From positions 1 to 64,000 of IMG/VR virus record IMGVR_UViG_3300037119_005846: a DNA stretch of 64,000 bases. One strand, given 5' to 3'. The stretch comes from a virus. Below the pieces are notes generated by a model. It had not been told where the DNA came from. It searched no databases and saw only the letters and a program-made list of their open reading frames with translations. Both the position numbers and the translations under genes were made by a program. Shown here one piece after another: positions 1-64,000 of the stretch. Within the stretch, counting starts at the first letter, position 1. Each line of letters starts with the position of its first letter.

Positions 1-2
1 AA

Positions 3-2798
3 ACGCTGAGCACTGACGCATGGAAGACAGTCGGCAAGCCGGGCAAGGTCCAGTACGCCGCGCCCGGCGACGTCACTATCCCGCAGACGTCCAATGCGGT
101 CGAGATCTATCGCGAGTTCGCGCACACTCGCAAGCTGACGCGCGATGGCTTCGTGCCCGCGATCGGCATGCACGTGCGCGACGCCGAGGGTCATCAGCTC
201 GTCATCACCCGCATCGCCCAGACGCACAGCGGCAACCCGTCGACGGTGTGGACGGTCGACGTCGATAACATCTGGGCCGACCCTGTCGGTCGCCAGCCGT
301 CTCGCCTCTGGGTCGATCACGCCGCCGAGCTGGCGACCGCCGACGGCCAGCCGCTCCCGAAAGTCTCCTCGTTCTACATGAGCGCGAACGACAAGGGTGT
401 CTCTCTTCCGTCTGGCGCGATCGTCTACAGCTACGAGGAATACGACTACGTCGGCAATCGCAACATGATCATGAAGAAGTACTTCATGTCAATGCCAGAC
501 GGCACTGCTCGCGCGATTCACTCGAATGGCATAGGCGAGGCGATCGCACCGGACAAGATGAATCAGATCTTGACCTCGAAGAAGCCACAGAAGATCGCAT
601 ACGCAGACGAGCTGTCAGACACGATGATCACGTTCGAGTCCGTGCTGAAGAATAGCTACGGCAGCCAAGTGATCTCGGGACTCTGGATTCACTCGACGGC
701 AGATGGCGCGCTCGAGCAACTGAAGGCCGAGGTCCATCAGAAGAAGCTCGACGCCGGCATCGTCGAACCGGAGAAGTTCTCTGGCTCGATCGCGCACCTG
801 ATCCGCTTGCCGAAGCCGTCGACAGCGCCGAAAACCGGTGACGTCGTCGCGCCTACGAACCCGCCGCCACTCATCGTTGCTGAGCCAGACAGGCTCCGCG
901 GCGCGCCCGCGATCGGTGGCTCGTACTCGATCGAGTCCGGCATCACTCAGCTACGAGTGAAGAAGGCTGCGGGCGGACCTGGCTCGCACACTCTGTACTC
1001 GATGGGTGACAGCGACTACATCGAGGATATGAGCATCAGGGTGCAGGCATCGGTCGATCAGGACGGCGTCGAGTACAACGAAGTGCGGTTCCGTTTGCTC
1101 GAGGACAAAGTCGATGACCTGGCTGATCGGCTGATTATCTCCGACAACGGGAAGGTCGGCGACTGGAAGCAAGCTGAGATGCACAGCCCCGACGATCTCG
1201 TCGCCGGCGACTCGGTCAGCATTCGCATCAGCTCGACCGGCACGCTGAAGCCAGATGACGGCTACTACCCCAACGCGACAGTCGTCGGAATACCTGTGAA
1301 AGTTGGCGTCACCGATAACGGCTTCGATGCATATGAGGTTCAGGTCGCGATGGCTAGTGGCACGGTCGGCAGGATGATCCTCGAGAAGCGGCCTGTAGCC
1401 TCCGTCCGGACGTTCGAGTGGGATCCACTGAAGCCGATACCGAGCAAGAACTTCCAGGGCTCTGTCAATCCGGACGCCATTAACATGGGCTGGTCGATGT
1501 GGCAGTCCAACGCGGTCGGTTACGAAGCGCTGTCTGGCAGCAATACCATGGTCGACAAGGCCGGTAACAAGCTGTTTGACCTGAACAAGCCGGCTATGAC
1601 GACGGTCGCGTCGCAGAATGGCGCGATGCGTCTGCGATTCGACGCCGGTGATGGCGGCTCAATGCTCGTTCAAGTGACTCATACGGCCGCTGAGAAGCGA
1701 GTCGATACCATCAATCATAACGGCGACAACAGATCGCGTCGCGCGACCGTGAACGGTGAAGTAATCATCCGCGTCCGTGCCGATGACCCCGAGGGACTGA
1801 GCAAGATCAGCCAGATGATGTCGGCTGCCGGCGTCCCGCCCGAGGCGCAGGGCCAGCCGACTGGAATCCAGCTGCGGAAGATGGCACTGAACAAAGTAGC
1901 CAAGCAGCTAGCGCCGTCGTACCAGCACATGAGGCGGCCGGATGTCACCGGTGAGGATGACGCAAGTGCGACAGCAGTTCTCTCTATGATCCAGAAGCGC
2001 GCGCCGGCTCTCGGTCGACCGGCGACGATGGACGACATCTTGATCCGTACAGGACCTGATGGCCGTGTTCAGGTCGTCTTCAGCGACGAGGTCGCTGAAG
2101 CAATGACAAAGAACTTCCCCTTCGACTACGCCTATCACTCGTTCTCGTTCAGGCCCGGCGGCTCGTTCACCTCGAACATCCTCAACAGCCCCGTGGCGAC
2201 CGGACTGATGTCGACAGACGAGCGCTGGAGTCAGGGAATCCTGATCTCGGGTGGCAGCTCGAAGGATGACGTCAGTAACGACGCCGGCAACCGCATCTTC
2301 TTCCGCGTGGCAAAGGGCAAGAAGGAGAACCTGGTCGGTGACAACCTGCTGTTCATCAGCGGCGTGTCGATAGCGAAGCTCGTTGACACGTACTTCAATC
2401 CGGGCGATCGCTACGGGAAGCGCAGCTACAGCAACGGCTCGCAGTACGGCAGTGACAGCTACTTGACTAACAACGAGATCATGATCAAGAAGAAGGTCGA
2501 TCCCGAGATGTTCGGATTCGTCATCGTGGGAAGTGAGTCCGTTCGGCAGAAGCGCATCAGCGAGCTGAAGGCATCTGGCGTGACAGAGATCGGTGGGCGT
2601 GCGATCGAGGACGTCATTGTCGTCAGCGGCACGAAGACGTCAGCGGACCTCGGCAGCATCGGCCAGGTCTGGGGCACTGAGGTCCCGATCACAAGCATTC
2701 CTGGCGCGCCAGTCAGCGCGACGACACCGACACCGACGGGCATCCTTCCGACCGTGCCTGTCACGGTGACACCGCCAGTCGCGGGACCGATCGTATGA
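3..2798 (+). CDS. Large virion-type protein, 5' end outside window
   Basis: The reading frame is open from base 3, so the gene starts left of the window; an internal ATG at 153 is not the real start because the upstream codons continue the same protein-like composition. At least 932 residues are visible. I recognise no family for most of it. The C-terminal ~200 residues contain a TNNEIMIK segment followed by FGFVIV and an RQKRISELKASG stretch, which loosely recalls the last motif of ADP-ribosyltransferase-like domains in actinophage structural proteins; this is weak. The tail is Pro/Thr-rich. It overlaps the next gene by ATGA and lies upstream of the head genes, so a virion or injected protein is the best inference. 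Confidence 0.75.
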   Translation, partial: TLSTDAWKTVGKPGKVQYAAPGDVTIPQTSNAVEIYREFAHTRKLTRDGFVPAIGMHVRDAEGHQLVITRIAQTHSGNPSTVWTVDVDNIWADPVGRQPSRLWVDHAAELATADGQPLPKVSSFYMSANDKGVSLPSGAIVYSYEEYDYVGNRNMIMKKYFMSMPDGTARAIHSNGIGEAIAPDKMNQILTSKKPQKIAYADELSDTMITFESVLKNSYGSQVISGLWIHSTADGALEQLKAEVHQKKLDAGIVEPEKFSGSIAHLIRLPKPSTAPKTGDVVAPTNPPPLIVAEPDRLRGAPAIGGSYSIESGITQLRVKKAAGGPGSHTLYSMGDSDYIEDMSIRVQASVDQDGVEYNEVRFRLLEDKVDDLADRLIISDNGKVGDWKQAEMHSPDDLVAGDSVSIRISSTGTLKPDDGYYPNATVVGIPVKVGVTDNGFDAYEVQVAMASGTVGRMILEKRPVASVRTFEWDPLKPIPSKNFQGSVNPDAINMGWSMWQSNAVGYEALSGSNTMVDKAGNKLFDLNKPAMTTVASQNGAMRLRFDAGDGGSMLVQVTHTAAEKRVDTINHNGDNRSRRATVNGEVIIRVRADDPEGLSKISQMMSAAGVPPEAQGQPTGIQLRKMALNKVAKQLAPSYQHMRRPDVTGEDDASATAVLSMIQKRAPALGRPATMDDILIRTGPDGRVQVVFSDEVAEAMTKNFPFDYAYHSFSFRPGGSFTSNILNSPVATGLMSTDERWSQGILISGGSSKDDVSNDAGNRIFFRVAKGKKENLVGDNLLFISGVSIAKLVDTYFNPGDRYGKRSYSNGSQYGSDSYLTNNEIMIKKKVDPEMFGFVIVGSESVRQKRISELKASGVTEIGGRAIEDVIVVSGTKTSADLGSIGQVWGTEVPITSIPGAPVSATTPTPTGILPTVPVTVTPPVAGPIV

Positions 2799-3640
2799 GG
2801 CGCGTCATCAGCAGGCCTGCCACAGTCGTGATGTCGTACGACGACGGCGAAGACTACATGATCTACCTCGAGGCACGGATCACCGACGAGCATCAGTTCC
2901 CGACGACTGTGGAGCTCGACGACGGCTACAGCAACCGCATGGTCGACATCGGTCAGATCGACTTAGACATTCCCGGCATGCTCACGGGAGTGACCGCTCC
3001 GAGTGGATACGGCATCACCATCCGTCCAGTTGAGGACGACGACTGCGTCGGAATGATGGGCATGCCCGACTTCCCCTGCCCGGCGGTTGTCGTCGGTGCA
3101 ATAATCGCCGGAGAGAACATGGACACTCACATCGAGGCAATGGTCGAGAGCGATGGCTTCGTCAGCACGCTGATGCTGGTCACCGACGTCGGCCTCTGGC
3201 TGCGGTACTCAAGCGGCTGGATCAAGCTCAACGACGTCTCACTGATTGACGGCCTCGGCGCAGTCAACGTCGAGGGTGGATCGGTAGACCTGTACGACGC
3301 AGCAGATCGCGCCGGCAAGCAGCTGCCGATCAGCTCGCTGCCAGGCTCGGGCGAGAACGCGTCCGGGCCGTACTACACAGACATCTATGTCGCCGCCAAC
3401 GCGAGCATGACGTTCACGGAGCCGGTCACGGCATCAATGGCGACAGTCAGTGTCAAGATCGACACGGTCCGCGACTTGCCTGGCGCAGTCGAAGCAGCCG
3501 CGAGTGATGAGTCGATCCGCTGGTATGTCGAGCGACGCGCTCGCGCGCTTGACCCGGAGTATCCGCTGCCGTGGCGCGACGGCGAAGCAGTGCTTCCGCT
3601 CACTGACCCATCGCGCGCTAGCGAGCTGAATGGTGAGTGA
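2795..3640 (+). CDS. Hypothetical protein, probably virion-associated
   Basis: 281 residues, starting with the ATG of an ATGA overlap with the previous gene, so translation is probably coupled. Composition is Asp/Gly-rich with many beta-strand-like stretches and no signal peptide or clear membrane span. The C-terminus contains a short basic helix (WYVERRARALDPEYPLPW). I do not recognise a family. It sits between two genes that look structural and shares their codon usage, so a virion role is inferred only from position. Confidence 0.7.
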   Translation: MRRVISRPATVVMSYDDGEDYMIYLEARITDEHQFPTTVELDDGYSNRMVDIGQIDLDIPGMLTGVTAPSGYGITIRPVEDDDCVGMMGMPDFPCPAVVVGAIIAGENMDTHIEAMVESDGFVSTLMLVTDVGLWLRYSSGWIKLNDVSLIDGLGAVNVEGGSVDLYDAADRAGKQLPISSLPGSGENASGPYYTDIYVAANASMTFTEPVTASMATVSVKIDTVRDLPGAVEAAASDESIRWYVERRARALDPEYPLPWRDGEAVLPLTDPSRASELNGE

Positions 3641-4595
3641 GCGCACGTACCCGGTCCCGGCGCGAATCAGCTCGCCGCTGCTTGGCACCGCGGCGACGAT
3701 GAGCGACATCGACTTGCTCGTCGAGGCCGGATACGGGTCAGCAGCTGAGCGGCAGTGGGCGATCGGCGTGCGAAGCAAGTTTGTCTCATCGCGTCTCGAT
3801 CTCGTGTGCGAGAATGATGTGCTTCCGATGGGACTAGTCGCGGATGCTGGTGACGTAGACATCGTCGTCGCTCTGACTGACGGTCCGCGAGTGTGGCGCG
3901 GTGAGTGGATGGACGCTATGCCTGTTCACTACGACGACGTCATTCAGTTGACTGGTGAGGAGATCGCTTTCTCAGTCGAGGCGTTGAGCGCTGGCGCTGG
4001 CCTGGCCCTGCATGCTGCTTGTCCTTTGGGCTTCCTCAGCCGCGCAGTAACAGCCGCGGCGGAGCCGAGCAACATGAAGATCATTGCGGTCGTCGACAGA
4101 GTCGACCGGGATGCTGTGCTTGAGCTGCTCGCGATTGCGCCCGGTCCAATCGTGTTCCGTCGCAACGACGGCAAGTGGGAGCGCGACAACGACTGGCTGC
4201 GTCAGCTGAAGGGTGTCAAGCCGCCGCCGATCGTCGCGCTTGACGATAACGCGGCCGCAGGTATCATCGCCCAGGTCGATGCGTCGACGAAGGGCAAGGA
4301 GTTCAAGCCGCAGCAGGCGAGTGGGTTCGACTCACGCTTACACGAGATTAGTCTCGAGTGGTGGCTGCGCTCAGCGGCGCCGGCACCTATCACAGCGGCT
4401 ATGCCGGCTAAGCTTGCTAAATACTGGTTGTTCGGCGCGGGCGCATCGAAAATCCGGTGGGGAACACCTGGCGCTTGGCGAAGGTGTCATCGACAGTTGT
4501 CGAAATACTTTGACCCGTACCGAGCTAAAGGCGCGTGTACGAACTTGGCATCCCGTATCGGCGGCCATGGAATTGCAACTCATGTGGGTGGGTGA
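3630..4595 (+). CDS. Virion protein with actinophage C-terminal YW..G.GA..IRWG motif
   Basis: 321 residues; the ATG at 3630 overlaps the previous gene by 11 bases and a GTG at 3633 is an alternative. The last ~65 residues contain KYWLFGAGASKIRWGTPGAW followed by an RC..L.KY segment and a late Cys. I recall this tail from actinophage capsid-assembly and protease proteins. The N-terminal half is unrecognised and acidic. The end runs 16 bases into the 3' end of the convergent HNH gene. A head-assembly role is inferred from the motif and from the protease 600 bases downstream. Confidence 0.75.
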   Translation: MVSERTYPVPARISSPLLGTAATMSDIDLLVEAGYGSAAERQWAIGVRSKFVSSRLDLVCENDVLPMGLVADAGDVDIVVALTDGPRVWRGEWMDAMPVHYDDVIQLTGEEIAFSVEALSAGAGLALHAACPLGFLSRAVTAAAEPSNMKIIAVVDRVDRDAVLELLAIAPGPIVFRRNDGKWERDNDWLRQLKGVKPPPIVALDDNAAAGIIAQVDASTKGKEFKPQQASGFDSRLHEISLEWWLRSAAPAPITAAMPAKLAKYWLFGAGASKIRWGTPGAWRRCHRQLSKYFDPYRAKGACTNLASRIGGHGIATHVGG

Positions 4596-5107
4596 ATCCG
4601 CTTCACGTGACGGGAAAGCCAAGTGTGAGGAATCATTTCACTGCAGACCTCACACTGCACTCGTTTTGCTTTTGCGTTAGGAGTAATACACTTGTGCCGA
4701 GAGAAGTTTGTGACGGTCATTGTGCGGTCACACAGTGCGCAGTATCTGAGCTTGTGAGGTCGTGCTTTCGCAGCGACTGACATTCGAGCACGTGTCTCTG
4801 CTGACATCTTGTGACCCTTCCGTGTGCCACCGGTCCACGGTACGCCGGCGCCTCGCCGAAGTCGCTGCCAATGCTTTGCATTCTCAGACCTTGGCGCGAG
4901 TCTGAGGTGGGACGGTCGGACGCAGAGGTTACGCTCATGCCATCGCTCGCATAGATGCATCCAGACGTTGTGATGATCATTCTGCCCCAGCACATCGTGG
5001 AACCATCGATCGACGTCTGCTCGGTACTGCAAAGAGACCCAGCACTCCGTCTCGAACCCGCGGTTCATCACGATGTACGGGAATGGCGGGGTAGGATCTG
5101 CGGTCAT
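4580..5107 (-). CDS. HNH homing endonuclease with C-terminal zinc finger
   Basis: 175 residues and the only convincing minus-strand gene. An HNH core is visible at about residues 45-80 (NVWMH...N.CVRPSHLRLAPRSENA). It is followed by a NUMOD3-like helix (MSAETRARMSVAAKAR) and two Cys/His clusters (CALCDR...H.C and CEVCSEM...SRHVKRIH). The start is set by AAGGAGG at 5112-5118 (complement), four bases before the ATG. Its orientation against all neighbours and its place between two head genes fit an inserted free-standing homing endonuclease. Codon use is less GC-biased than its neighbours. Confidence 0.88.
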   Translation of the reverse strand: MTADPTPPFPYIVMNRGFETECWVSLQYRADVDRWFHDVLGQNDHHNVWMHLCERWHERNLCVRPSHLRLAPRSENAKHWQRLRRGAGVPWTGGTRKGHKMSAETRARMSVAAKARPHKLRYCALCDRTMTVTNFSRHKCITPNAKAKRVQCEVCSEMIPHTWLSRHVKRIHPPT

Positions 5108-5202
5108 CGGGCCTCCTTAACAGGTTCGATCTCGGCCGGGTGTGATCGCACGCGCCCGGCCGAACCAGCTTACTTCAGAGCAACAGAGTAATATCCGATC
5201 TT

Positions 5203-6411
5203 GTGATCGACACCTTAGACGGCCTGTACACCGCAGACGCGATGTGGACGGGGATGGTGCGCGAAGACGTCACCGCTCTTCTCGCGTCGACGTTCCCTGT
5301 CAAGCCACCGCGAGGCTGGTTCGAGAACCCCCAGTTCACGGCGGTGACGCCGATGACCGTGCAGTCAGACGGTCGCGTGATGGGGCACGTCGCTGGTTGG
5401 CGCGACAGTCACATCGGAATGGCCGGCGGTGTCAAGGCGCCGCGCAGCAAGAGCAACTACGCGTTCTTCAGTACCGGCGCGATCGAGTGCGATGACGGCA
5501 GTTATGTCAACGTCGGCCAGGTGACGCTGGCCGGCGGGCACGCGCCGCTGGAAGCGTCCGTGGCCGAGGCGGTCGCTCACTACGACAACACGAAGTCTGC
5601 AGTCATGGACGTCACAGCCGGCGAGGATGACTACGGCATCTGGGTCGCCGGCGCGCTCCGGCCTGAGGTCAACGAGATGCAGCTCCGCTCGATCCGAGCG
5701 TCAAGCGTGTCCGGCGACTGGCGGCCGATCAACGGGAACCTCGAGCTGGTTGCCGTCTGCGCGGTCAACGTCCCCGGATTCCCCATCCCGCGGGCCCGAG
5801 TGGCGTCCGGGCAGGTCGTGGCCCTGGTCGCAGCTGGGACCGAGGAACTGGTCTCTCAGGCCATCATGGACCGCGTCGGAGCAGACGTCATGGGCATTGT
5901 CACGGGCTCTGTCGGTGCGGTCAGCGAGCGCCTGGCGCTGGTCGAGGACGCGCTGCTCAACCGCGTGCGCGAGCGGCGCGAGCAGATCGCTGATGCGGTC
6001 GCGGCGGTCGTGGCCTCCGGTTCATCGGCCGCGGCCGCCGCGGATCTTCGCGCTCGAGTGCACGCGGTCACTGCCGCGGCAGGTGACACGTCGTGGGTCG
6101 ACGGCGCACCGATCGAGAACAGCACGGCAGAGTGCCTTCAGGCGAGTCTCCGCGCTCGAGTGGCCAGCGCTGAGATCGTCGGGACCGCGTCATCTCACTG
6201 GAAGTCCGAGAAGCGCAAGACAGCGGCAGCTAAGGGACAGGCGCTGCCGGATGGCTCGTTCCCGGTCGCTGACAAGACTGACTGGTACAAGGCTCGTCAG
6301 GCGCTCGGGCGTGCGAAGAATCGCGCTCGCGTCGTCAGGCACTTACGCTCTCGCGGTCGCACGCTGGGGATTCCGAAGAAGGAACTCGACTCTTTGCACG
6401 CGACGGCCTGA
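5203..6411 (+). CDS. Capsid maturation protease
   Basis: 402 residues from a GTG start; no Shine-Dalgarno is visible, but TAATAT lies eight bases upstream, so the message may be leaderless. The first ~220 residues match the actinophage head protease family: GGHAPLEASVAEAVAHYDN holds the likely catalytic His and RASSVSGDWRPING the likely catalytic Ser. The C-terminal ~60 residues (GQALPDGSFPVADKTDWYKA, then an RA..LGIP segment) are the Lys/Arg-rich tail often fused to these proteases. It would cleave the acidic N-terminus of the capsid protein encoded 1.3 kb downstream. The portal gene, normally adjacent, is 45 kb away. Confidence 0.9.
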   Translation: MIDTLDGLYTADAMWTGMVREDVTALLASTFPVKPPRGWFENPQFTAVTPMTVQSDGRVMGHVAGWRDSHIGMAGGVKAPRSKSNYAFFSTGAIECDDGSYVNVGQVTLAGGHAPLEASVAEAVAHYDNTKSAVMDVTAGEDDYGIWVAGALRPEVNEMQLRSIRASSVSGDWRPINGNLELVAVCAVNVPGFPIPRARVASGQVVALVAAGTEELVSQAIMDRVGADVMGIVTGSVGAVSERLALVEDALLNRVRERREQIADAVAAVVASGSSAAAAADLRARVHAVTAAAGDTSWVDGAPIENSTAECLQASLRARVASAEIVGTASSHWKSEKRKTAAAKGQALPDGSFPVADKTDWYKARQALGRAKNRARVVRHLRSRGRTLGIPKKELDSLHATA

Positions 6412-6422
6412 CACTGGTGGAG

Positions 6423-6440
6423 CCGCCGCAGGTGCGGCGG
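6423..6440 (+). terminator. Hairpin after the protease gene
   Basis: CCGCCGCA and TGCGGCGG form a perfect 8-bp stem around a 2-base gap, 11 bases after the protease stop. There is no T-tract, so it is either a GC-rich actinobacterial terminator or an RNA-processing hairpin. Confidence 0.4.
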
Positions 6441-6460
6441 TGAGATGACGGTGGTGACAG

Positions 6461-6718
6461 ATGCTCAAAGGACGCTCTGTCATTGAGACAATGATCATCG
6501 CCTTCACGGCGATCGTCGTGTTCGTGATGTTCGCGACGGCGACGACGATCGCCATCGTGGAGATCCTCTCTCACGGTGACGCCAACACCGATAACGCCGT
6601 GGATGGCCTGATGTCACTCATCAGTGCCATCCTCGGTGCGTTGCTCGGGTTGATCGCCGGCAAGTCGGACACAATCAACAAGCCGCCGCCTAAGCCGCCC
6701 GAGGAGCCGCCGTCGTGA
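6461..6718 (+). CDS. Small two-span membrane protein
   Basis: 85 residues with two hydrophobic segments (about residues 10-32 and 49-65) and a Pro-rich cytosolic-type tail ([12 protein letters not shown]). Size and topology resemble a class II holin, but its place between protease and collagen-like gene, far from the lysins at 44-46 kb, argues against that. It could be a membrane-associated assembly factor. Its stop overlaps the next gene's start by GTGA. Confidence 0.7.
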   Translation: MLKGRSVIETMIIAFTAIVVFVMFATATTIAIVEILSHGDANTDNAVDGLMSLISAILGALLGLIAGKSDTINKPPPKPPEEPPS

Positions 6719-7572
6719 GCAAGTTTCTGCCGCTCTACATCCTGGCCGGTGTGTCAATCAGCACGGGCGCCTCAACTGCAGCGGTGTTAGCGGCCACTGA
6801 CGGCGCCGGTGGTGTGACACCAGTAACCACAGTCGTCAATGTCCCTACTGGCACTGTCTCGTTCGAGGTCATCCCCGGCCCGGCCGGTCCGGAGGGACCA
6901 CAGGGCGAGCAAGGTGAGCAGGGAGTTCGTGGTCCATCCGGAAGCGACGGTGAAGATGGCGAGTCGATCGTTGGCCCGCCCGGCTCGCCCGGCAATGATG
7001 GTGAAAGCATCATTGGCCCAGCGGGACCACCCGGAAGCGACGGCGAGGACGGCAGTGATGGGATCGCTGGCGAATCGATCACCGGACCTGCTGGTCCTGC
7101 CGGACCGCAGGGTGAGCCGGGCCAGGACGGCAGCGACGGCAACGACGGCCAGTCGATCCAAGGCGAGCAAGGCGAGCGCGGACCAGCCGGCCCGCGGGGC
7201 TCGCCCGGCGAGAACACGCCGGTTCCCGGTCCTCGAGGTGAGCCGGGCCCACCAGGAAGCATTGGTCCGGCCGGGCCGCCTGGAAGCTCGGTGACGGGAC
7301 CGGCCGGACCGGCCGGGCCTGCCGGCCCGCCGGGGGCTGACTCACAGATTCCAGGCCCCGCCGGTCCGCCCGGAAGCTCGGTCGTCGGTCCGGCGGGTCC
7401 AGCCGGGCCGCAGGGTGAGATCGGTCCGCAGGGCGAGCAAGGACCGCAGGGCGAGCAGGGCCCAGCCGGCGACTCTAGCGGATGGTGCCCCGGCTCGATC
7501 ACGCAGATCGTCGTCCATCAGCGTGTCCCATTCGACGGCGATGTCGCGATAGTCGCGTGTGTTGTTGGCTGA
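6715..7572 (+). CDS. Collagen-like protein with N-terminal membrane/signal segment
   Basis: 285 residues from GTG, coupled by GTGA overlap to the membrane protein. Residues ~1-25 are hydrophobic (signal or anchor). From about residue 58 to 262 the chain is almost unbroken Gly-X-Y triplets (GPAGP, GEQGE, GPPGS), the hallmark of a collagen-like triple helix, usually a trimeric rod. The last ~25 residues form a small non-collagen cap with two Cys. Collagen-like rods are common in phage fibres and head decorations; its place just before the capsid gene suggests a capsid fibre, but this is inference. Confidence 0.88.
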
Positions 7573-7671
7573 CGTGGTATACTTCCTCCTCAGCGAGCGA
7601 CTCCGGAGTTCCGTGAGTACCTCACCTCTGACTGAGACGAGCACTTCAGCCGACCAGGTGAGGAGATCACG

Positions 7672-9522
7672 TTGAACGGCAACGACCAGTTCGATGATCG
7701 ACTCTCACGTCTCACTGAGCTCAATGACGACGAACTGTCCAACCTCGAAGAGGAAATGGTAGCGGCCTTCGATGCCGCTGACTCCGCCGGAGACGTCGAC
7801 CAGATGCAGCAGCTTGCTGATGCTCTGGACGGTGTTCGCGCAGAGAAGGCGAATCGCGAGAGCGCGGCCGGAACCGCCGAAGAGGCGACAGCACCTGCAG
7901 AGGAGGCGCCGATGGCGCCAGCCGTTGCAGCGTCCGCAGAGAGCGAAGACGAGAGTGGAGAGAACGACAAGCCCAATGGCGAGAGCGAAGCCACTCCGGA
8001 AGAACCCAGTGGAGACGAAGCACCAGGAGACGCGGAAGCCGCTCCCGAGGATGCGCCCGTCGAGCCACCGGACCCCGAGGCAGACGCCGTCGCATCCGAT
8101 GACACGACTAACGAGGAGGAGACCGTGAAGGTCACCAACGCGGACGTTCCCGCCGACAACCAGCCGGTGACGGCTTCCGCGGGTCCGGCCTACACCATCA
8201 CTGCTGGCGGGGACATTCCCACTATCACGGCCGGCAGCCCACTCAACGACATGGACGAAGTCGTCGATGCCATGGTCAAGAAGGTCAACGCCATGCGCGG
8301 CGTTGGCGGCGACGGCGAGCAGGTCATTGTCGCCTCACTTCGTCGAGATCTCGAAGACGAGTTCGGCGATGATCGTGTCCTGCGTCGCGGCGACACCGAG
8401 GGCAACTCTGCCAAGATCCGGAAGTTCAACCAGGAGAACCACACCGTCGAGTCGCTGACCGCGGCCGGCTGGTGCGCTCCCAAGACGCCGATGTACGACA
8501 TTCCCGGCGTCGGCTCGACGGCAACGCCCGTCGCTGACAGCCTGGCGTCGTTCGGCGTCGACCGTGGCGGGATCATCTGGACCGAGCCGCCCTCCCTGGG
8601 CACGTTCTCGACTCAGCTGGCGACACTCGGCGTCTGGAAGAACACGGCGACCCCGCCGACTCAGACGTGGCAGTACGTCCCGGGCACGACCGGCGCCGGC
8701 ACGCCGGCCAACACCAAGCCGTGCATCGACGTCCCGTGCGGCACAGAGCGCAGTGCCGAGCTGATCGCCATCCCGCTCTGCCTTTGCTTCGAGGTCCTCA
8801 TGAGCCGGGTCAACCCCGAGCTCGTGAAGGCGTCGACCGATCTGGTCCTCGTCGGTCAGGCTCGGTTCAAGGAGCAGTGGCTGCTGGCTCAGATGTTCGG
8901 AGCCTCCGGCGTGGTCAACACGCCGGCGACGATCGGCACGCCTGACACGCCGCTTGGTATCGCCCGCGACTTCCTCGTCGGCGTACGACTCGTGGCAAGC
9001 CAGTTCCGCTGGCGAAACCGTCTCGACGCGGGCCAGCAAGTCGTGCTCTACGCTCCGGCGTGGCTGCGCGACGCGATTGCCAGCGACCTGGCGATCCAGA
9101 TGCCCGGCGACGACACCCTCGACACCGGCTACTCCGAGGTCGACGGCTACCTGACCAGCGTCAACGTCAGCCCGGTGTGGTTCATCGACGACGTCCCGAC
9201 GGGAGTCGGCACCGGCGCGACTGCGGCAACGTCGAACTTCGACTCGTACCTCGGGTACGGGACACCGGCAGAGTGGCTGATGACTCTTCCCGGCGTCTTC
9301 ACTCGCCTCGACGGCGGGACGCTGGATCTCGGCGTGGTCCGCACCAAGGACGATGTCCTGGCCAACAAGTACTGCGAGTTCGCGGAGACGTTTGAGTCGG
9401 TTGCCTACATGGGACCGACCGTTGCCGCCAACGCGTGGGCAATCCGTGGCACGACGCCAGTCGCTCTCCGCGGTGGGTTCGCTCCCGCCGTGGCCAGCCT
9501 GACGAGTGTCTTCGCTGAATAA
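7672..9522 (+). CDS. Major capsid protein (HK97 fold) with N-terminal acidic scaffold-like domain
   Basis: 616 residues from TTG, with AGGTGAGGAG ahead of it. Residues ~1-155 are a Leu/Glu coiled-coil stretch (SRLTELNDDELSNLEEEM) followed by a very acidic, Ala/Pro-rich segment. I read this as a scaffolding (delta) domain to be removed by the upstream protease. The remainder is capsid-like; LTAAGWCAPKTPMYDIPGVG is the actinophage capsid signature region. The long leader (7573-7671) carries a possible TATACT at 7578. A perfect hairpin follows the stop, as expected for a gene expressed far above its neighbours. Confidence 0.92.
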   Translation: MNGNDQFDDRLSRLTELNDDELSNLEEEMVAAFDAADSAGDVDQMQQLADALDGVRAEKANRESAAGTAEEATAPAEEAPMAPAVAASAESEDESGENDKPNGESEATPEEPSGDEAPGDAEAAPEDAPVEPPDPEADAVASDDTTNEEETVKVTNADVPADNQPVTASAGPAYTITAGGDIPTITAGSPLNDMDEVVDAMVKKVNAMRGVGGDGEQVIVASLRRDLEDEFGDDRVLRRGDTEGNSAKIRKFNQENHTVESLTAAGWCAPKTPMYDIPGVGSTATPVADSLASFGVDRGGIIWTEPPSLGTFSTQLATLGVWKNTATPPTQTWQYVPGTTGAGTPANTKPCIDVPCGTERSAELIAIPLCLCFEVLMSRVNPELVKASTDLVLVGQARFKEQWLLAQMFGASGVVNTPATIGTPDTPLGIARDFLVGVRLVASQFRWRNRLDAGQQVVLYAPAWLRDAIASDLAIQMPGDDTLDTGYSEVDGYLTSVNVSPVWFIDDVPTGVGTGATAATSNFDSYLGYGTPAEWLMTLPGVFTRLDGGTLDLGVVRTKDDVLANKYCEFAETFESVAYMGPTVAANAWAIRGTTPVALRGGFAPAVASLTSVFAE

Positions 9523-9529
9523 GCCGTCT

Positions 9530-9555
9530 GCGGGTGCACGGTGACGTGCACCCGC
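9530..9555 (+). terminator. Terminator-like hairpin between capsid and tail tube genes
   Basis: GCGGGTGCAC (9530-9539) and GTGCACCCGC (9546-9555) form a perfect 10-bp stem with a 6-base loop, eight bases after the capsid stop. No T-tract follows. It may partly terminate transcription or protect the capsid mRNA 3' end. Confidence 0.65.
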
Positions 9556-9580
9556 CTGATCCCTTGAAAGGAGGGACGTC

Positions 9581-10489
9581 ATGACTGCAAGAGACAATGC
9601 AGCATCCGTACAGGGTGACGCGATTCGCATCACGCCACTCAACATCGACGGCACGATCAACGCGTCGAAGCCGATCCTGACGACGGACGGCTTCATCTCG
9701 GCGAGCTTCGGCACGGAGTTTGAAGATGGGGACGAAATTTCGGAGAAGGCAGCCAACGGCAAGGTCTGCATTCAATACAAAGCTGACGACTCGATGACGG
9801 GTATTACGTTCAATCTGTCACTGTGCTCGCCTGATCCCGAGGCCGCGGCTGTTCTCGCCGGCGGTGACGTGATCATGAGCTCGGCGTCTGGTCCCGTCGT
9901 TGGTTACTCGTCTCCGGGCGTCGGTGATCTCGTCGGTAACCCGGTGGCAATCGAGATCTGGTCGAAGGCGATCATCAACGGCAAGCCTGCTAGTGGTGAC
10001 CCGTACTGGGCATGGGTATTCCCGTACGTCCGCGTCCGCTACGACGGTGATCGTGAGTTCACCAATGGCGCGCTCGCGAACGAGTTCTCGGGAACCGGAG
10101 TCGGCAACGACGCTCTCGTCGCGGCCGGCCTCAACCCGGTCCGCCCCACGGATACCTTCGTCGTCTACCGCGGTGCTCTCACCAACCCGTTCAGCTACGT
10201 CCGCGCGGCGTCACTGCCGACCTTGGGCTGGAGCACGGTGGCATGGAGCGGTGGTGGCATCGGCCCGAGCGGCACGACCATCGCGGCGACTCTGGCGACC
10301 GGCGCTACCGCCGGCACCCCTGGCTCCTTCACGGGAGGCGCCGTCCCGGCCAACCTCGCCGCCCTGACCGGTGCCGCGCCGGCCATCGTCGCCTCGCCGA
10401 CCTCGGCGTGGACCGGAACACAGTACGTCGTGCTAGGTGACGGCAGCCACGCCTTCTGGAACGCGACAGCCTGGACGGCAGGGCACTGA
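9581..10489 (+). CDS. Major tail (tail tube) protein
   Basis: 302 residues, preceded by GAAAGGAGGG. The segment ISASFGTEFEDGDEISEKAA followed by CIQYK and NLSLCSPDPE is the tail-tube signature seen in actinophage siphoviruses. The last ~50 residues are Gly/Ala-rich with a WNATAW repeat, possibly an added surface domain. It would polymerise into the tail tube. It lies next to an Ig-like protein and upstream of connector genes, which fits. A head-decoration role is the alternative. Confidence 0.78.
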   Translation: MTARDNAASVQGDAIRITPLNIDGTINASKPILTTDGFISASFGTEFEDGDEISEKAANGKVCIQYKADDSMTGITFNLSLCSPDPEAAAVLAGGDVIMSSASGPVVGYSSPGVGDLVGNPVAIEIWSKAIINGKPASGDPYWAWVFPYVRVRYDGDREFTNGALANEFSGTGVGNDALVAAGLNPVRPTDTFVVYRGALTNPFSYVRAASLPTLGWSTVAWSGGGIGPSGTTIAATLATGATAGTPGSFTGGAVPANLAALTGAAPAIVASPTSAWTGTQYVVLGDGSHAFWNATAWTAGH

Positions 10490-10833
10490 TGCCAGACGAG
10501 TTCCGGAGCAAGGAGAACTTCCAGTCCGGCGACGAGTGGCTGACTGGTGGCGGGGGCACGGGAGCGCAGGCTCCTCCCGCCATCACAACGCTCACTCCGA
10601 GCACGGTCGGGAACACGCCGACGACTGTCGCGGTCGCTGGCACGTTCCTCAGTGACGTCACCACGGTCAACCACAAGCTCGGTGCTTCCGGTGCGAGCGG
10701 TACCTTGCCGCCGAACATCAACAGCCCGACGTCGCTGACGTTCCTCGCGGACTTCGCGACCGACGGCGTCTACACGATCACGGTGACCAGCCCGGACGGG
10801 ACATCGTCCGGGCTACCGCTCACGGTGTCCTAG
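10489..10833 (+). CDS. Ig-like (IPT/TIG-type) virion decoration protein
   Basis: 114 residues; the ATG overlaps the tail tube stop by one base. After a short polar N-terminus and a Gly linker, one domain reads PAITTLTPSTVGNTPTTVAV and ends DGVYTITVTSPDGTSSG, typical of an IPT/TIG immunoglobulin-like fold. Ig-like domains attached to tail tube proteins often bind carbohydrate on cell surfaces. Here the domain is a separate gene, so a decoration of the tail tube is the likely role. Confidence 0.75.
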   Translation: MPDEFRSKENFQSGDEWLTGGGGTGAQAPPAITTLTPSTVGNTPTTVAVAGTFLSDVTTVNHKLGASGASGTLPPNINSPTSLTFLADFATDGVYTITVTSPDGTSSGLPLTVS

Positions 10834-10876
10834 CCAGCGCAGTCTTCCTCCCCCCTCGAAGGCTGCCTGGAGACGG

Positions 10877-10900
10877 AGCCGCGGCTTGACGGCCGCGGCT
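10877..10900 (+). terminator. Hairpin terminator before GIY-YIG gene
   Basis: AGCCGCGGC and GCCGCGGCT make a perfect 9-bp stem with loop TTGACG. The loop is also the -35 box of the promoter below, so terminator and promoter overlap. Confidence 0.6.
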
Positions 10901-10915
10901 TCGTCGCGTTACACT
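10886..10915 (+). promoter_or_regulatory. Promoter of the GIY-YIG gene
   Basis: TTGACG (10886-10891), 18-base spacer, TACACT (10910-10915). Transcription would start about at the ATG (10923), predicting a leaderless message; no Shine-Dalgarno is present. Confidence 0.55.
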
Positions 10916-10922
10916 GGCGTGC

Positions 10923-11645
10923 ATGACACAGACGAGACAGTGGTCTGTCTACAGCTTGATCGATCCGCGAGACGACGTCGTACGATACGTAGGACTCACG
11001 ACGAATCCAACGAAACGTCTAAGACAACATCTCTACGCCGCGACGCACGGAGCGCCAACTCACTTGTACAAGTGGATTCGCACACTCATTGCGGCTGGTC
11101 TCAAGCCGACGATGAGAATACTTGAGGCAGATGAGTGGACGCGTAGTCAGGCTGATCTTCGCGAGCGCTACTGGATCTCAGAGTTTCGACGCGCTGATCT
11201 GTCACTAACGAATTACACGCGTGGCGGCGAGGGCGGCTGGGGTAGTACTGCAGTGTTCGGCACACGGGAGTATCGTGATCGAGTCTCGGCTGGCGTCAAG
11301 GCACGGTTTGCGAAGTACCCAAAGACACCATCGGAGCGAGGCATGGATGAGGCATGGCGCGACGCAGTTCGACAAGGCAATCGTCGCGCGTGGGACAACC
11401 CAGTCAAGCGTGATCAGATGCTAGAGCGGTTTCGCGCATCGTACTCGGCAACTATTGCGGCAATGACTGAAGAGGAGCGGCAGGCGCGACATGAGCGTCA
11501 CGTCATGGCCGGCAAGTCCATCACCCCCGAAGGACGTGAGCGCTGGAAGCGTCAGATGTTCACGAAGACATCTTGTCCTGACTGCGGCAGAGAGTTCAAC
11601 CGTGTCTGGATGAAGCGACATAAGACGATTGGGCAGTGCACATGA
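10923..11645 (+). CDS. GIY-YIG homing endonuclease with C-terminal zinc finger
   Basis: 240 residues beginning MTQTRQ. The GIY-YIG core appears as WSVYSLID...VRYVGLTTNPTKRLRQHL (GIY replaced by VYS, YIG by YVG), with the catalytic Arg in the helix and Glu in ERYWISEF. A long basic middle follows, then CPDCGREFNRVWMKRH...C, a C2HC-type zinc finger. It interrupts the tail module between the Ig-like protein and a methyltransferase. It begins with the recurrent ACACAGAC octamer as codons 2-4. Codon use is AT-richer than neighbours, as in the HNH gene. Confidence 0.87.
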   Translation: MTQTRQWSVYSLIDPRDDVVRYVGLTTNPTKRLRQHLYAATHGAPTHLYKWIRTLIAAGLKPTMRILEADEWTRSQADLRERYWISEFRRADLSLTNYTRGGEGGWGSTAVFGTREYRDRVSAGVKARFAKYPKTPSERGMDEAWRDAVRQGNRRAWDNPVKRDQMLERFRASYSATIAAMTEEERQARHERHVMAGKSITPEGRERWKRQMFTKTSCPDCGREFNRVWMKRHKTIGQCT

Positions 11646-12304
11646 CTCTGCCACCTGACGACCCGGCGCATCAAGACTTCGAGGTTCAGTGGTGGGGCGA
11701 CTGCGCAAACACGTTCTCCGAGGAGACGAAGCAGATCACCTACGCCTACCGGATGGGGCTGGTCCAGACGACGCTGGGTGAGAAGTGGCCGGTGTACGAC
11801 GTCGGCCACAGAGTCATCGTCGACGTCGGCGGCGGCCCGTCGAGCATTCTCCTGAAGTGTCTCAACGTCGGCGCCGGCAGCATGGTCATCGATCCGGGCG
11901 CCTACCCGGAATGGACGCGAGCGCGATACGAGCACTGCGACATCACGGTGTTGCGCGCGCACGCAGAACGCGCGCTGGCGGCGATCAACGAAGAGTCGTT
12001 CGACGAGGCATGGTGCTACAACGTCCTTCAGCACGTCATCGACCCATACGAGATCCTGCGCGAGGCGCGTCGCGTGGCCGGCCGCATCCGCATCTTCGAG
12101 TGGGTCAACACGGAGCCGTCACTCGGGCACCCGCACAAGCTCCTGCCCGAGGCACTAGACGAGATACTGGCCGGAACCGGCCGTGTCGACGACATTCATG
12201 AGAACGGGTGTCACGGCCAGGCGTACTACGGCACGTTCCTGACGAGGCCTTTCGGGCCTGATAAGGTAGCTGGCTCGGTACAGACCACAGACAGGAGACA
12301 GTGA
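11642..12304 (+). CDS. Class I SAM-dependent methyltransferase
   Basis: 220 residues from the ATG of an ATGA overlap with the endonuclease. RVIVDVGGGPSSILLKCLNV is motif I (SAM-binding glycine loop); an acidic residue in VIDPGAYP follows in the position of motif II, and DEAWCYNVLQHVIDP matches motif IV/V of small-molecule or glycan methyltransferases. The substrate cannot be told from sequence. A glycosyltransferase lies at 25 kb, so methylation of a glycan on the virion is one possibility. The end overlaps a repeat-bearing leader (ACCACAGACAGG) of the next gene. Confidence 0.8.
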   Translation: MTLPPDDPAHQDFEVQWWGDCANTFSEETKQITYAYRMGLVQTTLGEKWPVYDVGHRVIVDVGGGPSSILLKCLNVGAGSMVIDPGAYPEWTRARYEHCDITVLRAHAERALAAINEESFDEAWCYNVLQHVIDPYEILREARRVAGRIRIFEWVNTEPSLGHPHKLLPEALDEILAGTGRVDDIHENGCHGQAYYGTFLTRPFGPDKVAGSVQTTDRRQ

Positions 12305-12305
12305 C

Positions 12306-12617
12306 ATGACGACGGATGTCGTCCTGAGCGACAGCATCATCGACTCGGCGCGTGAGCTACGCCGTATTCGTGACCAGCTCGGGAAGCTGAAGAGAAGTGA
12401 GACGCAGCTGCGTGACTCGATCATGAGCGCGCTCGACGGCGCGCCGCGCGGGCTGACTGCGAGCGGAATGCCGGTCGCACACGTCGAGACACAGCACCGC
12501 CGGGGTGTCTCGAGAGACAAGCTCGAGGCAATGTATCCGGAAGTGTTCGAGGCAGTGATGGAGGAGACAGAGGTGAAGGTCCTCAAGATCGACCTGATGA
12601 GCGAGGTGACGCTGTGA
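12306..12617 (+). CDS. Hypothetical protein with coiled-coil start
   Basis: 103 residues. The first 45 residues form an amphipathic helix (SARELRRIRDQLGKLKRSET). The second half contains HRRGVSRDKLEAMYPEVFEA and a VKVLKIDLM strand. I have seen similar small proteins in actinophages but know no function. CAGGAGACAG provides the ribosome site and carries the CACAGACAGGA leader repeat. Its stop overlaps the next start. Confidence 0.7.
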   Translation: MTTDVVLSDSIIDSARELRRIRDQLGKLKRSETQLRDSIMSALDGAPRGLTASGMPVAHVETQHRRGVSRDKLEAMYPEVFEAVMEETEVKVLKIDLMSEVTL

Positions 12618-13069
12618 CGAAGTTCGCGCGTGCTCCTCGTCTGACGACGATGGGTGAGAAGGTGATCAAGGACTATCACCCGGAACTGGACGGCATCCGC
12701 GTCGACTTCGTGCTCCGTGACACGACGATCATGGCCGGCAAGAAAGAGATCTGGGGGCGTGCCAAGAAGGTGACCGGTCTCACGGCGTTCTTGGCCGACA
12801 GTGACGAGACGGGCGACGAGTTCTTTCTCATTGAGATCTCGCAGGGCATCTGGGACAAGCTGAATGAAGCCGAGCGCACGGCACTGATCGACCACGAGCT
12901 GTGCCACTGCGTCGCCGAGCGAGCGGGTGAAGACCCGACCAGCCCCGCGACACTCAAGCTCCGAACGCATGATTTCGAAGAGTTCCACGAGATCATCAAG
13001 CGCCACGGCCTGTGGCGCCCCGACATGGAAGCGGCGGCCGCGACATTCGATGAGGTCCTTGAGACGTGA
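12614..13069 (+). CDS. Putative phage metallopeptidase (DHELCH zinc motif)
   Basis: 151 residues from GTG, GTGA overlap upstream. The motif LIDHELCHCVAE is the HExxH-like zinc site of the putative phage metallopeptidase family (here HELCH), with HDFEEFHEIIKRHGLW supplying candidate third ligands. Such proteins resemble Irre/WrpM-type peptidases. The substrate is unknown. Its place among head-tail genes could mean either virion maturation or host-protein cleavage. Confidence 0.78.
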   Translation: MTKFARAPRLTTMGEKVIKDYHPELDGIRVDFVLRDTTIMAGKKEIWGRAKKVTGLTAFLADSDETGDEFFLIEISQGIWDKLNEAERTALIDHELCHCVAERAGEDPTSPATLKLRTHDFEEFHEIIKRHGLWRPDMEAAAATFDEVLET

Positions 13070-13254
13070 ACCTCGAGGAGGCGATTCGTATCTCTACGAG
13101 CGCACTCCAGATCGAGAGCATGATGCAGAAGCTCGGCAAAGAGCTGGATGCAGTCGACGGCGTCACGGTGAATCATCACCGCATGCTCGACAACGCGCGT
13201 CAGGCGATGAGAATGCTGGCTGAGTCACTGAGGCCGCTGGTCAACGAAGAGTAA
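13066..13254 (+). CDS. Small helical protein
   Basis: 62 residues from GTG (GTGA overlap). Two predicted helices (LEEAIRISTSALQIESMMQKL and LDNARQAMRMLAESLRPL) suggest a helical hairpin. No known family. It is part of the coupled run 12306-13254. Confidence 0.6.
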   Translation: MNLEEAIRISTSALQIESMMQKLGKELDAVDGVTVNHHRMLDNARQAMRMLAESLRPLVNEE

Positions 13255-13263
13255 GCTGACGGC

Positions 13264-13719
13264 GTGGCTGTTGATGTAACATTCGTGGTCAATCCTGCGG
13301 GGTACCAATCAGCCTTCAAGAGCTGGAACGGCTCGCCGGTCGGCAGGTACATGAGGGAGAAGACCGCGCTGGTCAAGGCGGCGGCGATCCTCGAGGCGCC
13401 GGGACCGGGACACGCGCCCGTGAACACGACCGGAATCATCTACGGCACTGGCGCACTGAAAGCATCGATCATCTCAACAGAGAGTCATCACATGCCCGGG
13501 CGAGACCTCGAGGGTCACGTCATCGCTCTCGCGAAGCACGCGCTGTGGGTGCACAACGGGACACGCGGTCCGTACGTCATCAAGCCCAAAAGTCCAACTG
13601 GTCATCTCCGCTTCTTCGACCTCAAGCGCGGGCACATGGTCATCACCAAGCGAGTGATCCACCCCGGTGTTCGGATCAAACAACCGTTCTTGCTGAAGGC
13701 GCTCAAGCGAGCCATCTGA
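13264..13719 (+). CDS. Head-tail connector, HK97 gp10-like
   Basis: 151 residues from GTG. TAAGCT, overlapping the previous stop, lies exactly six bases upstream, so the gene may also have its own leaderless transcript. The pattern ALWVHNGTRGPYVIKPK...RVIHPGVRIKQPFLLKALKRA matches the HK97 gp10-like family of head-tail joining and tail-completion proteins (His-Pro-Gly then PFL..AL at the C-terminus). It would sit in the neck, next to the adaptor encoded next. Confidence 0.78.
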   Translation: MAVDVTFVVNPAGYQSAFKSWNGSPVGRYMREKTALVKAAAILEAPGPGHAPVNTTGIIYGTGALKASIISTESHHMPGRDLEGHVIALAKHALWVHNGTRGPYVIKPKSPTGHLRFFDLKRGHMVITKRVIHPGVRIKQPFLLKALKRAI

Positions 13720-13736
13720 CGATTCGAGCTCCAAGG

Positions 13737-13742
13737 TAGTAT
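13737..13742 (+). promoter_or_regulatory. Candidate leaderless -10 box
   Basis: TAGTAT, exactly six bases before the GTG at 13749; no Shine-Dalgarno precedes that start. No good -35 is seen. Confidence 0.35.
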
Positions 13743-13748
13743 CGCTGC

Positions 13749-14531
13749 GTGGCAGCTCCACTGACGCCGTGGGTCTCTATCTATGATGTGCTCGGGCGAT
13801 ACGCACCCGAGCTGATTGATCCTGATACTGGCGAGATCATCGGTGATCCGATCGTTGTCGCCCAGTGGCAGAGCGCGATCGACTACGCGACATGGACGCT
13901 GTCAACGCTCTCACGCGGGGCAGTTCATCCTGAAGAGTGCTGGATCGATGAGTACTTGACCACGGCCAGCTGCAAGATCCAGCTGCGTCATCAGCCGCTT
14001 CTTACGGTCATCCGCGTTGACGCGGTCACGGTGTGCGGCAGCTCGATCAACGCGCCGAGCGAGATCGAGTACTGTCTGATCGACCCGCGCACGATCGACG
14101 TCTGTTGCTCTACCGGTGGAGTGACATCATCGCAGTGCGGCTGCTTCCAGACCGCTATCCGCGTCTACTACCGAACAGACTCGACGCTGCCACCGAGCAC
14201 GGAATACCTCATCGCATGGCTCGCGAATCAGCTCATGCTCCAGCAAAGTGGCAGAGCGTGCGAGCTTCCTCAGCGCGTCACGTCGGTCTCGCGCCAGGGC
14301 GTCAGCTGGTCGTTCGTCGACCCGATGGACTTCCTTGACAAGGGTCTGACCGGCATCGGTCAGGTAGACACGTGGGTCTCACTCGTTAGATTGAACTATC
14401 CGTCGTCGCGCCTGATCGATCCACTTCGCTCGCAGTTGCGCACCACGCGACGTGTCAACTGCGACGGCGCTGAGTTCCAGTCTGTCGAGTATTCTCCCAG
14501 CTTCAACGTCACGACAGACATGGTGGGATGA
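13749..14531 (+). CDS. Head-to-tail adaptor
   Basis: 260 residues from GTG. The protein has the form of actinophage neck adaptors: helical N-terminus ([19 protein letters not shown]), a Cys-containing middle, and the conserved [32 protein letters not shown] segment broken here only for length; it ends with a variable loop region. It would bind the portal ring and receive the tail. It overlaps the collagen-like fibre gene by ATGA. Confidence 0.8.
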
Positions 14532-17383
14532 TGACGATCAGCGACAAGTGGCTCAAGTCCGGCTACCCAGCGACACTCGACGCCGGCGTCGAGTCAAGTA
14601 TCGCGCCGTTCCAGGACAACACCGAGGAAGAGATCACGGCGCGAATCCTTCGTAACTTCGCGTACGAGATCGATCAGATCCTGACCGAGTGGATTGGCGA
14701 GGGGCATGGACCACCGGGAGCGACCGGAGCGACCGGGCCGCCCGGCGCCGGTTTCAACTACGTGGGCGTCACCGGAGACGACCCACACGTCGGCGTTAAC
14801 TCACTAACTGTGGGTGAGATTCCGGCGGGCGGCTGGTCCACCGGCGATCTCGTCTTGGCGTTCTACTCGTACGAGGGCGGCGGCGGCGGCAGTGTGCCGA
14901 CGATCGTGCCGCAGCTCTGGGTCTACAATGAAGAGCCGACGACAATCTGGACGTGGATTGGCGAGATAGCCAGTCCTATTCCCGGACCGATCGGTCAGAC
15001 CGGCGCAACCGGACCAACTGGTGAGCGAGGCTCATCCGGGACGACAGGAGAGACAGGTCCGCGTGGCATTCAGGGCTACGTTGGCATGCCTGGTTCGACC
15101 GGACCGATCGGGCCGCCGGGGCCTAGCGGGCGGCCCGGACCGTCAGGCTCACCGGGACCCTCCGGTTCATCTGGAGCAGCCGGGCCCGCGGGTGGTCCAA
15201 CAGGTCCATCGGGCGTGTCTGGCGCCGTCGGTCCTTCAGGTCCTCCCGGTGCGACAGGGCCGGCCGGGCCGTCTGGAGCATCTGGCCCTCCCGGCACCGG
15301 CGGCGGAGGTAGCGGTGATGGAGCGACTGGAGCGACTGGAGCGACAGGAGCGACAGGCGTCAAGGGAACAACGGGAGCTACCGGACCAACCGGGCCAACC
15401 GGTGCAGGGACGACCGGCGCGACCGGGCCAGTAGGCGCAGGAACAACTGGAGCGACCGGGCCAGCTGGCTCTGTCGGTGCGACAGGCTCGACCGGACCTG
15501 CTGGCACCGTCGGTGCGACAGGCGCGACTGGACCAGCCGGTGTCACGGGACCAACCGGCACCGGCGGACTGACAGGCGCAACGGGACCGACCGGCGCGAC
15601 AGGAGCAGCCGGCTCTGGTGTCGCTATCAAGGGCACGCTGTCCGGCACCGGTACAGCGCTGCCGTCGTCACCGGTCGTCGGTGACATGTGGATTCTTGGC
15701 TCGCCGGTGCCGACTGCCGCGCCTGATCCACCTGCCGGGTCAAAGGCGCCTGGCGACGGTATCGTCTGGTCCGGCTCAGTATGGAACAACGTTGGCCCAA
15801 TTCGTGGGCCGCAGGGTGACATCGGTCCTACCGGGCCCGCGGGAGTAACGGGAGTAACAGGAACAAGCGGCGCGACAGGAGTAACCGGACCCACCGGATT
15901 GACGGGTGTCACCGGACCGACTGGTGTCACCGGCACAGTCGGAACGACGGGAGCGACTGGACCCACCGGACCTGTGGGTACTACTGGTCCTACAGGCGTG
16001 ACAGGAGCAGCCGGGGTAACTGGGGTCACCGGGGCAACAGGCGTCGGCGCTACCGGTGTCACAGGACCGACTGGTGTGACAGGAGCAACCGGTGCCGGCG
16101 TGACTGGCGCGACAGGGCCAACCGGTGTGACGGGAGCGACGGGTGCCGGAGTTACCGGGGCGACAGGACCGACTGGTCCTACCGGGCCGACCGGCGTGAC
16201 AGGAACTGCGGGTGTCACGGGAGCCACCGGCGCAACCGCGACGGGTGCCGTCCTGACTACGCGCACGATTTCCACGACCGCGCCACTGACCGGCGGTGGT
16301 GACCTGTCTGCGGACCGTACTTTCGCGATCACCGACTTCACCGTGTCGACAAAGGGTACGGTCCCGACTCCTGGCGGCACGAGCAGTGGCCGGTTCCTGA
16401 TGGACGACGGCACCTGGACCGTTCCACCGTCGACGTCCAGCTCGGCGTCCGGGGTGTTCCCGTTCATGTACTCGACGTCGACGACGGAGCCGCCGACCGG
16501 TTCCCAGATCCGCGGCAACAACGCCACGTTCACGTCGTCCACGAAGTTGTGGATCATGGAGACGACCACCGACGGCCTCGACGTCACCGTCGGTCTCGGC
16601 CGGATCAAGGCCGGGTTCCAGGTGTACGTGCAGGACTACTCGTCGTCGGCCCGCTACGCCCTGTTCAACGTCACCGCCGACGCCACCGACAAAGGCGTCT
16701 ACTGGGAGGTGACCGTCGCGCTGGCGTCGTCGGCTGGCACCGTCCCGGCCGGCAAGATCGCCTTGCAGACGTTGTCGTCGGCGCAGGCATCGAAGGTGTT
16801 CTCGACGACGGCGACGATCCCAGGGATCGTCCCCGGCTCGAACGGTGCCACCACCTCGTTCCTGCGTGGCGACGCCACCTGGGCGACCCCGTCGACCACG
16901 CCGGCCGCGTCGACGATCACGCCGGCGATGATGGCCAACGGCGACTTCGGTGACTTCACCGTCGCCTCCAACGTCGCCACCATCGACGCCGCCGCCGTCA
17001 CGTTGGCGAAGATGGCGAACCTCGCCCAAGACCAAGTGATCGGCCGCACTACCGCCTCGACCGGTGTACCGGAGACGTTCACCGTCACCGCCGCGGCACG
17101 CACCGTCCTCGACGACACCACTACCGCGGCGATGCTGACGACGTTGGGCGCCCAACCCGTCGACTCGGACCTGACGACGATCGCCGGCCTGACCGCCACG
17201 ACCGACAACATCATCCAGTCGGTCGGCTCGGCGTGGGCGTCACGCACGCCGGCGCAGGCTCGCACCGCCCTCGCTGTACCCCAGGCTCTCAACGGACTGG
17301 TCGCCGTGTGGAAGGGCACCGCCGCTGAGTATGCCGCTATCGGCACTAAAGACGCCAACACCCTCTATGCCGTCACCGCCTAG
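14528..17383 (+). CDS. Collagen-like tail fibre
   Basis: 951 residues. Residues 1-55 look like an attachment domain. Two collagen-like tracts follow (about 58-350 and 430-590), mainly GATGATGP and GVTGPTG triplets, separated by a ~75-residue non-collagen insert. The C-terminal ~370 residues are fibre modules: [33 protein letters not shown], and a closing [20 protein letters not shown] segment typical of phage receptor-binding proteins. It probably forms a long trimeric fibre. The low-complexity tract is a likely site of slippage and length variation. Confidence 0.88.
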
Positions 17384-18005
17384 GAGATGACAGAACCAAT
17401 GCGTCACGGGGGAACAAGCTACAAGTTCGCTCACCATCGCACCGTCGATGGCGAGCGCTGTCTCATCTGGGGCAATGGGATCGGCGAGGTGCTCATCCCT
17501 GTCGCCTCTCCCGAATATAGCGAAGCTCTTCACGATCGGTCCTGGGACCACAACGCTCTCGTCAACAGTGGCGAGGATGACATCCTCAACGTGTACTTCC
17601 GCAACACGACCAGGCTGACGACGTTCTACGGGCGCCTCTACGGCGGCGGTTCTCCCGATGACACGGCCACCTTGACCACGGTGGGTACCGAGGTGACCAC
17701 GCCAACTACGCAGGGCTATACCCCTGTGTCGTGGGCGACCGCTGACTTCGGTGCTCCTGCGAACATCACCACGTCGCAGACAACGACCTCATCGGTGAAG
17801 ACGTTCGGGCCTGCTACGGCTACGTGGGCGGTGGCTAACCGTCTTGCGCTGTGTTCAGTGAACTCAGGCACCACGGGCACTCCTGGTCTGATCGCTTGGG
17901 TAGCTCTGTCGACTGCTCGCACGCTCGTCAACACCGACACGCTCGATGTGTCCATCGCCGTGGGGCTGGACTGAGTACCCTCTACGCCGTAACCGCCCTA
18001 GGAGA
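17359..18005 (+). repeat. Imperfect 30-bp direct repeat flanking the 17387-17974 gene
   Basis: ACCCTCTATGCCGTCACCGC followed by CTAGGAGA (17360-17387) recurs as ACCCTCTACGCCGTAACCGC followed by CCTAGGAGA (17977-18005), with few mismatches and one indel. Copy one encodes the fibre's final TLYAVTA; copy two encodes the same peptide out of any gene. Confidence 0.75.
17387..17974 (+). CDS. Hypothetical virion/adhesion protein
   Basis: 195 residues; TAGGAG overlapping the previous stop is the ribosome site. The chain is Thr/Ser-rich and beta-like, with a Trp-Gly (CLIWGNGIGEVLIP) N-terminal region. Being bracketed by two copies of the fibre's 3' end suggests it arrived by insertion. No family recognised. 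Confidence 0.7.
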   Translation: MTEPMRHGGTSYKFAHHRTVDGERCLIWGNGIGEVLIPVASPEYSEALHDRSWDHNALVNSGEDDILNVYFRNTTRLTTFYGRLYGGGSPDDTATLTTVGTEVTTPTTQGYTPVSWATADFGAPANITTSQTTTSSVKTFGPATATWAVANRLALCSVNSGTTGTPGLIAWVALSTARTLVNTDTLDVSIAVGLD

Positions 18006-18010
18006 ACAAC

Positions 18011-18316
18011 ATGGCCCTCATTGATGATTACGCCGCCATCTGGCAGAACGACACCGAGTTCAGGCAGCGGCTCACCGTCCAGTTCGCACAGACGATGACG
18101 TCGATCCTGGCCGGCACCCCATCCGTCGAACACGTCAATCTCGGCCGGCTGTACGCCCAGTCACCGGACACGGCAATCAACCAGGCGTTGCCGTTCTGCG
18201 GGGCGTTCATCCTCAACCGTGGCGACTCGGACCCGTCCGACGACACCCAGATGGTGGCCGCCGTCGAACAGTCGATCGGCATGCTCGTCACCCTCGGCGT
18301 CGGCATCCCGGCATGA
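18011..18316 (+). CDS. Small virion-associated protein
   Basis: 101 residues with a clear AGGAGA site. It has a helical N-terminal half (ALIDDYAAIWQNDTEFRQRL) and no membrane segment. Similar ~100-residue proteins occur among phage tail genes, often of unknown function; I infer a tail or baseplate role from position. Overlaps the next start by ATGA. Confidence 0.68.
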   Translation: MALIDDYAAIWQNDTEFRQRLTVQFAQTMTSILAGTPSVEHVNLGRLYAQSPDTAINQALPFCGAFILNRGDSDPSDDTQMVAAVEQSIGMLVTLGVGIPA

Positions 18317-18768
18317 GTTCCCTGAACCTCGTCTCGGTGACGGCGACGTCGTCGGGGTTGACGACGGCCACGACCGCCTACACGGCAGACGACACGCTCG
18401 GCGCCCTCATGTCGTGGAACGTGACGGCGGCGAAAGGGTTGATCCTCGGCGCCGTCATCACCGACGTGTCCGACATCATCGGTGCCGTCGACGTGTTCCT
18501 GTTCGACAGGTCCGTCACGTTCGGCACCGACAACGCCGCCCCGTCGATCTCCGACGCCGACATCCTGTTCGACATCGGCGTCATCAACTTCCCGTACCCG
18601 TACGACCTGGGCGGCGCCCGAGCCGCGTCGGTCGACTCGATCGCCCTGCCGTACACCGCCAACGCCTCGACCACCATCTACGGCGGGCTGGTCACCCGGT
18701 CGGGGCACACTTTCTTCGGTGCCGCCTCGGCGCTGCAAGTGAGGCTGCTCGTCTCGACGGACTCGTAA
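18313..18768 (+). CDS. Beta-rich tail appendage protein
   Basis: 151 residues, ATGA overlap upstream. The motif IIGAVDVFLFDRSVTFGTDN and SISDADILFDIG belong to a small jelly-roll-like protein family common in phage fibre operons. Probably a subunit or cap of a tail fibre. Confidence 0.72.
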   Translation: MSSLNLVSVTATSSGLTTATTAYTADDTLGALMSWNVTAAKGLILGAVITDVSDIIGAVDVFLFDRSVTFGTDNAAPSISDADILFDIGVINFPYPYDLGGARAASVDSIALPYTANASTTIYGGLVTRSGHTFFGAASALQVRLLVSTDS

Positions 18769-18770
18769 CG

Positions 18771-19454
18771 ATGGCACGGGCGTTCAGTTCCTCGTACATC
18801 CAGTACGCCGCCGGGCCGTTGGAGACGCAGGCGACGACGACGATCACACTTGCCGCCGCCTTCGTGCCGCCCGCTATCAACGGGGCATGGCAGGCGATGC
18901 TCGGGGTCAACACCTCGGGGGCCGCCGACGGAATCGAACTGAGCCTCGACAACTTCGGCTGCCAACCGTTCATCTACGACAGTAGTGGCCAGATTTTTTC
19001 CGGGTTCCAAGCGTTCGTCGCCGACGGCTGGACTGTGTTGGCGGCGACGTTGACGGCATCGCAGACAACGTTTCATTACTACGTGTTCGGCACCAACACC
19101 TGGACGCACACCACCGCGGCCGGCAGCGCGAACCCTGACCCGGCCGGTACGGGCGGCGCGTACATTGTCGGAAGGTCACGCGGCACCGACGCTATGGCCG
19201 CGTCGACGTGGGCGGCGGGGGCGATCTGGTTCCGTGAACTGAAACAGGGTGAGATCGAACGGCTGCCTCGCGGCAACTGGTGGACGACGACCCCCGCCTT
19301 CCACGTCGAGTTCCCGTCCGGAGTCGACAATCCGGCGCTGACGAAGGACGTCAGCCGCTACCACCTGACTCAGTCGACGGTGTCCGGCACCACCCGCGCC
19401 GCCCTCGCCGACCCGCCCGGCTTCCGTTTCTCACCGCTCAATCGGAGGCGCTGA
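18771..19454 (+). CDS. LamG/concanavalin-like adhesin
   Basis: 227 residues from ATG 18771, chosen because upstream in-frame sequence is only the shadow of the previous gene. The C-terminal motif AGAIWFRELKQGEIERLPRG is the closing helix-strand of LamG/concanavalin-type domains in phage proteins; TAAGSANPDPAGTGGAYIVGR is the preceding strand. Likely binds surface glycans. A related protein is at 20343. Confidence 0.75.
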   Translation: MARAFSSSYIQYAAGPLETQATTTITLAAAFVPPAINGAWQAMLGVNTSGAADGIELSLDNFGCQPFIYDSSGQIFSGFQAFVADGWTVLAATLTASQTTFHYYVFGTNTWTHTTAAGSANPDPAGTGGAYIVGRSRGTDAMAASTWAAGAIWFRELKQGEIERLPRGNWWTTTPAFHVEFPSGVDNPALTKDVSRYHLTQSTVSGTTRAALADPPGFRFSPLNRRR

Positions 19455-19900
19455 TGGCTCACGGGCCGGCCGGGCACCTCCTGCTGCCGATCCGCGGCCG
19501 GTCCGGACCGGCCGCCCCGACCGTCGTGCAGGAGGGGTTCCGTTGGCGTAACGACGACGGGTCAGAGACGACAGCAACCTGGGCGGCGGCACAGGACACG
19601 AACGCGTCGTTGGCGTTGGCGACGAACACCCGGCTGCGTGTCGTGCTCGACGCAACCGGCGATCCGGCCCCGACCGCCTACACCCTGTACTACAAGAAGT
19701 CGACGGACTCGACGTGGCTGCCGGTCGCGGTCGGATCAGGTGGCGGCGACCCCGTGTACGTCGCCACGTCATCGAACATCACTGCTTCGGGTGAGGCGAC
19801 GACCGCTCAACTGACTGCACCGTCCGGTAAGACGACGGCCGATTTCTCGGTGGGCCGGATGTGGGACGACGAGAACGGCACCGACCTGATCGACCTCTAG
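19454..19900 (+). CDS. Fibre module protein (EGFRWRNDDGSE domain, copy 1)
   Basis: 148 residues; the ATG overlaps the previous stop by one base. After ~25 residues the whole protein is one module: EGFRWRNDDGSETTATWAAA through RLRVVLDATGDPAPTAY to GKTTADFSVGRMWDDENGTD. The same module recurs in the 21073 gene. Such modules are found in bacterial and phage surface proteins; role is probably a structural spacer or binder. Confidence 0.78.
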   Translation: MAHGPAGHLLLPIRGRSGPAAPTVVQEGFRWRNDDGSETTATWAAAQDTNASLALATNTRLRVVLDATGDPAPTAYTLYYKKSTDSTWLPVAVGSGGGDPVYVATSSNITASGEATTAQLTAPSGKTTADFSVGRMWDDENGTDLIDL

Positions 19901-19908
19901 GAGCACCG

Positions 19909-20343
19909 ATGGCAACAACGAAACACAAGGCCTACTCAGCGGCGATCGCGAACGTCCACACGACGTCGCTCAACTCGTTGGCGAACAACGCCAACAGTGC
20001 GGCGTCGTCGGCGATCGACAACGGGACGCTCCTCGACCTGTACGACGACCTCACCTTGACCGTCGCCACGCAGGGTTCGGCCCGTTCGGCCGGGGCCGTC
20101 GTCACCGTCTATCTGATCCCGGCGTTGGACGGCACCAACTACGACGCCGTCAGCGAAGCCACCGCAGAGGTGGCCGCCGTGTTCTCGCTGGATGCGGCGA
20201 CGACGGCCCGCCAGTCGACGCGGCGTGACATCCCGATCCCGCCCGGCCTGTTCGAGTACTTCGTCCGCAACTCGACCGGGCAGGCATTCGCCTCGTCCGG
20301 CAACATCCTCGAACGTCGCCCGCATTCGTTGGAGACTGCCTGA
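19909..20343 (+). CDS. Conserved tail appendage protein
   Basis: 144 residues from ATG 19909 with TAGGAG on the previous stop. DLYDDLTLTVATQ, VTVYLIPALDGTNYD and RRDIPIPPGLFEYFVRNSTG are hallmarks of a small beta-sandwich protein widespread in phage fibre operons. Overlaps the next gene by one base. Confidence 0.75.
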   Translation: MATTKHKAYSAAIANVHTTSLNSLANNANSAASSAIDNGTLLDLYDDLTLTVATQGSARSAGAVVTVYLIPALDGTNYDAVSEATAEVAAVFSLDAATTARQSTRRDIPIPPGLFEYFVRNSTGQAFASSGNILERRPHSLETA

Positions 20344-21068
20344 TGTCGGCCCCGGCGATCGCCGTACGTCCAAGGTGGCGGCCCGCTGCTTCGGCCTCCG
20401 TCGACTGGTCACATCCGTTGTCGAACATGTTGATGTCGGCGATCGTCGTGGAGGCGGGCAGCTTCGTGGATCTGGCCGGCGGTGTGCAGCTTCCCGTCAA
20501 CGTGGCGCCGCCCCACACCGTGAACGGCTGGGGTCGGGGGATGGGGAACACCGCTGCCGGTGAGGGCGCCTTCCTGACGATCGGCACCTCGCACCGGTTA
20601 TGTCTTCAGCCGCCGTTGTCGCTGATGTGGGTCGGCAGCCGGGACGGCACCCCCGACGACTTCGCCGACCTGTTCGGGGTGATCCTCGACGCCAACCCGT
20701 ACTTCTGTTACGGACTCGGCTTCGAGACTTCACCGTCGACCAGGATGAAGTTCGCCTACAACGACTCCGGGTCCAGCTACTACAACGCCCAAACGACGGC
20801 CGCGTTGCCAGCCGGACCGCAGGTGGCGGTCGGTGTCCTACCTCGGGGTAACGGGTCCGCCCTGTACGCCAACGGCACCGTGGCGACTGGCAATACGTGC
20901 AATGTGATCGGGTATACGTCGACGGCAATATTCATCATTGCAGGAAGCAACCTGCTCGGCCGTGCCACCCGAGCCACAACGAATTTCGGGGCCGTCTGGA
21001 ACCGTGAACTATCGGCTGGCGAGATCGTCCAGCTGTCCGCCGACCCGTTTACTTTTCTGAGGAGGTGA
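20343..21068 (+). CDS. LamG/concanavalin-like adhesin, second copy
   Basis: 241 residues. The closing TTNFGAVWNRELSAGEIVQL marks a LamG-type fold; HTVNGWGRGMGNTAAGEGAF and a DLFGVILDAN region form the front. It is related in fold to the 18771 product, giving two glycan-binding candidates in one operon. Confidence 0.75.
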   Translation: MSAPAIAVRPRWRPAASASVDWSHPLSNMLMSAIVVEAGSFVDLAGGVQLPVNVAPPHTVNGWGRGMGNTAAGEGAFLTIGTSHRLCLQPPLSLMWVGSRDGTPDDFADLFGVILDANPYFCYGLGFETSPSTRMKFAYNDSGSSYYNAQTTAALPAGPQVAVGVLPRGNGSALYANGTVATGNTCNVIGYTSTAIFIIAGSNLLGRATRATTNFGAVWNRELSAGEIVQLSADPFTFLRR

Positions 21069-21072
21069 CCCG

Positions 21073-22290
21073 ATGATCGCTGCGGGCCGCGTCGCACTCC
21101 TCGCAACGCCTGCATCGGCGTCGACCAGCAAGTACACCGAACTCGAATGGTCACTGAAGACTCAATCGCCGGCCGTCAACACTGACGTCTACGAGTTCCG
21201 GGTCTTCGCCGGGTCGACACCGCTCAACTCGTACGCCGTAACCCCGCAGCTCACCATCAGCGTTGCTGTCAGCACCTACGACGAGACCGGTCGCAGTGTC
21301 ACCATCGCCGCCACGGTCAACAGCACCAGCGTGCAGTACATCGGGATCCTCACCCAAGAGGGATTCCGCTGGCGCAACGACGACGGCAGTGAGACAACGG
21401 CGACGGGACTGGCGGCTCAGGACACCAATGCATCGCTCGTTCTCGCCACAGCGGCTCGCCTTCGAGTGCTGGTCGACACCGCCGGCAGCCAGGCTCCAAC
21501 GAAGTACAAGCTCTACTACAAGAAGACGACCGACTCAGTGTGGGCGCCCGTCCCGGTGGGATCTGGTGGTGGTTCTCCGGTCTATGTCGCTACATCGTCC
21601 AATATCACCGCCTCCGGTCAGGACACGACGGCGCTCCTCGCAGCGCCTTCGGGCAAGACCACCGCTGACTTCCTGACCGGCCGCATGTGGGACGACGAGA
21701 ACGGCGTTGATGCCGTTGACTTAACTGGTGTTCCCTCGTTCGCCCCGTTCGTGCTCGCCGACATCACCGGCCCCGGCATGGGCACTCCGTCCGTCACTGC
21801 CGGCGTGCTGTCGACATCGAACGGCGGCTACGGGCGCCTGATCTTCCTACCGGCTACACGCACTGCCCATAACTGCCTCTTCGAGGTCGAAGTAGATCGC
21901 TCCGAAATCGATGGTGAGTCCTGGTGGGCACTGCTGGTCAACACCGACTCCAGTGCTAACGGCGGAATCAAGACGATGATTCATTGGGGGAGCCACAACA
22001 CCTCCGACGCTTCGGGAGTGTCTGCTGGTCTGTCCAGTGACTGGATGTACGCAAGCGGCACGATGGCTCGGATCGCTTCTGACCCGTCTGGATGGACGAA
22101 CTCGGGGGTTCACACGGTCGGCCTTCGTGTCGTCGGTTCACAGGTCACCGTTGTCCTGGATGGCATAGATGTGTTCCAAGTAACTGACTCGGCCTTTGCC
22201 ACGATGACAGCCGGAGGTTACGTCGGCGTCGGCGGTGACACAGGTGGTGCCACGCGCTCCTGGAACACCTGGCGTCTGACGGAGTTGTAG
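21073..22290 (+). CDS. Mosaic fibre protein with three shared modules
   Basis: 405 residues; GAGGAGGTGACC is a strong ribosome site. Module B (YTELEWSLKTQSPAVNTDVY, about residues 20-65) is shared with the 22293 gene. Module A (EGFRWRNDDGSE..., about 96-218) is shared with the 19454 gene. Module C (LFEVEVDRSEIDGESWWALL to the end) is shared with the C-terminus of the 22558 gene. This is direct evidence of domain shuffling inside the operon. The front ~17 residues are hydrophobic and could be a weak signal or a coupling segment. Confidence 0.8.
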   Translation: MIAAGRVALLATPASASTSKYTELEWSLKTQSPAVNTDVYEFRVFAGSTPLNSYAVTPQLTISVAVSTYDETGRSVTIAATVNSTSVQYIGILTQEGFRWRNDDGSETTATGLAAQDTNASLVLATAARLRVLVDTAGSQAPTKYKLYYKKTTDSVWAPVPVGSGGGSPVYVATSSNITASGQDTTALLAAPSGKTTADFLTGRMWDDENGVDAVDLTGVPSFAPFVLADITGPGMGTPSVTAGVLSTSNGGYGRLIFLPATRTAHNCLFEVEVDRSEIDGESWWALLVNTDSSANGGIKTMIHWGSHNTSDASGVSAGLSSDWMYASGTMARIASDPSGWTNSGVHTVGLRVVGSQVTVVLDGIDVFQVTDSAFATMTAGGYVGVGGDTGGATRSWNTWRLTEL

Positions 22291-22292
22291 CG

Positions 22293-22547
22293 ATGGCCAA
22301 GTACACCGAGTTCGAGTGGAACCTGAAGCTCCAGTCCCCGGCGACTGGCAGTGAGGTCTACGAGTTCCGCGTCTATGCCGAGGACGACCCGTTCGGCACC
22401 TACGCCGTCACCCCGCAGCTGACGGTCAGTGGTGGCGGAACAACCGGCTCATTCGTCGGCGTCAACGCCGTCACTGCCGCTTACATTGGCACTACCGCTG
22501 TCACTAAACTGTACGTTGGAACCACTCAGGTGTGGCCGCCCGTCTAG
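22293..22547 (+). CDS. Short fibre module protein
   Basis: 84 residues, almost all module B (AKYTEFEWNLKLQSPATGSE) plus two short repeats of the form VTAAYIGTTAVTKLYVGTT. It looks like a free-standing copy of the N-terminal module of the previous gene, perhaps a residual or accessory subunit. Confidence 0.72.
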   Translation: MAKYTEFEWNLKLQSPATGSEVYEFRVYAEDDPFGTYAVTPQLTVSGGGTTGSFVGVNAVTAAYIGTTAVTKLYVGTTQVWPPV

Positions 22548-22557
22548 GAAGTGAAGT

Positions 22558-24468
22558 ATGAGCAGCACCCAAGATTTCCCGCCAGCAATCGGCCAGAGCC
22601 CGTGGGGTGAGGACCTCAACACGTATCTGGCGTGGCTCGACACCCGGCTCGCCCGCATCGAGGACGGCACGATCGGCCCGCAACTGCCGTTCGCGCTGTC
22701 ACCGTTCGGCGCCGTGCACGCTCTCGTCTCTGATCTCGTGACGTTGGCAACCACCCCGCCGCTCGGCACGCTCGGCGTCAACAACTCCGTGCACGTCATG
22801 ACGTCGGACACGCCGACGCTGACGGTGCCGCCGCCCACTGTCTGGACGCTCGCCCCGGCCAACGCCGCCCACGTCATGACGTCGAACACCCCGGCGCTGC
22901 TACCGGACGGGCCGGTCGAGTTGACGATGGAGGCGGGGGCGACGACCTTCCAGCCGTGGGTCCAGCTGCAGGTCGGGTCGACGGCGACGATCACGTGGAA
23001 GGACACGGCCGGGGCGACGATCGGCACCGGTTCGCAGCCGACGATCACGGTGCCCACCGACCGCATCGTCCGCATGTACGTCACCCAGAGCGGGCTGCCG
23101 GCGATGAACCAGGTCGACTACTTCAACATCGGTTTCGACGACAACCAGGACCAGGGCCGCGAAAGCATCGGTCACGCCTACGACTGGCCCGGTCAACGCG
23201 TCGTTCAGATGGCCGGCACCCAGCTGCTGACCGGGATGCGCTATTTCATGGCGGCCAACACGCCGCTGTCGACAGCGTTCAACTTCACCGGCATGTCGAA
23301 CCTGCAGTTCATCGAATGTTTCGGGGCGAAGATCACGACCGCCGTGCTGACCGGCTGCACATCACTGATCAGGTTCTGTGTCGAGGGATGCAATATCAGC
23401 TACATGGACTTCTCCCCGGTCAAGAACTGCCTAAGGGATCTGCGCTGCGCCGCCAACCACGGCGGGCCAGTGACACTCTTCACAGACGGTCCCATGACGC
23501 AGCTATTTCACTACTGCGTCCAGGGTCAGACCGTGGCTGTACACCTACCGGGCGCCATGTTGCCAGCGATCTCCGAATTCTGGGTGTACGGCACCGACAT
23601 CACGGCGATAGACCCGATCATCTCGCCCGCCGCCGCAAGCATTCTGATGCAGCACAACCCGCTGAACCAGGCCACGGTGGACGGCATGCTGATCCAGGCG
23701 AACGCGATGGGCCTCAGCGGTAGCGGTATCAACTACAACCTGACTGACGGGCACCCGCCGACGTCGGCGGGGCAGGCGGCGCGGGTCGCCCTGGAGAACA
23801 GGGGATGCCGTATCGAGTGTCCGAATGCCGGTACCGACAGCGGCTTGAACGGCACACTCGGCACCTATACCGCGCCGACGCATCAGCCGTGGGTTCTCGC
23901 CAACACGCACACCACGGCGGGCGCCTTCGGTACCGTCAACATGATTACGAGCGTCACCTCAGGTGTGCTGGCGGCGGCGTGGGACGCATGGCAGATGTGC
24001 CTGTTCAACCCGACCGGCCACTCCACTTGGGAGGACTGCTACTTCGAGGTCGTGATCGACTGGGCCGAGATCAACAACTCATACGACTGGATGTTAGTAG
24101 TCAACAGCGACACCAAAGGCCGCAACGGCGCCCGTCTCAAGGTCAACTGGTCGGTGGTCAATAGCGGTCAGGATTGGGGTGTCAGTGCGGGCAAGTCCGA
24201 CTCATATGACTACAACACCCCCGTCGAATGTGTCCGCATCGCTCCCAACCCGGCCGGCTGGTCCAACGCCGGGGCACACAAGTTCGGCATCTACCACGGC
24301 GGCGACACCTTGTACCTCACACAGGACAGCGTGAAGACACACCGCTGCCGCACGCCGTGGATCGACTGGCTCGGCGGCGGACCGTACGCCGGGATCGGCG
24401 GCTACGGCATCGGCGGCAAGACCTATCACTTCGCGTCATGGGGCTATGCCCCCGTGACGATTCCCTGA
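22558..24468 (+). CDS. Tail spike-like protein with LRR/solenoid region
   Basis: 636 residues, AGGAAG site. Residues ~55-115 carry repeats of the VHVMTSDTPTLT type. Residues ~215-420 have spaced Leu/Cys patterns (LTGCTSLIRFCVEGCNISYM, AISEFWVYGTDITAID) resembling a bacterial leucine-rich or BspA-like solenoid. The C-terminal ~145 residues are module C (YFEVVIDWAEINNSYDWMLV). A receptor-binding spike is the likely role. Confidence 0.78.
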   Translation: MSSTQDFPPAIGQSPWGEDLNTYLAWLDTRLARIEDGTIGPQLPFALSPFGAVHALVSDLVTLATTPPLGTLGVNNSVHVMTSDTPTLTVPPPTVWTLAPANAAHVMTSNTPALLPDGPVELTMEAGATTFQPWVQLQVGSTATITWKDTAGATIGTGSQPTITVPTDRIVRMYVTQSGLPAMNQVDYFNIGFDDNQDQGRESIGHAYDWPGQRVVQMAGTQLLTGMRYFMAANTPLSTAFNFTGMSNLQFIECFGAKITTAVLTGCTSLIRFCVEGCNISYMDFSPVKNCLRDLRCAANHGGPVTLFTDGPMTQLFHYCVQGQTVAVHLPGAMLPAISEFWVYGTDITAIDPIISPAAASILMQHNPLNQATVDGMLIQANAMGLSGSGINYNLTDGHPPTSAGQAARVALENRGCRIECPNAGTDSGLNGTLGTYTAPTHQPWVLANTHTTAGAFGTVNMITSVTSGVLAAAWDAWQMCLFNPTGHSTWEDCYFEVVIDWAEINNSYDWMLVVNSDTKGRNGARLKVNWSVVNSGQDWGVSAGKSDSYDYNTPVECVRIAPNPAGWSNAGAHKFGIYHGGDTLYLTQDSVKTHRCRTPWIDWLGGGPYAGIGGYGIGGKTYHFASWGYAPVTIP

Positions 24469-24484
24469 CCAAGGAGAAACAGTT

Positions 24485-24853
24485 ATGGCCAAGCGAGTAG
24501 ACAGCACGGTCCTCGACACCGGACTCAACGTGATCAAGACCGGGGCGATCCGTATGACGGTGTGCTCGGCCGAGCCGACGAACATGGCCGCCGTCGCCGG
24601 GGTCACCCTCGCCGAGGTGACGATGGCGTCGACCGACATGACCGTCGGGGCCGGCACCGGGCAGGGCCGCAAGCTGACGACGACGGCGAAGAACTCGGTG
24701 CCGATCCTCACGACCGGCAACGCCACCCACATCGCCCTGCACAACAACTCGACGGTCCTCTACTACGTCACCACCTGCGCCCTGCAGTCGTTGACGGCGG
24801 CGGGCACGGTGAACATCCCGGCGTGGACGATCGAGATCCAGGCGCCGACCTGA
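24485..24853 (+). CDS. Conserved small virion protein
   Basis: 122 residues, AAGGAGAAAC site. The pattern MAKRVDSTVLDTGLNVIKTG, TVCSAEPTN and ATHIALHNNSTVLYYVTTC is common in phage tail regions near fibres; function unknown. Confidence 0.72.
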   Translation: MAKRVDSTVLDTGLNVIKTGAIRMTVCSAEPTNMAAVAGVTLAEVTMASTDMTVGAGTGQGRKLTTTAKNSVPILTTGNATHIALHNNSTVLYYVTTCALQSLTAAGTVNIPAWTIEIQAPT

Positions 24854-24858
24854 TGGCC

Positions 24859-24864
24859 TAAGAT
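24859..24864 (+). promoter_or_regulatory. Candidate leaderless -10 box
   Basis: TAAGAT exactly six bases before the ATG at 24871. The same hexamer and spacing recur before 49258. Confidence 0.35.
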
Positions 24865-24870
24865 GAGCTG

Positions 24871-25101
24871 ATGGACACTGATGCTCTGACAAGAGACGAC
24901 CTGATCAAGCTGATGCAGCGAAGCAACTTTGTGCGTGACCAGCAGAGCCAGCGGATCGGTCAGCTGCTCAGTGAAAACTTAGAACTGGCGGCCATCCTTA
25001 ACGAGCTTCAGCAGGAGAACACGGCACTCCGCGAGACGATCGCGAGCGCGAATGGCGACGGCGGCGCGACGCTCGACGCGCCCGATGACGCGCTCACGTG
25101 A
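24871..25101 (+). CDS. Leucine-zipper-like small protein
   Basis: 76 residues, mostly one coiled coil (SQRIGQLLSENLELAAILNE, LQQENTALRETI), then an acidic tail. No Shine-Dalgarno; TAAGAT lies six bases upstream. Coupled by GTGA to the glycosyltransferase, so it may be its partner. Confidence 0.65.
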   Translation: MDTDALTRDDLIKLMQRSNFVRDQQSQRIGQLLSENLELAAILNELQQENTALRETIASANGDGGATLDAPDDALT

Positions 25102-26201
25102 CCATCCACGTCATCGGCTTCGTCCACACGCGCTTCGACGACGTCACCTTCAGCCACTGCGCGTTCACGTCCAAGGTTGTCCGCTGGGTAGAAATGATGG
25201 CTGCCGCCGGCGAGCGAATCATCGTCTACTGGGGCGGCGATTCGCCGCCAGGCGGCGACTACGGCATGGTCGACTACGTCAGCATGATGAGCGACGCCGA
25301 GCAGAACGAGCGCTTCGGCGCCGAGCTTCCGAATACGATCCTAGACCTCGACTGGAATCCAAACGCGAGTCACTGGCGCATGCTCAACCATCGAGCAGCC
25401 GCGGCCCTGTACACTCACTGGCGTGAGGGCGACGTGATAGCGGTGCTCTCAGGGTCCAATCATGACACCCTGATGACGGAGTTCAGCCACACTTGGTTTG
25501 TCGAGCCGTGGGTCGGCTACGCCGGCATCAGTAAGCTGTCACGGGCTCGATGCTTCGAGTCGTCGGCATGGCGTCACTACATGTACGGTCAGCATCAGAT
25601 AGCCGACGGCCTGCCGCTCGACACGGTGATTCCGAACTACTACCGTCCCAATGACTTCCGCACGGGCGACGATGACGGCTACCTGCTGTACGTCGGCCGG
25701 ATGATCCAGCGGAAGGGGATCATGGACATCATCGAGGTGGCGCGGCGCTCCAAGCGAAAGTTATACATGGTCGGCCAGGGAGCGCGAGTTGATGAGGAGA
25801 ACGACACGCTCGTCTGCGACGACGGCACGGTCATGAACACGCTGGGCGTCGACGTCACGTACTTCGGCATCGTCCAGCCCGGCCCCCGCGCGGATCTGTA
25901 CGCTCGAGCATCGGCGACGATCGCGGCAACGACGTACATCGAGCCGTTCGGCGGCGTGTTCGCGGAGGCGATGCTCTCGGGTGTTCAGCCGGTATGCCGG
26001 AACTGGGGCGCGTTCGTCGAGTACGTCGACGGCAGATACAGGTTCGACGACGTCGACCAGGCCGTTGACGCGGTCGACCGAGCGGTCATAGCTCGCGGGC
26101 CGGAACTTCGCGAGCGAGCGATCGAGACGTTCAGCGTCGAGACGGCGACGGGCGCGTACGCCGAGTGGCTCGGACGCATCCGCGATACGATGGCTCGGTG
26201 A
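25098..26201 (+). CDS. GT-B glycosyltransferase (GT4-like)
   Basis: 367 residues from GTG. The C-terminal Rossmann half shows YLLYVGRMIQRKGIMDIIEV, then VTYFGIVQPGPRADLYARAS and EPFGGVFAEAMLSG, the acidic E-x7-E nucleotide-sugar site of GT4 enzymes. The N-terminal acceptor half is less conserved. It would transfer a sugar to a virion protein, phage DNA or host wall polymer. It sits between fibre genes and the terminase, which favours virion or receptor modification. Confidence 0.87.
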   Translation: MTIHVIGFVHTRFDDVTFSHCAFTSKVVRWVEMMAAAGERIIVYWGGDSPPGGDYGMVDYVSMMSDAEQNERFGAELPNTILDLDWNPNASHWRMLNHRAAAALYTHWREGDVIAVLSGSNHDTLMTEFSHTWFVEPWVGYAGISKLSRARCFESSAWRHYMYGQHQIADGLPLDTVIPNYYRPNDFRTGDDDGYLLYVGRMIQRKGIMDIIEVARRSKRKLYMVGQGARVDEENDTLVCDDGTVMNTLGVDVTYFGIVQPGPRADLYARASATIAATTYIEPFGGVFAEAMLSGVQPVCRNWGAFVEYVDGRYRFDDVDQAVDAVDRAVIARGPELRERAIETFSVETATGAYAEWLGRIRDTMAR

Positions 26202-26650
26202 GCCTGTACACCGACGCGCAGTCGCTGCTCGCACTGCTGGAGCTCACGGTGACGGTCGATCAGCCGTCCGTTCGCTGGGCGCAACTCGGCTCGCCGGTCG
26301 TCACGTGCGAGTCGATGGTCGTCGGCATCGTGACCGCTCGAGAGGAACCACTGTTCGCAGGCGGCGGCAGAGACTGCCAGATCCTCGAGGTGATCGACGT
26401 CGTCGCGGCGATCGCGCGCGACTGCGCATTCGGGAGCGACGCCGACGGCAACACCGACCCGGAGAAGGTAGCCGCGATCAGTGTCGCGCAGGACGCCGAT
26501 GTCACCGCGCTGAAGGCGTGGGTGGAGGCTCTGCCGCGACCCGCGGACACACTGACCAATCACACGTTCTCATCGGAGGGCGGCCTCGCGATCGTGACGA
26601 CGTCGACGTCCGTGTACGTCGGCTGGCTCGGCACCGGTGTCACGCCATGA
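26198..26650 (+). CDS. Possible tail terminator
   Basis: 150 residues from GTG (GTGA overlap with the glycosyltransferase). Opening YTDAQSLLALLELTVTV, a QLGSPVVTCESMVV segment with Cys, a second Cys, then a helix and a VEALPRP turn, recall actinophage tail terminator proteins, but identity is not secure. Length fits. Confidence 0.6.
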   Translation: MSLYTDAQSLLALLELTVTVDQPSVRWAQLGSPVVTCESMVVGIVTAREEPLFAGGGRDCQILEVIDVVAAIARDCAFGSDADGNTDPEKVAAISVAQDADVTALKAWVEALPRPADTLTNHTFSSEGGLAIVTTSTSVYVGWLGTGVTP

Positions 26651-26871
26651 CCGCGCGACGCTTCGAGCTGCATCGAGACGTCGACGTCACCGGCATCTCG
26701 GGTACCGGCGTCGTCGCCGAGGGAGTTCTCTTCTCCGATGACGTCGCCGTGCTTCACTGGGTCAGCCAGTGGCCGTCGTCGGTCGTTCACTACGAGCGCG
26801 GCATGGAGAGCGTTGAGCATGTCCACGGGCACGGCGGGCAGACGCGCATCGTCTGGCTGGACGAGTCGTGA
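26647..26871 (+). CDS. Small conserved actinophage protein
   Basis: 74 residues. RFELHRDVDVTGISGTGVVA, DVAVLHWVSQWPSSVVHYER and HGHGGQTRIVWLD define a small beta-barrel protein very common in actinobacteria and their phages; function unknown. Overlaps terminase by GTGA. Confidence 0.75.
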   Translation: MTARRFELHRDVDVTGISGTGVVAEGVLFSDDVAVLHWVSQWPSSVVHYERGMESVEHVHGHGGQTRIVWLDES

Positions 26872-28418
26872 CCAACGTCCTCGGCGAGCTCGACGACATG
26901 AGCCTGATGGAGCGCATCGCGCTTCTGCCACGAGACGAGCGCGACCGTGTGATCACCGGCCTGACCGACGCAGAGCTGAGTGATCCGCGGGTGTGGCTGA
27001 GGCCGAAGCAGCAGAAGGTGATGGACGACCCGTCACCGATTGTCGTTGTCGCGTCAGGTCGCGGATCAGGAAAGACTCGCATTGGCTCAAGCTGGACGAT
27101 CGAGAAGGCACGCCGTCCGGGCACACGCATACACTTAGTGGGGCGCACCGTCGCAGACGTCCGGGATGTCATGGTACAAGGCGACAGCGGGATTCTGAGT
27201 ATCAGTCCGCCCGACTTCAAACCGGAGTACGTGCCGTCAGTCAGGCGCTTGATGTGGCCGAACGGATCGATGGCGATCACGCACAGCTCGGAAACGGCTG
27301 ACAGCCTTCGCGGTCCGCAGGCAGACGCGACGTGGGCCGATGAAGCCGGGACGTTTAAGACGAAGCCAGACAGCTCCGGCGCGACGACTTGGGACAACAT
27401 TCTCCTGTCTACTCGTCTTGGGTCTCACCCGCAGATCCTCGTGACGACAACGCCTCGTCGCACCCGCATTATCAAAGAGCTGTTCGCTGACGCAAAGAGC
27501 GCGCCCGATCGTGTGTCGCTGCACATTGGTAGTACACTCGACAATCGCGCCAACCTCGCGCCGGAGTACCTCGCCAACATCATCGCGATGTACGACGGCA
27601 CGCCGCTGGCAGCGCAGGAGATCTACGGCGAGCTGCTCGACGAGGTCGCCGGCGCGATGTGGCGGGACACGGACTTCGTCTACGAGCCGGCGGACCGTGA
27701 TCTGCTGCCGGAGCTCGTGACCGTGATCGGCGTCGACCCGGGCCTGACGACGGGCGGCGACAGCACAGGCATCGTCACGGTTCGCGGGACGACGGATCGA
27801 TTGCTCACGGACAGGCGCGCGTGGGTGGCGCGCGACGACACCGAGAGCGGGGGCGGTGTGAGCCCTGACCGGTGGGCGGCGCGCGTCGTCGCCGTCTGGC
27901 GAGAAGAGACGGCGCTGTGTCGCCGGCCGGCGATCGTGGTAGCCGAGAAGAACGCCGGCGGCGAGCTGGTGTCGACCGTGATTCGCCAGACCGAGGGCGG
28001 GACGGAGATACCGATCGCGCTGGTGCACGCGAAGGGGAGCAAGATGGCGCGCGCCGAGCCGGTCTTGCTCGCGTACAGGCGCGGGCGCGTGCTTCATGAA
28101 GACGTGCTGCCGGAACTGGAAGACGAGATGACGTCGTATGAAGAGAGCTCGGGCTGGTCGCCGAACCGGCTCGACGCTGCCGTGCATGCTCTTCGGGCGC
28201 TGCTGGTGAACGACGAGGCGCTGCGGCGGTTCGGGTCGCTGTTCGCGGTGCGGCCCAGCGTCGAGTTCGGGACGAGCGCGTTCAGGGGCGGGGACCGGGC
28301 GCGCGGCGGGATGCGCGCGCCGCACCGGGAAGAGCGCGGGCCCGTGGCTCAGCCGATCGACGCGGGCAGTCGGTTCGACCTGCCCGTGACAGACTGGCAG
28401 CCTCGCCGGGAGACGTGA
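26868..28418 (+). CDS. terL: Terminase large subunit
   Basis: 516 residues from GTG. ATPase: Walker A VASGRGSGKT (residues 61-70), Walker B-like ATWADEAG (~154-161), motif III TTTPRR (~193). RNase H-fold nuclease: Asp290 in VIGVDPG, Glu360 in VVAEKN, Asp436 in SPNRLDAA. It packages DNA into the prohead. Unusually it is not next to portal or small terminase (both near 50 kb). The GTG overlaps the previous gene. Confidence 0.93.
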   Translation: MTNVLGELDDMSLMERIALLPRDERDRVITGLTDAELSDPRVWLRPKQQKVMDDPSPIVVVASGRGSGKTRIGSSWTIEKARRPGTRIHLVGRTVADVRDVMVQGDSGILSISPPDFKPEYVPSVRRLMWPNGSMAITHSSETADSLRGPQADATWADEAGTFKTKPDSSGATTWDNILLSTRLGSHPQILVTTTPRRTRIIKELFADAKSAPDRVSLHIGSTLDNRANLAPEYLANIIAMYDGTPLAAQEIYGELLDEVAGAMWRDTDFVYEPADRDLLPELVTVIGVDPGLTTGGDSTGIVTVRGTTDRLLTDRRAWVARDDTESGGGVSPDRWAARVVAVWREETALCRRPAIVVAEKNAGGELVSTVIRQTEGGTEIPIALVHAKGSKMARAEPVLLAYRRGRVLHEDVLPELEDEMTSYEESSGWSPNRLDAAVHALRALLVNDEALRRFGSLFAVRPSVEFGTSAFRGGDRARGGMRAPHREERGPVAQPIDAGSRFDLPVTDWQPRRET

Positions 28419-28654
28419 CGCTGGTCATGACCGACTCAGACTGGACCGACAGCCAGCTGCCGACCGACGTCGTGAAGGCGATCCGGGCGTCTCTGAGCGA
28501 GGTGTCGGTGTTCAGCGCGCGGGACTACGCGCACATCGAGGACTTCGTCTACGACGGCGTCGCATCGATCCTGGGAAGTCGCATCCGCGAGGTGAGTCAG
28601 GCGGCGCTGACCGCGGGCATCCGCGAGGCGATTCGCGCTCGGGCCGAGCGGTAG
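28415..28654 (+). CDS. Small hypothetical protein after terminase
   Basis: 79 residues from GTG (GTGA overlap); ATG 28427 is an alternative. Mostly helical, ending in a basic helix (AGIREAIRARAER). No family recognised. Confidence 0.62.
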   Translation: MTLVMTDSDWTDSQLPTDVVKAIRASLSEVSVFSARDYAHIEDFVYDGVASILGSRIREVSQAALTAGIREAIRARAER

Positions 28655-28942
28655 GTGGTGGTGAGCGTGATCCCGTCGGCTGTCACGTACGTGGCCAGCC
28701 TGACGGAAGATGACGGCTCGGTCACGGTCGTCGTGCCGACGCCGACCAACCCGCGCTACATCGGCATCCGCATGACGCCGGGGACGCCGGGGCTGACGGC
28801 GGTGTACGGCGGCGACGACCCTCGGGAGGTCGGCGAGGACTCGCAGCGCCTGTACGAGCGCGTCGGTTCTGCCGTGCGCGTGCGTGAGGCGGACGGCGAG
28901 CCCGCGACACATGCTGGGACGCTGTACGTGCGTGTATGGTAG
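28655..28942 (+). CDS. Hypothetical beta-rich protein
   Basis: 95 residues from one of three consecutive GTG codons. Contains VTYVASLTEDDGSVTVVVPT and an RYIGIRMTPGTPGL segment. No family recognised; codon use matches neighbours. Confidence 0.55.
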   Translation: MVVSVIPSAVTYVASLTEDDGSVTVVVPTPTNPRYIGIRMTPGTPGLTAVYGGDDPREVGEDSQRLYERVGSAVRVREADGEPATHAGTLYVRVW

Positions 28943-28948
28943 AGGTCA

Positions 28949-29128
28949 GTGGCGGCTGACAACTTCAAGGACTCGCAGCACGCACTGCGCACCGGTCTGC
29001 TGATCGGTGCGCTTCGCGCTGCCGGCTTCGACGCGGTCATGACGACCGATCATGACGGCGACTGGACGCCCGTGATCCGGATCGTGGGCTCTGAGCAGTT
29101 CGACGTCGAGCTCCTGGCGGAGAAGTAG
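28949..29128 (+). CDS. Small hypothetical protein
   Basis: 59 residues from GTG 28949, with AGAGG just upstream and a TATGGT box further up. Reads NFKDSQHALRTGLLIGALRA then FDAVMTTDHDGDWTPVIRIV: one helix followed by beta hairpins, a plausible small folded domain. Fills the gap between its neighbours. Confidence 0.6.
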   Translation: MAADNFKDSQHALRTGLLIGALRAAGFDAVMTTDHDGDWTPVIRIVGSEQFDVELLAEK

Positions 29129-29155
29129 GGCGGGGACCGGTGACGTGAACGACTG

Positions 29156-29440
29156 ATGCCAGCCCGCCGGCTCACCCTCGTCAGCGTCGTCATCGTGCCG
29201 GCGCCGACCGCGGCTGGTCGGACACCCGTCGCTCCTCTGTGCTCGGGCCTGACCGAGATCTTCTACTCTGAGCGTCTGAGCGACAAGCGCTGGGCGATGA
29301 AGCTGTGTCGCAGTTGCCCGTATCAAGTGCCGTGCCTCGACGCGGCTCTGCACCGGCGCGAGCAGTACGGCGTCTGGGGCGGGCGGGCGTTCAGGTCCAA
29401 GCGACGCGGCCGTCAGCTGCCGTTCGATGACTCGTGCTAG
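29156..29440 (+). CDS. WhiB-family iron-sulfur transcription factor
   Basis: 94 residues. Four Cys at 29, 51, 54 and 60 give C-x21-C-x2-C-x5-C, the Wbl [4Fe-4S] site (LCRSCPYQVPC), followed by GVWGG and a basic C-terminus (FRSKRRGRQ). Wbl proteins bind the sigma factor region 4 and are confined to actinobacteria and their phages; phage copies can act as dominant-negative versions of host WhiB. It could switch host or phage promoters such as the TGG/TATAAT class described here. Upstream of small membrane peptides. Confidence 0.9.
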   Translation: MPARRLTLVSVVIVPAPTAAGRTPVAPLCSGLTEIFYSERLSDKRWAMKLCRSCPYQVPCLDAALHRREQYGVWGGRAFRSKRRGRQLPFDDSC

Positions 29441-29467
29441 GATTTGGGCGAAACAGGAGGTCAATTC

Positions 29468-29680
29468 ATGACCGTACTTCTCGCAGAGATCATGACCAGT
29501 CCGAGCTTCGGGGAGGTGATGTTCCTCGTCGCCGTGATCCTCTTCGTGATCGCGCTCGTCGGCGAGCTCATGTCCGTCCTCACTCATCCGCCGGCGACGT
29601 GGGCGTACGGCCGGCTCATCGCGTTTGCGGGGCTAGCATGCGTCGCCATGGGCTGGCTGGCGCTCGTGACGGGGGACTAG
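29468..29680 (+). CDS. Two-span small membrane protein
   Basis: 70 residues from ATG 29468 (AGGAGG seven bases ahead). Two hydrophobic segments (about 18-38 and 50-68). TGCTAGGAT at 29435 is a possible extended -10. No family recognised. Confidence 0.65.
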   Translation: MTVLLAEIMTSPSFGEVMFLVAVILFVIALVGELMSVLTHPPATWAYGRLIAFAGLACVAMGWLALVTGD

Positions 29681-29681
29681 C

Positions 29682-29786
29682 GTGGTCACTCTCGCGGCGC
29701 TGATCGCCGACGGCATCTACATCGGCGGCGGCTTCATCCTGCTCGTGCTCGTCATTATCCTCATCGTCCTGCTTCTGCGGCGGTGA
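29682..29786 (+). CDS. Single-pass membrane micropeptide
   Basis: 34 residues from GTG: short polar start, then GGGFILLVLVIILIVLLL and two Arg at the end. A typical inside-positive single span. First of several such peptides in the window. Confidence 0.5.
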   Translation: MVTLAALIADGIYIGGGFILLVLVIILIVLLLRR

Positions 29787-29799
29787 GCGAGGGCTGATC

Positions 29800-29910
29800 G
29801 TGTCGTCGCGCGCCGCCCGGGGGCTGGCGCTGGACGCGCTGTTGATCGCGGCAGTGGTCGGGATGCTGATCTTTGGATGTTGCGCGTACGTGGGCTGGGT
29901 GGCACTGTAA
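29800..29910 (+). CDS. Single-pass membrane micropeptide
   Basis: 36 residues from GTG: basic start SSRAARG, then a span DALLIAAVVGMLIFGCCAYV. Its 3' end contains the -35 box of the next promoter. Confidence 0.45.
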   Translation: MSSRAARGLALDALLIAAVVGMLIFGCCAYVGWVAL

Positions 29911-29928
29911 TACCTGCTGGTGTATGTT
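29900..29928 (+). promoter_or_regulatory. TGG-class promoter, copy 1
   Basis: TGGCAC, 17-base spacer ending CTGCTGGTG, then TATGTT (29923-29928). Same -35 start, spacing and spacer end as the other family members, with a weaker -10. Drives the 29965 gene through a ~30-base leader with CCCAGACCCAGAC. Confidence 0.55.
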
Positions 29929-29964
29929 GGTCAGTCCCAGACCCAGACGAGTGAGGGAGATCGA

Positions 29965-30222
29965 ATGAGGTACCGCAGGAGGGCTCTTGAAGTCGACGCG
30001 GCGCGTGTGCCAGACGGCGACCCGGACGCGTGGCGAGTGTTCGGCGAGTGGCTCGGCATCGACGCTGTCCCGTTCGTCGGCATCGACGACGGCATCACTA
30101 TTCACCGAACAAGCAGTGACGACGACCTGCGTGCCGAGATCGGCGACTGGGTCGTGCGCGACGGGTGGGGCATGTCCGTGTGCCCGGGCGACAGGTTCGA
30201 CGACCTGTACGAGGAGCTGTGA
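29965..30222 (+). CDS. Conserved small phage protein (GDWVVRDG type)
   Basis: 85 residues from ATG 29965 with GAGGGAGA upstream; the longer ORF start lies inside the promoter. RYRRRALEVDAARV, an AWRVFGEWLG stretch, then AEIGDWVVRDGWGMSVCPGDRFDDLYEE matches a very common phage protein of unknown function whose C-terminus usually reads GDWI...P..F...Y. Confidence 0.72.
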   Translation: MRYRRRALEVDAARVPDGDPDAWRVFGEWLGIDAVPFVGIDDGITIHRTSSDDDLRAEIGDWVVRDGWGMSVCPGDRFDDLYEEL

Positions 30223-30453
30223 GTGGGTCGGGTGTGGCTCCGGGATGAAGACGGAGCCGTGCCGTTGAGCGAGATCGACGACGACGACGTCGGGGCGCGG
30301 CGGGAGCCTGTCACGCGGGAGCTGTTCGTCTGCGCCCGTCTCGAGTACGACATCCTCGCGCATCTGCCGTGTCCGGACTGCGGGCACCGGGCGGACGCGC
30401 ATACCGCCGAGCTCTCGTGTGACGTCTGCGCCGTGATCCGGGCTGTCGGGTAA
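30223..30453 (+). CDS. Zinc-ribbon small protein
   Basis: 76 residues from GTG directly after the previous stop. C-terminal CPDCGHRADAHTAELSCDVC holds two CxxC pairs with His, a zinc ribbon. Possibly nucleic-acid or protein binding. Confidence 0.65.
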   Translation: MGRVWLRDEDGAVPLSEIDDDDVGARREPVTRELFVCARLEYDILAHLPCPDCGHRADAHTAELSCDVCAVIRAVG

Positions 30454-30469
30454 TAGCAACTGTCCTGCG

Positions 30470-30559
30470 GGCGGGCGCGTGCGAGCGCGTGACGTGGCAC
30501 GCGTCGCGGCCAGGAGGTGGTTCTGGCAGTGATGATAAGGTTCACGCTCTGCGCCCGCC
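30470..30559 (+). ncRNA. Structured leader upstream of primase-helicase
   Basis: GGCGGGCGC (30470-30478) pairs perfectly with GCGCCCGCC (30551-30559). Inside are smaller stems: CGCG...CGCG, GACG...CGTC and GCCAG...CTGGC. The enclosed loop carries an AGGAGG. It is not a tRNA (no T-arm). It may be a regulatory leader. Confidence 0.3.
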
Positions 30560-30664
30560 GGTGCACTGACCGAGACGAGAAGACATGATCGAAGACGCAA
30601 CGCCGGCAGCATGCTGCATGCTGAGTACCAGCTGCGCCGCGATATCTGGAGGGGGACCTTTGAC

Positions 30665-33070
30665 GTGGGATCTGAAGCGTGGAGCGAGCTGCCGCCGCCT
30701 CCGTCCTCGGGGACGCCGCTCGTGGAAGTCGTCAGGTACTACACAGAGACAGCGCGGGGTGCGCTGGGTCCGGGCTGGGACCTCGAGCTGATACCGGTCG
30801 CGGGCAAGAACCCGCGGGTGAACGGGAGCGGCTGGCAGCTGCTCGCGTCGTCTGACCCGGTCGCGGTGCTCGAGCAGCTGAAGAGACTGGGTGGGCGTGC
30901 CGACGGGATCGGTGCGCTGATGAACCGACACATCGCGTTCGACGTCGACAACCGGGCGGCCGTGCCGTCGGGTCTGATGTCGATCTTCGAGGAGGGCCTG
31001 ACCAACGAGACGCGGCCCGGGCGATCGCACCACATCTTCCGCGTGCCCGAGGGAGTGAAGTACGGCGGGAGCAAGGCGAAGCTCGACGAGGTGTACAGCG
31101 TGACCTCTAAGTGGGGCGAGGTGAAGGCCTGGAACAGTCAGGTACGGATCTGGTCACCGAACGACGACGGGTCGCACGTGGCGCTGAGGCCAGCGCTCGT
31201 GCCAGAGCTACCGCCCGTGCTGACCGGCGGGCTGCTGCTGCCGCCGCTGGCACCCGGTGAGTCTGTCACGGACGCCGAGCTCGAGGACTTCCTCGCGGAG
31301 CACACTGAAGAGTGGCACCCGGAGTGGCTCGCCGAGGACATCGATCGGTTCGTTCGGGATCTGCAGTCGAAGTACGAGGCGATGAACTCGCGGATCTTCC
31401 ACCTCGCGAACAACGTCGCGAAGGGAAGATACTCAGGGCAGCGTGCATATGACACCCTGCTCGCGGCGTATCGCGCGGCGTGCGAGGCGAGCAGCGACTG
31501 GAACGCCGAGCGCGAGCCGAAGTACCGAACCTCCTGGCGCGGAGCCGTGGCAAAGGTGACCCGCGACCCGGCGATCATTGCGTCGATCGCCGAGGCGAGG
31601 CGACATGGCAGCGCGAGTGTGCCGTGGGACCCGGAGCATGATGAGAGTGATGCCGCACTCGATGCGTGGTTCGAGCAGTGGGCAGAGTCAATGGGCGTCG
31701 AATACTCCGGCGGAAGCGCACGTGACTCGTCCGCAGACGCGACCGATCCAACCGTGCTGCTTCATGCCGCAGCTACCGATGAGGCTTCTAGTGAGGCAGA
31801 GAGCGAGGCAGAGAGCGAGGCAGAGCCATCGTCGGCTGACCCGTCGGTCAGTGGAGAGAGTGACTACGAACGACAGAAGCGACTCCGACTTGCTGACCCA
31901 GAGCGCATCGACTATTACCGCAACAAGCTGAATGAGCGGGTCGACGAGGAGATCCTCAAGGACGCATTCCGCGAGATGGTAACCGGCAAGGTGGCGGCGA
32001 AGACGATCGACCTGACCGCGGTGCACGCCGAGAAGGCGCCGACAATGATGGTAGTCCGCCCTGAGACAGACGGCTTCGGACTGATGTATGACGACGCCGT
32101 GGCTAACCTGATCGGCGACAAAGCAACAGGTAAGAGCTGGATGCTGATGCAGGTAGCAATCGACGAGATGAATCGTGGTCGACCTGTTGTCTGGCTCGAC
32201 TGGGAGATGACAGAGAACCGCGTCGGTCTGCGACTCGTTCAAATGCGAGCTGATCCAACTGTCGTAATGAGTCGGTTCAGATACCTCGAGATGGGCGGCA
32301 AGACACTCGCCGCAGCAGTGGGTGCAGCCGAGAGCTCGTTCGGTCGGGGGAGCGGCGCGCTGGTCATTCTTGACTCAGTCAGCCGCGCGCTCGGCAGCGA
32401 AGCCGGCGCCGGCGACGAGCGAGACGAGAACTCCGCGGGCCTGTATGCCGCGTTTATCGAGCGCGTGTCGCGTCTTCGCCAGGTAGTCGGCGGGCCCGTG
32501 GCGATGGTGGAGCATACCGGCCACAGCTCGAAATGGCGAGCTCGCGGGACGTCGGCGAAGGGACAGCAGGTCGACACAGAGCTGTCAGTCACGGTCGTCA
32601 AGAGGTGGTCGCGATCAGAGTCAGGCTGGGCTGCTCTGACTGCTCGGAAGGATCGCGGTGGCTGGCTCGAGGAAGATCAGCCGCTGTGGGGTGCGTTCTT
32701 TCAGCCGCTTGGCGGGGCCGGCGAGCTGTCCGTGAAGTTCCGCGAGCTGGATGACTGGGAGCGCGGTGAAGCCGGCATCGCCGGCCTCGACGAGTCAGAG
32801 CGATCACGGCACGAGCGGGACAGCGCGCGTGAGCGACGGACCGTCGAGAAAGAAGAGGAGAACGTTGAGCGAATCATGAAGGTGCTCGCCGACGACAAGG
32901 AGCACTCGAACAGCGAGCTTGAGCGGATCACGAAGATCCCACGGAAGACCGTTGGAGAGATCGTCGATCAGCTCCTCGCGGACGGCGAGGTCGTCTGGAA
33001 CGGCAAGTCTGGGCGGTTCAACGGAGTCCGGCTCGCGGGTGCCGAGGGATCTGATCCCATTGAGTCTTGA
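30665..33070 (+). CDS. Primase-polymerase / RecA-type helicase fusion
   Basis: About 801 residues. I choose GTG 30665 because GGAGGGGG (30648-30655) lies nine bases ahead; ATG 30611 in the same frame is an alternative without a ribosome site. The first ~200 residues resemble a bifunctional primase-polymerase (LIPVAGKNPRVNGSGWQLL, then NRHIAFDVDN with an acidic site, and RSHHIFRVP). A Ser/Glu-rich linker follows. From ~480 a RepA/RecA-type ATPase: GDKATGKSWM Walker A, PVVWLDWEM, ALVILDSVSRAL Walker B. The last ~70 residues form a winged helix (LERITKIPRKTVGEIVDQLL). It would unwind and prime phage DNA. Confidence 0.85.
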   Translation: MGSEAWSELPPPPSSGTPLVEVVRYYTETARGALGPGWDLELIPVAGKNPRVNGSGWQLLASSDPVAVLEQLKRLGGRADGIGALMNRHIAFDVDNRAAVPSGLMSIFEEGLTNETRPGRSHHIFRVPEGVKYGGSKAKLDEVYSVTSKWGEVKAWNSQVRIWSPNDDGSHVALRPALVPELPPVLTGGLLLPPLAPGESVTDAELEDFLAEHTEEWHPEWLAEDIDRFVRDLQSKYEAMNSRIFHLANNVAKGRYSGQRAYDTLLAAYRAACEASSDWNAEREPKYRTSWRGAVAKVTRDPAIIASIAEARRHGSASVPWDPEHDESDAALDAWFEQWAESMGVEYSGGSARDSSADATDPTVLLHAAATDEASSEAESEAESEAEPSSADPSVSGESDYERQKRLRLADPERIDYYRNKLNERVDEEILKDAFREMVTGKVAAKTIDLTAVHAEKAPTMMVVRPETDGFGLMYDDAVANLIGDKATGKSWMLMQVAIDEMNRGRPVVWLDWEMTENRVGLRLVQMRADPTVVMSRFRYLEMGGKTLAAAVGAAESSFGRGSGALVILDSVSRALGSEAGAGDERDENSAGLYAAFIERVSRLRQVVGGPVAMVEHTGHSSKWRARGTSAKGQQVDTELSVTVVKRWSRSESGWAALTARKDRGGWLEEDQPLWGAFFQPLGGAGELSVKFRELDDWERGEAGIAGLDESERSRHERDSARERRTVEKEEENVERIMKVLADDKEHSNSELERITKIPRKTVGEIVDQLLADGEVVWNGKSGRFNGVRLAGAEGSDPIES

Positions 33071-33313
33071 CCAATGGTATCAGATGAGCCAATGGAGCCA
33101 TATGCTGACGAAATCCCATCGGAAACCGGCCATCGTGGAGTATACATTGAAGTGTACCCCCATTGGCCCCACTGATCACCGCCCGGAGGGCGGTGCCTGG
33201 CCTCAGGTGCCTGGCCCAGGTGCCAGTGACCAGTGGGATCAGTGGGACAATTCGCCGACCACGAACCCGGACTTCCCACTGAATTTTGAACTGACGAGAC
33301 GAGAGGACAGACC
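33071..33313 (+). other. Intergenic region with CCAATGG repeats and hairpin
   Basis: No gene is supported here. CCAATGG occurs at 33071 and 33089 and its complement CCATTGG at 33160. A GAGCCATATGCTGA element (33095) resembles the CATAT repeats further right. CACCGCCC/GGGCGGTG (33177-33195) forms an 8-bp hairpin with a 3-base loop, followed by a short repeat CAGGTGCC. Confidence 0.45.
33177..33195 (+). terminator. Hairpin after primase-helicase
   Basis: Perfect 8-bp stem CACCGCCC/GGGCGGTG around GGA; no T-tract. Probable end of the primase-helicase transcript. Confidence 0.45.
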
Positions 33314-33421
33314 GTGACCACAGATGATGACCTGACAACGCTCGGCAAGGAGCTGACCGTGACGACAATTGCCGGATTCAGACTCGGCGGCCAGCTAATC
33401 GAGTGGGGACGTTGGGTGTGA
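33314..33421 (+). CDS. Micropeptide
   Basis: 35 residues from GTG with GAGAGGACAG upstream. TTLGKELTVTTIAGFRLGGQ looks like a small beta unit; GTGA overlap with the next frame supports both being translated. Confidence 0.42.
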   Translation: MTTDDDLTTLGKELTVTTIAGFRLGGQLIEWGRWV

Positions 33422-33579
33422 CCGTCCGCACCAGCGGTCCAGACCGCGATCGAACGTTCATTCCGTGGACGAGTGTGTCGCACGTCAACCGTCCGTGGCA
33501 TCCGCGCGATGCAGAGCTGATCATGAATCAGGCCGTGGCTAACGCGCTGAAAGAGCCTGACTATGACCGCCCACACTGA
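33418..33579 (+). CDS. Micropeptide
   Basis: 53 residues from GTG, coupled by GTGA. Contains RTFIPWTSVSHVNRPWHPRD and ends EPDYDRPH. No family recognised. Confidence 0.42.
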   Translation: MTVRTSGPDRDRTFIPWTSVSHVNRPWHPRDAELIMNQAVANALKEPDYDRPH

Positions 33580-33705
33580 CGGCATGAGGGCCTGTGGTCA
33601 CGCCTGCGGTGAGAGACGGTGAGAGCTGAAGGGATATCCATCAGGGCAGCTGAGGGCCTGAGAGGGACACAGGGAGCGAGCCAGAAGCCCGGCCGGACCA
33701 CAGGT

Positions 33706-33725
33706 AAGCCAACCGATGTTGGCTT
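33706..33725 (+). terminator. Intrinsic terminator
   Basis: AAGCCAAC, loop CGAT, GTTGGCTT, then T. Perfect 8-bp stem ending in TTT, one of the most classical terminators in the window. Confidence 0.6.
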
Positions 33726-33774
33726 TAGAGATCCTGTCCCGCGACGACGCACGTGCGCGTGCGTCTGAGATCCA

Positions 33775-34162
33775 TGCCCATATCACATTCCCGTCGGCGA
33801 GGCGCCGCTGACAGGGACGTCAGCGCGCTGACTGCGACCGCGACCGCATCGCTGCCGGAGATGCCTGCCCATATGCTTTTTGAAGTATAAGCACGCGACG
33901 TTCGGCGCTGATCGCTGACAGCTCGCTCTCGCAGAAAAGTGCTGCCCATATGCTTTTCAGACCGGCCTGGGACATCGACGACGACGCGCAGGTTATTCGC
34001 TGACAGCTGACAGCTCTGCACAGGTGTCATTCTCGTGAAAGTGCCGACCATATCATATTTCTCGGGTCCCCTGATTGTCACGCGCTTTCGGCGTGCATGA
34101 GTAGATTCTTAGATGCGCGCAGGGTGCACACACATTCTAGATAATGCTGCCCATATCATTTT
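33775..34162 (+). repeat. Five TGCCCATAT iteron-like repeats
   Basis: Copies at 33775, 33866, 33943, 34045 (diverged, CGACCATATCATATT) and 34148, consensus TGCCCATATSMTTTT. Start-to-start distances are 91, 77, 102 and 103 bases. All are on the same strand, in the only long gene-free segment. Confidence 0.7.
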
Positions 34163-34210
34163 CTAATAATCGGCGAGTCTTTGACGCGTGCATTCTCTTC
34201 CCGAGATTCC

Positions 34211-34248
34211 CGCCGGCGAATGCCGGCGCGCGGGCACGCGAGCGTGCC
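34211..34248 (+). repeat. Two adjacent perfect hairpins
   Basis: CGCCGGC/GCCGGCG with loop GAAT (34211-34228) and GGCACGC/GCGTGCC with a 2-base gap (34233-34248). Possible tandem terminator or folded-DNA element. Confidence 0.5.
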
Positions 34249-34296
34249 GGTGCACCGCAACCACAGCCATGTCACTTTGGCACGTGTCGCTCGGCG

Positions 34297-34368
34297 CGCT
34301 CTCTCGCGCACAGGTGAATGCACGCGCGTGCACGCACGCATGCGCGTGTATGCGCACGCGAGAGAGCG
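34297..34368 (+). repeat. 12-bp inverted repeat around alternating purine-pyrimidine tract
   Basis: CGCTCTCTCGCG (34297-34308) and CGCGAGAGAGCG (34357-34368) are perfect complements. The 48 bases between are mainly alternating CG/CA/TG steps (34321-34360), prone to left-handed or cruciform DNA. Confidence 0.6.
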
Positions 34369-34747
34369 AGCAGTCGTCTCGTCGCTCAGCGCTCAGCGCG
34401 CATGAGCGAGAGCGCAGGCACGGGCAGCGGCAGGGGGGCACGTGCAGGCACGTGCAGGCGCGCGAGTCTCTTGACTCGTCGGCGCTCGGCCCGGCGACGT
34501 TGCTCCGGCGTCGGCGCCCGGGGGCGAGAGCTCGAGCTCGTGCTTGTGGCCATGGGCCGGCTCCCGCAGAGCACCGAGCTACGCGGAGTGGAGTTGTGCG
34601 TGCACTACGCGCCCTTCACCTCCAGATCCCCCCGTGTTAGGCACAAACATGTATACGCCCTCAGCATGAGCGAGAGCTCAGGGCTGTTTCACCGCCCTCA
34701 CCACGGGGAACTATGACCGCGAGTCAGCACACTCAAAGGAGACAACA

Positions 34748-34939
34748 ATGGCCCAGTCACAGAAGTCAGCGCCCAAGTCCAAGGCAGACGACCTGTCCGC
34801 CGAGGAGCAGAACTGGATGAACGAGCCGGACAAGCCCGGCTACGACCCCACGCTCCCCCAGAACACCCCCAAGGCCGGCGCTCGCCCGACGTCCCCCGAC
34901 GAGACGGTCGCCCTCGAGGTCGACGACAAGGAGAAGTAG
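34748..34939 (+). CDS. Disordered acidic small protein
   Basis: 63 residues with AAAGGAGACAAC ahead. Lys/Ser-rich start, then NEPDKPGYDPTLPQNTPKAG and an acidic end. No fold or family apparent. First gene after the gene-free segment. Confidence 0.62.
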   Translation: MAQSQKSAPKSKADDLSAEEQNWMNEPDKPGYDPTLPQNTPKAGARPTSPDETVALEVDDKEK

Positions 34940-35086
34940 ATAAGGTGTCTCTTGCTCGCCGCGTGACGCGGCAGGCCGGGAGGGATCGCACGTAAACGAC
35001 CGTCCCGAGGCCCGGACGGCTGCCGGCGCCCACATCCCGCCGGCGGCCCCGGGTACCGGGCACGAACGCTGATAGCGTAGCAGTCG
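34940..35086 (+). other. Short intergenic region
   Basis: No gene supported. GCCGCG/CGCGGC hairpin near 34958. TAGCGT eight bases before the next ATG is a possible -10. Confidence 0.3.
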
Positions 35087-35398
35087 ATGGCGACGTCGAA
35101 CAGTCCCTGGGTCATCAGCGGCGCGCTCGTAACGGCGACCTGCGCCTGGAACTGGCCGGCAGACGAGAGGGACCCGGACCCGGACCCGGACGCGGACGCG
35201 GACGCGGACGAACCCGTCTACCCGCCGGACCCGATGTACGACGACCCGCCCCCGACGCCGACCCCGCCCGCTCCCCCGCCTCAGTCCCAGGTGCCCCTGA
35301 TGCACGAGTGTCGTCTGACCCCCGGGCACGCTGACAGCCACTACTGCGCCTGCGGCGTCGTCGGACCGGAGTCTTCGACGCCGAGCCCTCCGGCCTGA
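35087..35398 (+). CDS. Asp-Pro repeat protein with Cys/His tail
   Basis: 103 residues. The middle is a tandem repeat encoding DPDPDPDADADADEP followed by a Pro-rich stretch. The end HECRLTPGHADSHYCACG has the C-x-L-x-GH-x-H-x-C-x-C pattern common in small actinophage proteins, which supports its reality. No Shine-Dalgarno; may be leaderless. Confidence 0.58.
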   Translation: MATSNSPWVISGALVTATCAWNWPADERDPDPDPDADADADEPVYPPDPMYDDPPPTPTPPAPPPQSQVPLMHECRLTPGHADSHYCACGVVGPESSTPSPPA

Positions 35399-35408
35399 CA
35401 CGAGAGCG

Positions 35409-35429
35409 CCCGGCCACAAGCCGGCCGGG
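35409..35429 (+). terminator. Hairpin abutting a promoter
   Basis: CCCGGCC/GGCCGGG, 7-bp perfect stem with 7-base loop, ending one base before the -35 of the next promoter. Ends the 35087 transcript and insulates the promoter. Confidence 0.55.
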
Positions 35430-35458
35430 TGGTCATTTACAACACATTGGTGTATAAT
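35430..35458 (+). promoter_or_regulatory. TGG-class promoter, copy 2 (leaderless)
   Basis: TGGTCA, 17-base spacer with ACAACACATTGGTG, TATAAT (35453-35458), six bases, ATG 35465. The spacer's ACAC...GTGT ends are complementary. Confidence 0.75.
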
Positions 35459-35464
35459 GACGCC

Positions 35465-35695
35465 ATGACACAGACAGAGAAGCCCGATCCCTACCCGATG
35501 GAGATCAGCCCCGAGCTCAAGGCCTTCCTCTACGGCGACGTGCTCGTCCGACGCGAGCTGGACGCCGACGGCGACCCGGCTCCCGACGACGAGCCCGAGC
35601 TCAAGGCCGGCGAGCTGTACGACGACGACGCCCTCCACGACCGCTTCAACGCCTACCGCCCCTACGAGCGCGACGACTGGAACGAGCGTGACTGA
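35465..35695 (+). CDS. Small acidic protein, leaderless
   Basis: 76 residues from ATG 35465; an upstream in-frame GTG at 35429 lies inside the promoter and is rejected. Starts MTQTEK (ACACAGAC octamer). Acidic, ending RPYERDDWNERD. No family. Confidence 0.65.
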   Translation: MTQTEKPDPYPMEISPELKAFLYGDVLVRRELDADGDPAPDDEPELKAGELYDDDALHDRFNAYRPYERDDWNERD

Positions 35696-35819
35696 CAAGA
35701 CCCAGACCCAGACCCGCGAGCCGATCCGCCCGCCGGCCACTCCCACCGCGACGCGGTACGCTAGCAACCACAACTGGTCGCGCCGCGGTGACAACACCAA
35801 GTACAAGACCAAGAAGTGA
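35688..35819 (+). CDS. Basic micropeptide
   Basis: 43 residues from GTG, overlapping the previous gene by 8 bases. TQTQTREPIRPPATPTAT then ASNHNWSRRGDNTKYKTKK: strongly basic and polar, possibly nucleic-acid binding. Confidence 0.45.
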   Translation: MTDKTQTQTREPIRPPATPTATRYASNHNWSRRGDNTKYKTKK

Positions 35820-35833
35820 AGTAAGGACCCGAC

Positions 35834-36127
35834 ATGACGACCAACGCATCCCACTCAGCATGCGGCGCACACCCGAACCATCACCACCCCTGGAAGCTCG
35901 CCCAGTACGTCTCGCCCGGCGACGTCGTCAGCGACGAAGATCACCTGTACTGGACGGTGACGGCGACCGCCCATGCGCACTACCCGTCGTCCGGCATCGT
36001 CCTCGAGCTCGCGGGCGCCGAGGACGGCGTCAACGCCGACCGCCGAACCTCCGTCTTCTACGGCGCCCACGAGCGAGTGACGCTGGTCGCCGACCTCGAC
36101 CCCGGCACCCCCGAGGCGACGCCGTGA
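35834..36127 (+). CDS. Hypothetical protein
   Basis: 97 residues, TAAGGA site. A His-rich start (HPNHHHPWK) leads into a single small beta domain (VSPGDVVSDEDHLYWTVTAT), perhaps SH3-like. GTGA overlap downstream. Confidence 0.6.
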   Translation: MTTNASHSACGAHPNHHHPWKLAQYVSPGDVVSDEDHLYWTVTATAHAHYPSSGIVLELAGAEDGVNADRRTSVFYGAHERVTLVADLDPGTPEATP

Positions 36128-36231
36128 GCGGCTCTCACATCGGCACCCGCGGTATGTGCGTATGGGAGGAGGACACGCCCATCCCAGACGTGGTGGCCGT
36201 GTTGGCCCGGTATCGGGAGGCGAGGAAGTGA
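36124..36231 (+). CDS. Micropeptide, cassette copy 1 gene a
   Basis: 35 residues from GTG. CVWEEDTPIPDVVAVLARYR then EARK. The end GAGGCGAGGAAGTGATGG doubles as the ribosome site for the next gene (one-base overlap). Paralogous to the 36982 gene. Confidence 0.6.
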   Translation: MSGSHIGTRGMCVWEEDTPIPDVVAVLARYREARK

Positions 36232-36512
36232 TGGACGCCGTAGACGTACTCAACGGGATCATCGCCACGAAGGACGCCGAGATCAAACAGCTACGGGACG
36301 ACCTGGCCCGCATGTACCGGCTGCGCCGCGAGCAGCCACCAATCACCCCGGAACAGCGGGCCGTCCTCGACGCCGCGATCGGACTGCACGAATGCTCCGG
36401 GGCGGACGACACCGACGAGGCCGACGATCCGCGTCTCGCCGAATGGACCGACCGTCTCTACGCAGCTATCGACGCCCTCCGGGCCGCCACCCCGAAACAC
36501 GACGACCGATGA
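36231..36512 (+). CDS. Hypothetical protein, cassette copy 1 gene b
   Basis: 93 residues. MDAVDVLNGIIATKDAEIKQ then RDDLARMYRLRRE: an N-terminal coiled coil, followed by an acidic region. Paralogous to the 37131 gene over the first ~35 residues. Function unknown. Confidence 0.65.
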   Translation: MDAVDVLNGIIATKDAEIKQLRDDLARMYRLRREQPPITPEQRAVLDAAIGLHECSGADDTDEADDPRLAEWTDRLYAAIDALRAATPKHDDR

Positions 36513-36697
36513 GCCTGTTCTTCGGGGACTTCCCCACCGAGGACACGCTTGCGCCGACCGTGAGTGGCAGCAGTGCCGGGATGAACTCGGCGATGTTCTT
36601 CACCTGCCCCGCCTGCGGAGCGTGCGTCGTGGACACGCACTACGAGACCACGAACCGCCACCTACACGACCAGTGGCACGCCGCCGGAGAGCTCTGA
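36509..36697 (+). CDS. Zinc-binding micropeptide
   Basis: 62 residues, ATGA overlap. FFTCPACGACVVDTHYETTN then HLHDQWH: CxxC plus C and paired His, a zinc-finger-like motif frequent in small actinophage proteins. Confidence 0.62.
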   Translation: MSLFFGDFPTEDTLAPTVSGSSAGMNSAMFFTCPACGACVVDTHYETTNRHLHDQWHAAGEL

Positions 36698-36719
36698 CAC
36701 CGCCCGCACCACGACCCTG

Positions 36720-36725
36720 TATAAT
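36720..36725 (+). promoter_or_regulatory. Variant TATAAT box
   Basis: TATAAT preceded by CACCACGACCCTG, like the spacer end of the TGG-class promoters, but without TGG at the expected -35 position. Leader contains CAGACACAGAC (36731-36741). Confidence 0.5.
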
Positions 36726-36761
36726 CGACTCAGACACAGACAAGAAAGGTAGGTCGACATC

Positions 36762-36992
36762 ATGACCGACGGCCCATCCGACCTCGTCACCGAGGGTCCG
36801 GACGCGTGGTGGCGCTTCCACGACAACGTCGTCCAGCTCGCGCACCACCTCGCCGACACCGGCTGGGAGGCGAAGAACGTCGCCCACGCGGTGGAGAAGC
36901 CGTGGAAGTTCGAGGACGAGTACCGCGAGGCGCTGATCGCTCAAGCCGAGAGCGAGGCCAGCGAGGCCGGCGAGGCCGGCGATGCCGACTAA
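36762..36992 (+). CDS. Hypothetical helical protein
   Basis: 76 residues, GAAAGGTAGG site. AWWRFHDNVVQLAHHLADTG and a Glu/Ala-rich end (ESEASEAGEAGDAD). No family. Confidence 0.6.
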   Translation: MTDGPSDLVTEGPDAWWRFHDNVVQLAHHLADTGWEAKNVAHAVEKPWKFEDEYREALIAQAESEASEAGEAGDAD

Positions 36993-37131
36993 GCGAGCAT
37001 CCCGCTCCCGCCTCCCGCCCTGCGACGTGCTCATGGAGAACTTCAGTAGCGAGGGCGTGTTCATCTGGGAGGAAGACACTCCTCTGCCAGATGTGGTGGC
37101 GTTGGCCCGTTGGCGAGAAGTGAGGAAGTGA
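36982..37131 (+). CDS. Micropeptide, cassette copy 2 gene a
   Basis: 49 residues from ATG 36982 (11-base overlap); ATG 37033 is an alternative. GVFIWEEDTPLPDVVALARW then REVRK matches the 36124 product. The GAGGAAGTGATGG end is retained, again serving the next start. Confidence 0.58.
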   Translation: MPTKRASRSRLPPCDVLMENFSSEGVFIWEEDTPLPDVVALARWREVRK

Positions 37132-37376
37132 TGGATGCCGTGGACGTGCTCAACGGCGTCATCGCCGTCAAGGACGCCGAGATCCAGCGGCTGGGCGACG
37201 ACCTAGAGAACGCCTACCGGCTGATACGAGAGCGCCACGACATCATCGGTTACGAGAGGGCGCTGGCCGACGACTTGGCCGCTGTGCTCTCCACGGTCCT
37301 CGATCAGTACGGCACCTTCCACGCCGAAGACGAGGTTGAACGGGTGCTGGACCGCTGGCGGGAGGCGAGGAAGTGA
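37131..37376 (+). CDS. Hypothetical protein, cassette copy 2 gene b
   Basis: 81 residues. MDAVDVLNGVIAVKDAEIQR matches the 36231 product; it ends EVERVLDRWREARK, like the end of gene a, with GAGGCGAGGAAGTGA again overlapping the next start. Confidence 0.62.
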   Translation: MDAVDVLNGVIAVKDAEIQRLGDDLENAYRLIRERHDIIGYERALADDLAAVLSTVLDQYGTFHAEDEVERVLDRWREARK

Positions 37377-37468
37377 CTGTCGCCAGGTGGATCTCGGTGG
37401 TGGTGATGGCCGTCCTGCTCGGCCTCACCGTGTTGCTGATCATCGACGTGCAACGGAGGAAACGATGA
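37373..37468 (+). CDS. Single-pass membrane micropeptide
   Basis: 31 residues from GTG: ARWISVVVMAVLLGLTVLLI then basic QRRKR. ATGA-coupled to the next gene. Confidence 0.5.
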   Translation: MTVARWISVVVMAVLLGLTVLLIIDVQRRKR

Positions 37469-37707
37469 ACGAGCGCCCGAAGTGGGTCAGGGCGGTCAGT
37501 GACTTCGTCACTGACGAGGTGATCGATGAGAAGTACGACTACCCCGAGGACGGCAGCGACGACTGGCTGCACAGCCTGGTCGAGGACGCTGTCAACGCCA
37601 TCTTCTGCAACCACTACGGCCATGAGATCGTGGACGACCAGTGCATGATCCCCGCCCACAGGTACTGCGTATGGTGCGGAAGGAGCGCCAGTGCCATCGC
37701 CGGATGA
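37465..37707 (+). CDS. Hypothetical protein with Cys pairs
   Basis: 80 residues, AACGGAGGAAACG site. Acidic helical start, then CNHYGHEIVDDQCMIPAHRY and CVWCG, a possible zinc site. Confidence 0.6.
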   Translation: MNERPKWVRAVSDFVTDEVIDEKYDYPEDGSDDWLHSLVEDAVNAIFCNHYGHEIVDDQCMIPAHRYCVWCGRSASAIAG

Positions 37708-37837
37708 CAAGCACTACGTCGTGCGAGTGACGGACATGCCGCCGACCGAACTGGAGTGCAAGTGCGGGATGCGTACCGAGGGACCGGATTGTCTCGACCG
37801 AATGGTCGTTCACGTCAGGGAGGGCAATCGTGAGTGA
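37691..37837 (+). CDS. Zinc-ribbon-like micropeptide
   Basis: 48 residues from GTG with AAGGAG ahead. Contains ELECKCGMRTEGPDCLDRMV. Overlaps both neighbours in other frames. Confidence 0.48.
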   Translation: MPSPDDKHYVVRVTDMPPTELECKCGMRTEGPDCLDRMVVHVREGNRE

Positions 37838-38237
37838 AGAGAAGCTGACACCGGAGCGGGCCGTCAGGCTGTTGAGGGCCAAGGGCGCCGAGTTGGAGAA
37901 CAAGGCCGCCGTGCTGTTCGAGGACGACACCGACGTACTCAACGACGAGTTCGGCTTCATCGCCGCCGACATCGCTCTCGTCGCCCAACTGCTGGCCGAC
38001 CACATCGAGCGCACCGCCTACACGCTCACCACGTCGGCGTCGAGCGGCTCGTTCACCGCCACGACCCATCAGCGGGTGAGCCGTGGCTACCTCAAGTCGA
38101 TCCTGAACGTGACCGAGTTCGAGGTCGGCTCCAAGGAGGAGGCCGACTACGTGGCGGCGTTGAAGGCCGAGTGTGACGCCTACCTCGGCCGTCGCTGGGG
38201 GCCGGATCACCACGACTACGACGAGATGGGCCAGTGA
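37830..38237 (+). CDS. Hypothetical protein
   Basis: 135 residues from GTG with CAGGGAGGG ahead. Helical N-terminal half (LTPERAVRLLRAKGAELENK), then a Thr/Ser stretch and an acidic His-containing end (GPDHHDYDEMGQ). No family. Confidence 0.62.
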   Translation: MSEEKLTPERAVRLLRAKGAELENKAAVLFEDDTDVLNDEFGFIAADIALVAQLLADHIERTAYTLTTSASSGSFTATTHQRVSRGYLKSILNVTEFEVGSKEEADYVAALKAECDAYLGRRWGPDHHDYDEMGQ

Positions 38238-38326
38238 TGAGCGACGGCTTCGCCTGGACGATCGTGGTCGAGTTGGCCGTCATCATCGGCCTGCTCGTCG
38301 GCCTCGTGTTCGGACCGCGGAAGTGA
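38237..38326 (+). CDS. Single-pass membrane micropeptide
   Basis: 29 residues: short polar start, then WTIVVELAVIIGLLVGLVFG and RK. One-base overlap upstream, GTGA overlap downstream. Confidence 0.5.
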   Translation: MSDGFAWTIVVELAVIIGLLVGLVFGPRK

Positions 38327-38556
38327 GTGAAGAGCGCATCGCTCGCCTGGAGACGGCGATGACCGAGATGGCCGAGGCGATGACCGAGACTCGCGTGGAC
38401 ATCCGTCGCCTGTACGAGGCGTGGCCGGGCCAGTTCAAGCAGGTCACCGCAGCGGCCGATCACGTCCGTCAGCGGATCTCCACGGCCGAGGTCGCCGTCG
38501 TCAGTGAGATACGGCGCATTCATGACCGACTCGATGCACTGGAGAAGAAGTTGTGA
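38323..38556 (+). CDS. Coiled-coil protein
   Basis: 77 residues from GTG. Nearly all heptads (RIARLETAMTEMAEAMTETR; RRIHDRLDALEKKL). Paired with the preceding membrane micropeptide, it may form a membrane-tethered coiled coil. Confidence 0.6.
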   Translation: MSEERIARLETAMTEMAEAMTETRVDIRRLYEAWPGQFKQVTAAADHVRQRISTAEVAVVSEIRRIHDRLDALEKKL

Positions 38557-38577
38557 TCGACAACAGAGGGGGAACCT

Positions 38578-38988
38578 ATGAAGAGACTGATCATGGCGTT
38601 TGCGGCAGCGATCTGCCTGACCTTGACAGTGGCCAGTCCGGCCGAGGCGATACTGCCGACGTGCGACATCTGGTTCACGATGTCATCGACACCGAAGGCG
38701 TACAGCCCGTGCAACAACACGGTGATCGGGCCGTGGACGAGTCCAGCGGGCGGCTGCCTGCAATGGGTGTCGTGGCATCGGACCCAGCGCCGGGTGCAGA
38801 GAGGGGCGGTGACCCGCTGGCAGTACCGGGAGCTTCTGGAGAACGAGGTACGGGCCAAGTTCACGGTGACGGTGGGGCCGGTCGTCTACCACAAGACGCA
38901 GACGATGCCGGGGTCGCACACGACGACGACATTGCGATCGTGGCTGGTATGGCCGGGTCCGGGCGGTTGCGTACCGCTGCACATATGA
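38578..38988 (+). CDS. Secreted small protein
   Basis: 136 residues with AGAGGGGG ahead. Residues 1-24 are a textbook signal peptide (MKRLIMAFAAAICLTL...SPAEA). The mature part has four Cys and several Trp, probably a disulfide-bonded beta protein. Function unknown; exported by the infected cell or lysogen. Confidence 0.7.
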   Translation: MKRLIMAFAAAICLTLTVASPAEAILPTCDIWFTMSSTPKAYSPCNNTVIGPWTSPAGGCLQWVSWHRTQRRVQRGAVTRWQYRELLENEVRAKFTVTVGPVVYHKTQTMPGSHTTTTLRSWLVWPGPGGCVPLHI

Positions 38989-39182
38989 ACCGCTGGACGG
39001 TGCTCACTGTGGTGGCCATGTTGTGGCTGATCGCCGCCGCCGTCAACGCCATCTGGTTCCCGTCATGGGGCGCCCTGGCCGGAATGCTCCTGGTCATCCT
39101 GGCGGCGTGGTGGGTAGTCGGCGGCTGCGCCCGCCGCGGTGACCCACTGGCTCGACGCCTGACACACATCCACTCGTCGTGA
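38985..39182 (+). CDS. Two-span membrane protein
   Basis: 65 residues, ATGA overlap. Spans at about 5-24 and 31-48, then a basic tail (ARRGDPLARRLTH). Confidence 0.58.
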   Translation: MNRWTVLTVVAMLWLIAAAVNAIWFPSWGALAGMLLVILAAWWVVGGCARRGDPLARRLTHIHSS

Positions 39183-39274
39183 TCATCATCGCTCTCGCCG
39201 CCCTCGCCTTGATCGGCCTGCTCGCCGTTGCGGCGACGATGCTGAGCAGCATCATCAGCCGGGAGGAAGAGTGA
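39179..39274 (+). CDS. Single-pass membrane micropeptide
   Basis: 31 residues from GTG: IIIALAALALIGLLAVAATM followed by SREEE. GTGA overlaps on both sides. Confidence 0.48.
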   Translation: MIIIALAALALIGLLAVAATMLSSIISREEE

Positions 39275-39357
39275 CCACCAAGCACCACGTCATGCTCTGG
39301 CTGGCGATGATCACGATCATCTTCGACGTCACGCTTCTCGCCGGTCACTATCACTAA
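39271..39357 (+). CDS. Single-pass membrane micropeptide
   Basis: 28 residues from GTG: TKHH, then VMLWLAMITIIFDVTLLAG, then HYH. Last of the overlapping membrane run starting at 38985. Confidence 0.48.
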   Translation: MTTKHHVMLWLAMITIIFDVTLLAGHYH

Positions 39358-39384
39358 CAACACAGACATGAAGGAGACACAGTC

Positions 39385-39753
39385 ATGAGTAGGAAGGACA
39401 AGCGCGCTGCCGAGCGTGCCGCGTACCTCGCGTACTACCAGGCACAGGTCGCGCCGACGCAGTTCGTGCCGCCGGTCATAGCGCAGGCTCAGCTCGCGCC
39501 GCCGCGGTCGAAGAAGATCAAGGTCAAGCGCGGCCAGCGACTCTGCGCGGTCTGCGGCGACATCAACAAGCCCAAGGTCAAGACCGAGACGTTCCGCGGC
39601 CGGCCGCGCAAGAAGGTCAGCGGCTGGGGCGCGCTGGCGACCGGCGGGCTGTCGGTGATCGGCGACCTGGCTGCCCCGCGACGTCAGGGCCCGGTCACCG
39701 GCAGGCAGCGCACCGCCTACTGCCGCAGCTGCGGGGCGGCGAGCCCCGGCTGA
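39385..39753 (+). CDS. Zinc-ribbon basic protein
   Basis: 122 residues, AAGGAGACAC site. Basic helix, Pro/Gln linker, then LCAVCGDINKPK ... YCRSCGAAS: two CxxC pairs forming a split zinc ribbon. Possible nucleic-acid binding. Its 3' end contains a CGGGGC/GCCCCG hairpin (39732-39748). Confidence 0.65.
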   Translation: MSRKDKRAAERAAYLAYYQAQVAPTQFVPPVIAQAQLAPPRSKKIKVKRGQRLCAVCGDINKPKVKTETFRGRPRKKVSGWGALATGGLSVIGDLAAPRRQGPVTGRQRTAYCRSCGAASPG

Positions 39754-39778
39754 CAGACCCGCGCCATTTACAGCGGAG

Positions 39779-39807
39779 TGGACAAACACAACACAATGCT
39801 GTATAAT
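39779..39807 (+). promoter_or_regulatory. TGG-class promoter, copy 3 (leaderless)
   Basis: TGGACA, 17-base spacer with ACAACACAATGCTG, TATAAT (39802-39807), six bases, ATG 39814. Among the closest to consensus. Confidence 0.78.
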
Positions 39808-39813
39808 GGCGCT

Positions 39814-39840
39814 ATGACAACAGACTTGACAATCCGATGA
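39814..39840 (+). CDS. Eight-residue leader peptide
   Basis: MTTDLTIR then TGA, starting at the predicted transcription start and overlapping the next ATG by four bases. It provides the only start codon near the promoter, so it probably delivers ribosomes by coupling. Confidence 0.45.
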   Translation: MTTDLTIR

Positions 39841-39911
39841 GCGCCGCCATGCCGGGAATCCTCGCGATGCTGTTCATCACCGCCGCGTTCGTGTGGCTGG
39901 TGCGGCGATGA
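39837..39911 (+). CDS. Membrane micropeptide
   Basis: 24 residues: SAAMPGILAMLFITAAFVWL then VRR. ATGA overlaps on both sides. Confidence 0.45.
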   Translation: MSAAMPGILAMLFITAAFVWLVRR

Positions 39912-40078
39912 CCGGTATCAGCCAGAATTGCGTCATATGCGGCCAGAACGGCGATGTCGCCGAGCTGGTCTGGCACGAGACCTTTCCGCACGGCGAGCCG
40001 AAGCTGGCCCATCCGGGCTGCGTCGGAGCGCTCGGCTACGAAGTCGGGGCCGAGCAAGCCCGCAGAGAACAGCGTTGA
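39908..40078 (+). CDS. Zinc-finger-like small protein
   Basis: 56 residues from ATG 39908. NCVICGQNGDVAELVWHETF ... AHPGC: Cys/His pattern of a small zinc domain. The stop overlaps the next TTG start. Confidence 0.58.
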   Translation: MTGISQNCVICGQNGDVAELVWHETFPHGEPKLAHPGCVGALGYEVGAEQARREQR

Positions 40079-40362
40079 CCGGCATCACCAGCGCCGAGGC
40101 GATGGTCGAGCTCGCGGCCCGCGCGCTGGACGACATGTACCGATCGTACGAGGAGGACGGCGGCGTCTCGCCCGACACGTACGACGAGCACCTCGCCGTC
40201 GCTGACACTCTCGGCGCGCCGCCGTTCGACCGCGACAACGAGCTCGAGCGCCTGCTTCTCGACGCCATCTACGATCAGGCCCAGGGCGGCATCGCCATCG
40301 ACGAGATCGCGCGCCTCCACGTCGAGGCGCTCGGCGACTGGCTCGACTATGACGCCAGCTGA
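40075..40362 (+). CDS. Helical acidic protein
   Basis: 95 residues from TTG in a TTGA overlap. SAEAMVELAARALDDMYRSY and repeated acidic helices. No family. Last gene of the operon from promoter copy 3. Confidence 0.58.
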   Translation: MTGITSAEAMVELAARALDDMYRSYEEDGGVSPDTYDEHLAVADTLGAPPFDRDNELERLLLDAIYDQAQGGIAIDEIARLHVEALGDWLDYDAS

Positions 40363-40380
40363 ACACCAAGTACAGCCAGG

Positions 40381-40409
40381 TGGACAATTACAACATGATG
40401 TTGTATAAT
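40381..40409 (+). promoter_or_regulatory. TGG-class promoter, copy 4, perfect operator palindrome
   Basis: TGGACA, 17-base spacer, TATAAT (40404-40409). ACAACAT-G-ATGTTGT is a perfect 7-1-7 palindrome touching the -10. Predicted start at A40416 begins AGACCTCAGACACAGAC. Confidence 0.8.
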
Positions 40410-40456
40410 AAACGCAGACCTCAGACACAGACCACAGACCCAGGGAGAGAGAAATC

Positions 40457-40492
40457 ATGACGATCAACGCCAACACCGAAGGCGACGACTGA
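40457..40492 (+). CDS. Eleven-residue leader peptide
   Basis: MTINANTEGDD after GGGAGAGAG; its TGA overlaps the ParB-like gene's ATG by one base, suggesting translational coupling. Confidence 0.45.
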   Translation: MTINANTEGDD

Positions 40493-41325
40493 TGGCCGCC
40501 GTCGATCACGTGCCGGACGAGAGCTTGCTCGAGCCTGACCCACGGAAGATGCTGCACATCTCGGTCACCAAGCTGGTCATCGACAGCGAGCCTCAGCGGG
40601 CCATGAACATGGACGTCGTAGAGCGCATCGCCAACGAGTGGGACTGGCTGCGGGCAGAAGCCGCAACCGTCGTCCCCATCGGCGGCGGGAAGTTCCGGGT
40701 GGTCGAAGGCCAGCACCGAGTCCGGGCCTTGCAGCTCCTCGACCTCACGGTCTCGATGTGGTGCCTGGTGCTCCCGAACGAGGAGCTGGGCGTGACCAAC
40801 GAGGCCAAGCTCGGACGGCAGATCGCCACCGGACGTCGTGGCTACTCGACGCTCGCCAAGTGGGTGAGCTGCGCGGCCAGCAATGAGCCTCATGAGGTCC
40901 AGGCCAACAAGGTGCTCGCCAAGCACGGCCTCCGGGTCGGGCAGGCGCAGTCCACCCGCACCATTGCCGCGGTCGGGGCGGTCTCTAAGATCGTCCACGG
41001 GCAGAAGAACACTCCGGCCTCGGGAGCTGATCAGCTCGACAAGGTGATCATGATCATTCTGAACACCTGGCCGGATCATGACCCCAGCTCCAGCACATCG
41101 CGATTCGACGGCCGCCTCATCGAGGCTCTCGGCCTGATCGTGGCTCGCAACCCCGACCTGGACGTCAAGCGCATGGTCACCAAGCTCGCCTCCAAGCGAG
41201 CGATGCGCTGGATCGACGACGTGCTCAACACCACCTCGGGGAGGTCCATCCGCGACCTGGTCGCCGGCTCGATCATCACGAGCTACAACGCACAGCTCCG
41301 CACGGGATCGAGACTAAAGTTGTGA
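40492..41325 (+). CDS. ParB/Srx-fold nuclease-like protein
   Basis: 277 residues. PIGGGKFRVVEGQHRVRALQ is the ParB/Srx-fold signature (GQHR). Residues ~100-270 are helical. Phage ParB-like proteins may act as nucleases, partition-like or regulatory proteins. Under a strong promoter with a palindromic operator, and coupled to an HTH protein, it may be part of a control switch. Confidence 0.78.
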   Translation: MAAVDHVPDESLLEPDPRKMLHISVTKLVIDSEPQRAMNMDVVERIANEWDWLRAEAATVVPIGGGKFRVVEGQHRVRALQLLDLTVSMWCLVLPNEELGVTNEAKLGRQIATGRRGYSTLAKWVSCAASNEPHEVQANKVLAKHGLRVGQAQSTRTIAAVGAVSKIVHGQKNTPASGADQLDKVIMIILNTWPDHDPSSSTSRFDGRLIEALGLIVARNPDLDVKRMVTKLASKRAMRWIDDVLNTTSGRSIRDLVAGSIITSYNAQLRTGSRLKL

Positions 41326-41954
41326 GCGGCGAGAAGAGGTTCGACAGCACAGGGCGCCCGCAGTATGTTCGCAAGTCCACGCAGGCCGAGATCGACCGGC
41401 GCACGGGGCTGATTGCCAAGCTCTACCGGCGCGGACACAACACGCAGGAGATTGCGACGGGAATGAACGTCAGCGAGGACGTGGTGCGAAAGACTCTGCG
41501 GGCCATCTCATCAAACAGAGGGAAGCGGTACAGGGGGCGGGGCCCGGTGACCGAGGCGTGCCCCTGGCGCGACGAGGACCTGCCTGTCGTGGAGCGCCAC
41601 GTCACGACCGAGGTCGAGGAGTCTCGGTGGCGGCGGTCCAAGATCATCGGGATGGCTCAGATGCTCAACGACGAGTATCGAGAATCCAACTTCACCAATA
41701 TCCTCGCCAACCAGGTGACCGATGCCGAGGCAGCCGGCGACAAGGACTGGCTGATCGAGGCGCTGGCGCATGTCACGTCGGCCATCGAGAAGTTGGAGCG
41801 GGCCCGACGCGTCCTTGTCGACGACCACTACCGAGTGCTCTGCCGAGACACCCTCGAAGGCGTCGAGCAGATGCGGCACAAGGTCAGCGTGCCACTCCTG
41901 CGGGTGATCTCGTCCGGCTCCCCCGAGAGGAGCGCGCGTTGTGAAGAGTCATGA
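41322..41954 (+). CDS. Helix-turn-helix protein
   Basis: 210 residues from GTG (GTGA overlap). IAKLYRRGHNTQEIATGMNV then SEDVVRKTLRAI is a clear HTH near residues 28-62. The C-terminal half is helical. A candidate DNA-binding regulator for the palindromic operators, judged only from position and motif. Confidence 0.72.
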   Translation: MSGEKRFDSTGRPQYVRKSTQAEIDRRTGLIAKLYRRGHNTQEIATGMNVSEDVVRKTLRAISSNRGKRYRGRGPVTEACPWRDEDLPVVERHVTTEVEESRWRRSKIIGMAQMLNDEYRESNFTNILANQVTDAEAAGDKDWLIEALAHVTSAIEKLERARRVLVDDHYRVLCRDTLEGVEQMRHKVSVPLLRVISSGSPERSARCEES

Positions 41955-42192
41955 CGAGGAGATCGCCGTGATCTGCCTTACCACCGACACCCACTCCTCC
42001 AACGTGCCCGGCTCGACGCGAGAGTACTGCTCGATCTGCGCCGCCGAGGTGTGGTGTTCGCCCGCCAGCAGGCTTCTGGCCGACGTCATCATCTGCATGG
42101 ACTGCGCCCCCGGAGCGATGGAGGCGACCGGCGGCGAGCTGAGCAAGCCAACGCCCGAGCAGCTGCGCGAGGTCATGGAGAACTGGCCGTGA
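41941..42192 (+). CDS. Zinc-ribbon small protein
   Basis: 83 residues from GTG. YCSICAAEVWCSPASRLLAD ... CMDC: four or more Cys as in a rubredoxin-like knuckle. Overlaps both neighbours. Confidence 0.62.
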   Translation: MKSHDEEIAVICLTTDTHSSNVPGSTREYCSICAAEVWCSPASRLLADVIICMDCAPGAMEATGGELSKPTPEQLREVMENWP

Positions 42193-42572
42193 CCAACCCC
42201 GGAGTCTGGATGCTCTGGCCACAGCGTCTTACGGCCAGAGACCCCGGCTCCCGCATCGTTCGGGCATTTGATGATCACATCCCCGAGTCCGGGATCATCC
42301 TCGCCGCGGCTCCGAACAACGACCTCCGACCGCGCGTCCCGCTGGCCGAGGCCGACGTCAAGACGACGATCGGCCAAGGCCAGGCCATAAGTCGCGACCG
42401 CCGTCGGCCGGACCATCGCCCGGACTACCTCCTGTCACTGTGCTGGTGCGGCGCCACCAGAGTCTGGGTGTCCTCGGCAGAGGTCAGGGCCGGTCGCACG
42501 CGGCCGTGCCGCAATCTGAGGTGCGGCCCGACGAACCAGCTGACGAGGGTCAGAAGCAACAGCTCATGGTAG
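42189..42572 (+). CDS. Hypothetical protein with C-terminal Cys cluster
   Basis: 127 residues from GTG 42189 (GTGA overlap); longer readings upstream are shadows. PGVWMLWPQRLTARDPGSRI front, LCWCGATRVWVSSAEVRAGR and CRNLRCG back. No family. Confidence 0.6.
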   Translation: MTNPGVWMLWPQRLTARDPGSRIVRAFDDHIPESGIILAAAPNNDLRPRVPLAEADVKTTIGQGQAISRDRRRPDHRPDYLLSLCWCGATRVWVSSAEVRAGRTRPCRNLRCGPTNQLTRVRSNSSW

Positions 42573-42575
42573 AGT
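42570..42575 (+). promoter_or_regulatory. Candidate leaderless -10 box
   Basis: TAGAGT exactly six bases before the GTG at 42582; no Shine-Dalgarno. Confidence 0.35.
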
Positions 42576-42581
42576 CGCGGC

Positions 42582-44081
42582 GTGCCCGTGTCATCGCTGC
42601 AGCCTGTCTACCCGCCGCCGGCCGGCCGCGCCGTCGAGGCTCCGTGGGGCGTCGCCGTCGCCGAGAGCGTCGTCCAGCACTTCGCCAGCACGACTACTCG
42701 TGATACAAACTGGACGACGCCGCCTGTCGGCGCGCTCTGCGCGACTCAGAGCGACAAGTTTCTGTGGTACTTCGCCGGCGGCACCGTCCCGACCGGCTGG
42801 AAGAAGATCGCGCAGGTAGCTCTCGACGTTACCCCGGTCGCAGCCGCCGCGGTACAGACCATCGGCGACACCATGACCGGCCCGCTGATCATTAATGCTA
42901 CACCGGGTCTCAAGATACGCCGCAGCAACAACTTGCCGTACTTGCAGTTCGAAGACGTCACTGGCGTTACTCGATACGGCTACGTCCAGGGCACGGCAGC
43001 GGACATGGTCTATTACGTCGATGCGGCGACAGCCGATCACAGTTTCTGGGTCAATAACGCGCGGAAGCTGGAGATCAACAGCACTAACACTGACGTCTGG
43101 ACAACGCTCACCGCACACCAGAGTATCGACGTTACGAGTGGTATTGATGTGAACGGCGGCGGCGTGCGCATCGGCGGCAACGGCGCCCAGCTCAAACTGA
43201 TTGACACGTCGACGTCCGCGTCTGACTTCCACGACACCTACATCGAGTTCTTCGGCGACGGCGTGTCGATGGCGTCGCCTGGCACCCGGTCCGGCTACGT
43301 CGGGTTCCCCGGTAGCACGACGATGTACATGAACAACGAAGTCCTCAACGGAGGGATACGACTTCAAGGCAATGGGTCGGGCACGGTCACCCTCGCGACC
43401 GGCACCAGCGGCGACATCAACATGTTGTGTGGGTCGGCCGGCAACATCTTGCTGAACGCGGCCACCTGGGGCGTGATGTCTTCGGGAGGTGCCGAGCGCG
43501 GCCGTTGGGGTTCGACGTTCATGTGGGGCAAGACGAGCAGTGGTCACGGCAACGTTGGTTGCGAGTTGTTCGAGTCCGGGGTGATCTACGCGACGACGGC
43601 GACCGCATCGTCGTGTCTGGTGCTGCGTCACAACACTGACACCGATGGCGGCTCATTCATCCTGTTCCTCAACTCGGCCGGCGGTTCCCTGTCGACGCTC
43701 AGTCAAGATGACGTCGCCCCCACCGGCATCAAGATCAACAACTGCACGACGACCACCCCATCCGACTACCGGTTGAAGGACGACCTCGGCCCGATGGTCG
43801 GCGCCCTCGACCGGGTCCTCCAGCTGCAACCAAAGCATCTGGCGTGGAAGGAGACCGGCGTCGAGTTCGACGGGTTCATCGCCCACGAACTGGCGACGGT
43901 GGTGCCGGACGCCGTAGACGGCGACAAGGACGCCGTCTACGACGAAACCGAAGCCGAAATGATGGGCGTCCAACCGGGCGACATCAAAGCGCAGCAGCTC
44001 GACCAGACGCCGCTGATCCCGTTGCTGGTCGCCGCCGTTCAGGAACTCGCCGAGCGCCTCGCCGCGCTCGAAGATGCATGA
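42582..44081 (+). CDS. Tail fibre with C-terminal S74 intramolecular chaperone
   Basis: 499 residues from GTG. N-terminal attachment domain, beta-helical middle (DTMTGPLIINATPGLKIRRS; repeated Gly-rich turns), and at ~395-499 an S74 peptidase-type chaperone: SDYRLKDDL holds the Ser-Lys dyad, followed by VEFDGFIAHELATVVPDAVD and a terminal coiled coil. The chaperone trimerises the fibre, then cuts itself off before the SDYR serine. It lies 18 kb from the other fibres and next to the lysis genes. Confidence 0.88.
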   Translation: MPVSSLQPVYPPPAGRAVEAPWGVAVAESVVQHFASTTTRDTNWTTPPVGALCATQSDKFLWYFAGGTVPTGWKKIAQVALDVTPVAAAAVQTIGDTMTGPLIINATPGLKIRRSNNLPYLQFEDVTGVTRYGYVQGTAADMVYYVDAATADHSFWVNNARKLEINSTNTDVWTTLTAHQSIDVTSGIDVNGGGVRIGGNGAQLKLIDTSTSASDFHDTYIEFFGDGVSMASPGTRSGYVGFPGSTTMYMNNEVLNGGIRLQGNGSGTVTLATGTSGDINMLCGSAGNILLNAATWGVMSSGGAERGRWGSTFMWGKTSSGHGNVGCELFESGVIYATTATASSCLVLRHNTDTDGGSFILFLNSAGGSLSTLSQDDVAPTGIKINNCTTTTPSDYRLKDDLGPMVGALDRVLQLQPKHLAWKETGVEFDGFIAHELATVVPDAVDGDKDAVYDETEAEMMGVQPGDIKAQQLDQTPLIPLLVAAVQELAERLAALEDA

Positions 44082-44095
44082 CATCGGAGGAACAG

Positions 44096-44431
44096 ATGAC
44101 CACGACCATCGAGCCGCCGCCTCCGGGCACCGTCTTCACGAGAGACCCGGTGCAGATCACGACAGGCATCTTCACGCTGCTGCTCGGAGTCACCGCCGTG
44201 CTGACGATGACCGGTGTGCTCGAGGAGGTGATCAGCGGCGTCATTACCGGAGTGCTCACGGCCGCCTGGGCCGCCGTCAACCAGCTGCTCGTGCGCCCGG
44301 CCACGGTGCCCCGTCAGCCGCTGGCTGAGCTCGCATACGAAATGGCTCAGCCGGCGAGCACAGTCGCTCCGGCGTCCACTCTCGTGGTCGAGGTCGAGTC
44401 GGATCAGAAGAAGTCACCGCCGAAGAAGTAA
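44096..44431 (+). CDS. Putative holin
   Basis: 111 residues from ATG 44096 (CGGAGG site). Hydrophobic segments at about 22-42 and 45-65, then a charged tail ending KKSPPKK. Size, topology and position directly before two lysins support a holin. Confidence 0.68.
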   Translation: MTTTIEPPPPGTVFTRDPVQITTGIFTLLLGVTAVLTMTGVLEEVISGVITGVLTAAWAAVNQLLVRPATVPRQPLAELAYEMAQPASTVAPASTLVVEVESDQKKSPPKK

Positions 44432-45219
44432 TGGCTGATACCTCTAACGGCATCGTCTACACGACGAAAGAGTGGGCCTACGTTTGCGCCCACGTCGGCT
44501 GGCGGCAGCCTGATCTGTCACGGTTCGTCGCCACCTGCATCGGTGAGTCACAGCTTCACTCGGCCGCGTACCGGCCGGCGACGCAGAACCCGGGCATCCC
44601 CACCACCGTGCCGAAGAACCGGGCAGGCCATGACTGGTCGATCTGCATGATCAACGACTACTTCTTCCCGGTCGATGACCCGTTCACCCGGCTCGATCCG
44701 ATGACAGCTGCTCGTGATGCCCTGGAGATCTACAAGGCGAATGGGTTGAAGCCGTGGGGCTGGTACGACAAGCGCAACGACGTCAACATGCACGTTGCTG
44801 CGATCACCGAGGAGATCGGGCCCAACCCGTACGACATCCACCATTCGCCGTACTGGCGGATGAAGAGTGCGCTGATTAACACGTGGGACTTGCCGGTCCC
44901 GCCGGCGGATGACTACGTGCCGATCCTGCCGCCGGCGCCGCTGCGGTACAACACCGGCGGCTATCCGCCCGATCCGACTGGCGTCAGCGTCAACAAGCTC
45001 CAGCGGATTCTACAGTCGATGGGTCGCTTCACCGGCGCGCTCGACTACTGGTACGGCAGTCGGGTGCGAGATGGCGTGGCGTCGATCCAGCGCGATCTCA
45101 CGGCGGCAATGCTGTGGACCGGACCGAGCGACGGTAAGCTGTTCAGCGTCGAACTCGCGCAGGTATGGGAGGGTGTGCTCGAGGCTCAGTTCGCATTCAA
45201 CAGAGGGACACTGACATGA
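44431..45219 (+). CDS. Lysozyme/transglycosylase-like endolysin
   Basis: 262 residues, one-base overlap with the holin. VATCIGESQLHSAAYRPATQ contains the catalytic Glu of a lysozyme/SLT fold; NRAGHDWSICMINDYFF is the second motif. Residues ~175-255 look like a peptidoglycan-binding domain (GVSVNKLQRILQSMGRFTGA). It would cut the glycan strands. Confidence 0.78.
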   Translation: MADTSNGIVYTTKEWAYVCAHVGWRQPDLSRFVATCIGESQLHSAAYRPATQNPGIPTTVPKNRAGHDWSICMINDYFFPVDDPFTRLDPMTAARDALEIYKANGLKPWGWYDKRNDVNMHVAAITEEIGPNPYDIHHSPYWRMKSALINTWDLPVPPADDYVPILPPAPLRYNTGGYPPDPTGVSVNKLQRILQSMGRFTGALDYWYGSRVRDGVASIQRDLTAAMLWTGPSDGKLFSVELAQVWEGVLEAQFAFNRGTLT

Positions 45220-45401
45220 GTGATGAACCAGAAGTAGTCGAAGATGACTCCGAAGAGGTCGACTTCGAGATCGACTTGGACGCCGTGCCCGAGATGACGG
45301 GAGGGCGCTTTCCCGAGGAACTCGAGGAGCATCTCTCCGATCCCGTCGAGGAAGGCGAAGTGCCCGAGGTCGATGGGTCAGAAGAAGATGAGGTCGACTG
45401 A
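45216..45401 (+). CDS. Extremely acidic small protein
   Basis: 61 residues, ATGA overlap; about 28 Asp/Glu and a single Arg, no Lys. EVVEDDSEEVDFEIDLDAVP is typical. Sits between two lysins. Could be an inhibitor, chaperone or DNA mimic; nothing in sequence decides. Confidence 0.6.
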   Translation: MSDEPEVVEDDSEEVDFEIDLDAVPEMTGGRFPEELEEHLSDPVEEGEVPEVDGSEEDEVD

Positions 45402-46261
45402 TGGCGATCCTGTATCCATTCGGCTACGGCGACTGGGCGGCTCGGGTCACACTCGACACGCTGTTCGAGAAGGAGACGGTCCGCAAGCTGCACCCCGAGT
45501 ACCGGCGACGACTCAAGTCCTTGCTCGTCAAGGGTGGCGGTCGCTTCGGCATCGGCACCGGATGGCGCTCGTCGGACGTGCAGAAGTCGATCTTCCTCGC
45601 TCGTCACTACAAGGTCGCCTCGGGCGGGTGCTGCCGCTACGGCAACGCCCGCTACCAACTCAAGAAGGGCGTCGCCCACGCAGCTCCGCCTGGATCGAGC
45701 TTCCACGAAGCGGTCGTGCACGGCTGGGCCAGTGCCATTGATGCGATCGGTGACATCAACTGGTTGGCGCAGAACTGCGAGGCGTACGGCCTTGAGCAGG
45801 CGACGTGGGGGAACGAGGACTGGCACTACCAGTTCACCGAGTTCCCGCACTCGGTAACGCAGTGGCGTGCAGCTGGTCAGCCCGCTCCGAAGACGTGGTC
45901 AATCCCGGGCGTGCAGCCGCCGGTCGGCCCGCCGACTACCGGCTGGGCTGCCGCGGGAGCGAAGATGAGCACGCCGCCGGGCACGCCGACGCTGCGTCGC
46001 ACGGTCCAGCACAGCAACGTGCCGTGGCTTCAGGCGGTGATGTGCTCGATGCCGAAGCCGCCGGCAGACGGTGGCAAGCCGATCTATCCGCCGACCCGCG
46101 TCACGTCCGACCGGATCGGCGCTGGTCCCGTCGACGGCGACTTGTTCGGTGATCTGACGTACGAGGCCGTGCGCTACTGGCAGTCGAAGAACGCGCTCAC
46201 CGCGGATGGCATCTACGGGCCGCAAACGGCGGCGAAGCTGACCACAGTTCGCGGCAAGTAA
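45401..46261 (+). CDS. M15-type peptidase endolysin with peptidoglycan-binding domain
   Basis: 286 residues, one-base overlap. M15/VanY fold: GIGTGWRSSDVQ, GSSFHEAVVHGWASAIDAIG (His and Asp zinc ligands) and NEDWHYQF (third His). A Pro linker follows, then a binding domain (LFGDLTYEAVRYWQSKNALT, DGIYGPQTAAKL). It would cut stem peptides, complementing the 44431 glycan hydrolase. Confidence 0.85.
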   Translation: MAILYPFGYGDWAARVTLDTLFEKETVRKLHPEYRRRLKSLLVKGGGRFGIGTGWRSSDVQKSIFLARHYKVASGGCCRYGNARYQLKKGVAHAAPPGSSFHEAVVHGWASAIDAIGDINWLAQNCEAYGLEQATWGNEDWHYQFTEFPHSVTQWRAAGQPAPKTWSIPGVQPPVGPPTTGWAAAGAKMSTPPGTPTLRRTVQHSNVPWLQAVMCSMPKPPADGGKPIYPPTRVTSDRIGAGPVDGDLFGDLTYEAVRYWQSKNALTADGIYGPQTAAKLTTVRGK

Positions 46262-46707
46262 TGTTCACACGACCGCCGCAGCAGACAATCAAGGTAGCGG
46301 CCGCCGTCTATGGCCAGCTGACCGTGAACATCCGTGAGGGTGACGCACTCCACGGTGAGAACTACAGGCAGGCGAGAATCTGGATCGTCATCGACGAAGA
46401 TGAAGACGGCAGCGACGAGCCAGTGGGGCATCTCATCTACGCGTTCAACGACTCGAGCAGAGGCGGGCAGCCGACGTGGGTCGAGGCTGGTTCAGTGCAG
46501 CGCGCGATGGTGCGCGCGGTCGGCGGCACACAGTCGTGGGACGTCGTCCTCGTCGACCCGATCGACGATGGCCCAATGTCATTGAGGATAGTCGCAGCTC
46601 CGTGCGTCTGCGGCGCTGGCGCAGTCGGCAGCGCCGGTCCGTCCGGCGAAGCACACTACGTCGACTACGTCCGCGCCGACCAGTACGCGTTCATTCAGCG
46701 CTCGTGA
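46261..46707 (+). CDS. Hypothetical protein
   Basis: 148 residues, one-base overlap. Beta-rich, with a Cys pair (APCVCGAGAVGSAGPSG) near the end. Possibly a virion protein. No firm family. Confidence 0.65.
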   Translation: MFTRPPQQTIKVAAAVYGQLTVNIREGDALHGENYRQARIWIVIDEDEDGSDEPVGHLIYAFNDSSRGGQPTWVEAGSVQRAMVRAVGGTQSWDVVLVDPIDDGPMSLRIVAAPCVCGAGAVGSAGPSGEAHYVDYVRADQYAFIQRS

Positions 46708-46724
46708 GCTGTACGGTCTACTCT

Positions 46725-46764
46725 GGAGCAGGAGAGGATCGCCGCCGAGTTTCTCTCTTGCTCC
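46725..46764 (+). terminator. Terminator hairpin after lysis genes
   Basis: GGAGCAGGAGAG and CTCTCTTGCTCC pair over 12 positions with one G-T, loop of 16. No T-tract. Confidence 0.55.
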
Positions 46765-46778
46765 ATAGCGGTCGCGAG

Positions 46779-46784
46779 TATAGT
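46779..46784 (+). promoter_or_regulatory. Candidate -10 box
   Basis: TATAGT eight bases before ATG 46793, which lacks a Shine-Dalgarno. A weak TCTTGC lies 17 bases upstream. Confidence 0.4.
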
Positions 46785-46792
46785 TCAGTTTC

Positions 46793-46999
46793 ATGAACCT
46801 CGCGGTCGTGGTCATGGGCGTCTGCGTCACCTTCTGTTTCGCCGCGGCCGTGGCATTGTTCTTCATTGATCAGTCGGCTGCAGCGTGGGCAACTCTCGTC
46901 ATCGCGCTGCTGTCTACGCTCTCGCTTCTCGCCATGGTCGTGTCGACCGGTCGCGCTGAGACGAGCGTCGCTGACATCAACTCGAGGCGGCGGCTGTGA
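46793..46999 (+). CDS. Two-span membrane protein
   Basis: 68 residues; hydrophobic segments at about 3-24 and 30-50, then a polar basic end (ADINSRRRL). GTGA-coupled to the MuF gene, which is odd for a membrane protein and may help infection or assembly at the membrane. Confidence 0.62.
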   Translation: MNLAVVVMGVCVTFCFAAAVALFFIDQSAAAWATLVIALLSTLSLLAMVVSTGRAETSVADINSRRRL

Positions 47000-49248
47000 A
47001 TACTCTCACCGCGGCCGTCGCGTACGACGTCACCGATTCCGCGGTCAAGGCGGTCGAGAGCGCGTCACGCGTCGCCGACGAGAAGACCGCGAGCACTGCC
47101 GCGCTAGCGCTGGCGATCGCGATGGACTCCGAGAACGAAGAGTCTGCGAGAGTGGCGGTCCTTAAAGATCCGCGCATCGCTCGCCTCAGTCTCGAGGCGG
47201 CGCAGGCGATCAACGACGCCGCCGAGCTCGCGGCCTGGCATCCGTCGCCGGATACGGATGCCGCGGTCAGCGGCAGTGTCAAAGATGCACTGCGAACACG
47301 TCGAACCGATGCCGAGCTCGCTGACACGATCCGGAGCACGGTCGCTGACGCAGCAGCGGCTAGACGCTCGACGGTTGAGACCGATGATGAGACGCCCGAC
47401 GCCGAGTCACGCCGTCACTGGAGTGATGCCGCCGGGCGCACTGCCGCGACACGGCTGGCAGCTGAGCGAGTCGTTGAGTCCATGCCGGTCGTGGAAGAAG
47501 CCGCCGGTGTCTCGCTTCACAAGCTCTGGCTGACTCAGGCAGACAGCCGCGTCCGGTCAAGTCATCGTCATCTCCAGGGTAAGACCGTCGAAGCTGACAA
47601 GCCGTTCTGGCGCGAGCTCGGCACCGACAAGCAGCTGCGCTTCCCGGGCGACCCAGAGGCGCCGCTGGATCAGACCGTGAACTGCCGGTGCTTCTTGTGG
47701 CTCGTCCCCGCGGACCAGGCGGCGGCCGCCGAGGAAACGTTCCAGATCAGTGACGATGACTACGCACTCGCTGCGTCTGTTAGTCGCCATCCGTCATGCG
47801 GGCTGCTACACGGAAATGCCGCGCTGATGACAGTCGATGAATTCGACGGTGCGGCCGACATCCTGTACGGTCTGACAGCAGCGACCGAGCGCAAGTACGA
47901 CGAGAGCAAGCACAAGCGCGACAAGGGCGGCAAGTTCTCGAAGCATGCCGGCCAGCAGGGCGGCACAGTTCACGAGCACAAGCGCTTCGATCGCAAGAAG
48001 TGGCTCGCCGAGGGTGGCTGGGACAGGGTCAGAGCCAAGTACGGTCTCGGCAAGGGCAAGGGCAAGGGCAAGGGCTCTGGCTCCGGCTCTGGCTCCGGCT
48101 CCGGCGGCGGAGACAGCGGCAGTGGAGACGACGTCGACGCGGGCAAGGCCTTTGACGACGCCGCCGAGCGTGCTCGCAAGCGCTTCGAGACAATACAGAA
48201 GGCTCTTCAAGATCGCAGAGATGAGATCGAGAACACTCGAGCATCGAACGAGGCTGATAGAAGGCAGCTTCAGGCGCAGGCCGACCTCGAGCAGATCACG
48301 CGGCGCGAGGGCGAGGACGCCGCGATGAGGAAGCGGGAGCAGATGGTCCGAGACGTTGAGCAAGATCTGCGCAAGCACCAGAGTGACGTCGAGCGGTCGC
48401 AGAACTTGATCCTCGGCATGCGCCTCCGCGGCGAGCTGCCGGACGTGATCGAGGCCGAGCGTCAGAAGCTCCTCCGGCTCAAGGGTGAGACGACCGAGCT
48501 GGTCAATCTCAGTCGCTCGCTCGGCACTCCCGACCAGGTGCGCGACCTGCGCGATCGCGTCCGCTCGAGTCGCCGCATTCAGGACGTCGGCACGCGGAAC
48601 AATCGCGCGGACCTGGATCGTCGGATCAGACTCGCGCAGCGCCGGCAAGATCAGGGCCTGCGAAACACTGAGCGCTCCGCGTCGCAGGACTACCAGAATC
48701 AGGTACGTGACTTGCGCGCTCGAGCGAACGAGGCGAGGAAGCAGGCGGCGGAGGCGAAGAGGGGTCGCCGCGCCTCGCTGGTTGGCGGCGGACACGCGGA
48801 CTCACCGCAGTCATGTGTCATCGCGCTCATTCCGAAGGGCCACAAGGAGATCGAGTACGAGTCCGGCGAGAAGGCTCCGGCACATCTGACGCTGGCATAC
48901 CTCAGTGACGGCAGCGACAACATCGAGGATGACTTTGACGCGATCGACGCGGCCGTTGCGCGCTTCGCTGCGAGTCGTCAGCCGTTCACCGTGACTGTCG
49001 CCGGTCGAGCTAACCTTGGCGAAGATGGAGATGACGTCATCATCGTTGAGGCGTCGGAGCTCGCTGAGGCGCGGGCCTGGGCGGAAAGTGAGCCGGGCAT
49101 CAGCGAACGCTGCGCTGCCAGTGATCACCCGCACTGGATTCCGCACATGACTGGCGTCGACGGTGACTACGGCGACGAGGTCGAGTTCGATCGCATCGGC
49201 GCGTGGTACGGCGACGACAAGCGAGAGTACCCGCTCGGCGGCGGGTAA
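46996..49248 (+). CDS. MuF minor head protein fused to a 2H phosphoesterase
   Basis: 750 residues from GTG. Residues ~170-240 are a MuF domain (LHKLWLTQADSRVRSSHRHL, then FPGDPEAPLDQTVNCRCF). A Lys-Gly/Ser-Gly linker (~350-370) and a ~200-residue charged coiled coil follow. The last ~140 residues carry two H-x-T motifs, APAHLTLAYL (48875-) and WIPHMTGV (49135-), spaced as in 2H phosphoesterases (LigT/Acb1-like). MuF proteins sit inside the head near the portal and can be injected, so the enzyme could act in the host on cyclic or 2'-5' nucleotides. Catalysis and delivery are inferred. Confidence 0.85.
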   Translation: MNTLTAAVAYDVTDSAVKAVESASRVADEKTASTAALALAIAMDSENEESARVAVLKDPRIARLSLEAAQAINDAAELAAWHPSPDTDAAVSGSVKDALRTRRTDAELADTIRSTVADAAAARRSTVETDDETPDAESRRHWSDAAGRTAATRLAAERVVESMPVVEEAAGVSLHKLWLTQADSRVRSSHRHLQGKTVEADKPFWRELGTDKQLRFPGDPEAPLDQTVNCRCFLWLVPADQAAAAEETFQISDDDYALAASVSRHPSCGLLHGNAALMTVDEFDGAADILYGLTAATERKYDESKHKRDKGGKFSKHAGQQGGTVHEHKRFDRKKWLAEGGWDRVRAKYGLGKGKGKGKGSGSGSGSGSGGGDSGSGDDVDAGKAFDDAAERARKRFETIQKALQDRRDEIENTRASNEADRRQLQAQADLEQITRREGEDAAMRKREQMVRDVEQDLRKHQSDVERSQNLILGMRLRGELPDVIEAERQKLLRLKGETTELVNLSRSLGTPDQVRDLRDRVRSSRRIQDVGTRNNRADLDRRIRLAQRRQDQGLRNTERSASQDYQNQVRDLRARANEARKQAAEAKRGRRASLVGGGHADSPQSCVIALIPKGHKEIEYESGEKAPAHLTLAYLSDGSDNIEDDFDAIDAAVARFAASRQPFTVTVAGRANLGEDGDDVIIVEASELAEARAWAESEPGISERCAASDHPHWIPHMTGVDGDYGDEVEFDRIGAWYGDDKREYPLGGG

Positions 49249-49251
49249 GAT
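49246..49251 (+). promoter_or_regulatory. Candidate leaderless -10 box
   Basis: GGGTAAGAT with TAAGAT exactly six bases before ATG 49258; overlaps the stop of the MuF gene. Confidence 0.38.
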
Positions 49252-49257
49252 CGAAGC

Positions 49258-50055
49258 ATGAGCGCCGTCGAGAGCGAGCAGACCACGCCGCCGGCAGAAG
49301 ACAAGCGAGTCAGCGCCGACGGCGACGACCGCCGTGATCGCGCCGTCAGCTCGTCCGGCTTCTACGCGTGGCTCGCCAAGTACGCCGACGATCGGTACAG
49401 CCCCCTGAAGGAGAAGCTCGACCGCAAGGCGCAGAGAGCTGTGCTCGGTGCGACGTTCAGTCGCGAGAAGATCGCCGCCTATCTCGAGTACGACGAAGAC
49501 CTCATGACTCTGCTGACCAACGCGGAGATGGAGTGGCGCGCCGACATGGTCGCGAAGGACGGCCTCAAGGCGCACATGGAGGTCGACACCAGTCCACGCT
49601 ATGACTTCCGCGATCCGACGATGAGACGCGCCCAGACATGTCGGTATCGCGGTGCGAGTGGCGTGTGCGGGAAGGGCGCCGTTCCGGGCACGGTTCGATG
49701 CGGCGAGCACGGCGGCGAGCTGGTCGATGAGGTGACGCGGCGAGCGATCCTCATGACGAGTTACTTGCAGATTGTCGAGGCCAGCGGTGTCGCCGTCGAG
49801 GCGCTGGTCGATGTCGCGCAGCACAGTCGCAACGACATCGCTCGAGTTGCCGCCGCGAAGGAGATTCTCGACCGCGCCGGCCTCACGGCAGATCTTCAGG
49901 TCACGGTGCACATCGAGGGAGACGAGCGCAACGAGCGCATCTCGCGACTGCGGGACCGGCTCGACTCGATGCAGAAGGGACTTCAGAGCCGAGCGATCGA
50001 CGCTGTCGCTCGCGAGGAGAACATCGTCGACGCGGAGGTCGTCGCCGCGGGGTAA
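49258..50055 (+). CDS. Possible small terminase subunit
   Basis: 265 residues. N-terminal SREKIAAYLEYDEDLMTLLT is HTH-like; middle has a Cys/His cluster (CRYRGASGVCGKG, RCGEHGG); the end reads IARVAAAKEILDRAGL then coiled coil (RISRLRDRLDSMQ), as in several small terminases. Position next to portal supports the call. A different DNA-binding role is possible. Confidence 0.58.
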   Translation: MSAVESEQTTPPAEDKRVSADGDDRRDRAVSSSGFYAWLAKYADDRYSPLKEKLDRKAQRAVLGATFSREKIAAYLEYDEDLMTLLTNAEMEWRADMVAKDGLKAHMEVDTSPRYDFRDPTMRRAQTCRYRGASGVCGKGAVPGTVRCGEHGGELVDEVTRRAILMTSYLQIVEASGVAVEALVDVAQHSRNDIARVAAAKEILDRAGLTADLQVTVHIEGDERNERISRLRDRLDSMQKGLQSRAIDAVAREENIVDAEVVAAG

Positions 50056-50094
50056 GATAGGCAAGTCACATCAGACTCAGACAGGAGACAAGTC

Positions 50095-50436
50095 ATGGCA
50101 CTCGCAGAGGTTCCACCTCCTCACGACGACAAGTACATCACGTTCAAGCTCGACGACTTTATGACATGGGTGAGTCACGGCGTCGCAGACGACGAGGAAA
50201 AGTTCAAGCTCGCGTTCAACGACGCGGTCTTGCTCTCGCTTGATGACGCTGTCGTCATCCGCCGCCAGGACTACTTCGCCTCGCCGGCGCTGGCGACGTA
50301 CGCGGCGATGATCGCGATCACGATCAAGCTGATCGACGACCCGGATCGCCGCGCTCAGCTTCTCGCGATCGCCGACTACTTTACAAGACAATCAGAGCTC
50401 GCGGCGGATGAGGGATGGAAGTACCCCGACCTGTAG
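50095..50436 (+). CDS. Hypothetical protein
   Basis: 113 residues, CAGGAGACAAG site with CTCAGACAGG leader repeat. YITFKLDDFMTWVSHGVADD and helical stretches. Lies between putative small terminase and portal; role unknown. Confidence 0.65.
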   Translation: MALAEVPPPHDDKYITFKLDDFMTWVSHGVADDEEKFKLAFNDAVLLSLDDAVVIRRQDYFASPALATYAAMIAITIKLIDDPDRRAQLLAIADYFTRQSELAADEGWKYPDL

Positions 50437-50449
50437 TAGCTTGGATGTC

Positions 50450-50791
50450 GTGTTCGACATCCTGATTGTCATCGTCATCGCGGCGCTAATCGGGTTCCGT
50501 CTCGCTCGAGCTATCGCTATGGATGATGTTGGCAGGCCGATTCGTGACTGGACTGTCAAGTTCAAGGGTCGAAAGCCGCGCAGCCGGCCGCGGACGTGGC
50601 TCGTCGGCCTGATGCAGTGTCCGCACTGCATAGGTGTCTACGTAACGATCGTGGTCGGGCTCGCCGTTAGCGCGATCTTGCTCGATGTTGACTGGATCGT
50701 CGACCTGATCATCGCCGCCGCGGCGGTTGGTGCTCAGAGCCTGATGGCGACGTACGCTCAGGAGGAACAGGTCCACGTAGACCTTGAGTGA
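50450..50791 (+). CDS. DUF1360-like membrane protein
   Basis: 113 residues from GTG 50450. Two to three spans; FRLARAIAMDDVGRPIRDWT and LMQCPHCIGVYVTIVVGLAV match the DUF1360 pattern (R...D....P.R, then C..C.G). Membrane role unknown. Confidence 0.68.
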   Translation: MFDILIVIVIAALIGFRLARAIAMDDVGRPIRDWTVKFKGRKPRSRPRTWLVGLMQCPHCIGVYVTIVVGLAVSAILLDVDWIVDLIIAAAAVGAQSLMATYAQEEQVHVDLE

Positions 50792-50803
50792 TACGGTTGG
50801 CCG

Positions 50804-52519
50804 GTGGCAGCACGACGGTTCTTCGATGACTCGACTAATCTCGCGAGACAACCGTACGCGACACCGCGTCCGATCGTTGGCTCCGTCGAGCGACTGAATC
50901 TGAGCAAGGGCAGCGAGCGAGTCGAGAAGCGTGCCGTCAGCGCATGGCAGACGAGCGCGTGGCAGATGTTCGACGCCATCGGCGAAGTCCACTTCGCCTT
51001 CAGTCTGATCGCTCAGATCCTCAGTCGGGTCCGGATCTTCGCCGCGATCGTGCAGCATCAGGACGAGGCACCTGTCGACGTCAACGACTTTGTCAAGTCT
51101 CTTCAGGGCGACGCAGAAGTCGACGCTCCGAACACGCGCGAGGCCTGCGAAGAGGCGACCAAGATCCTTAACCAGCTCGTCCTCAACGCGCACGGCGGCA
51201 TCAGCACGCTGCTCAGACTGATGGGGTTGAACCTCTGCGTTCCCGGCGAGATGTACCTTCTCTACTTCAAGGATGAGTGGCACATCGCCAGCGTTGACGA
51301 GCTGACGCAGAGCGGCCAGACGCTGTACTACCGGACGATGCGGACCTCTCCTAACACCGGCACCAAGGCAACAGCTGGTCGCGGCGAACCGCTGCCGAAG
51401 GACGCGTTCGTCGCGCGCATCTGGCGACCGCACCCACGGTACTCCGGCGAGCCGGACAGCTCGATGCTCGGAGTCCTTGATGACTGCGAACTGCTCGTCC
51501 TGCTCGAGCAGTCGATGAGGACGATCACGCGGAGCCGGATGAACGCCGGCGTGATGTTCATCCCCGAGGGACTCGCGTCGTTCGTTGCCGGCGACGAGGC
51601 AATGAGTGTCGAGGATGCGATCAGTCGAGCTAGCATCGAGAGTGTTGAGAACGAGACGGCTCAGGCGACCGTGGTGCCGCAGATTCTGAAGGGCCCGCCC
51701 GAGCTCGGCGACAAGATCAAGTGGATCCCGTATGGTCGGCAGATCGACCAGCAGTTCGTCGAACTCGTCGACAGGACGTTGCAACGCGTCCTTCAAGGGA
51801 TCGACATTCCGAAGGAAGTCGTCTCCGGCCTCGCTGACGCGAAGTTCGCTAACGCGATCGTGATCACAGATGAGCTGTTCAAGGCGCATGTCGAGCCGCT
51901 CGTGCTCTTGTGTGTCGATGCACTGACGCAGGTCTATCTGAGGCCGCTGCTCAAGCGAGCACTCGGGATTGCTCCGGGCTCGGACGCGGACAGTGATGGC
52001 TCGAACATCGCTAACCGGATCATCATCTGGGCCGACACCGCCGGTATCGCTACGCGACCCGACAAGAGCCAGGCGGCGAACGACGGCTTCGACCGGAAGG
52101 TCCTCAGCGCCAAGGCGTGGCGTGACACGCGAGGGTTCACGGACTCCGACGCGCCAGAAGAAGAGGAGCTGCTGTTCCGCGTGGCGCTTCAGAGCGCGGT
52201 CATCCCGCCGGAGATCGTCGAGGCGGTGCTCAAGCGGATCGACCCGGCGTTCTTCGCAGCAGCTCGCGCGGCTAACTCGGAGATCCCACCGGAGATCGAG
52301 CAACTGCTCGAGCCGGTGCTCGGGCCACCACCCGGCGAGGCACCATCAGCCGCCGGCGGGGCGGGCACTCGGCCGTCGTCTGGCACCACGGCGCCGCCGG
52401 TGAATCCAGCGCCGCCGGGGGCCGCGCCGCCGTCCGCGCTGACGACGCAGCTGAATGGCGCGGACATCAACACGAATGGCTCGAAGCCACCGCGAGCCGG
52501 CGAAGCGGCACTCCGCTAG
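50804..52519 (+). CDS. Portal protein
   Basis: 571 residues from GTG, no Shine-Dalgarno. SAWQTSAWQMFDAIGEVHFA then SRVRIFAAIV is the actinophage portal front; GEMYLLYFKDEWHIASVDEL and a KWIPYGRQIDQQFVELVDRT / LQGIDIPKEVVSGLAD section form the core and crown. The last ~60 residues are a Pro/Ala-rich tail. Forms the dodecameric DNA channel. Downstream, not upstream, of MuF, the reverse of the usual order. Confidence 0.88.
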   Translation: MAARRFFDDSTNLARQPYATPRPIVGSVERLNLSKGSERVEKRAVSAWQTSAWQMFDAIGEVHFAFSLIAQILSRVRIFAAIVQHQDEAPVDVNDFVKSLQGDAEVDAPNTREACEEATKILNQLVLNAHGGISTLLRLMGLNLCVPGEMYLLYFKDEWHIASVDELTQSGQTLYYRTMRTSPNTGTKATAGRGEPLPKDAFVARIWRPHPRYSGEPDSSMLGVLDDCELLVLLEQSMRTITRSRMNAGVMFIPEGLASFVAGDEAMSVEDAISRASIESVENETAQATVVPQILKGPPELGDKIKWIPYGRQIDQQFVELVDRTLQRVLQGIDIPKEVVSGLADAKFANAIVITDELFKAHVEPLVLLCVDALTQVYLRPLLKRALGIAPGSDADSDGSNIANRIIIWADTAGIATRPDKSQAANDGFDRKVLSAKAWRDTRGFTDSDAPEEEELLFRVALQSAVIPPEIVEAVLKRIDPAFFAAARAANSEIPPEIEQLLEPVLGPPPGEAPSAAGGAGTRPSSGTTAPPVNPAPPGAAPPSALTTQLNGADINTNGSKPPRAGEAALR

Positions 52520-52541
52520 CCGACCGGCCACGAGGCCCGAG

Positions 52542-52570
52542 TGGCATTTCTATACATCACGTGGTATAAT
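52542..52570 (+). promoter_or_regulatory. TGG-class promoter, copy 5 (leaderless)
   Basis: TGGCAT, 17-base spacer with TACATCACGTGG, TATAAT (52565-52570), six bases, ATG 52577. Confidence 0.75.
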
Positions 52571-52576
52571 GGCCAC

Positions 52577-52873
52577 ATGACACAGACTTCAGACAAGGCG
52601 CTGGCGCCAGACCAGGTGGTCACGATCGCCGGCACCGTCGGATTCTTCAAGGTCAAGGAGATCCCGGACCACGGCCGGTTCGTCGTACTGTACGGTGGCA
52701 ACGTCCAGAGGCGCGGCGGTATCAAGGCGTCGAGTCGTACGGTGCCGCCGGCGAAGGTCGAGCCGATCACTAGCTCGGCGACTCTGAAGCGAGCGAACGC
52801 CACACTGCATGCCATCGCCGAGGCGATGGAAGCCGCACCGCACCCGCACTACAAGAAGGCCGGCGCCAAGTAG
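52577..52873 (+). CDS. Small beta-barrel-like protein, leaderless
   Basis: 98 residues from ATG 52577; the in-frame start at 52541 lies in the promoter. Starts MTQTSDK. VTIAGTVGFFKVKEIPDHGR and VVLYGGNVQRRGG suggest a small SH3/KOW-like fold. First gene of the right-hand block. Confidence 0.65.
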   Translation: MTQTSDKALAPDQVVTIAGTVGFFKVKEIPDHGRFVVLYGGNVQRRGGIKASSRTVPPAKVEPITSSATLKRANATLHAIAEAMEAAPHPHYKKAGAK

Positions 52874-52904
52874 CTCGGCCGCAACCCGAGAGGCAAGACG
52901 AGAC

Positions 52905-53117
52905 ATGAACGACCTGCGCAAGAGCAAGTTCGAGACCAAGGTAGCAGCGGCTGAGGCCGCCGTTGCCGCCGGCGCCAAGCTGTACGTCGGTGGACGACGT
53001 ACCGTCGCCACTGCAGAGGAAGAAGGCGAGACACGGGTGTATAACCTCGGCGGCGGTGAGGGCGCCTACCAGTGGCGCTGGCTGACCGCGCTGGATGATC
53101 CGAGTGGCATTCGGTAA
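52905..53117 (+). CDS. Hypothetical protein
   Basis: 70 residues from ATG 52905. Helical start, then AGAKLYVGGRRTVATAEEEG and a Trp-rich end (YQWRWLTALDDPSG). Its 3' end contains the next promoter's -35. Confidence 0.58.
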   Translation: MNDLRKSKFETKVAAAEAAVAAGAKLYVGGRRTVATAEEEGETRVYNLGGGEGAYQWRWLTALDDPSGIR

Positions 53118-53133
53118 CATCACAATGTATAAT
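53105..53133 (+). promoter_or_regulatory. TGG-class promoter, copy 6 (Ku gene)
   Basis: TGGCAT, 17-base spacer with TAACATCACAATG, TATAAT (53128-53133). Start predicted at A53140, giving a 60-base leader. Confidence 0.72.
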
Positions 53134-53140
53134 GACATCA

Positions 53141-53163
53141 GCCAGCCGGCGAACCCGGCTGGC
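53141..53163 (+). promoter_or_regulatory. Hairpin at the 5' end of the Ku mRNA
   Basis: GCCAGCCGG/CCGGCTGGC, perfect 9-bp stem, 5-base loop, beginning one base after the predicted start. Likely stabilises or regulates the leader. Confidence 0.5.
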
Positions 53164-53199
53164 ACCAGGACTTCAGACACAGACAAAGGAACCAACCCA

Positions 53200-54009
53200 A
53201 TGCACGCAACAGCCCCAGTGCCGAACCGATCGACGTCATCGTTTGTCGTCTCCTTCGGCCTGATCAACATCCCGGTCAGCGTCTACACGACGGTGGCCGA
53301 GACCAAGGTCGCCCGCAAGGAGTTCACCGCGGACGGCCACGCCGTCGGCCGTAAGCCGTACGACAAGGAAACGGGCGCTGACGTCAACTTCGGTGACGTC
53401 GTCAAGATGGTCGAGGTCGGCGGCGCCACAGTGCCGCTGTCCGACGAGGAGATCGCTGGCGCGACCGGCCACGTCGCCGGTGTCGCGCCGATCGTCGGCC
53501 GCGTCTCGATGACCGAGCTCAACTCGGACTTCATTGCCGAGCGCGTCTACCAGCTTCGCCCGAAGAGCGACAAGAAGGTTCAGAAGGCGAGTGATCGCGC
53601 ATTTGCGCTGCTGATCGCCACGCTGAAGGAGACAGACGAGGCCGCGCTGGTGCGAGTCAGCATCCGCGGCACTGTCGCCAAGTGGGGCGCGATCACACCG
53701 GACGGGTACCTCCGCATCATCCACAGCGCAGACCAGGTGAAGGCGGCGCTGCCAATGCCCGACGCGGTCGTCACCGAGAAGGAGACGGAGCTCGCCAAGG
53801 CACTCCTTGGCGCGATCCCGACACTGGCCGTGGAGGACCTCCGTGACGATTCCAGTGAGCGGATTGCCGCATACGTCGACGAGAAGCTGGCTGCTCTGGC
53901 TGGCACTGGCACACTGCTGACCGAGCCGATGGCTCTGACGCCGGCCGCGGTCGATGACATGTTCGCAGCGCTTCAGGCAAGCATGGACGCCCTCGTGGCG
54001 AAAGGATGA
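53200..54009 (+). CDS. ku: Ku-like DNA end-binding protein
   Basis: 269 residues from ATG 53200 (AAAGGAACC ahead); the longer ORF start lies in the promoter. SSFVVSFGLINIPVSVYTTV is the bacterial Ku opening; GDVVKMVEVGGATVPLSDEE, FIAERVYQLRPKSDKKVQKA and AFALLIATLKETDEAALVRV follow the Ku core in order. Bacterial Ku rings bind DNA ends and recruit LigD. Mycobacteriophages Omega and Corndog carry Ku, proposed to help join genome ends with host LigD. No ligase is in this window. Has its own promoter. Confidence 0.9.
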   Translation: MHATAPVPNRSTSSFVVSFGLINIPVSVYTTVAETKVARKEFTADGHAVGRKPYDKETGADVNFGDVVKMVEVGGATVPLSDEEIAGATGHVAGVAPIVGRVSMTELNSDFIAERVYQLRPKSDKKVQKASDRAFALLIATLKETDEAALVRVSIRGTVAKWGAITPDGYLRIIHSADQVKAALPMPDAVVTEKETELAKALLGAIPTLAVEDLRDDSSERIAAYVDEKLAALAGTGTLLTEPMALTPAAVDDMFAALQASMDALVAKG

Positions 54010-54015
54010 AATGAA

Positions 54016-54207
54016 ATGATCACACCACAACAGCGGCTGGCTGCCAGCAACAAAGCGAACGCCAAGCGTCGAGCACTGTCAGCCGAGACGAAGGGTCTGG
54101 CCGACTGCGGTCGGGCCTCGTCTGGTCGGTATAGCACTGGCTGCCGATGTGACGCGTGTCGCACGGCAAAGCGCGAGTACGACGCAGCGAGAATTGCCAC
54201 CGCGTGA
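54016..54207 (+). CDS. Cys-motif micropeptide (GCRCDACR)
   Basis: 63 residues, AAAGGATG site. Basic helix then GRYSTGCRCDACRTAKREYD, a Cys cluster frequent in small actinophage proteins, perhaps zinc-binding and nucleic-acid related. Confidence 0.65.
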   Translation: MITPQQRLAASNKANAKRRALSAETKGLADCGRASSGRYSTGCRCDACRTAKREYDAARIATA

Positions 54208-54221
54208 TAGTGTCCCGTGTC

Positions 54222-55793
54222 ATGAGGGCACGGGTGGCGGCACTGTTGGTGGCGAGTGCGGCGGTGATCGGGATACCGGCTGTTGCTCTCACGGAATCGG
54301 GTGGTGTGGTGCAGGGCGGCGGGTCCTACACCACGACCTCCCATCCGTCGTACACAACGACGACGACGACGATCACTCCACCCACCAGCACCTCCTCCCC
54401 GTCCACCACGACTACGACGGCGGGTTCGACCACTACGTCCTCTACTCCGACCTCTACTTCGACTACGAGCGTGGTGACTTCTACGAGTACGACGACTACG
54501 ACCTTGACAACTACGTCCACGACCGCAGCGTCGACCACCACGACGACTGAGGTCATCAAGAAGGTCTTTGTCTGTAAGTTCGTGGGGACGCCGGGAGTTG
54601 ATGAGAGACTTCAGACTGGTCAGAACCCGATCTCGGTCAGCGTCAACGCCATCCCCAACTGGGACGGCGTGATCGGCTCCTTCTTCGCTGACGCCCAGGG
54701 CCGCAGTCGGGTGATCGCCTTCGACGTCGGCCAGCCCGAACCTGACGTGTCTCAATGCCTCCCTGGTGGTGGTACAACAACTACATCGTCAAGCACCACG
54801 ACAAGTTCGACCACCGCGCCAAGCACGACGACCTCCACCGTCGTGCCTACGAGCACGTCTACGACGACTTCCACCCCATCTTCTACGACGACGACTTCCT
54901 CGACTTCTACTTCCCTCCCCCAGATCACACCGTTCGCGATCGAGGTCGCCCCGCTGTGCCCGGACGGGACGACACCGCAGATCGAGATCACGTTCGGGGT
55001 ACGCCCTGATCTGAACGGTCAGACCGGCACCCTGAGCTTCTCCACCGGAGGGTCGGTCCCGTTGGTGTTCAACTCGGGTGGGACGACCGACATCGCGTAT
55101 CCGGCGTCGGCCGGGACCGGGCCGGTGACGATGACCTACACGTTGGGGGCCGAAAGTGTGGAGCGCTCGACGACCTTCCCCGAAGCTTGTGAGGTGACGA
55201 CATCAACGACCACGACGACCTTGATTGGCACGACGACGTCTACAGCGGCTCCGACGACGACGACCGCTCCGTCGACATCTACAACGAGCACCAGCAGCAC
55301 GTCCGTGCCATCCTCGACGACTACTTCGTCGACCACCTCAACGACCCTGCCTGACACGTTCACGTTCGGCGCGGCCGGCACGGTGTGCGTGCGTGAGGTG
55401 CCGACGATCCGCATCACCTTCCAGAACCTGTTCCCGTCCCTCGCCGGGCAGACGGGCACTCTGACCATGACGGCGGCGGCAACGGGCGAAGTCGTTGGCG
55501 TCCAGTCCCTCGTCTATGAACCCGGGACGACAGTCGACATCCTCTACCCGGGGACGCATGTCAATCCCGACGGCTCCGTGGCCGACGTCCCCGGGTGGAT
55601 TCTCAACGAGGACGGCTTCTGGATTCAGGACCCGTCCGATGCCTTCCTCCGCGACGGCATTTTCCTCACTTACGAGGTGAACCCGACGGCAGGCCCGGTG
55701 CTGGTGCTTTACCCACCCGAGTCGAGCGCCTGCGCCAACCCGGACGGCCCGTTCCCGCCGTTGAATCCGAACCAGCTGCCGCCTACCGCGTAG
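54222..55793 (+). CDS. Secreted mucin-like Thr/Ser-rich protein with three domains
   Basis: 523 residues from ATG 54222; GTG 54210 in frame is an alternative. Residues ~1-22 are a signal peptide (RARVAALLVASAAVIGIPAV). Three Thr/Ser/Pro-rich linkers of about 90, 45 and 50 residues separate three folded parts (FVCKFVGTPGVDERLQTGQN; PFAIEVAPLCPDGTTPQIEI; FTFGAAGTVCVREVPTIRIT), each with a conserved Cys and G-x-x-G-T-L turn. No LPxTG or membrane anchor. Probably exported to the host surface; linkers are likely O-glycosylated. Unusual next to Ku and recombination genes. Confidence 0.78.
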   Translation: MRARVAALLVASAAVIGIPAVALTESGGVVQGGGSYTTTSHPSYTTTTTTITPPTSTSSPSTTTTTAGSTTTSSTPTSTSTTSVVTSTSTTTTTLTTTSTTAASTTTTTEVIKKVFVCKFVGTPGVDERLQTGQNPISVSVNAIPNWDGVIGSFFADAQGRSRVIAFDVGQPEPDVSQCLPGGGTTTTSSSTTTSSTTAPSTTTSTVVPTSTSTTTSTPSSTTTTSSTSTSLPQITPFAIEVAPLCPDGTTPQIEITFGVRPDLNGQTGTLSFSTGGSVPLVFNSGGTTDIAYPASAGTGPVTMTYTLGAESVERSTTFPEACEVTTSTTTTTLIGTTTSTAAPTTTTAPSTSTTSTSSTSVPSSTTTSSTTSTTLPDTFTFGAAGTVCVREVPTIRITFQNLFPSLAGQTGTLTMTAAATGEVVGVQSLVYEPGTTVDILYPGTHVNPDGSVADVPGWILNEDGFWIQDPSDAFLRDGIFLTYEVNPTAGPVLVLYPPESSACANPDGPFPPLNPNQLPPTA

Positions 55794-55802
55794 GCTGATA
55801 CC

Positions 55803-55844
55803 GCGAGCCGGCCCTCTCAACTGTGGGGGGAGGGGGCGGCTCGC
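55803..55844 (+). terminator. Terminator hairpin after mucin-like gene
   Basis: GCGAGCCG/CGGCTCGC 8-bp outer stem around a pyrimidine/purine inner helix (GCCCTC with GAGGGGGC). Confidence 0.55.
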
Positions 55845-55872
55845 TTGACCGCAGACACAGACAGGAACACAG

Positions 55873-56448
55873 ATGACACTGAGTATGGATGAACACGCAC
55901 GGCTGGATGAGACGCGAGGAGGAGCATGGCTGACACCGTCAGAGGCGAGGCGTCATGACTTTCTGACGACGACGAGCGGCGGCCTGATCGACAAGGTCGA
56001 CGCTGCCGCAGTGTTCGGCGCTGGCGGTGGCGGCGTCGCCGCGTACCTCCGGCACGTCAGTCATGTCGCGAGCTTGACGCTCGTCGAGGATGACGCGTCC
56101 GGACTGATCGCGCTGCGGAACACGTACACCGGCGCTCGCGGCGTGACGATCGTCGAGGCCGATCCGGTCGAGGCACTGGACGATGTCATCCGGCAGCGCC
56201 AGCCGTCCGTGGTGATCCTTGACCTACGTGGCCGCGAGGTGGAGCCGCCCGTGGTCCGGGTATTGGCACAGCCGCTTGATCGCGTCGAGGTCCTGTGGGT
56301 CATCTACGGGCCTGAGACGGACTCCGAGCGGGCCGCGGGCCTCGACGAGATGATCCGGACCTGGCACTCGGACGAGCTGCGTTGGTACCTGCAGTCGGTG
56401 AAGCACAACGACGAGATCGGCTCGCTGCTCGTGTATGCCAGAGAGTGA
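55873..56448 (+). CDS. Rossmann-fold SAM-methyltransferase-like protein
   Basis: 191 residues, ACACAGACAGGAACACAG leader. AAAVFGAGGGGVAAYLRHVS is a glycine loop, SLTLVEDDASGLIALR the acidic end of strand 2, GVTIVEADPVEAL motif III, and PSVVILDLRG strand 4. The C-terminal half lacks an evident catalytic motif (no NPPY or DPPW), so the substrate is unknown; it may be non-catalytic. Confidence 0.65.
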   Translation: MTLSMDEHARLDETRGGAWLTPSEARRHDFLTTTSGGLIDKVDAAAVFGAGGGGVAAYLRHVSHVASLTLVEDDASGLIALRNTYTGARGVTIVEADPVEALDDVIRQRQPSVVILDLRGREVEPPVVRVLAQPLDRVEVLWVIYGPETDSERAAGLDEMIRTWHSDELRWYLQSVKHNDEIGSLLVYARE

Positions 56449-56474
56449 CCGCGAAGTTCATAGTATAGTATAGT
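56445..56474 (+). promoter_or_regulatory. Candidate promoter with TAGTA repeats
   Basis: GTGACC (56445-56450), 18 bases, TATAGT (56469-56474), within TAGTATAGTATAGTAAG. The leader contains ACACAGACAGG. Confidence 0.45.
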
Positions 56475-56501
56475 AAGTGACACAGACAGGAAGGATGACG
56501 G

Positions 56502-56840
56502 ATGACGTTGCGACTAGAGGACATGACGACGGTCGACCACGAGACGTTGGTGGGCGCGCTGCGATGCGCCACGATCGGTCACGCGTGGTTCGACGTCGAC
56601 TCGACGTGGAAGCCGAACATGGGTGTGCCACTGACAGTCCGCTGCGAGCGCTGCGGCCGCGAGCGGCGTGACACACTGGACGTTCACGGTGAGGTGCTCA
56701 ACCGGGACTACTGGCCGCGCAAGTCGTGGCTCCGCTACCCGAAGCATCAGCGACCATCTCGCGCTGAGTTTCGTCAGCTGCTGCTGAAGCAGCGGATGCT
56801 CGAGGCTCGTGAGGCTCGGAAGATGGCGGTGAGCGCATGA
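56502..56840 (+). CDS. Conserved actinophage zinc-type protein
   Basis: 112 residues. CATIGHAWFDVDSTWKPN, then VRCERCGRERRDTLDVHGEV and YWPRKSWLRYP: a widely shared actinophage protein (GHAW, C..CG..R.D....G....R.Y..P). Function unknown; the Cys pair suggests zinc. Confidence 0.75.
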   Translation: MTLRLEDMTTVDHETLVGALRCATIGHAWFDVDSTWKPNMGVPLTVRCERCGRERRDTLDVHGEVLNRDYWPRKSWLRYPKHQRPSRAEFRQLLLKQRMLEAREARKMAVSA

Positions 56841-57172
56841 CTCGTGAGAAGGTGCCGTGCCCGGAGTGCGGCGTCGAGTACTACCGCGGTCCCGGCATCA
56901 CGATGCATCGCAAGAGCGCGCACGGCGTTCAGCCGGCCGGCAACGCGGCCTTGCGGAAGCGTGATCGTGAGCGAAAGCGTCGCTCTCGCGCGAAGGCAAA
57001 GTCTTTGACGCCGACGACGGCGCAAGTCGACGCTGGCTCGGAGTTGACGGCCGACGACATTCTCGTCTCATTCGTCTCCATGCGATGGCCGGAGCGAATG
57101 CCGACATCCGTGATGGCACCACTGCTTGACTGGCGTGAGGCGACCAGTCGGATGCTCGAGCGAACTCAGTGA
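56837..57172 (+). CDS. C2H2-type zinc finger protein
   Basis: 111 residues, ATGA overlap. PCPECGVEYYRGPGITMHRK then SAH is a C2H2 finger at ~8-29; a very basic stretch follows (KRDRERKRRSRAKAKS). Likely binds DNA. Confidence 0.68.
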   Translation: MTREKVPCPECGVEYYRGPGITMHRKSAHGVQPAGNAALRKRDRERKRRSRAKAKSLTPTTAQVDAGSELTADDILVSFVSMRWPERMPTSVMAPLLDWREATSRMLERTQ

Positions 57173-57660
57173 CCTACTCGTACTCGTCTCGTGTCGTCCT
57201 CGGGCAGTGTCCCGGCGAGGGTGGCCCGCTGCCGTTCTTCGGCGACGTGCCATCGGACTCCGCCGGGCGCATGGACAAGTTGATGGCGAACTGGCGCGAT
57301 CATGCGCGGGGCGTGAACCTCTGGTGGAACGCGCACGACTGGCAGTGGGGCAATCCGCATCACCTCGACGACATCGTCGCGGAGACTCAGTGTGAGCTGA
57401 TCGTTGGCCTTGGCACGTTCGTCTGCACAGAGCTCGGCATGAACAAGCGCGGTGACATCTTCGAAGCTGAGGTCGTGCCATTGCTCACTCGCGAAGTTCT
57501 CGCAGTTCGCTTTCCACACCCGTCCGGGCGCAATCACTTCTGGAACATGGAGCGCAACCGTGAGTGGGCGGCACACGCGCTCCAGTACTCTCTGACAGCG
57601 CCGATCAGCGAGATCCGTGAACTGACGAAGCATGACAGGCGCTGGGTAGCAGCACGATGA
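57169..57660 (+). CDS. Uracil-DNA glycosylase superfamily-like protein
   Basis: 163 residues from GTG. VVLGQCPGEGGPLPFFGDVP is the substrate-loop motif and VRFPHPSGRNHFWN the HPSG motif of the UDG superfamily; GLGTFVCTELG is the strand between. The family-4-type iron-sulfur cysteines are absent. It could act on damaged or modified bases or be a catalytically altered relative. Confidence 0.68.
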   Translation: MTYSYSSRVVLGQCPGEGGPLPFFGDVPSDSAGRMDKLMANWRDHARGVNLWWNAHDWQWGNPHHLDDIVAETQCELIVGLGTFVCTELGMNKRGDIFEAEVVPLLTREVLAVRFPHPSGRNHFWNMERNREWAAHALQYSLTAPISEIRELTKHDRRWVAAR

Positions 57661-58577
57661 GTGAAGCCATAAGAGTCAGTCACAGCGACATCGCGTCGTT
57701 CCTTCGCTGCCGGCGCCAGTTCGCGTGGTCATACATCGACGATTTCCGCGAGCCGGAGCGACTCTGGGGGCCGATGGCCACGGGCAGCCGCGTCCACAGC
57801 GCGATCGAGCAGGCGCGCAAGACGGCGACGCCGATTGTGGAGACCCACAAGGCACTGGCCGCTCGTGATGAAGAAGTCTTGATCGCGACTCGCGCTCCCG
57901 GCTGGGCCCTGGACGATTTCTACGAGAACGTGATCATGGGCCGCAACTGCTGCATCGCCTATGAGCGCTGGGTCGAGACCGAGGGACCGTACGATGGCTA
58001 CGACGTCGAGTCAGAGGTGCTCCTCGAGGCACCGATCCTGGACGGCCGCGCGATTCTCATCGGCAAGGCCGACCTGCTGCTGACTCGGCGCGACGACGGC
58101 TGGATCTTCACGGACGACATCAAGACGTCGTCGACGCACGTCCGGACGACGCTGCCGGTGATCCTCGAGAAGAGTTATCAGCATATCTGCTATCAGGGCC
58201 TCGCTCAGCGGATGAACCCGGAGGCGCACATCGGCGAGGCGTGGTACACGATCCTGTTCAAGGCGAAGAATCCGGCGAGGATGACTCACCCGATGGTGGA
58301 ACGGTTCCGGGTGCCCGGCCATATCAGCGCGCTGCCGAATCGCATGCGACAGGTCGAGACGATCGTCGCCGACATGCTGGCGCTGATGGAGCGCCGCGAG
58401 AGTGAGGGTGCACACGTCGCCTACCCGACTCCCGGAGACAGCTGCCGGTGGTGTCCCATGAGATTACCGTGTGGGTTGGTAGATGAAAATCCTTTGGGCG
58501 CTCGAGCACTGCTCGATGTTGAGTTCGTGCGCGGCGGCCGCCATGCACGGTACGACAATGAAGGAAACAGGAGATGA
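57657..58577 (+). CDS. Cas4/RecB-like PD-(D/E)XK nuclease with Fe-S site
   Basis: 306 residues, ATGA overlap. Cys18 in FLRCRRQFAW and Cys263, 266 and 272 in CRWCPMRLPC give the four-cysteine iron-sulfur site of Cas4/AddB nucleases. Core: GSRVHSAIEQ, LIGKADLLL, FTDDIKTSS (D-x-K), then EKSYQHICYQGLA (motif with Gln/Tyr). A 5'-3' or end-processing exonuclease for recombination is likely. No cas genes nearby. Confidence 0.85.
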   Translation: MSEAIRVSHSDIASFLRCRRQFAWSYIDDFREPERLWGPMATGSRVHSAIEQARKTATPIVETHKALAARDEEVLIATRAPGWALDDFYENVIMGRNCCIAYERWVETEGPYDGYDVESEVLLEAPILDGRAILIGKADLLLTRRDDGWIFTDDIKTSSTHVRTTLPVILEKSYQHICYQGLAQRMNPEAHIGEAWYTILFKAKNPARMTHPMVERFRVPGHISALPNRMRQVETIVADMLALMERRESEGAHVAYPTPGDSCRWCPMRLPCGLVDENPLGARALLDVEFVRGGRHARYDNEGNRR

Positions 58578-58578
58578 C

Positions 58579-58911
58579 ATGACGAACACTATGACTACTG
58601 ACACGACCGTAGAGCTGATGTCGCCATCGCCGGACGTAGCGAAGATGCGTGATCAGCTCGACATAATCGGCATGCTCGCGCTGCTGCCGTATCCGTTCAC
58701 GCCAGATCAGGCGATGAAGGTATTCCGCCTCATCGACCACATCGTGCTTGACTTGAGCGCTCCGCTGATCGACATCTGGCCGCGTGAGGAATCGAAGAAT
58801 CGCTACATCGCGCTGAAGTTCAAGGGCTTCTCCAAGGCGATGTACGTGCACTCGAACACGCGCACCGATAGCTACGTCGACATGCCGGACGGTCGGCGAG
58901 TGACTCTTTGA
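58579..58911 (+). CDS. Hypothetical protein
   Basis: 110 residues from ATG 58579 with CAGGAG ahead; the longer ORF start lies inside the nuclease gene. LPYPFTPDQAMKVFRLIDHI and ALKFKGFSKAMYVHS. No family; part of the recombination operon. Confidence 0.65.
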   Translation: MTNTMTTDTTVELMSPSPDVAKMRDQLDIIGMLALLPYPFTPDQAMKVFRLIDHIVLDLSAPLIDIWPREESKNRYIALKFKGFSKAMYVHSNTRTDSYVDMPDGRRVTL

Positions 58912-58936
58912 TCATGATCAACGACAGGAGAATGAC

Positions 58937-59287
58937 ATGACCACGAAGATGCCCAAGCTGATGGGCACGCAGGAGATGGTGGCGCGCATCCGCGTGCACT
59001 CGCTCGACGAGGCCGATGACTTCCTCGAGGCGTTCGCGCCAGGCGCTCGCAAGAAGGGAACGGTTCAGATCCTTCGAGCGACGCGCACGAAGGGCGTGGA
59101 CTCGTATCTGCTGACGATCAAGTTCACGCACACCGCCCAGAACATGACGCAGACGGTCGACGGCTACCCGTCGGGCAACGGCGACGGCGACTACAACACG
59201 CGTCGCTTTATCCAGGAGGCGTCTGACCGCAGCAAGATCGATCCGATGAAGGTCGAGATCGAGCTCGGGCGCTGGGTGCGTGCGTGA
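58937..59287 (+). CDS. Hypothetical protein
   Basis: 116 residues, ACAGGAGAATG site. RIRVHSLDEADDFLEAFAPG and TKGVDSYLLTIKFTHTAQNM. No known family; possibly a recombination accessory factor by position. Confidence 0.65.
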   Translation: MTTKMPKLMGTQEMVARIRVHSLDEADDFLEAFAPGARKKGTVQILRATRTKGVDSYLLTIKFTHTAQNMTQTVDGYPSGNGDGDYNTRRFIQEASDRSKIDPMKVEIELGRWVRA

Positions 59288-59442
59288 GCGACCGCCCGTA
59301 CGACTTCAGCGTGCCGATCGACGAGGCTCACCGGATCTCGCTCGAGCTCACGGGTCTCATCAACGAGGCGTACGAGCAAGCACGCAGGCGGGCGGCTGCA
59401 TGGCAGCCCGCGCCCTGTCCACCGCGCTGTACTCGCAGCTGA
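59284..59442 (+). CDS. Small hypothetical protein
   Basis: 52 residues from GTG (GTGA overlap). FSVPIDEAHRISLELTGLIN and a basic Ala helix; its end enters the palindrome at 59428. Confidence 0.48.
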   Translation: MSDRPYDFSVPIDEAHRISLELTGLINEAYEQARRRAAAWQPAPCPPRCTRS

Positions 59443-59456
59443 GTACACGGTAGTGT
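59428..59456 (+). promoter_or_regulatory. Candidate promoter with inverted repeat operator
   Basis: TGTACTC/GAGTACA (59428-59434, 59441-59447), perfect 7-bp arms, 6-base centre. TGTACT-N17-TAGTGT could be a promoter with the repeat covering -35 and spacer. Leader has ACACAGACAGG. Confidence 0.4.
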
Positions 59457-59489
59457 AGACGATATCGACACAGACAGGAAGATGATGAA

Positions 59490-60293
59490 GTGAATCGGTC
59501 ACTGACGATCCTCGTTCACGGGGCTAGTAAGAGTGGCAAGAGCTCGTTCAGTGTCACGTGTCCGACGCCGCGTCTGTATCTCGATGTCGAGTCGGCCGGC
59601 CGATTCCTCGCGATCAAGGCAGTTTCATGGGACCCTGCCCGTGAAGCACCGCCAGTAGAGGATGGCACGTGGGACACGGCCGTGGTCGCGACGCGTGACT
59701 GGGGTACGGTTGAGCGAGCGTATCAGTGGCTTGCCTCAGGTCAGCATCCGTTCAAGAGCGTCATCATCGACTCTGTCAGCGAGCTCCAGCAGCGCTTCAT
59801 CGAGAGCAAGTCAGGCCGCAATCAGCCGACGATGCAGGATTGGGGCGCGGTGTTCCGCGTGGTCTCCGGTCTCGTCCGCGACATTCGCGACTTGACGATG
59901 CATCAGACCAAGCCGCTCGAGTGCGTCGTCATGACGGCGATGACTCGACAGCAGGAGGGGATGTGGCGCCCGTGGGTCAGTGGGCAGCTCCAGACCGTCT
60001 TGCCGTACCTGCTCGACGTAGTGGCGTACTTGTGGACCGAGCAGGCGGTCGACGAGACGACCGGAGAAGTGAAGGAGGTTCGTAAGATCCTGACGCGCCG
60101 GACGACACAGTTCGAGGCCGGCGAACGCGTCGACGGCAAGATCCCGATCGTGGTGGAGGTGACGGCACGCGCTCCTGGTGAGCCGGGCACAGACATCGAC
60201 CGCCTGATCGACATGGTCTTTCCGCCGACGGCGACAACTGAGACTGAGACAACACCAATCACCACAACAACGGAGACTACAGATGACCATTGA
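59490..60293 (+). CDS. Sak4-like RecA-fold recombination ATPase
   Basis: 267 residues from GTG. Walker A HGASKSGKSSF (residues ~9-19), KSVIIDSVSELQ Walker B, CVVMTAMTRQ third motif. This is the phage nucleotide-binding (AAA_24/Sak4) family, single-strand annealing proteins that act with an SSB. The next gene is SSB-like and overlaps by 11 bases, supporting a joint role. Confidence 0.82.
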   Translation: MNRSLTILVHGASKSGKSSFSVTCPTPRLYLDVESAGRFLAIKAVSWDPAREAPPVEDGTWDTAVVATRDWGTVERAYQWLASGQHPFKSVIIDSVSELQQRFIESKSGRNQPTMQDWGAVFRVVSGLVRDIRDLTMHQTKPLECVVMTAMTRQQEGMWRPWVSGQLQTVLPYLLDVVAYLWTEQAVDETTGEVKEVRKILTRRTTQFEAGERVDGKIPIVVEVTARAPGEPGTDIDRLIDMVFPPTATTETETTPITTTTETTDDH

Positions 60294-60831
60294 CTGGGGC
60301 GCGGAACTCGACCGCGTCGAACAGGCCACCAAGCCCATGGCTGAGGGGCCGCACACCTTCCGGATCGTCGACGCGAAGCCCGTGACAGCGAGCACCGGCA
60401 ACAAGATGATCAAGCTCACGTGCAAGGTCGAGGGCGGCCCTGACGACGGCAAGCTCGGCTACAACAACATCGTGTTCACGTTCGACAACCCGCGGGCACT
60501 GAAGATGACACTGCGGCGCCTGCGTGCCCTCGGCATCGACGCTGACTTGCTGCGCGGCGAGAAGCCGTCGATCGAGCAGATCGCCGGCAAGCTGATGGGT
60601 CGCAGCGCGGAAGGCAACGTGACGCATCGCCAGTGGAACGGCGAGACGCAGGACGACATCGACTTCGGCGCGGCCGGCTCTGGCACGCCGGTCATCCCGG
60701 CGGCGCCCGTCGTCGGTGGCCCCGCTCCAGTTGTCGCTCCCGCGCCGACCAAGGAGGCGGCGGCCCCGCCGGCGCCGGTCATCCCGACCGAGCCGACGAC
60801 GCCGGTCGCGCAGAGCGAGGAATCGTTCTGA
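60283..60831 (+). CDS. DUF669/SSB-like ssDNA-binding protein
   Basis: 182 residues. N-terminal ~115 residues form an OB-like fold (GPHTFRIVDAKPVTASTGNK, FTFDNPRALKMTLRRLRALG). A Pro/Ala linker leads to an acidic end (QSEESF), as in SSB tails that recruit partners. Overlaps the Sak4-like gene. Confidence 0.75.
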   Translation: MTIDWGAELDRVEQATKPMAEGPHTFRIVDAKPVTASTGNKMIKLTCKVEGGPDDGKLGYNNIVFTFDNPRALKMTLRRLRALGIDADLLRGEKPSIEQIAGKLMGRSAEGNVTHRQWNGETQDDIDFGAAGSGTPVIPAAPVVGGPAPVVAPAPTKEAAAPPAPVIPTEPTTPVAQSEESF

Positions 60832-60832
60832 C

Positions 60833-61258
60833 ATGACCGATCGCCTCGACGAGATCTTCGCCCGGCAGCAGCAGCTCCAGCTGGAGTCGTTCCACATCGA
60901 CGTCACCGCCCTCGAGGGCCTGCCTCGCGAGAGGTACGTCGTCCAGAACGCGTTCGCTGTCGTCGCGGAGCTCGTCGAGGCGCTCGACAACATCGACTGG
61001 AAGATGTGGACGACCGGCAGCCCGGCGCGGTTTAAGGACCGGGACAGCTTCGTCCGCGAGATGGTCGACGTCCTGCATTTCATGGTGAACCTCCTTCTGA
61101 TCGCCGACTGCGATGCCACAGAGCTGTATAGTCGTTATCTCAGGAAGGCCGAAGTCAACGCGCAGCGTCAGCTGGACGGGTACGACGGCGTCAGCACAAA
61201 GAAGGATGGGCGAGCGATGGACGAGCCCGAGTGGCGTCGAGAGGAGGTGGAACCATGA
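60833..61258 (+). CDS. All-alpha NTP pyrophosphatase (dUTPase-2/MazG-like)
   Basis: 141 residues from ATG 60833. LDEIFARQQQLQLESF front, NAFAVVAELVEALDNIDWKM with the ExxE-type metal site, FVREMVDVLHFMVNLLL with the ExxD site, then YLRKAEVNAQRQLDGY. Typical phage dimeric dUTPase/MazG relatives, which clear dUTP or other NTPs. Fits with the UDG-like gene 3 kb upstream. Confidence 0.8.
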   Translation: MTDRLDEIFARQQQLQLESFHIDVTALEGLPRERYVVQNAFAVVAELVEALDNIDWKMWTTGSPARFKDRDSFVREMVDVLHFMVNLLLIADCDATELYSRYLRKAEVNAQRQLDGYDGVSTKKDGRAMDEPEWRREEVEP

Positions 61259-61494
61259 ACGTGCTTGACGAGCTGAGGCAGACGACGAAGGCGCTCGAGG
61301 ACGCGGAGTTCGTCGTCTTCAGGCTCAAGCAGCAGCGCGACGCGCAGGTGTCTGCGGCTCGCGACGAGCGCATCGGCTACGCCGAGATCAAGGACGCGAC
61401 CGGCATGTCGATCAGCTGGATCAACGCGTCGCTCGTGCGCACCGACGGCTATCGGCCGCGCGCCGGCCGGCCGCGGAGGCGCGAGGTCGCGTAG
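61255..61494 (+). CDS. HTH-like small protein
   Basis: 79 residues, GAGGAGGTGG site. Coiled coil (ELRQTTKALEDAEFVVFRLK), then RIGYAEIKDATGMSISWINA resembling an HTH, and a basic tail (RPRAGRPRRREVA). A likely DNA-binding protein; regulator of unknown target. Confidence 0.65.
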   Translation: MNVLDELRQTTKALEDAEFVVFRLKQQRDAQVSAARDERIGYAEIKDATGMSISWINASLVRTDGYRPRAGRPRRREVA

Positions 61495-61516
61495 GTAGCG
61501 GCGGCCACCTATGCCA

Positions 61517-61563
61517 GCGACCAGCCGGCGCCGTGATCACAGAGCCACGACGCCGCTGGTCGC
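61517..61563 (+). terminator. Strong terminator hairpin
   Basis: GCGACCAGC-c-GGCG pairs with CGCC-GCTGGTCGC: 13 bp with one bulge, 20-base loop, followed by TTCTGCGTTCTG. Separates two operons. Confidence 0.65.
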
Positions 61564-61592
61564 TTCTGCGTTCTGCCCGCGTGCGGCCCGTG

Positions 61593-61621
61593 TGGCTTTT
61601 GCTTACATCGCGTTGTATAAT
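61593..61621 (+). promoter_or_regulatory. TGG-class promoter, copy 7
   Basis: TGGCTT, 17-base spacer with TTACATCGCGTTG, TATAAT (61616-61621). Start at A61628 gives leader AGACACAGACCCAGACC. Confidence 0.75.
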
Positions 61622-61659
61622 GGTTCCAGACACAGACCCAGACCAACTTCGAGGAGACC

Positions 61660-62649
61660 ATGTCCACCACAGTCAAGTTCGACCCGACGGCGCCTGACGC
61701 CGGACGGGCCATTCTGGCGGCGGCCTTGGACCGGACCAGCGCGATGCGGGACCTCAGCCGCATCAAGTCGATGCCGTCCACGACGACCGCCTCAACCTCT
61801 ACACCGGCCGAGCCCGCCAAGATGCGGACCGTGTTCGACGGCATCGAGGTCAGCTCCAGCTACGTCAGGCCGAACGGCTCGGAGTACAAGCCCCGCGCCA
61901 TGACGGTCGACGGCGTCGTCGTCCACGACGTCACCTTCGTCCGGTCGGCCGCCAAGGTCAACAAGCCCGTACTGCTGTACGGCCCGCCAGGAACCGGCAA
62001 GACCTCGCTGATCGAGGCCGCCTTCCCCGACGTCGTCACCGTCCAGGGCACCATCGAGACCGAGATGACCGACTTCGTCGGCAGCTGGGTCCAGGACAGT
62101 GACGGCACGTACCGCTGGATCGACGGCCCCTTGCTGGTCGCCGCCGATGAGGGCAAGAAACTGCTGATCGACGAGATCGCTCTTATCGACCCGCGGAGCC
62201 TGGCCGGCGTCTACGGCGTCATGGACGGTCGCGACGAAATCGTCGTGACTCAGAACCCGAAGCGTGGCGTTGTCAAGGTGCAGCCCGGGTTCATGGTGCT
62301 CGGAGCGTTCAACCCGAACGTCCCCGGCGCCGTGACATCGGACGCGCTGATGAGTCGCTTCCCGGTTCAGATCGAGGTCGGCACCGACTGGTCACTCGCC
62401 TCGGCGCTCAAAGTGCCGGCAAAGATCATCCAGGTCGTTCGCAACCTCAACCACAAGGCCGAGACCGGAGAGATCACCGCGGCCCCCCAGCTTCGCGAGC
62501 TGCTCGGCTTTCGCGACCTCACCGAGGTCTACGGCGAGGAGTTCGCCCTCAGGAACTTCATCAGCCAGATCCGTCCGGAGAACCGGGCGGTCGCGCTGGC
62601 AGCTATCAAGGCGGTCATGGGCGCAGAGCCCACCGCACTCACCATCTGA
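61660..62649 (+). CDS. MoxR/CobS-like AAA+ ATPase
   Basis: 329 residues, GAGGAGACC site. LLYGPPGTGKTSLIEAAF Walker A (~108-125), KKLLIDEIALIDPRSLAGVY Walker B and pore region, GAFNPNVPGAVTSDALMSRF sensor 1 and arginine-finger region. MoxR and CobS ATPases act with a VWA partner to load metals or remodel complexes. A CobT-like candidate is encoded at 63392, with an unknown gene between. Confidence 0.85.
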   Translation: MSTTVKFDPTAPDAGRAILAAALDRTSAMRDLSRIKSMPSTTTASTSTPAEPAKMRTVFDGIEVSSSYVRPNGSEYKPRAMTVDGVVVHDVTFVRSAAKVNKPVLLYGPPGTGKTSLIEAAFPDVVTVQGTIETEMTDFVGSWVQDSDGTYRWIDGPLLVAADEGKKLLIDEIALIDPRSLAGVYGVMDGRDEIVVTQNPKRGVVKVQPGFMVLGAFNPNVPGAVTSDALMSRFPVQIEVGTDWSLASALKVPAKIIQVVRNLNHKAETGEITAAPQLRELLGFRDLTEVYGEEFALRNFISQIRPENRAVALAAIKAVMGAEPTALTI

Positions 62650-62666
62650 CACAGACAGGACACATC

Positions 62667-63314
62667 ATGACCACCACAGCAGCGAGCTTCCTCGGCTCCA
62701 ACCCCCACGTCGCGCCGTCACCCCATGGCGTGGACGCCTATGGCCTCTACATCGAGACCGTCGAGGTTAACAGCCTCAACCAGGTCCAGTGGTACAACCG
62801 GATCTTCCTGGCCGGCAACGCAATCAGCTTCTATCACCGAGCAGCTCACGCCTCTCGAACCACGTGGAAACTGTACCGCTACGCTGACACCGCCACCGCC
62901 GAGAAGGCGCTGACCAAGTTCACCACGGGCGGCCGCGGCACGATGCTCCTCCGCGGGGCGCCGATTCTCGTCCAGTTGGACGCGGTCGACGTCACCGCGA
63001 TTGATGAGATGAAGATGCCGATCGCTCGGTATCGCGGCAACAACCGCCACGAGAGCTTGTTCGGCAAGTTCAACCTAGACGACACGCCCCAGATCGCACC
63101 GCAAGCGCTCAACGCCAAGGGCTTCGACTCCGCGAATGCCGCGATCGTCGCGGCCGCAGCCTCGGCCGCAGCCGCCGCCAAGGTGGCGACCGACTTGACG
63201 TCAACCATGACCCCACCCTTGCCGACAGTTGGCGGGATGACGAGTGGCACGACGACGAGTGGCACGACGACTGCCACGATCATCACCACCAGCTCGGGCA
63301 CCGAGCCGTACTGA
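62667..63314 (+). CDS. Hypothetical protein between MoxR-like and CobT-like genes
   Basis: 215 residues, leader ACACAGACAGGACACATC. NPHVAPSPHGVDAYGLYIET and WYNRIFLAGNAISFYHRA; an Ala-rich helix (~160-180) and a Thr/Ser/Gly-rich tail. The tail is disordered. No family; the context suggests a substrate or adaptor of the ATPase. Confidence 0.68.
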   Translation: MTTTAASFLGSNPHVAPSPHGVDAYGLYIETVEVNSLNQVQWYNRIFLAGNAISFYHRAAHASRTTWKLYRYADTATAEKALTKFTTGGRGTMLLRGAPILVQLDAVDVTAIDEMKMPIARYRGNNRHESLFGKFNLDDTPQIAPQALNAKGFDSANAAIVAAAASAAAAAKVATDLTSTMTPPLPTVGGMTSGTTTSGTTTATIITTSSGTEPY

Positions 63315-63324
63315 CCGACAGCGC

Positions 63325-63356
63325 CCGGTCCGGGAGTCAGACGGGTTCCCGGCCGG
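63325..63356 (+). terminator. Hairpin abutting promoter
   Basis: CCGG-t-CCGGGA pairs with TCCCGG-CCGG, 10 bp with one bulge, ending directly before the next -35. Confidence 0.55.
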
Positions 63357-63385
63357 TGGCCATTGTGTTCACAATGGTGTATAAT
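63357..63385 (+). promoter_or_regulatory. TGG-class promoter, copy 8 (leaderless)
   Basis: TGGCCA, 17-base spacer TTGTGTTCACAATGGTG, TATAAT (63380-63385), six bases, ATG 63392. The spacer contains TTGTG/CACAA arms. Confidence 0.76.
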
Positions 63386-63391
63386 GAGGAC

Positions 63392-64000
63392 ATGACAGAC
63401 ATGAAGACGACAAGGACGGTGAACCCGCAGCGTGACGCTCTGCAGGTCGCCCTGAACGCGGAGATCCGGTACTCCCCGCTGCGGGTGCCCAGCGCGGTCG
63501 TCCACATCGAGGACGACGAGTCGCAGCCGAACCCGCCGGCGGTGGCGTGGTACGAGCCGAAGACCGGGGACATCCACATCCACATCGACCGCGCCAAGAT
63601 CAACCCCACCGACGCCAACTCGCGCGGCCGCAAGGACTACGCCGTCACCCGCGGCCTACTGGTCCACGAGGCCTCGCACGCCAAGAACAGCGCCTGGCTG
63701 ACCACCCTCTGGCACACCGGCATCAAGCCGTCGGTGATGCGGACTCTGACGATGTTCGAGGAGATGCGGGTCGAGGCACGGGCGGTCAACGCCGACCCGG
63801 ACGAGTCCCGCATCAACCTCCGGGCGTCGCTGCCGCTGGCGATGGGTGACATCCGCGACAACCCGCCGGTGACCCGCTACGACGCGGCCAACAGCTGGGG
63901 CCTCATCTACGGCCGCTCGCTGACGACGGTCGTCAGCCACATCGAGCTCCAGTGGCTCGATGACGCGGCTCGCACCATCCTCGGCGACGACGACGTCGAT
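63392..64000 (+). CDS. CobT/VWA-type metal-site protein, 3' end outside window
   Basis: 203 residues visible, frame open to the window end. DYAVTRGLLVHEASHAKNSA contains HEASH, an HExxH zinc motif; TMFEEMRVEARAV supplies the downstream Glu. This arrangement is that of the metallopeptidase-like front of phage CobT/VWA proteins that pair with MoxR/CobS ATPases. The VWA part, if present, is beyond the window. Leaderless from its own promoter. Confidence 0.75.
   Translation, partial: MTDMKTTRTVNPQRDALQVALNAEIRYSPLRVPSAVVHIEDDESQPNPPAVAWYEPKTGDIHIHIDRAKINPTDANSRGRKDYAVTRGLLVHEASHAKNSAWLTTLWHTGIKPSVMRTLTMFEEMRVEARAVNADPDESRINLRASLPLAMGDIRDNPPVTRYDAANSWGLIYGRSLTTVVSHIELQWLDDAARTILGDDDVD

Follow-up and report, generated by a model that had tools for sequence, protein, structure and literature searches.

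Fusions of 2H phosphoesterase domains to MuF or portal domains are among the polyvalent phage proteins of Iyer et al. 2017 (PMC5512222), which in the part dealing with them offers two options: a Usb1-like RNase, for which parallel MuF-PBECR RNase fusions are cited, or an enzyme degrading 2′-5′ oligoadenylate and counter-invader nucleotides. The corresponding part of Iyer et al. 2022 (PMC9503650) makes the same proposal for SMODS, cyclic-nucleotide and CRISPR systems. Phage T4 packages and injects an enzyme, Alt (cited as such in PMC5512222). In SPP1 the portal targets a few copies of gp7, the best-studied MuF protein, to the inside of the procapsid, and of the SPP1 virions without it only ~25% are infectious (PMC6316719). 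Toxin-bearing MuF genes have been reported only in temperate phages, their activities being those of RNases, RelA-like enzymes and ADP-ribosyltransferases (PMC5576092). Known anti-CBASS enzymes, Acb1 (PMC9117128) among them, figure in the literature as stand-alone phage proteins rather than as head-protein domains.

The window analyzed here is a stretch of 64,000 nucleotides from a 96-kb IMG/VR virus record (IMGVR_UViG_3300037119_005846). Like the fusions of Iyer et al., it has a 2H domain on a MuF head protein of a tailed phage, and the same proposal of packaging, injection and action against immune signals applies; the fusion type and the injected-enzyme idea are therein already published. 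The 2H subfamily found here differs in being phage-only in the collections searched and in standing also before or after a prohead protease. Where the two papers treat such fusions, a protease fusion is described for Nudix, and a 2H-protease fusion is not named. Relative to those parts of the papers, what is added here is the frequent prohead-protease fusion, a shuffled domain order, an occurrence confined to phages in the collections searched, and a near-invariant active site.

The MuF-2H gene and its surroundings

Features of the window, with the evidence for each, are:

5203-6411, + strand: prohead maturation protease, a separate gene (phrog_859, E = 3.5e-59; phrog_18402, 1.4e-55)
7672-9522, + strand: major capsid protein (phrog_777, 8.7e-63)
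26868-28418: terminase large subunit (TerL)
45401-46261: endolysin-like gene
46996-49248, + strand: MuF-helical-2H fusion protein of 750 aa (P0001), an open frame with GTG start and high codon-usage score
47404-47715, + strand: MuF (phage head morphogenesis) domain, aa 137-240 (PF04233, PHROG 3517, relatives' profile, invariant columns)
47917-47937, + strand: RDKGGKF motif, aa 308-314, following MuF within a basic stretch modeled at low confidence
48043-48132, + strand: Gly-Lys/Gly-Ser low-complexity linker, aa ~350-379 (KGKGKGKGSGSGSG...), from sequence and low pLDDT at 352-378
48130-48783, + strand: charged helical region, helices at aa 379-478, 482-509 and 512-596 (AlphaFold2 pLDDT mostly 70-90; composition)
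48796-49245, + strand: 2H phosphoesterase domain, aa 601-750 (PF13563, AlphaFold2, Foldseek, HxT motifs)
49258-50055, + strand: probable terminase small subunit (TerS; phrog_2538, E = 0.0059, weak)
50804-52519, + strand: portal protein, the expected docking partner of MuF (phrog_776, 1.1e-84)

The gene lies in the late region, its GTG start overlapping the stop of the preceding ORF (GTGA). The order there is endolysin-like gene, MuF-2H, TerS-like gene, a small phrog_781 protein and portal, so that both a terminase gene (weak match) and a portal gene (strong match) are near. The genes of SPP1 gp7 and other MuF proteins likewise lie in the portal/packaging region, although gp7 carries no enzyme domain. 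The head genes of the record are split: protease and capsid are near its start, TerS-like, MuF and portal genes are ~40 kb away, and TerL is in between. Shortly downstream of the portal, a Ku-like DNA end-binding protein is encoded (53095-54009, + strand; Pfam Ku, 3.9e-19; phrog_4873, 1.4e-12), and at 54156-55793 (+ strand) a protein of 545 aa that has a signal-like N-terminus and a very high content of Ser/Thr repeats.

Read from the N-terminus, the 750-aa protein has MuF, the Gly/Lys/Ser linker, a region of long helices (~220 residues) and the 2H domain (601-750). Its N-terminal half matches PHROG head-morphogenesis families (phrog 3517, 1.4e-18). PF04233 scores 27.7 bits (4.7e-6), ~2 bits below its cut-off of 29.6, and a MuF profile built from relatives scores the window domain at 1.3e-34. 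The conserved MuF pattern (W178...H190...G195...PG217-218...C230/C232; W-D-VR-H-G-PG-NCRC) aligns with the relatives. The initial annotation, a MuF head protein with a C-terminal 2H phosphoesterase, a Lys-Gly/Ser-Gly linker and a long coiled coil, is borne out for the two domains and the linker; the coiled coil survives as predicted long helices at aa 379-596, their pairing going beyond what helix prediction gives.

Fold and active site of the 2H domain

Against Pfam, the C-terminal 150 aa score 35.6 bits with 2_5_RNA_ligase2 (PF13563; cut-off 27, E = 1.2e-8) and 24.4 with LigT_PEase (PF02834; cut-off 23.3), and because both are above cut-off the two HxT motifs are not due to chance. The motifs are HLT at aa 630-632 (48883-48891) and HMT at aa 717-719 (49144-49152); the latter had been placed exactly beforehand, and the former two nucleotides too early, at 48881. 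Among PHROGs, the domain alone matches ‘head maturation protease’ phrog_18402 (7.4e-10, at 405-557 of 861) and ‘RNA ligase’ phrog_2659 (2.3e-9). A search of the 96-kb virus record gave no second PF13563 domain.

Structure prediction of the C-terminus, which the initial annotation had proposed as a check, returned a 2H fold. The AlphaFold2 model, from a 50-sequence alignment, has a mean pLDDT of 88, and all eleven of its Foldseek matches in the PDB below 0.001 are 2H proteins, among them rotavirus VP3 2′-5′ phosphodiesterase, plant CPDase, YjcG, LigT and similar proteins, and Usb1; this settles the fold as 2H, although TM-scores are modest (0.4-0.66). By sequence and model, then, the domain is a member of the 2H phosphoesterase superfamily. 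Among viral models, the best named Foldseek matches come from phages of Microbacterium, Rhodococcus and Gordonia and are all head proteins.

A phmmer search of the PDB with the single window domain gave no match. With the family profile the best match is penguinpox cGAMP phosphodiesterase (4.6e-5). This avipoxvirus enzyme (PDB 9bkq; PMC11410667) has in common with the family the elements LG...V...PxWxPHxTxGY; it differs in being an animal-virus protein of known activity, and is reached only through the family profile, not by the window sequence.

Both HxT motifs are unchanged in 82 of 82 aligned domains from viral contigs, at a mean column identity of ~40%. The pattern that fetched these domains fixed W and PH near the second HxT, so the evidence that does not depend on it is the first HxT, the second T, L674, G675 and V681, along with a separate alignment of 20 phage sequences. 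In that alignment H39, T41 and H126 never vary, and 19 sequences retain the second T, Xkcd426 having lost it. The relatives otherwise diverge to ~26-38% identity with the window domain. Together with the head-gene linkage described below, these patterns point to a real enzyme, one probably enclosed in the prohead. The window copy itself may be altered in activity and calls for caution: where nearly all relatives have an LGYP segment after the second HxT, this copy has none (it reads HMT-GVDGDYG), and it also sits on a long branch of the domain tree.

Phage relatives and their domain layouts

A TBLASTN search with the 2H domain over 50,697 phage records matched 72, from phages of Microbacterium, Arthrobacter, Gordonia, Rhodococcus and Curtobacterium; among the matches listed (60 of 72), all are in genes annotated as, or sited among, head genes. 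We mapped domains on 18 phage records with a 2H match and on Xkcd426. The majority layout is MuF-2H-protease; the order is 2H-protease in Kithara, Sunfish and RubyRalph and protease-2H in RoadKill and Lilbeanie, while Rhodococcus phages ReqiPoco6 and Pepy6 have an N-terminal 2H without MuF or protease, in genes beside TerL and a ‘structural protein’.

Among the closest known counterparts are actinophage proteins annotated as ‘capsid maturation protease and MuF-like fusion protein’ (in Arthrobacter phages Tank and Ranunculus and Microbacterium phages Nike and CandC). They join MuF to a 2H domain of the same subfamily, with 28-34% identity to that of the window, and are encoded between portal and capsid. 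They hold MuF, 2H and protease in one protein, whereas in the window virus the protease is separate, ~41 kb away, and the 2H domain is C-terminal, after the ~220-residue helical arm.

A profile-guided scan of IMG/VR gave 80 loci, or 81 ORFs including L002. MuF-2H-protease accounts for 41 of the 81 and 2H-protease for 2; MuF-2H is found in 5, of which 4 are cut by the contig end, one of these 4 being with a portal. Three more are open frames of >2200 aa adjoining portal. In these (L055, L066 and L070, cut by the locus end) the 2H domain is near the N-terminus and the neighbors are portal and MuF genes; they are large polyvalent-type head proteins. About two dozen ORFs are short (213-546 aa) with N-terminal 2H, and in over half of them GxKGMKWG follows the domain (15 of the 25 complete short ORFs, which are ReqiPoco6-like, e.g. 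L006, L101 and L086; none of the MuF/protease fusions). With the profiles used, no portal or capsid genes were found in the fetched DNA beside many of these short ORFs, so their head linkage rests on the context in the Rhodococcus phages. An RDxxGxF/RGADGRF motif, possibly a head-protein signal in common with the window protein, is also near the 2H domain in L065, L055, L066 and L070, whose layouts are other than MuF-2H-protease.

The sole close relative of the window protein is L002, another contig of the same virus (100% identical over 12,450 bases), and one distant MuF match, L108, was found besides; the exact MuF-helix-2H layout is a singleton among the sequences searched. The 2H family as a whole is widespread and mosaic, with at least six domain orders involving MuF, prohead protease or a place beside the portal, and at least 14 layout changes needed on the domain tree, where long-branch placements are unsure. 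Since the domain has repeatedly been joined to different prohead proteins, we argue that presence in the prohead is what matters.

Outside phages, two pattern scans of 84,980 prokaryote genomes found no relative of the 2H family (the scans being motif-based, divergent copies could be missed) and TBLASTN of plasmids found none of the 2H domain; a similar pattern run on viral contigs gave 101 relatives. In the collections searched, the subfamily thus looks phage-only and not integrated in host genomes.

Several of the head genes are named ‘RNA ligase’ (MK977704, MW314850, PQ868964 and others); they encode 2H-bearing prohead-protease proteins, and the records searched yielded no RNA ligase domain. 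The label is likely a misannotation from ‘2′-5′ RNA ligase’.

Substrate and role of the enzyme

What is directly seen is the domain make-up, the 2H fold, the near-invariant active-site residues and the linkage to head genes. The explanation we prefer, tentatively and at somewhat less than an even chance, is that this is a minor head protein whose 2H domain is packaged, enters with the DNA and most likely cleaves an early host nucleotide, pre-empting defense. By analogy with SPP1 gp7 and T4 Alt, MuF would bind the portal so that a few copies are enclosed in the prohead, the helical arm would carry a catalytically competent 2H domain kept in the virion, and the enzyme would enter the host with the DNA. 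Its target might be a host nucleotide of early infection, either a cyclic di- or trinucleotide or a 2′-5′-linked oligonucleotide, cleaved by the usual metal-independent HxT/HxT chemistry before a nucleotide-triggered defense could act. A literature search for virion proteomics of family members gave nothing usable.

The initial annotation had compared the enzyme with Acb1 in anti-CBASS. Its suggestion of a packaged enzyme gains from the pairing of MuF with 2H, the conserved catalytic residues and the steady link to prohead-interior proteins, and an injected enzyme degrading nucleotide immune signals would fit; the Acb1-like activity is compatible only. Acb1 resembles the window domain as a phage protein with 2H fold and HxT/HxT tetrad (common to the whole superfamily), and differs as a small separate protein of weak fold similarity. 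By fold it ranks 38th (0.01), behind 2′-5′A, CPDase, LigT and Usb1 enzymes. The Acb1 Pfam family (PF23474) matches 3 of 50 relatives weakly (best 0.0017) and has no match to the window protein at E ≤ 1, by which Acb1 family membership is ruled out.

RNA ends or 2′,3′-cyclic phosphates are the substrates of many 2H proteins of solved structure, and the fold matches here include CPDase, LigT and Usb1. The packaged domain might accordingly cut or repair RNA on entry instead of removing a nucleotide signal, as a Usb1-type RNase (the first option of PMC5512222) or on the 2′,3′-cyclic phosphate ends of tRNA or rRNA cut by anti-phage nucleases. Sequence and fold are compatible alike with RNA ends and with cyclic or 2′-5′ oligonucleotide signals. 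RNA ligase PF09414 and KptA PF01885 are absent in the window virus and 13 relatives (14 records), however, and no tRNA genes were found in the 96-kb record, which together speak against an RNA-repair cassette. Still, the ligase might be supplied by the host, and an RNase would work by itself. We regard action on RNA as somewhat unlikely. Immune nucleotides are favored as the substrate over RNA ends only modestly, because the family profile resembles the poxvirus cGAMP phosphodiesterase, RNA-repair partners are missing, and the enzyme would be present from the moment of entry.

In most relatives the 2H domain is inside a prohead-protease polyprotein, which works during assembly, so the domain could instead assist in building the head, or be a structural part of prohead proteins, with no action in the host at all. 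Catalytic residues that stay invariant amid the divergence given above would be needless in a purely structural module, and a nucleotide or RNA substrate inside the prohead is hard to name; we consider this role improbable. Least likely is a phage-delivered toxin. MuF polymorphic toxins (PMC5576092) do combine MuF with a variable enzyme at the C-terminus, but they have been reported from temperate phages only and with the activities listed at the outset, whereas the 2H family was absent from the prokaryote genomes in the pattern scans; nor was an immunity gene noticed.

Returning to the packaged, nucleotide-cleaving enzyme, its extension to the whole phage-only subfamily, as a general head-packaged ‘first-strike’ phosphodiesterase that removes immune messengers before phage gene expression, is an unlikely though not negligible proposition. 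A head-carried enzyme would act at once on entry. Behind the actinophage gene labels ‘RNA ligase’ and simple ‘capsid maturation protease’ there is thus a probable effector domain. As the domain also occurs in phages of Arthrobacter, Microbacterium and Gordonia that can be cultivated, the 2017 prediction is open to direct test. If the ‘first-strike’ proposition is true, virulent actinophages would arrive with anti-CBASS or anti-2′-5′A activity in the particle.
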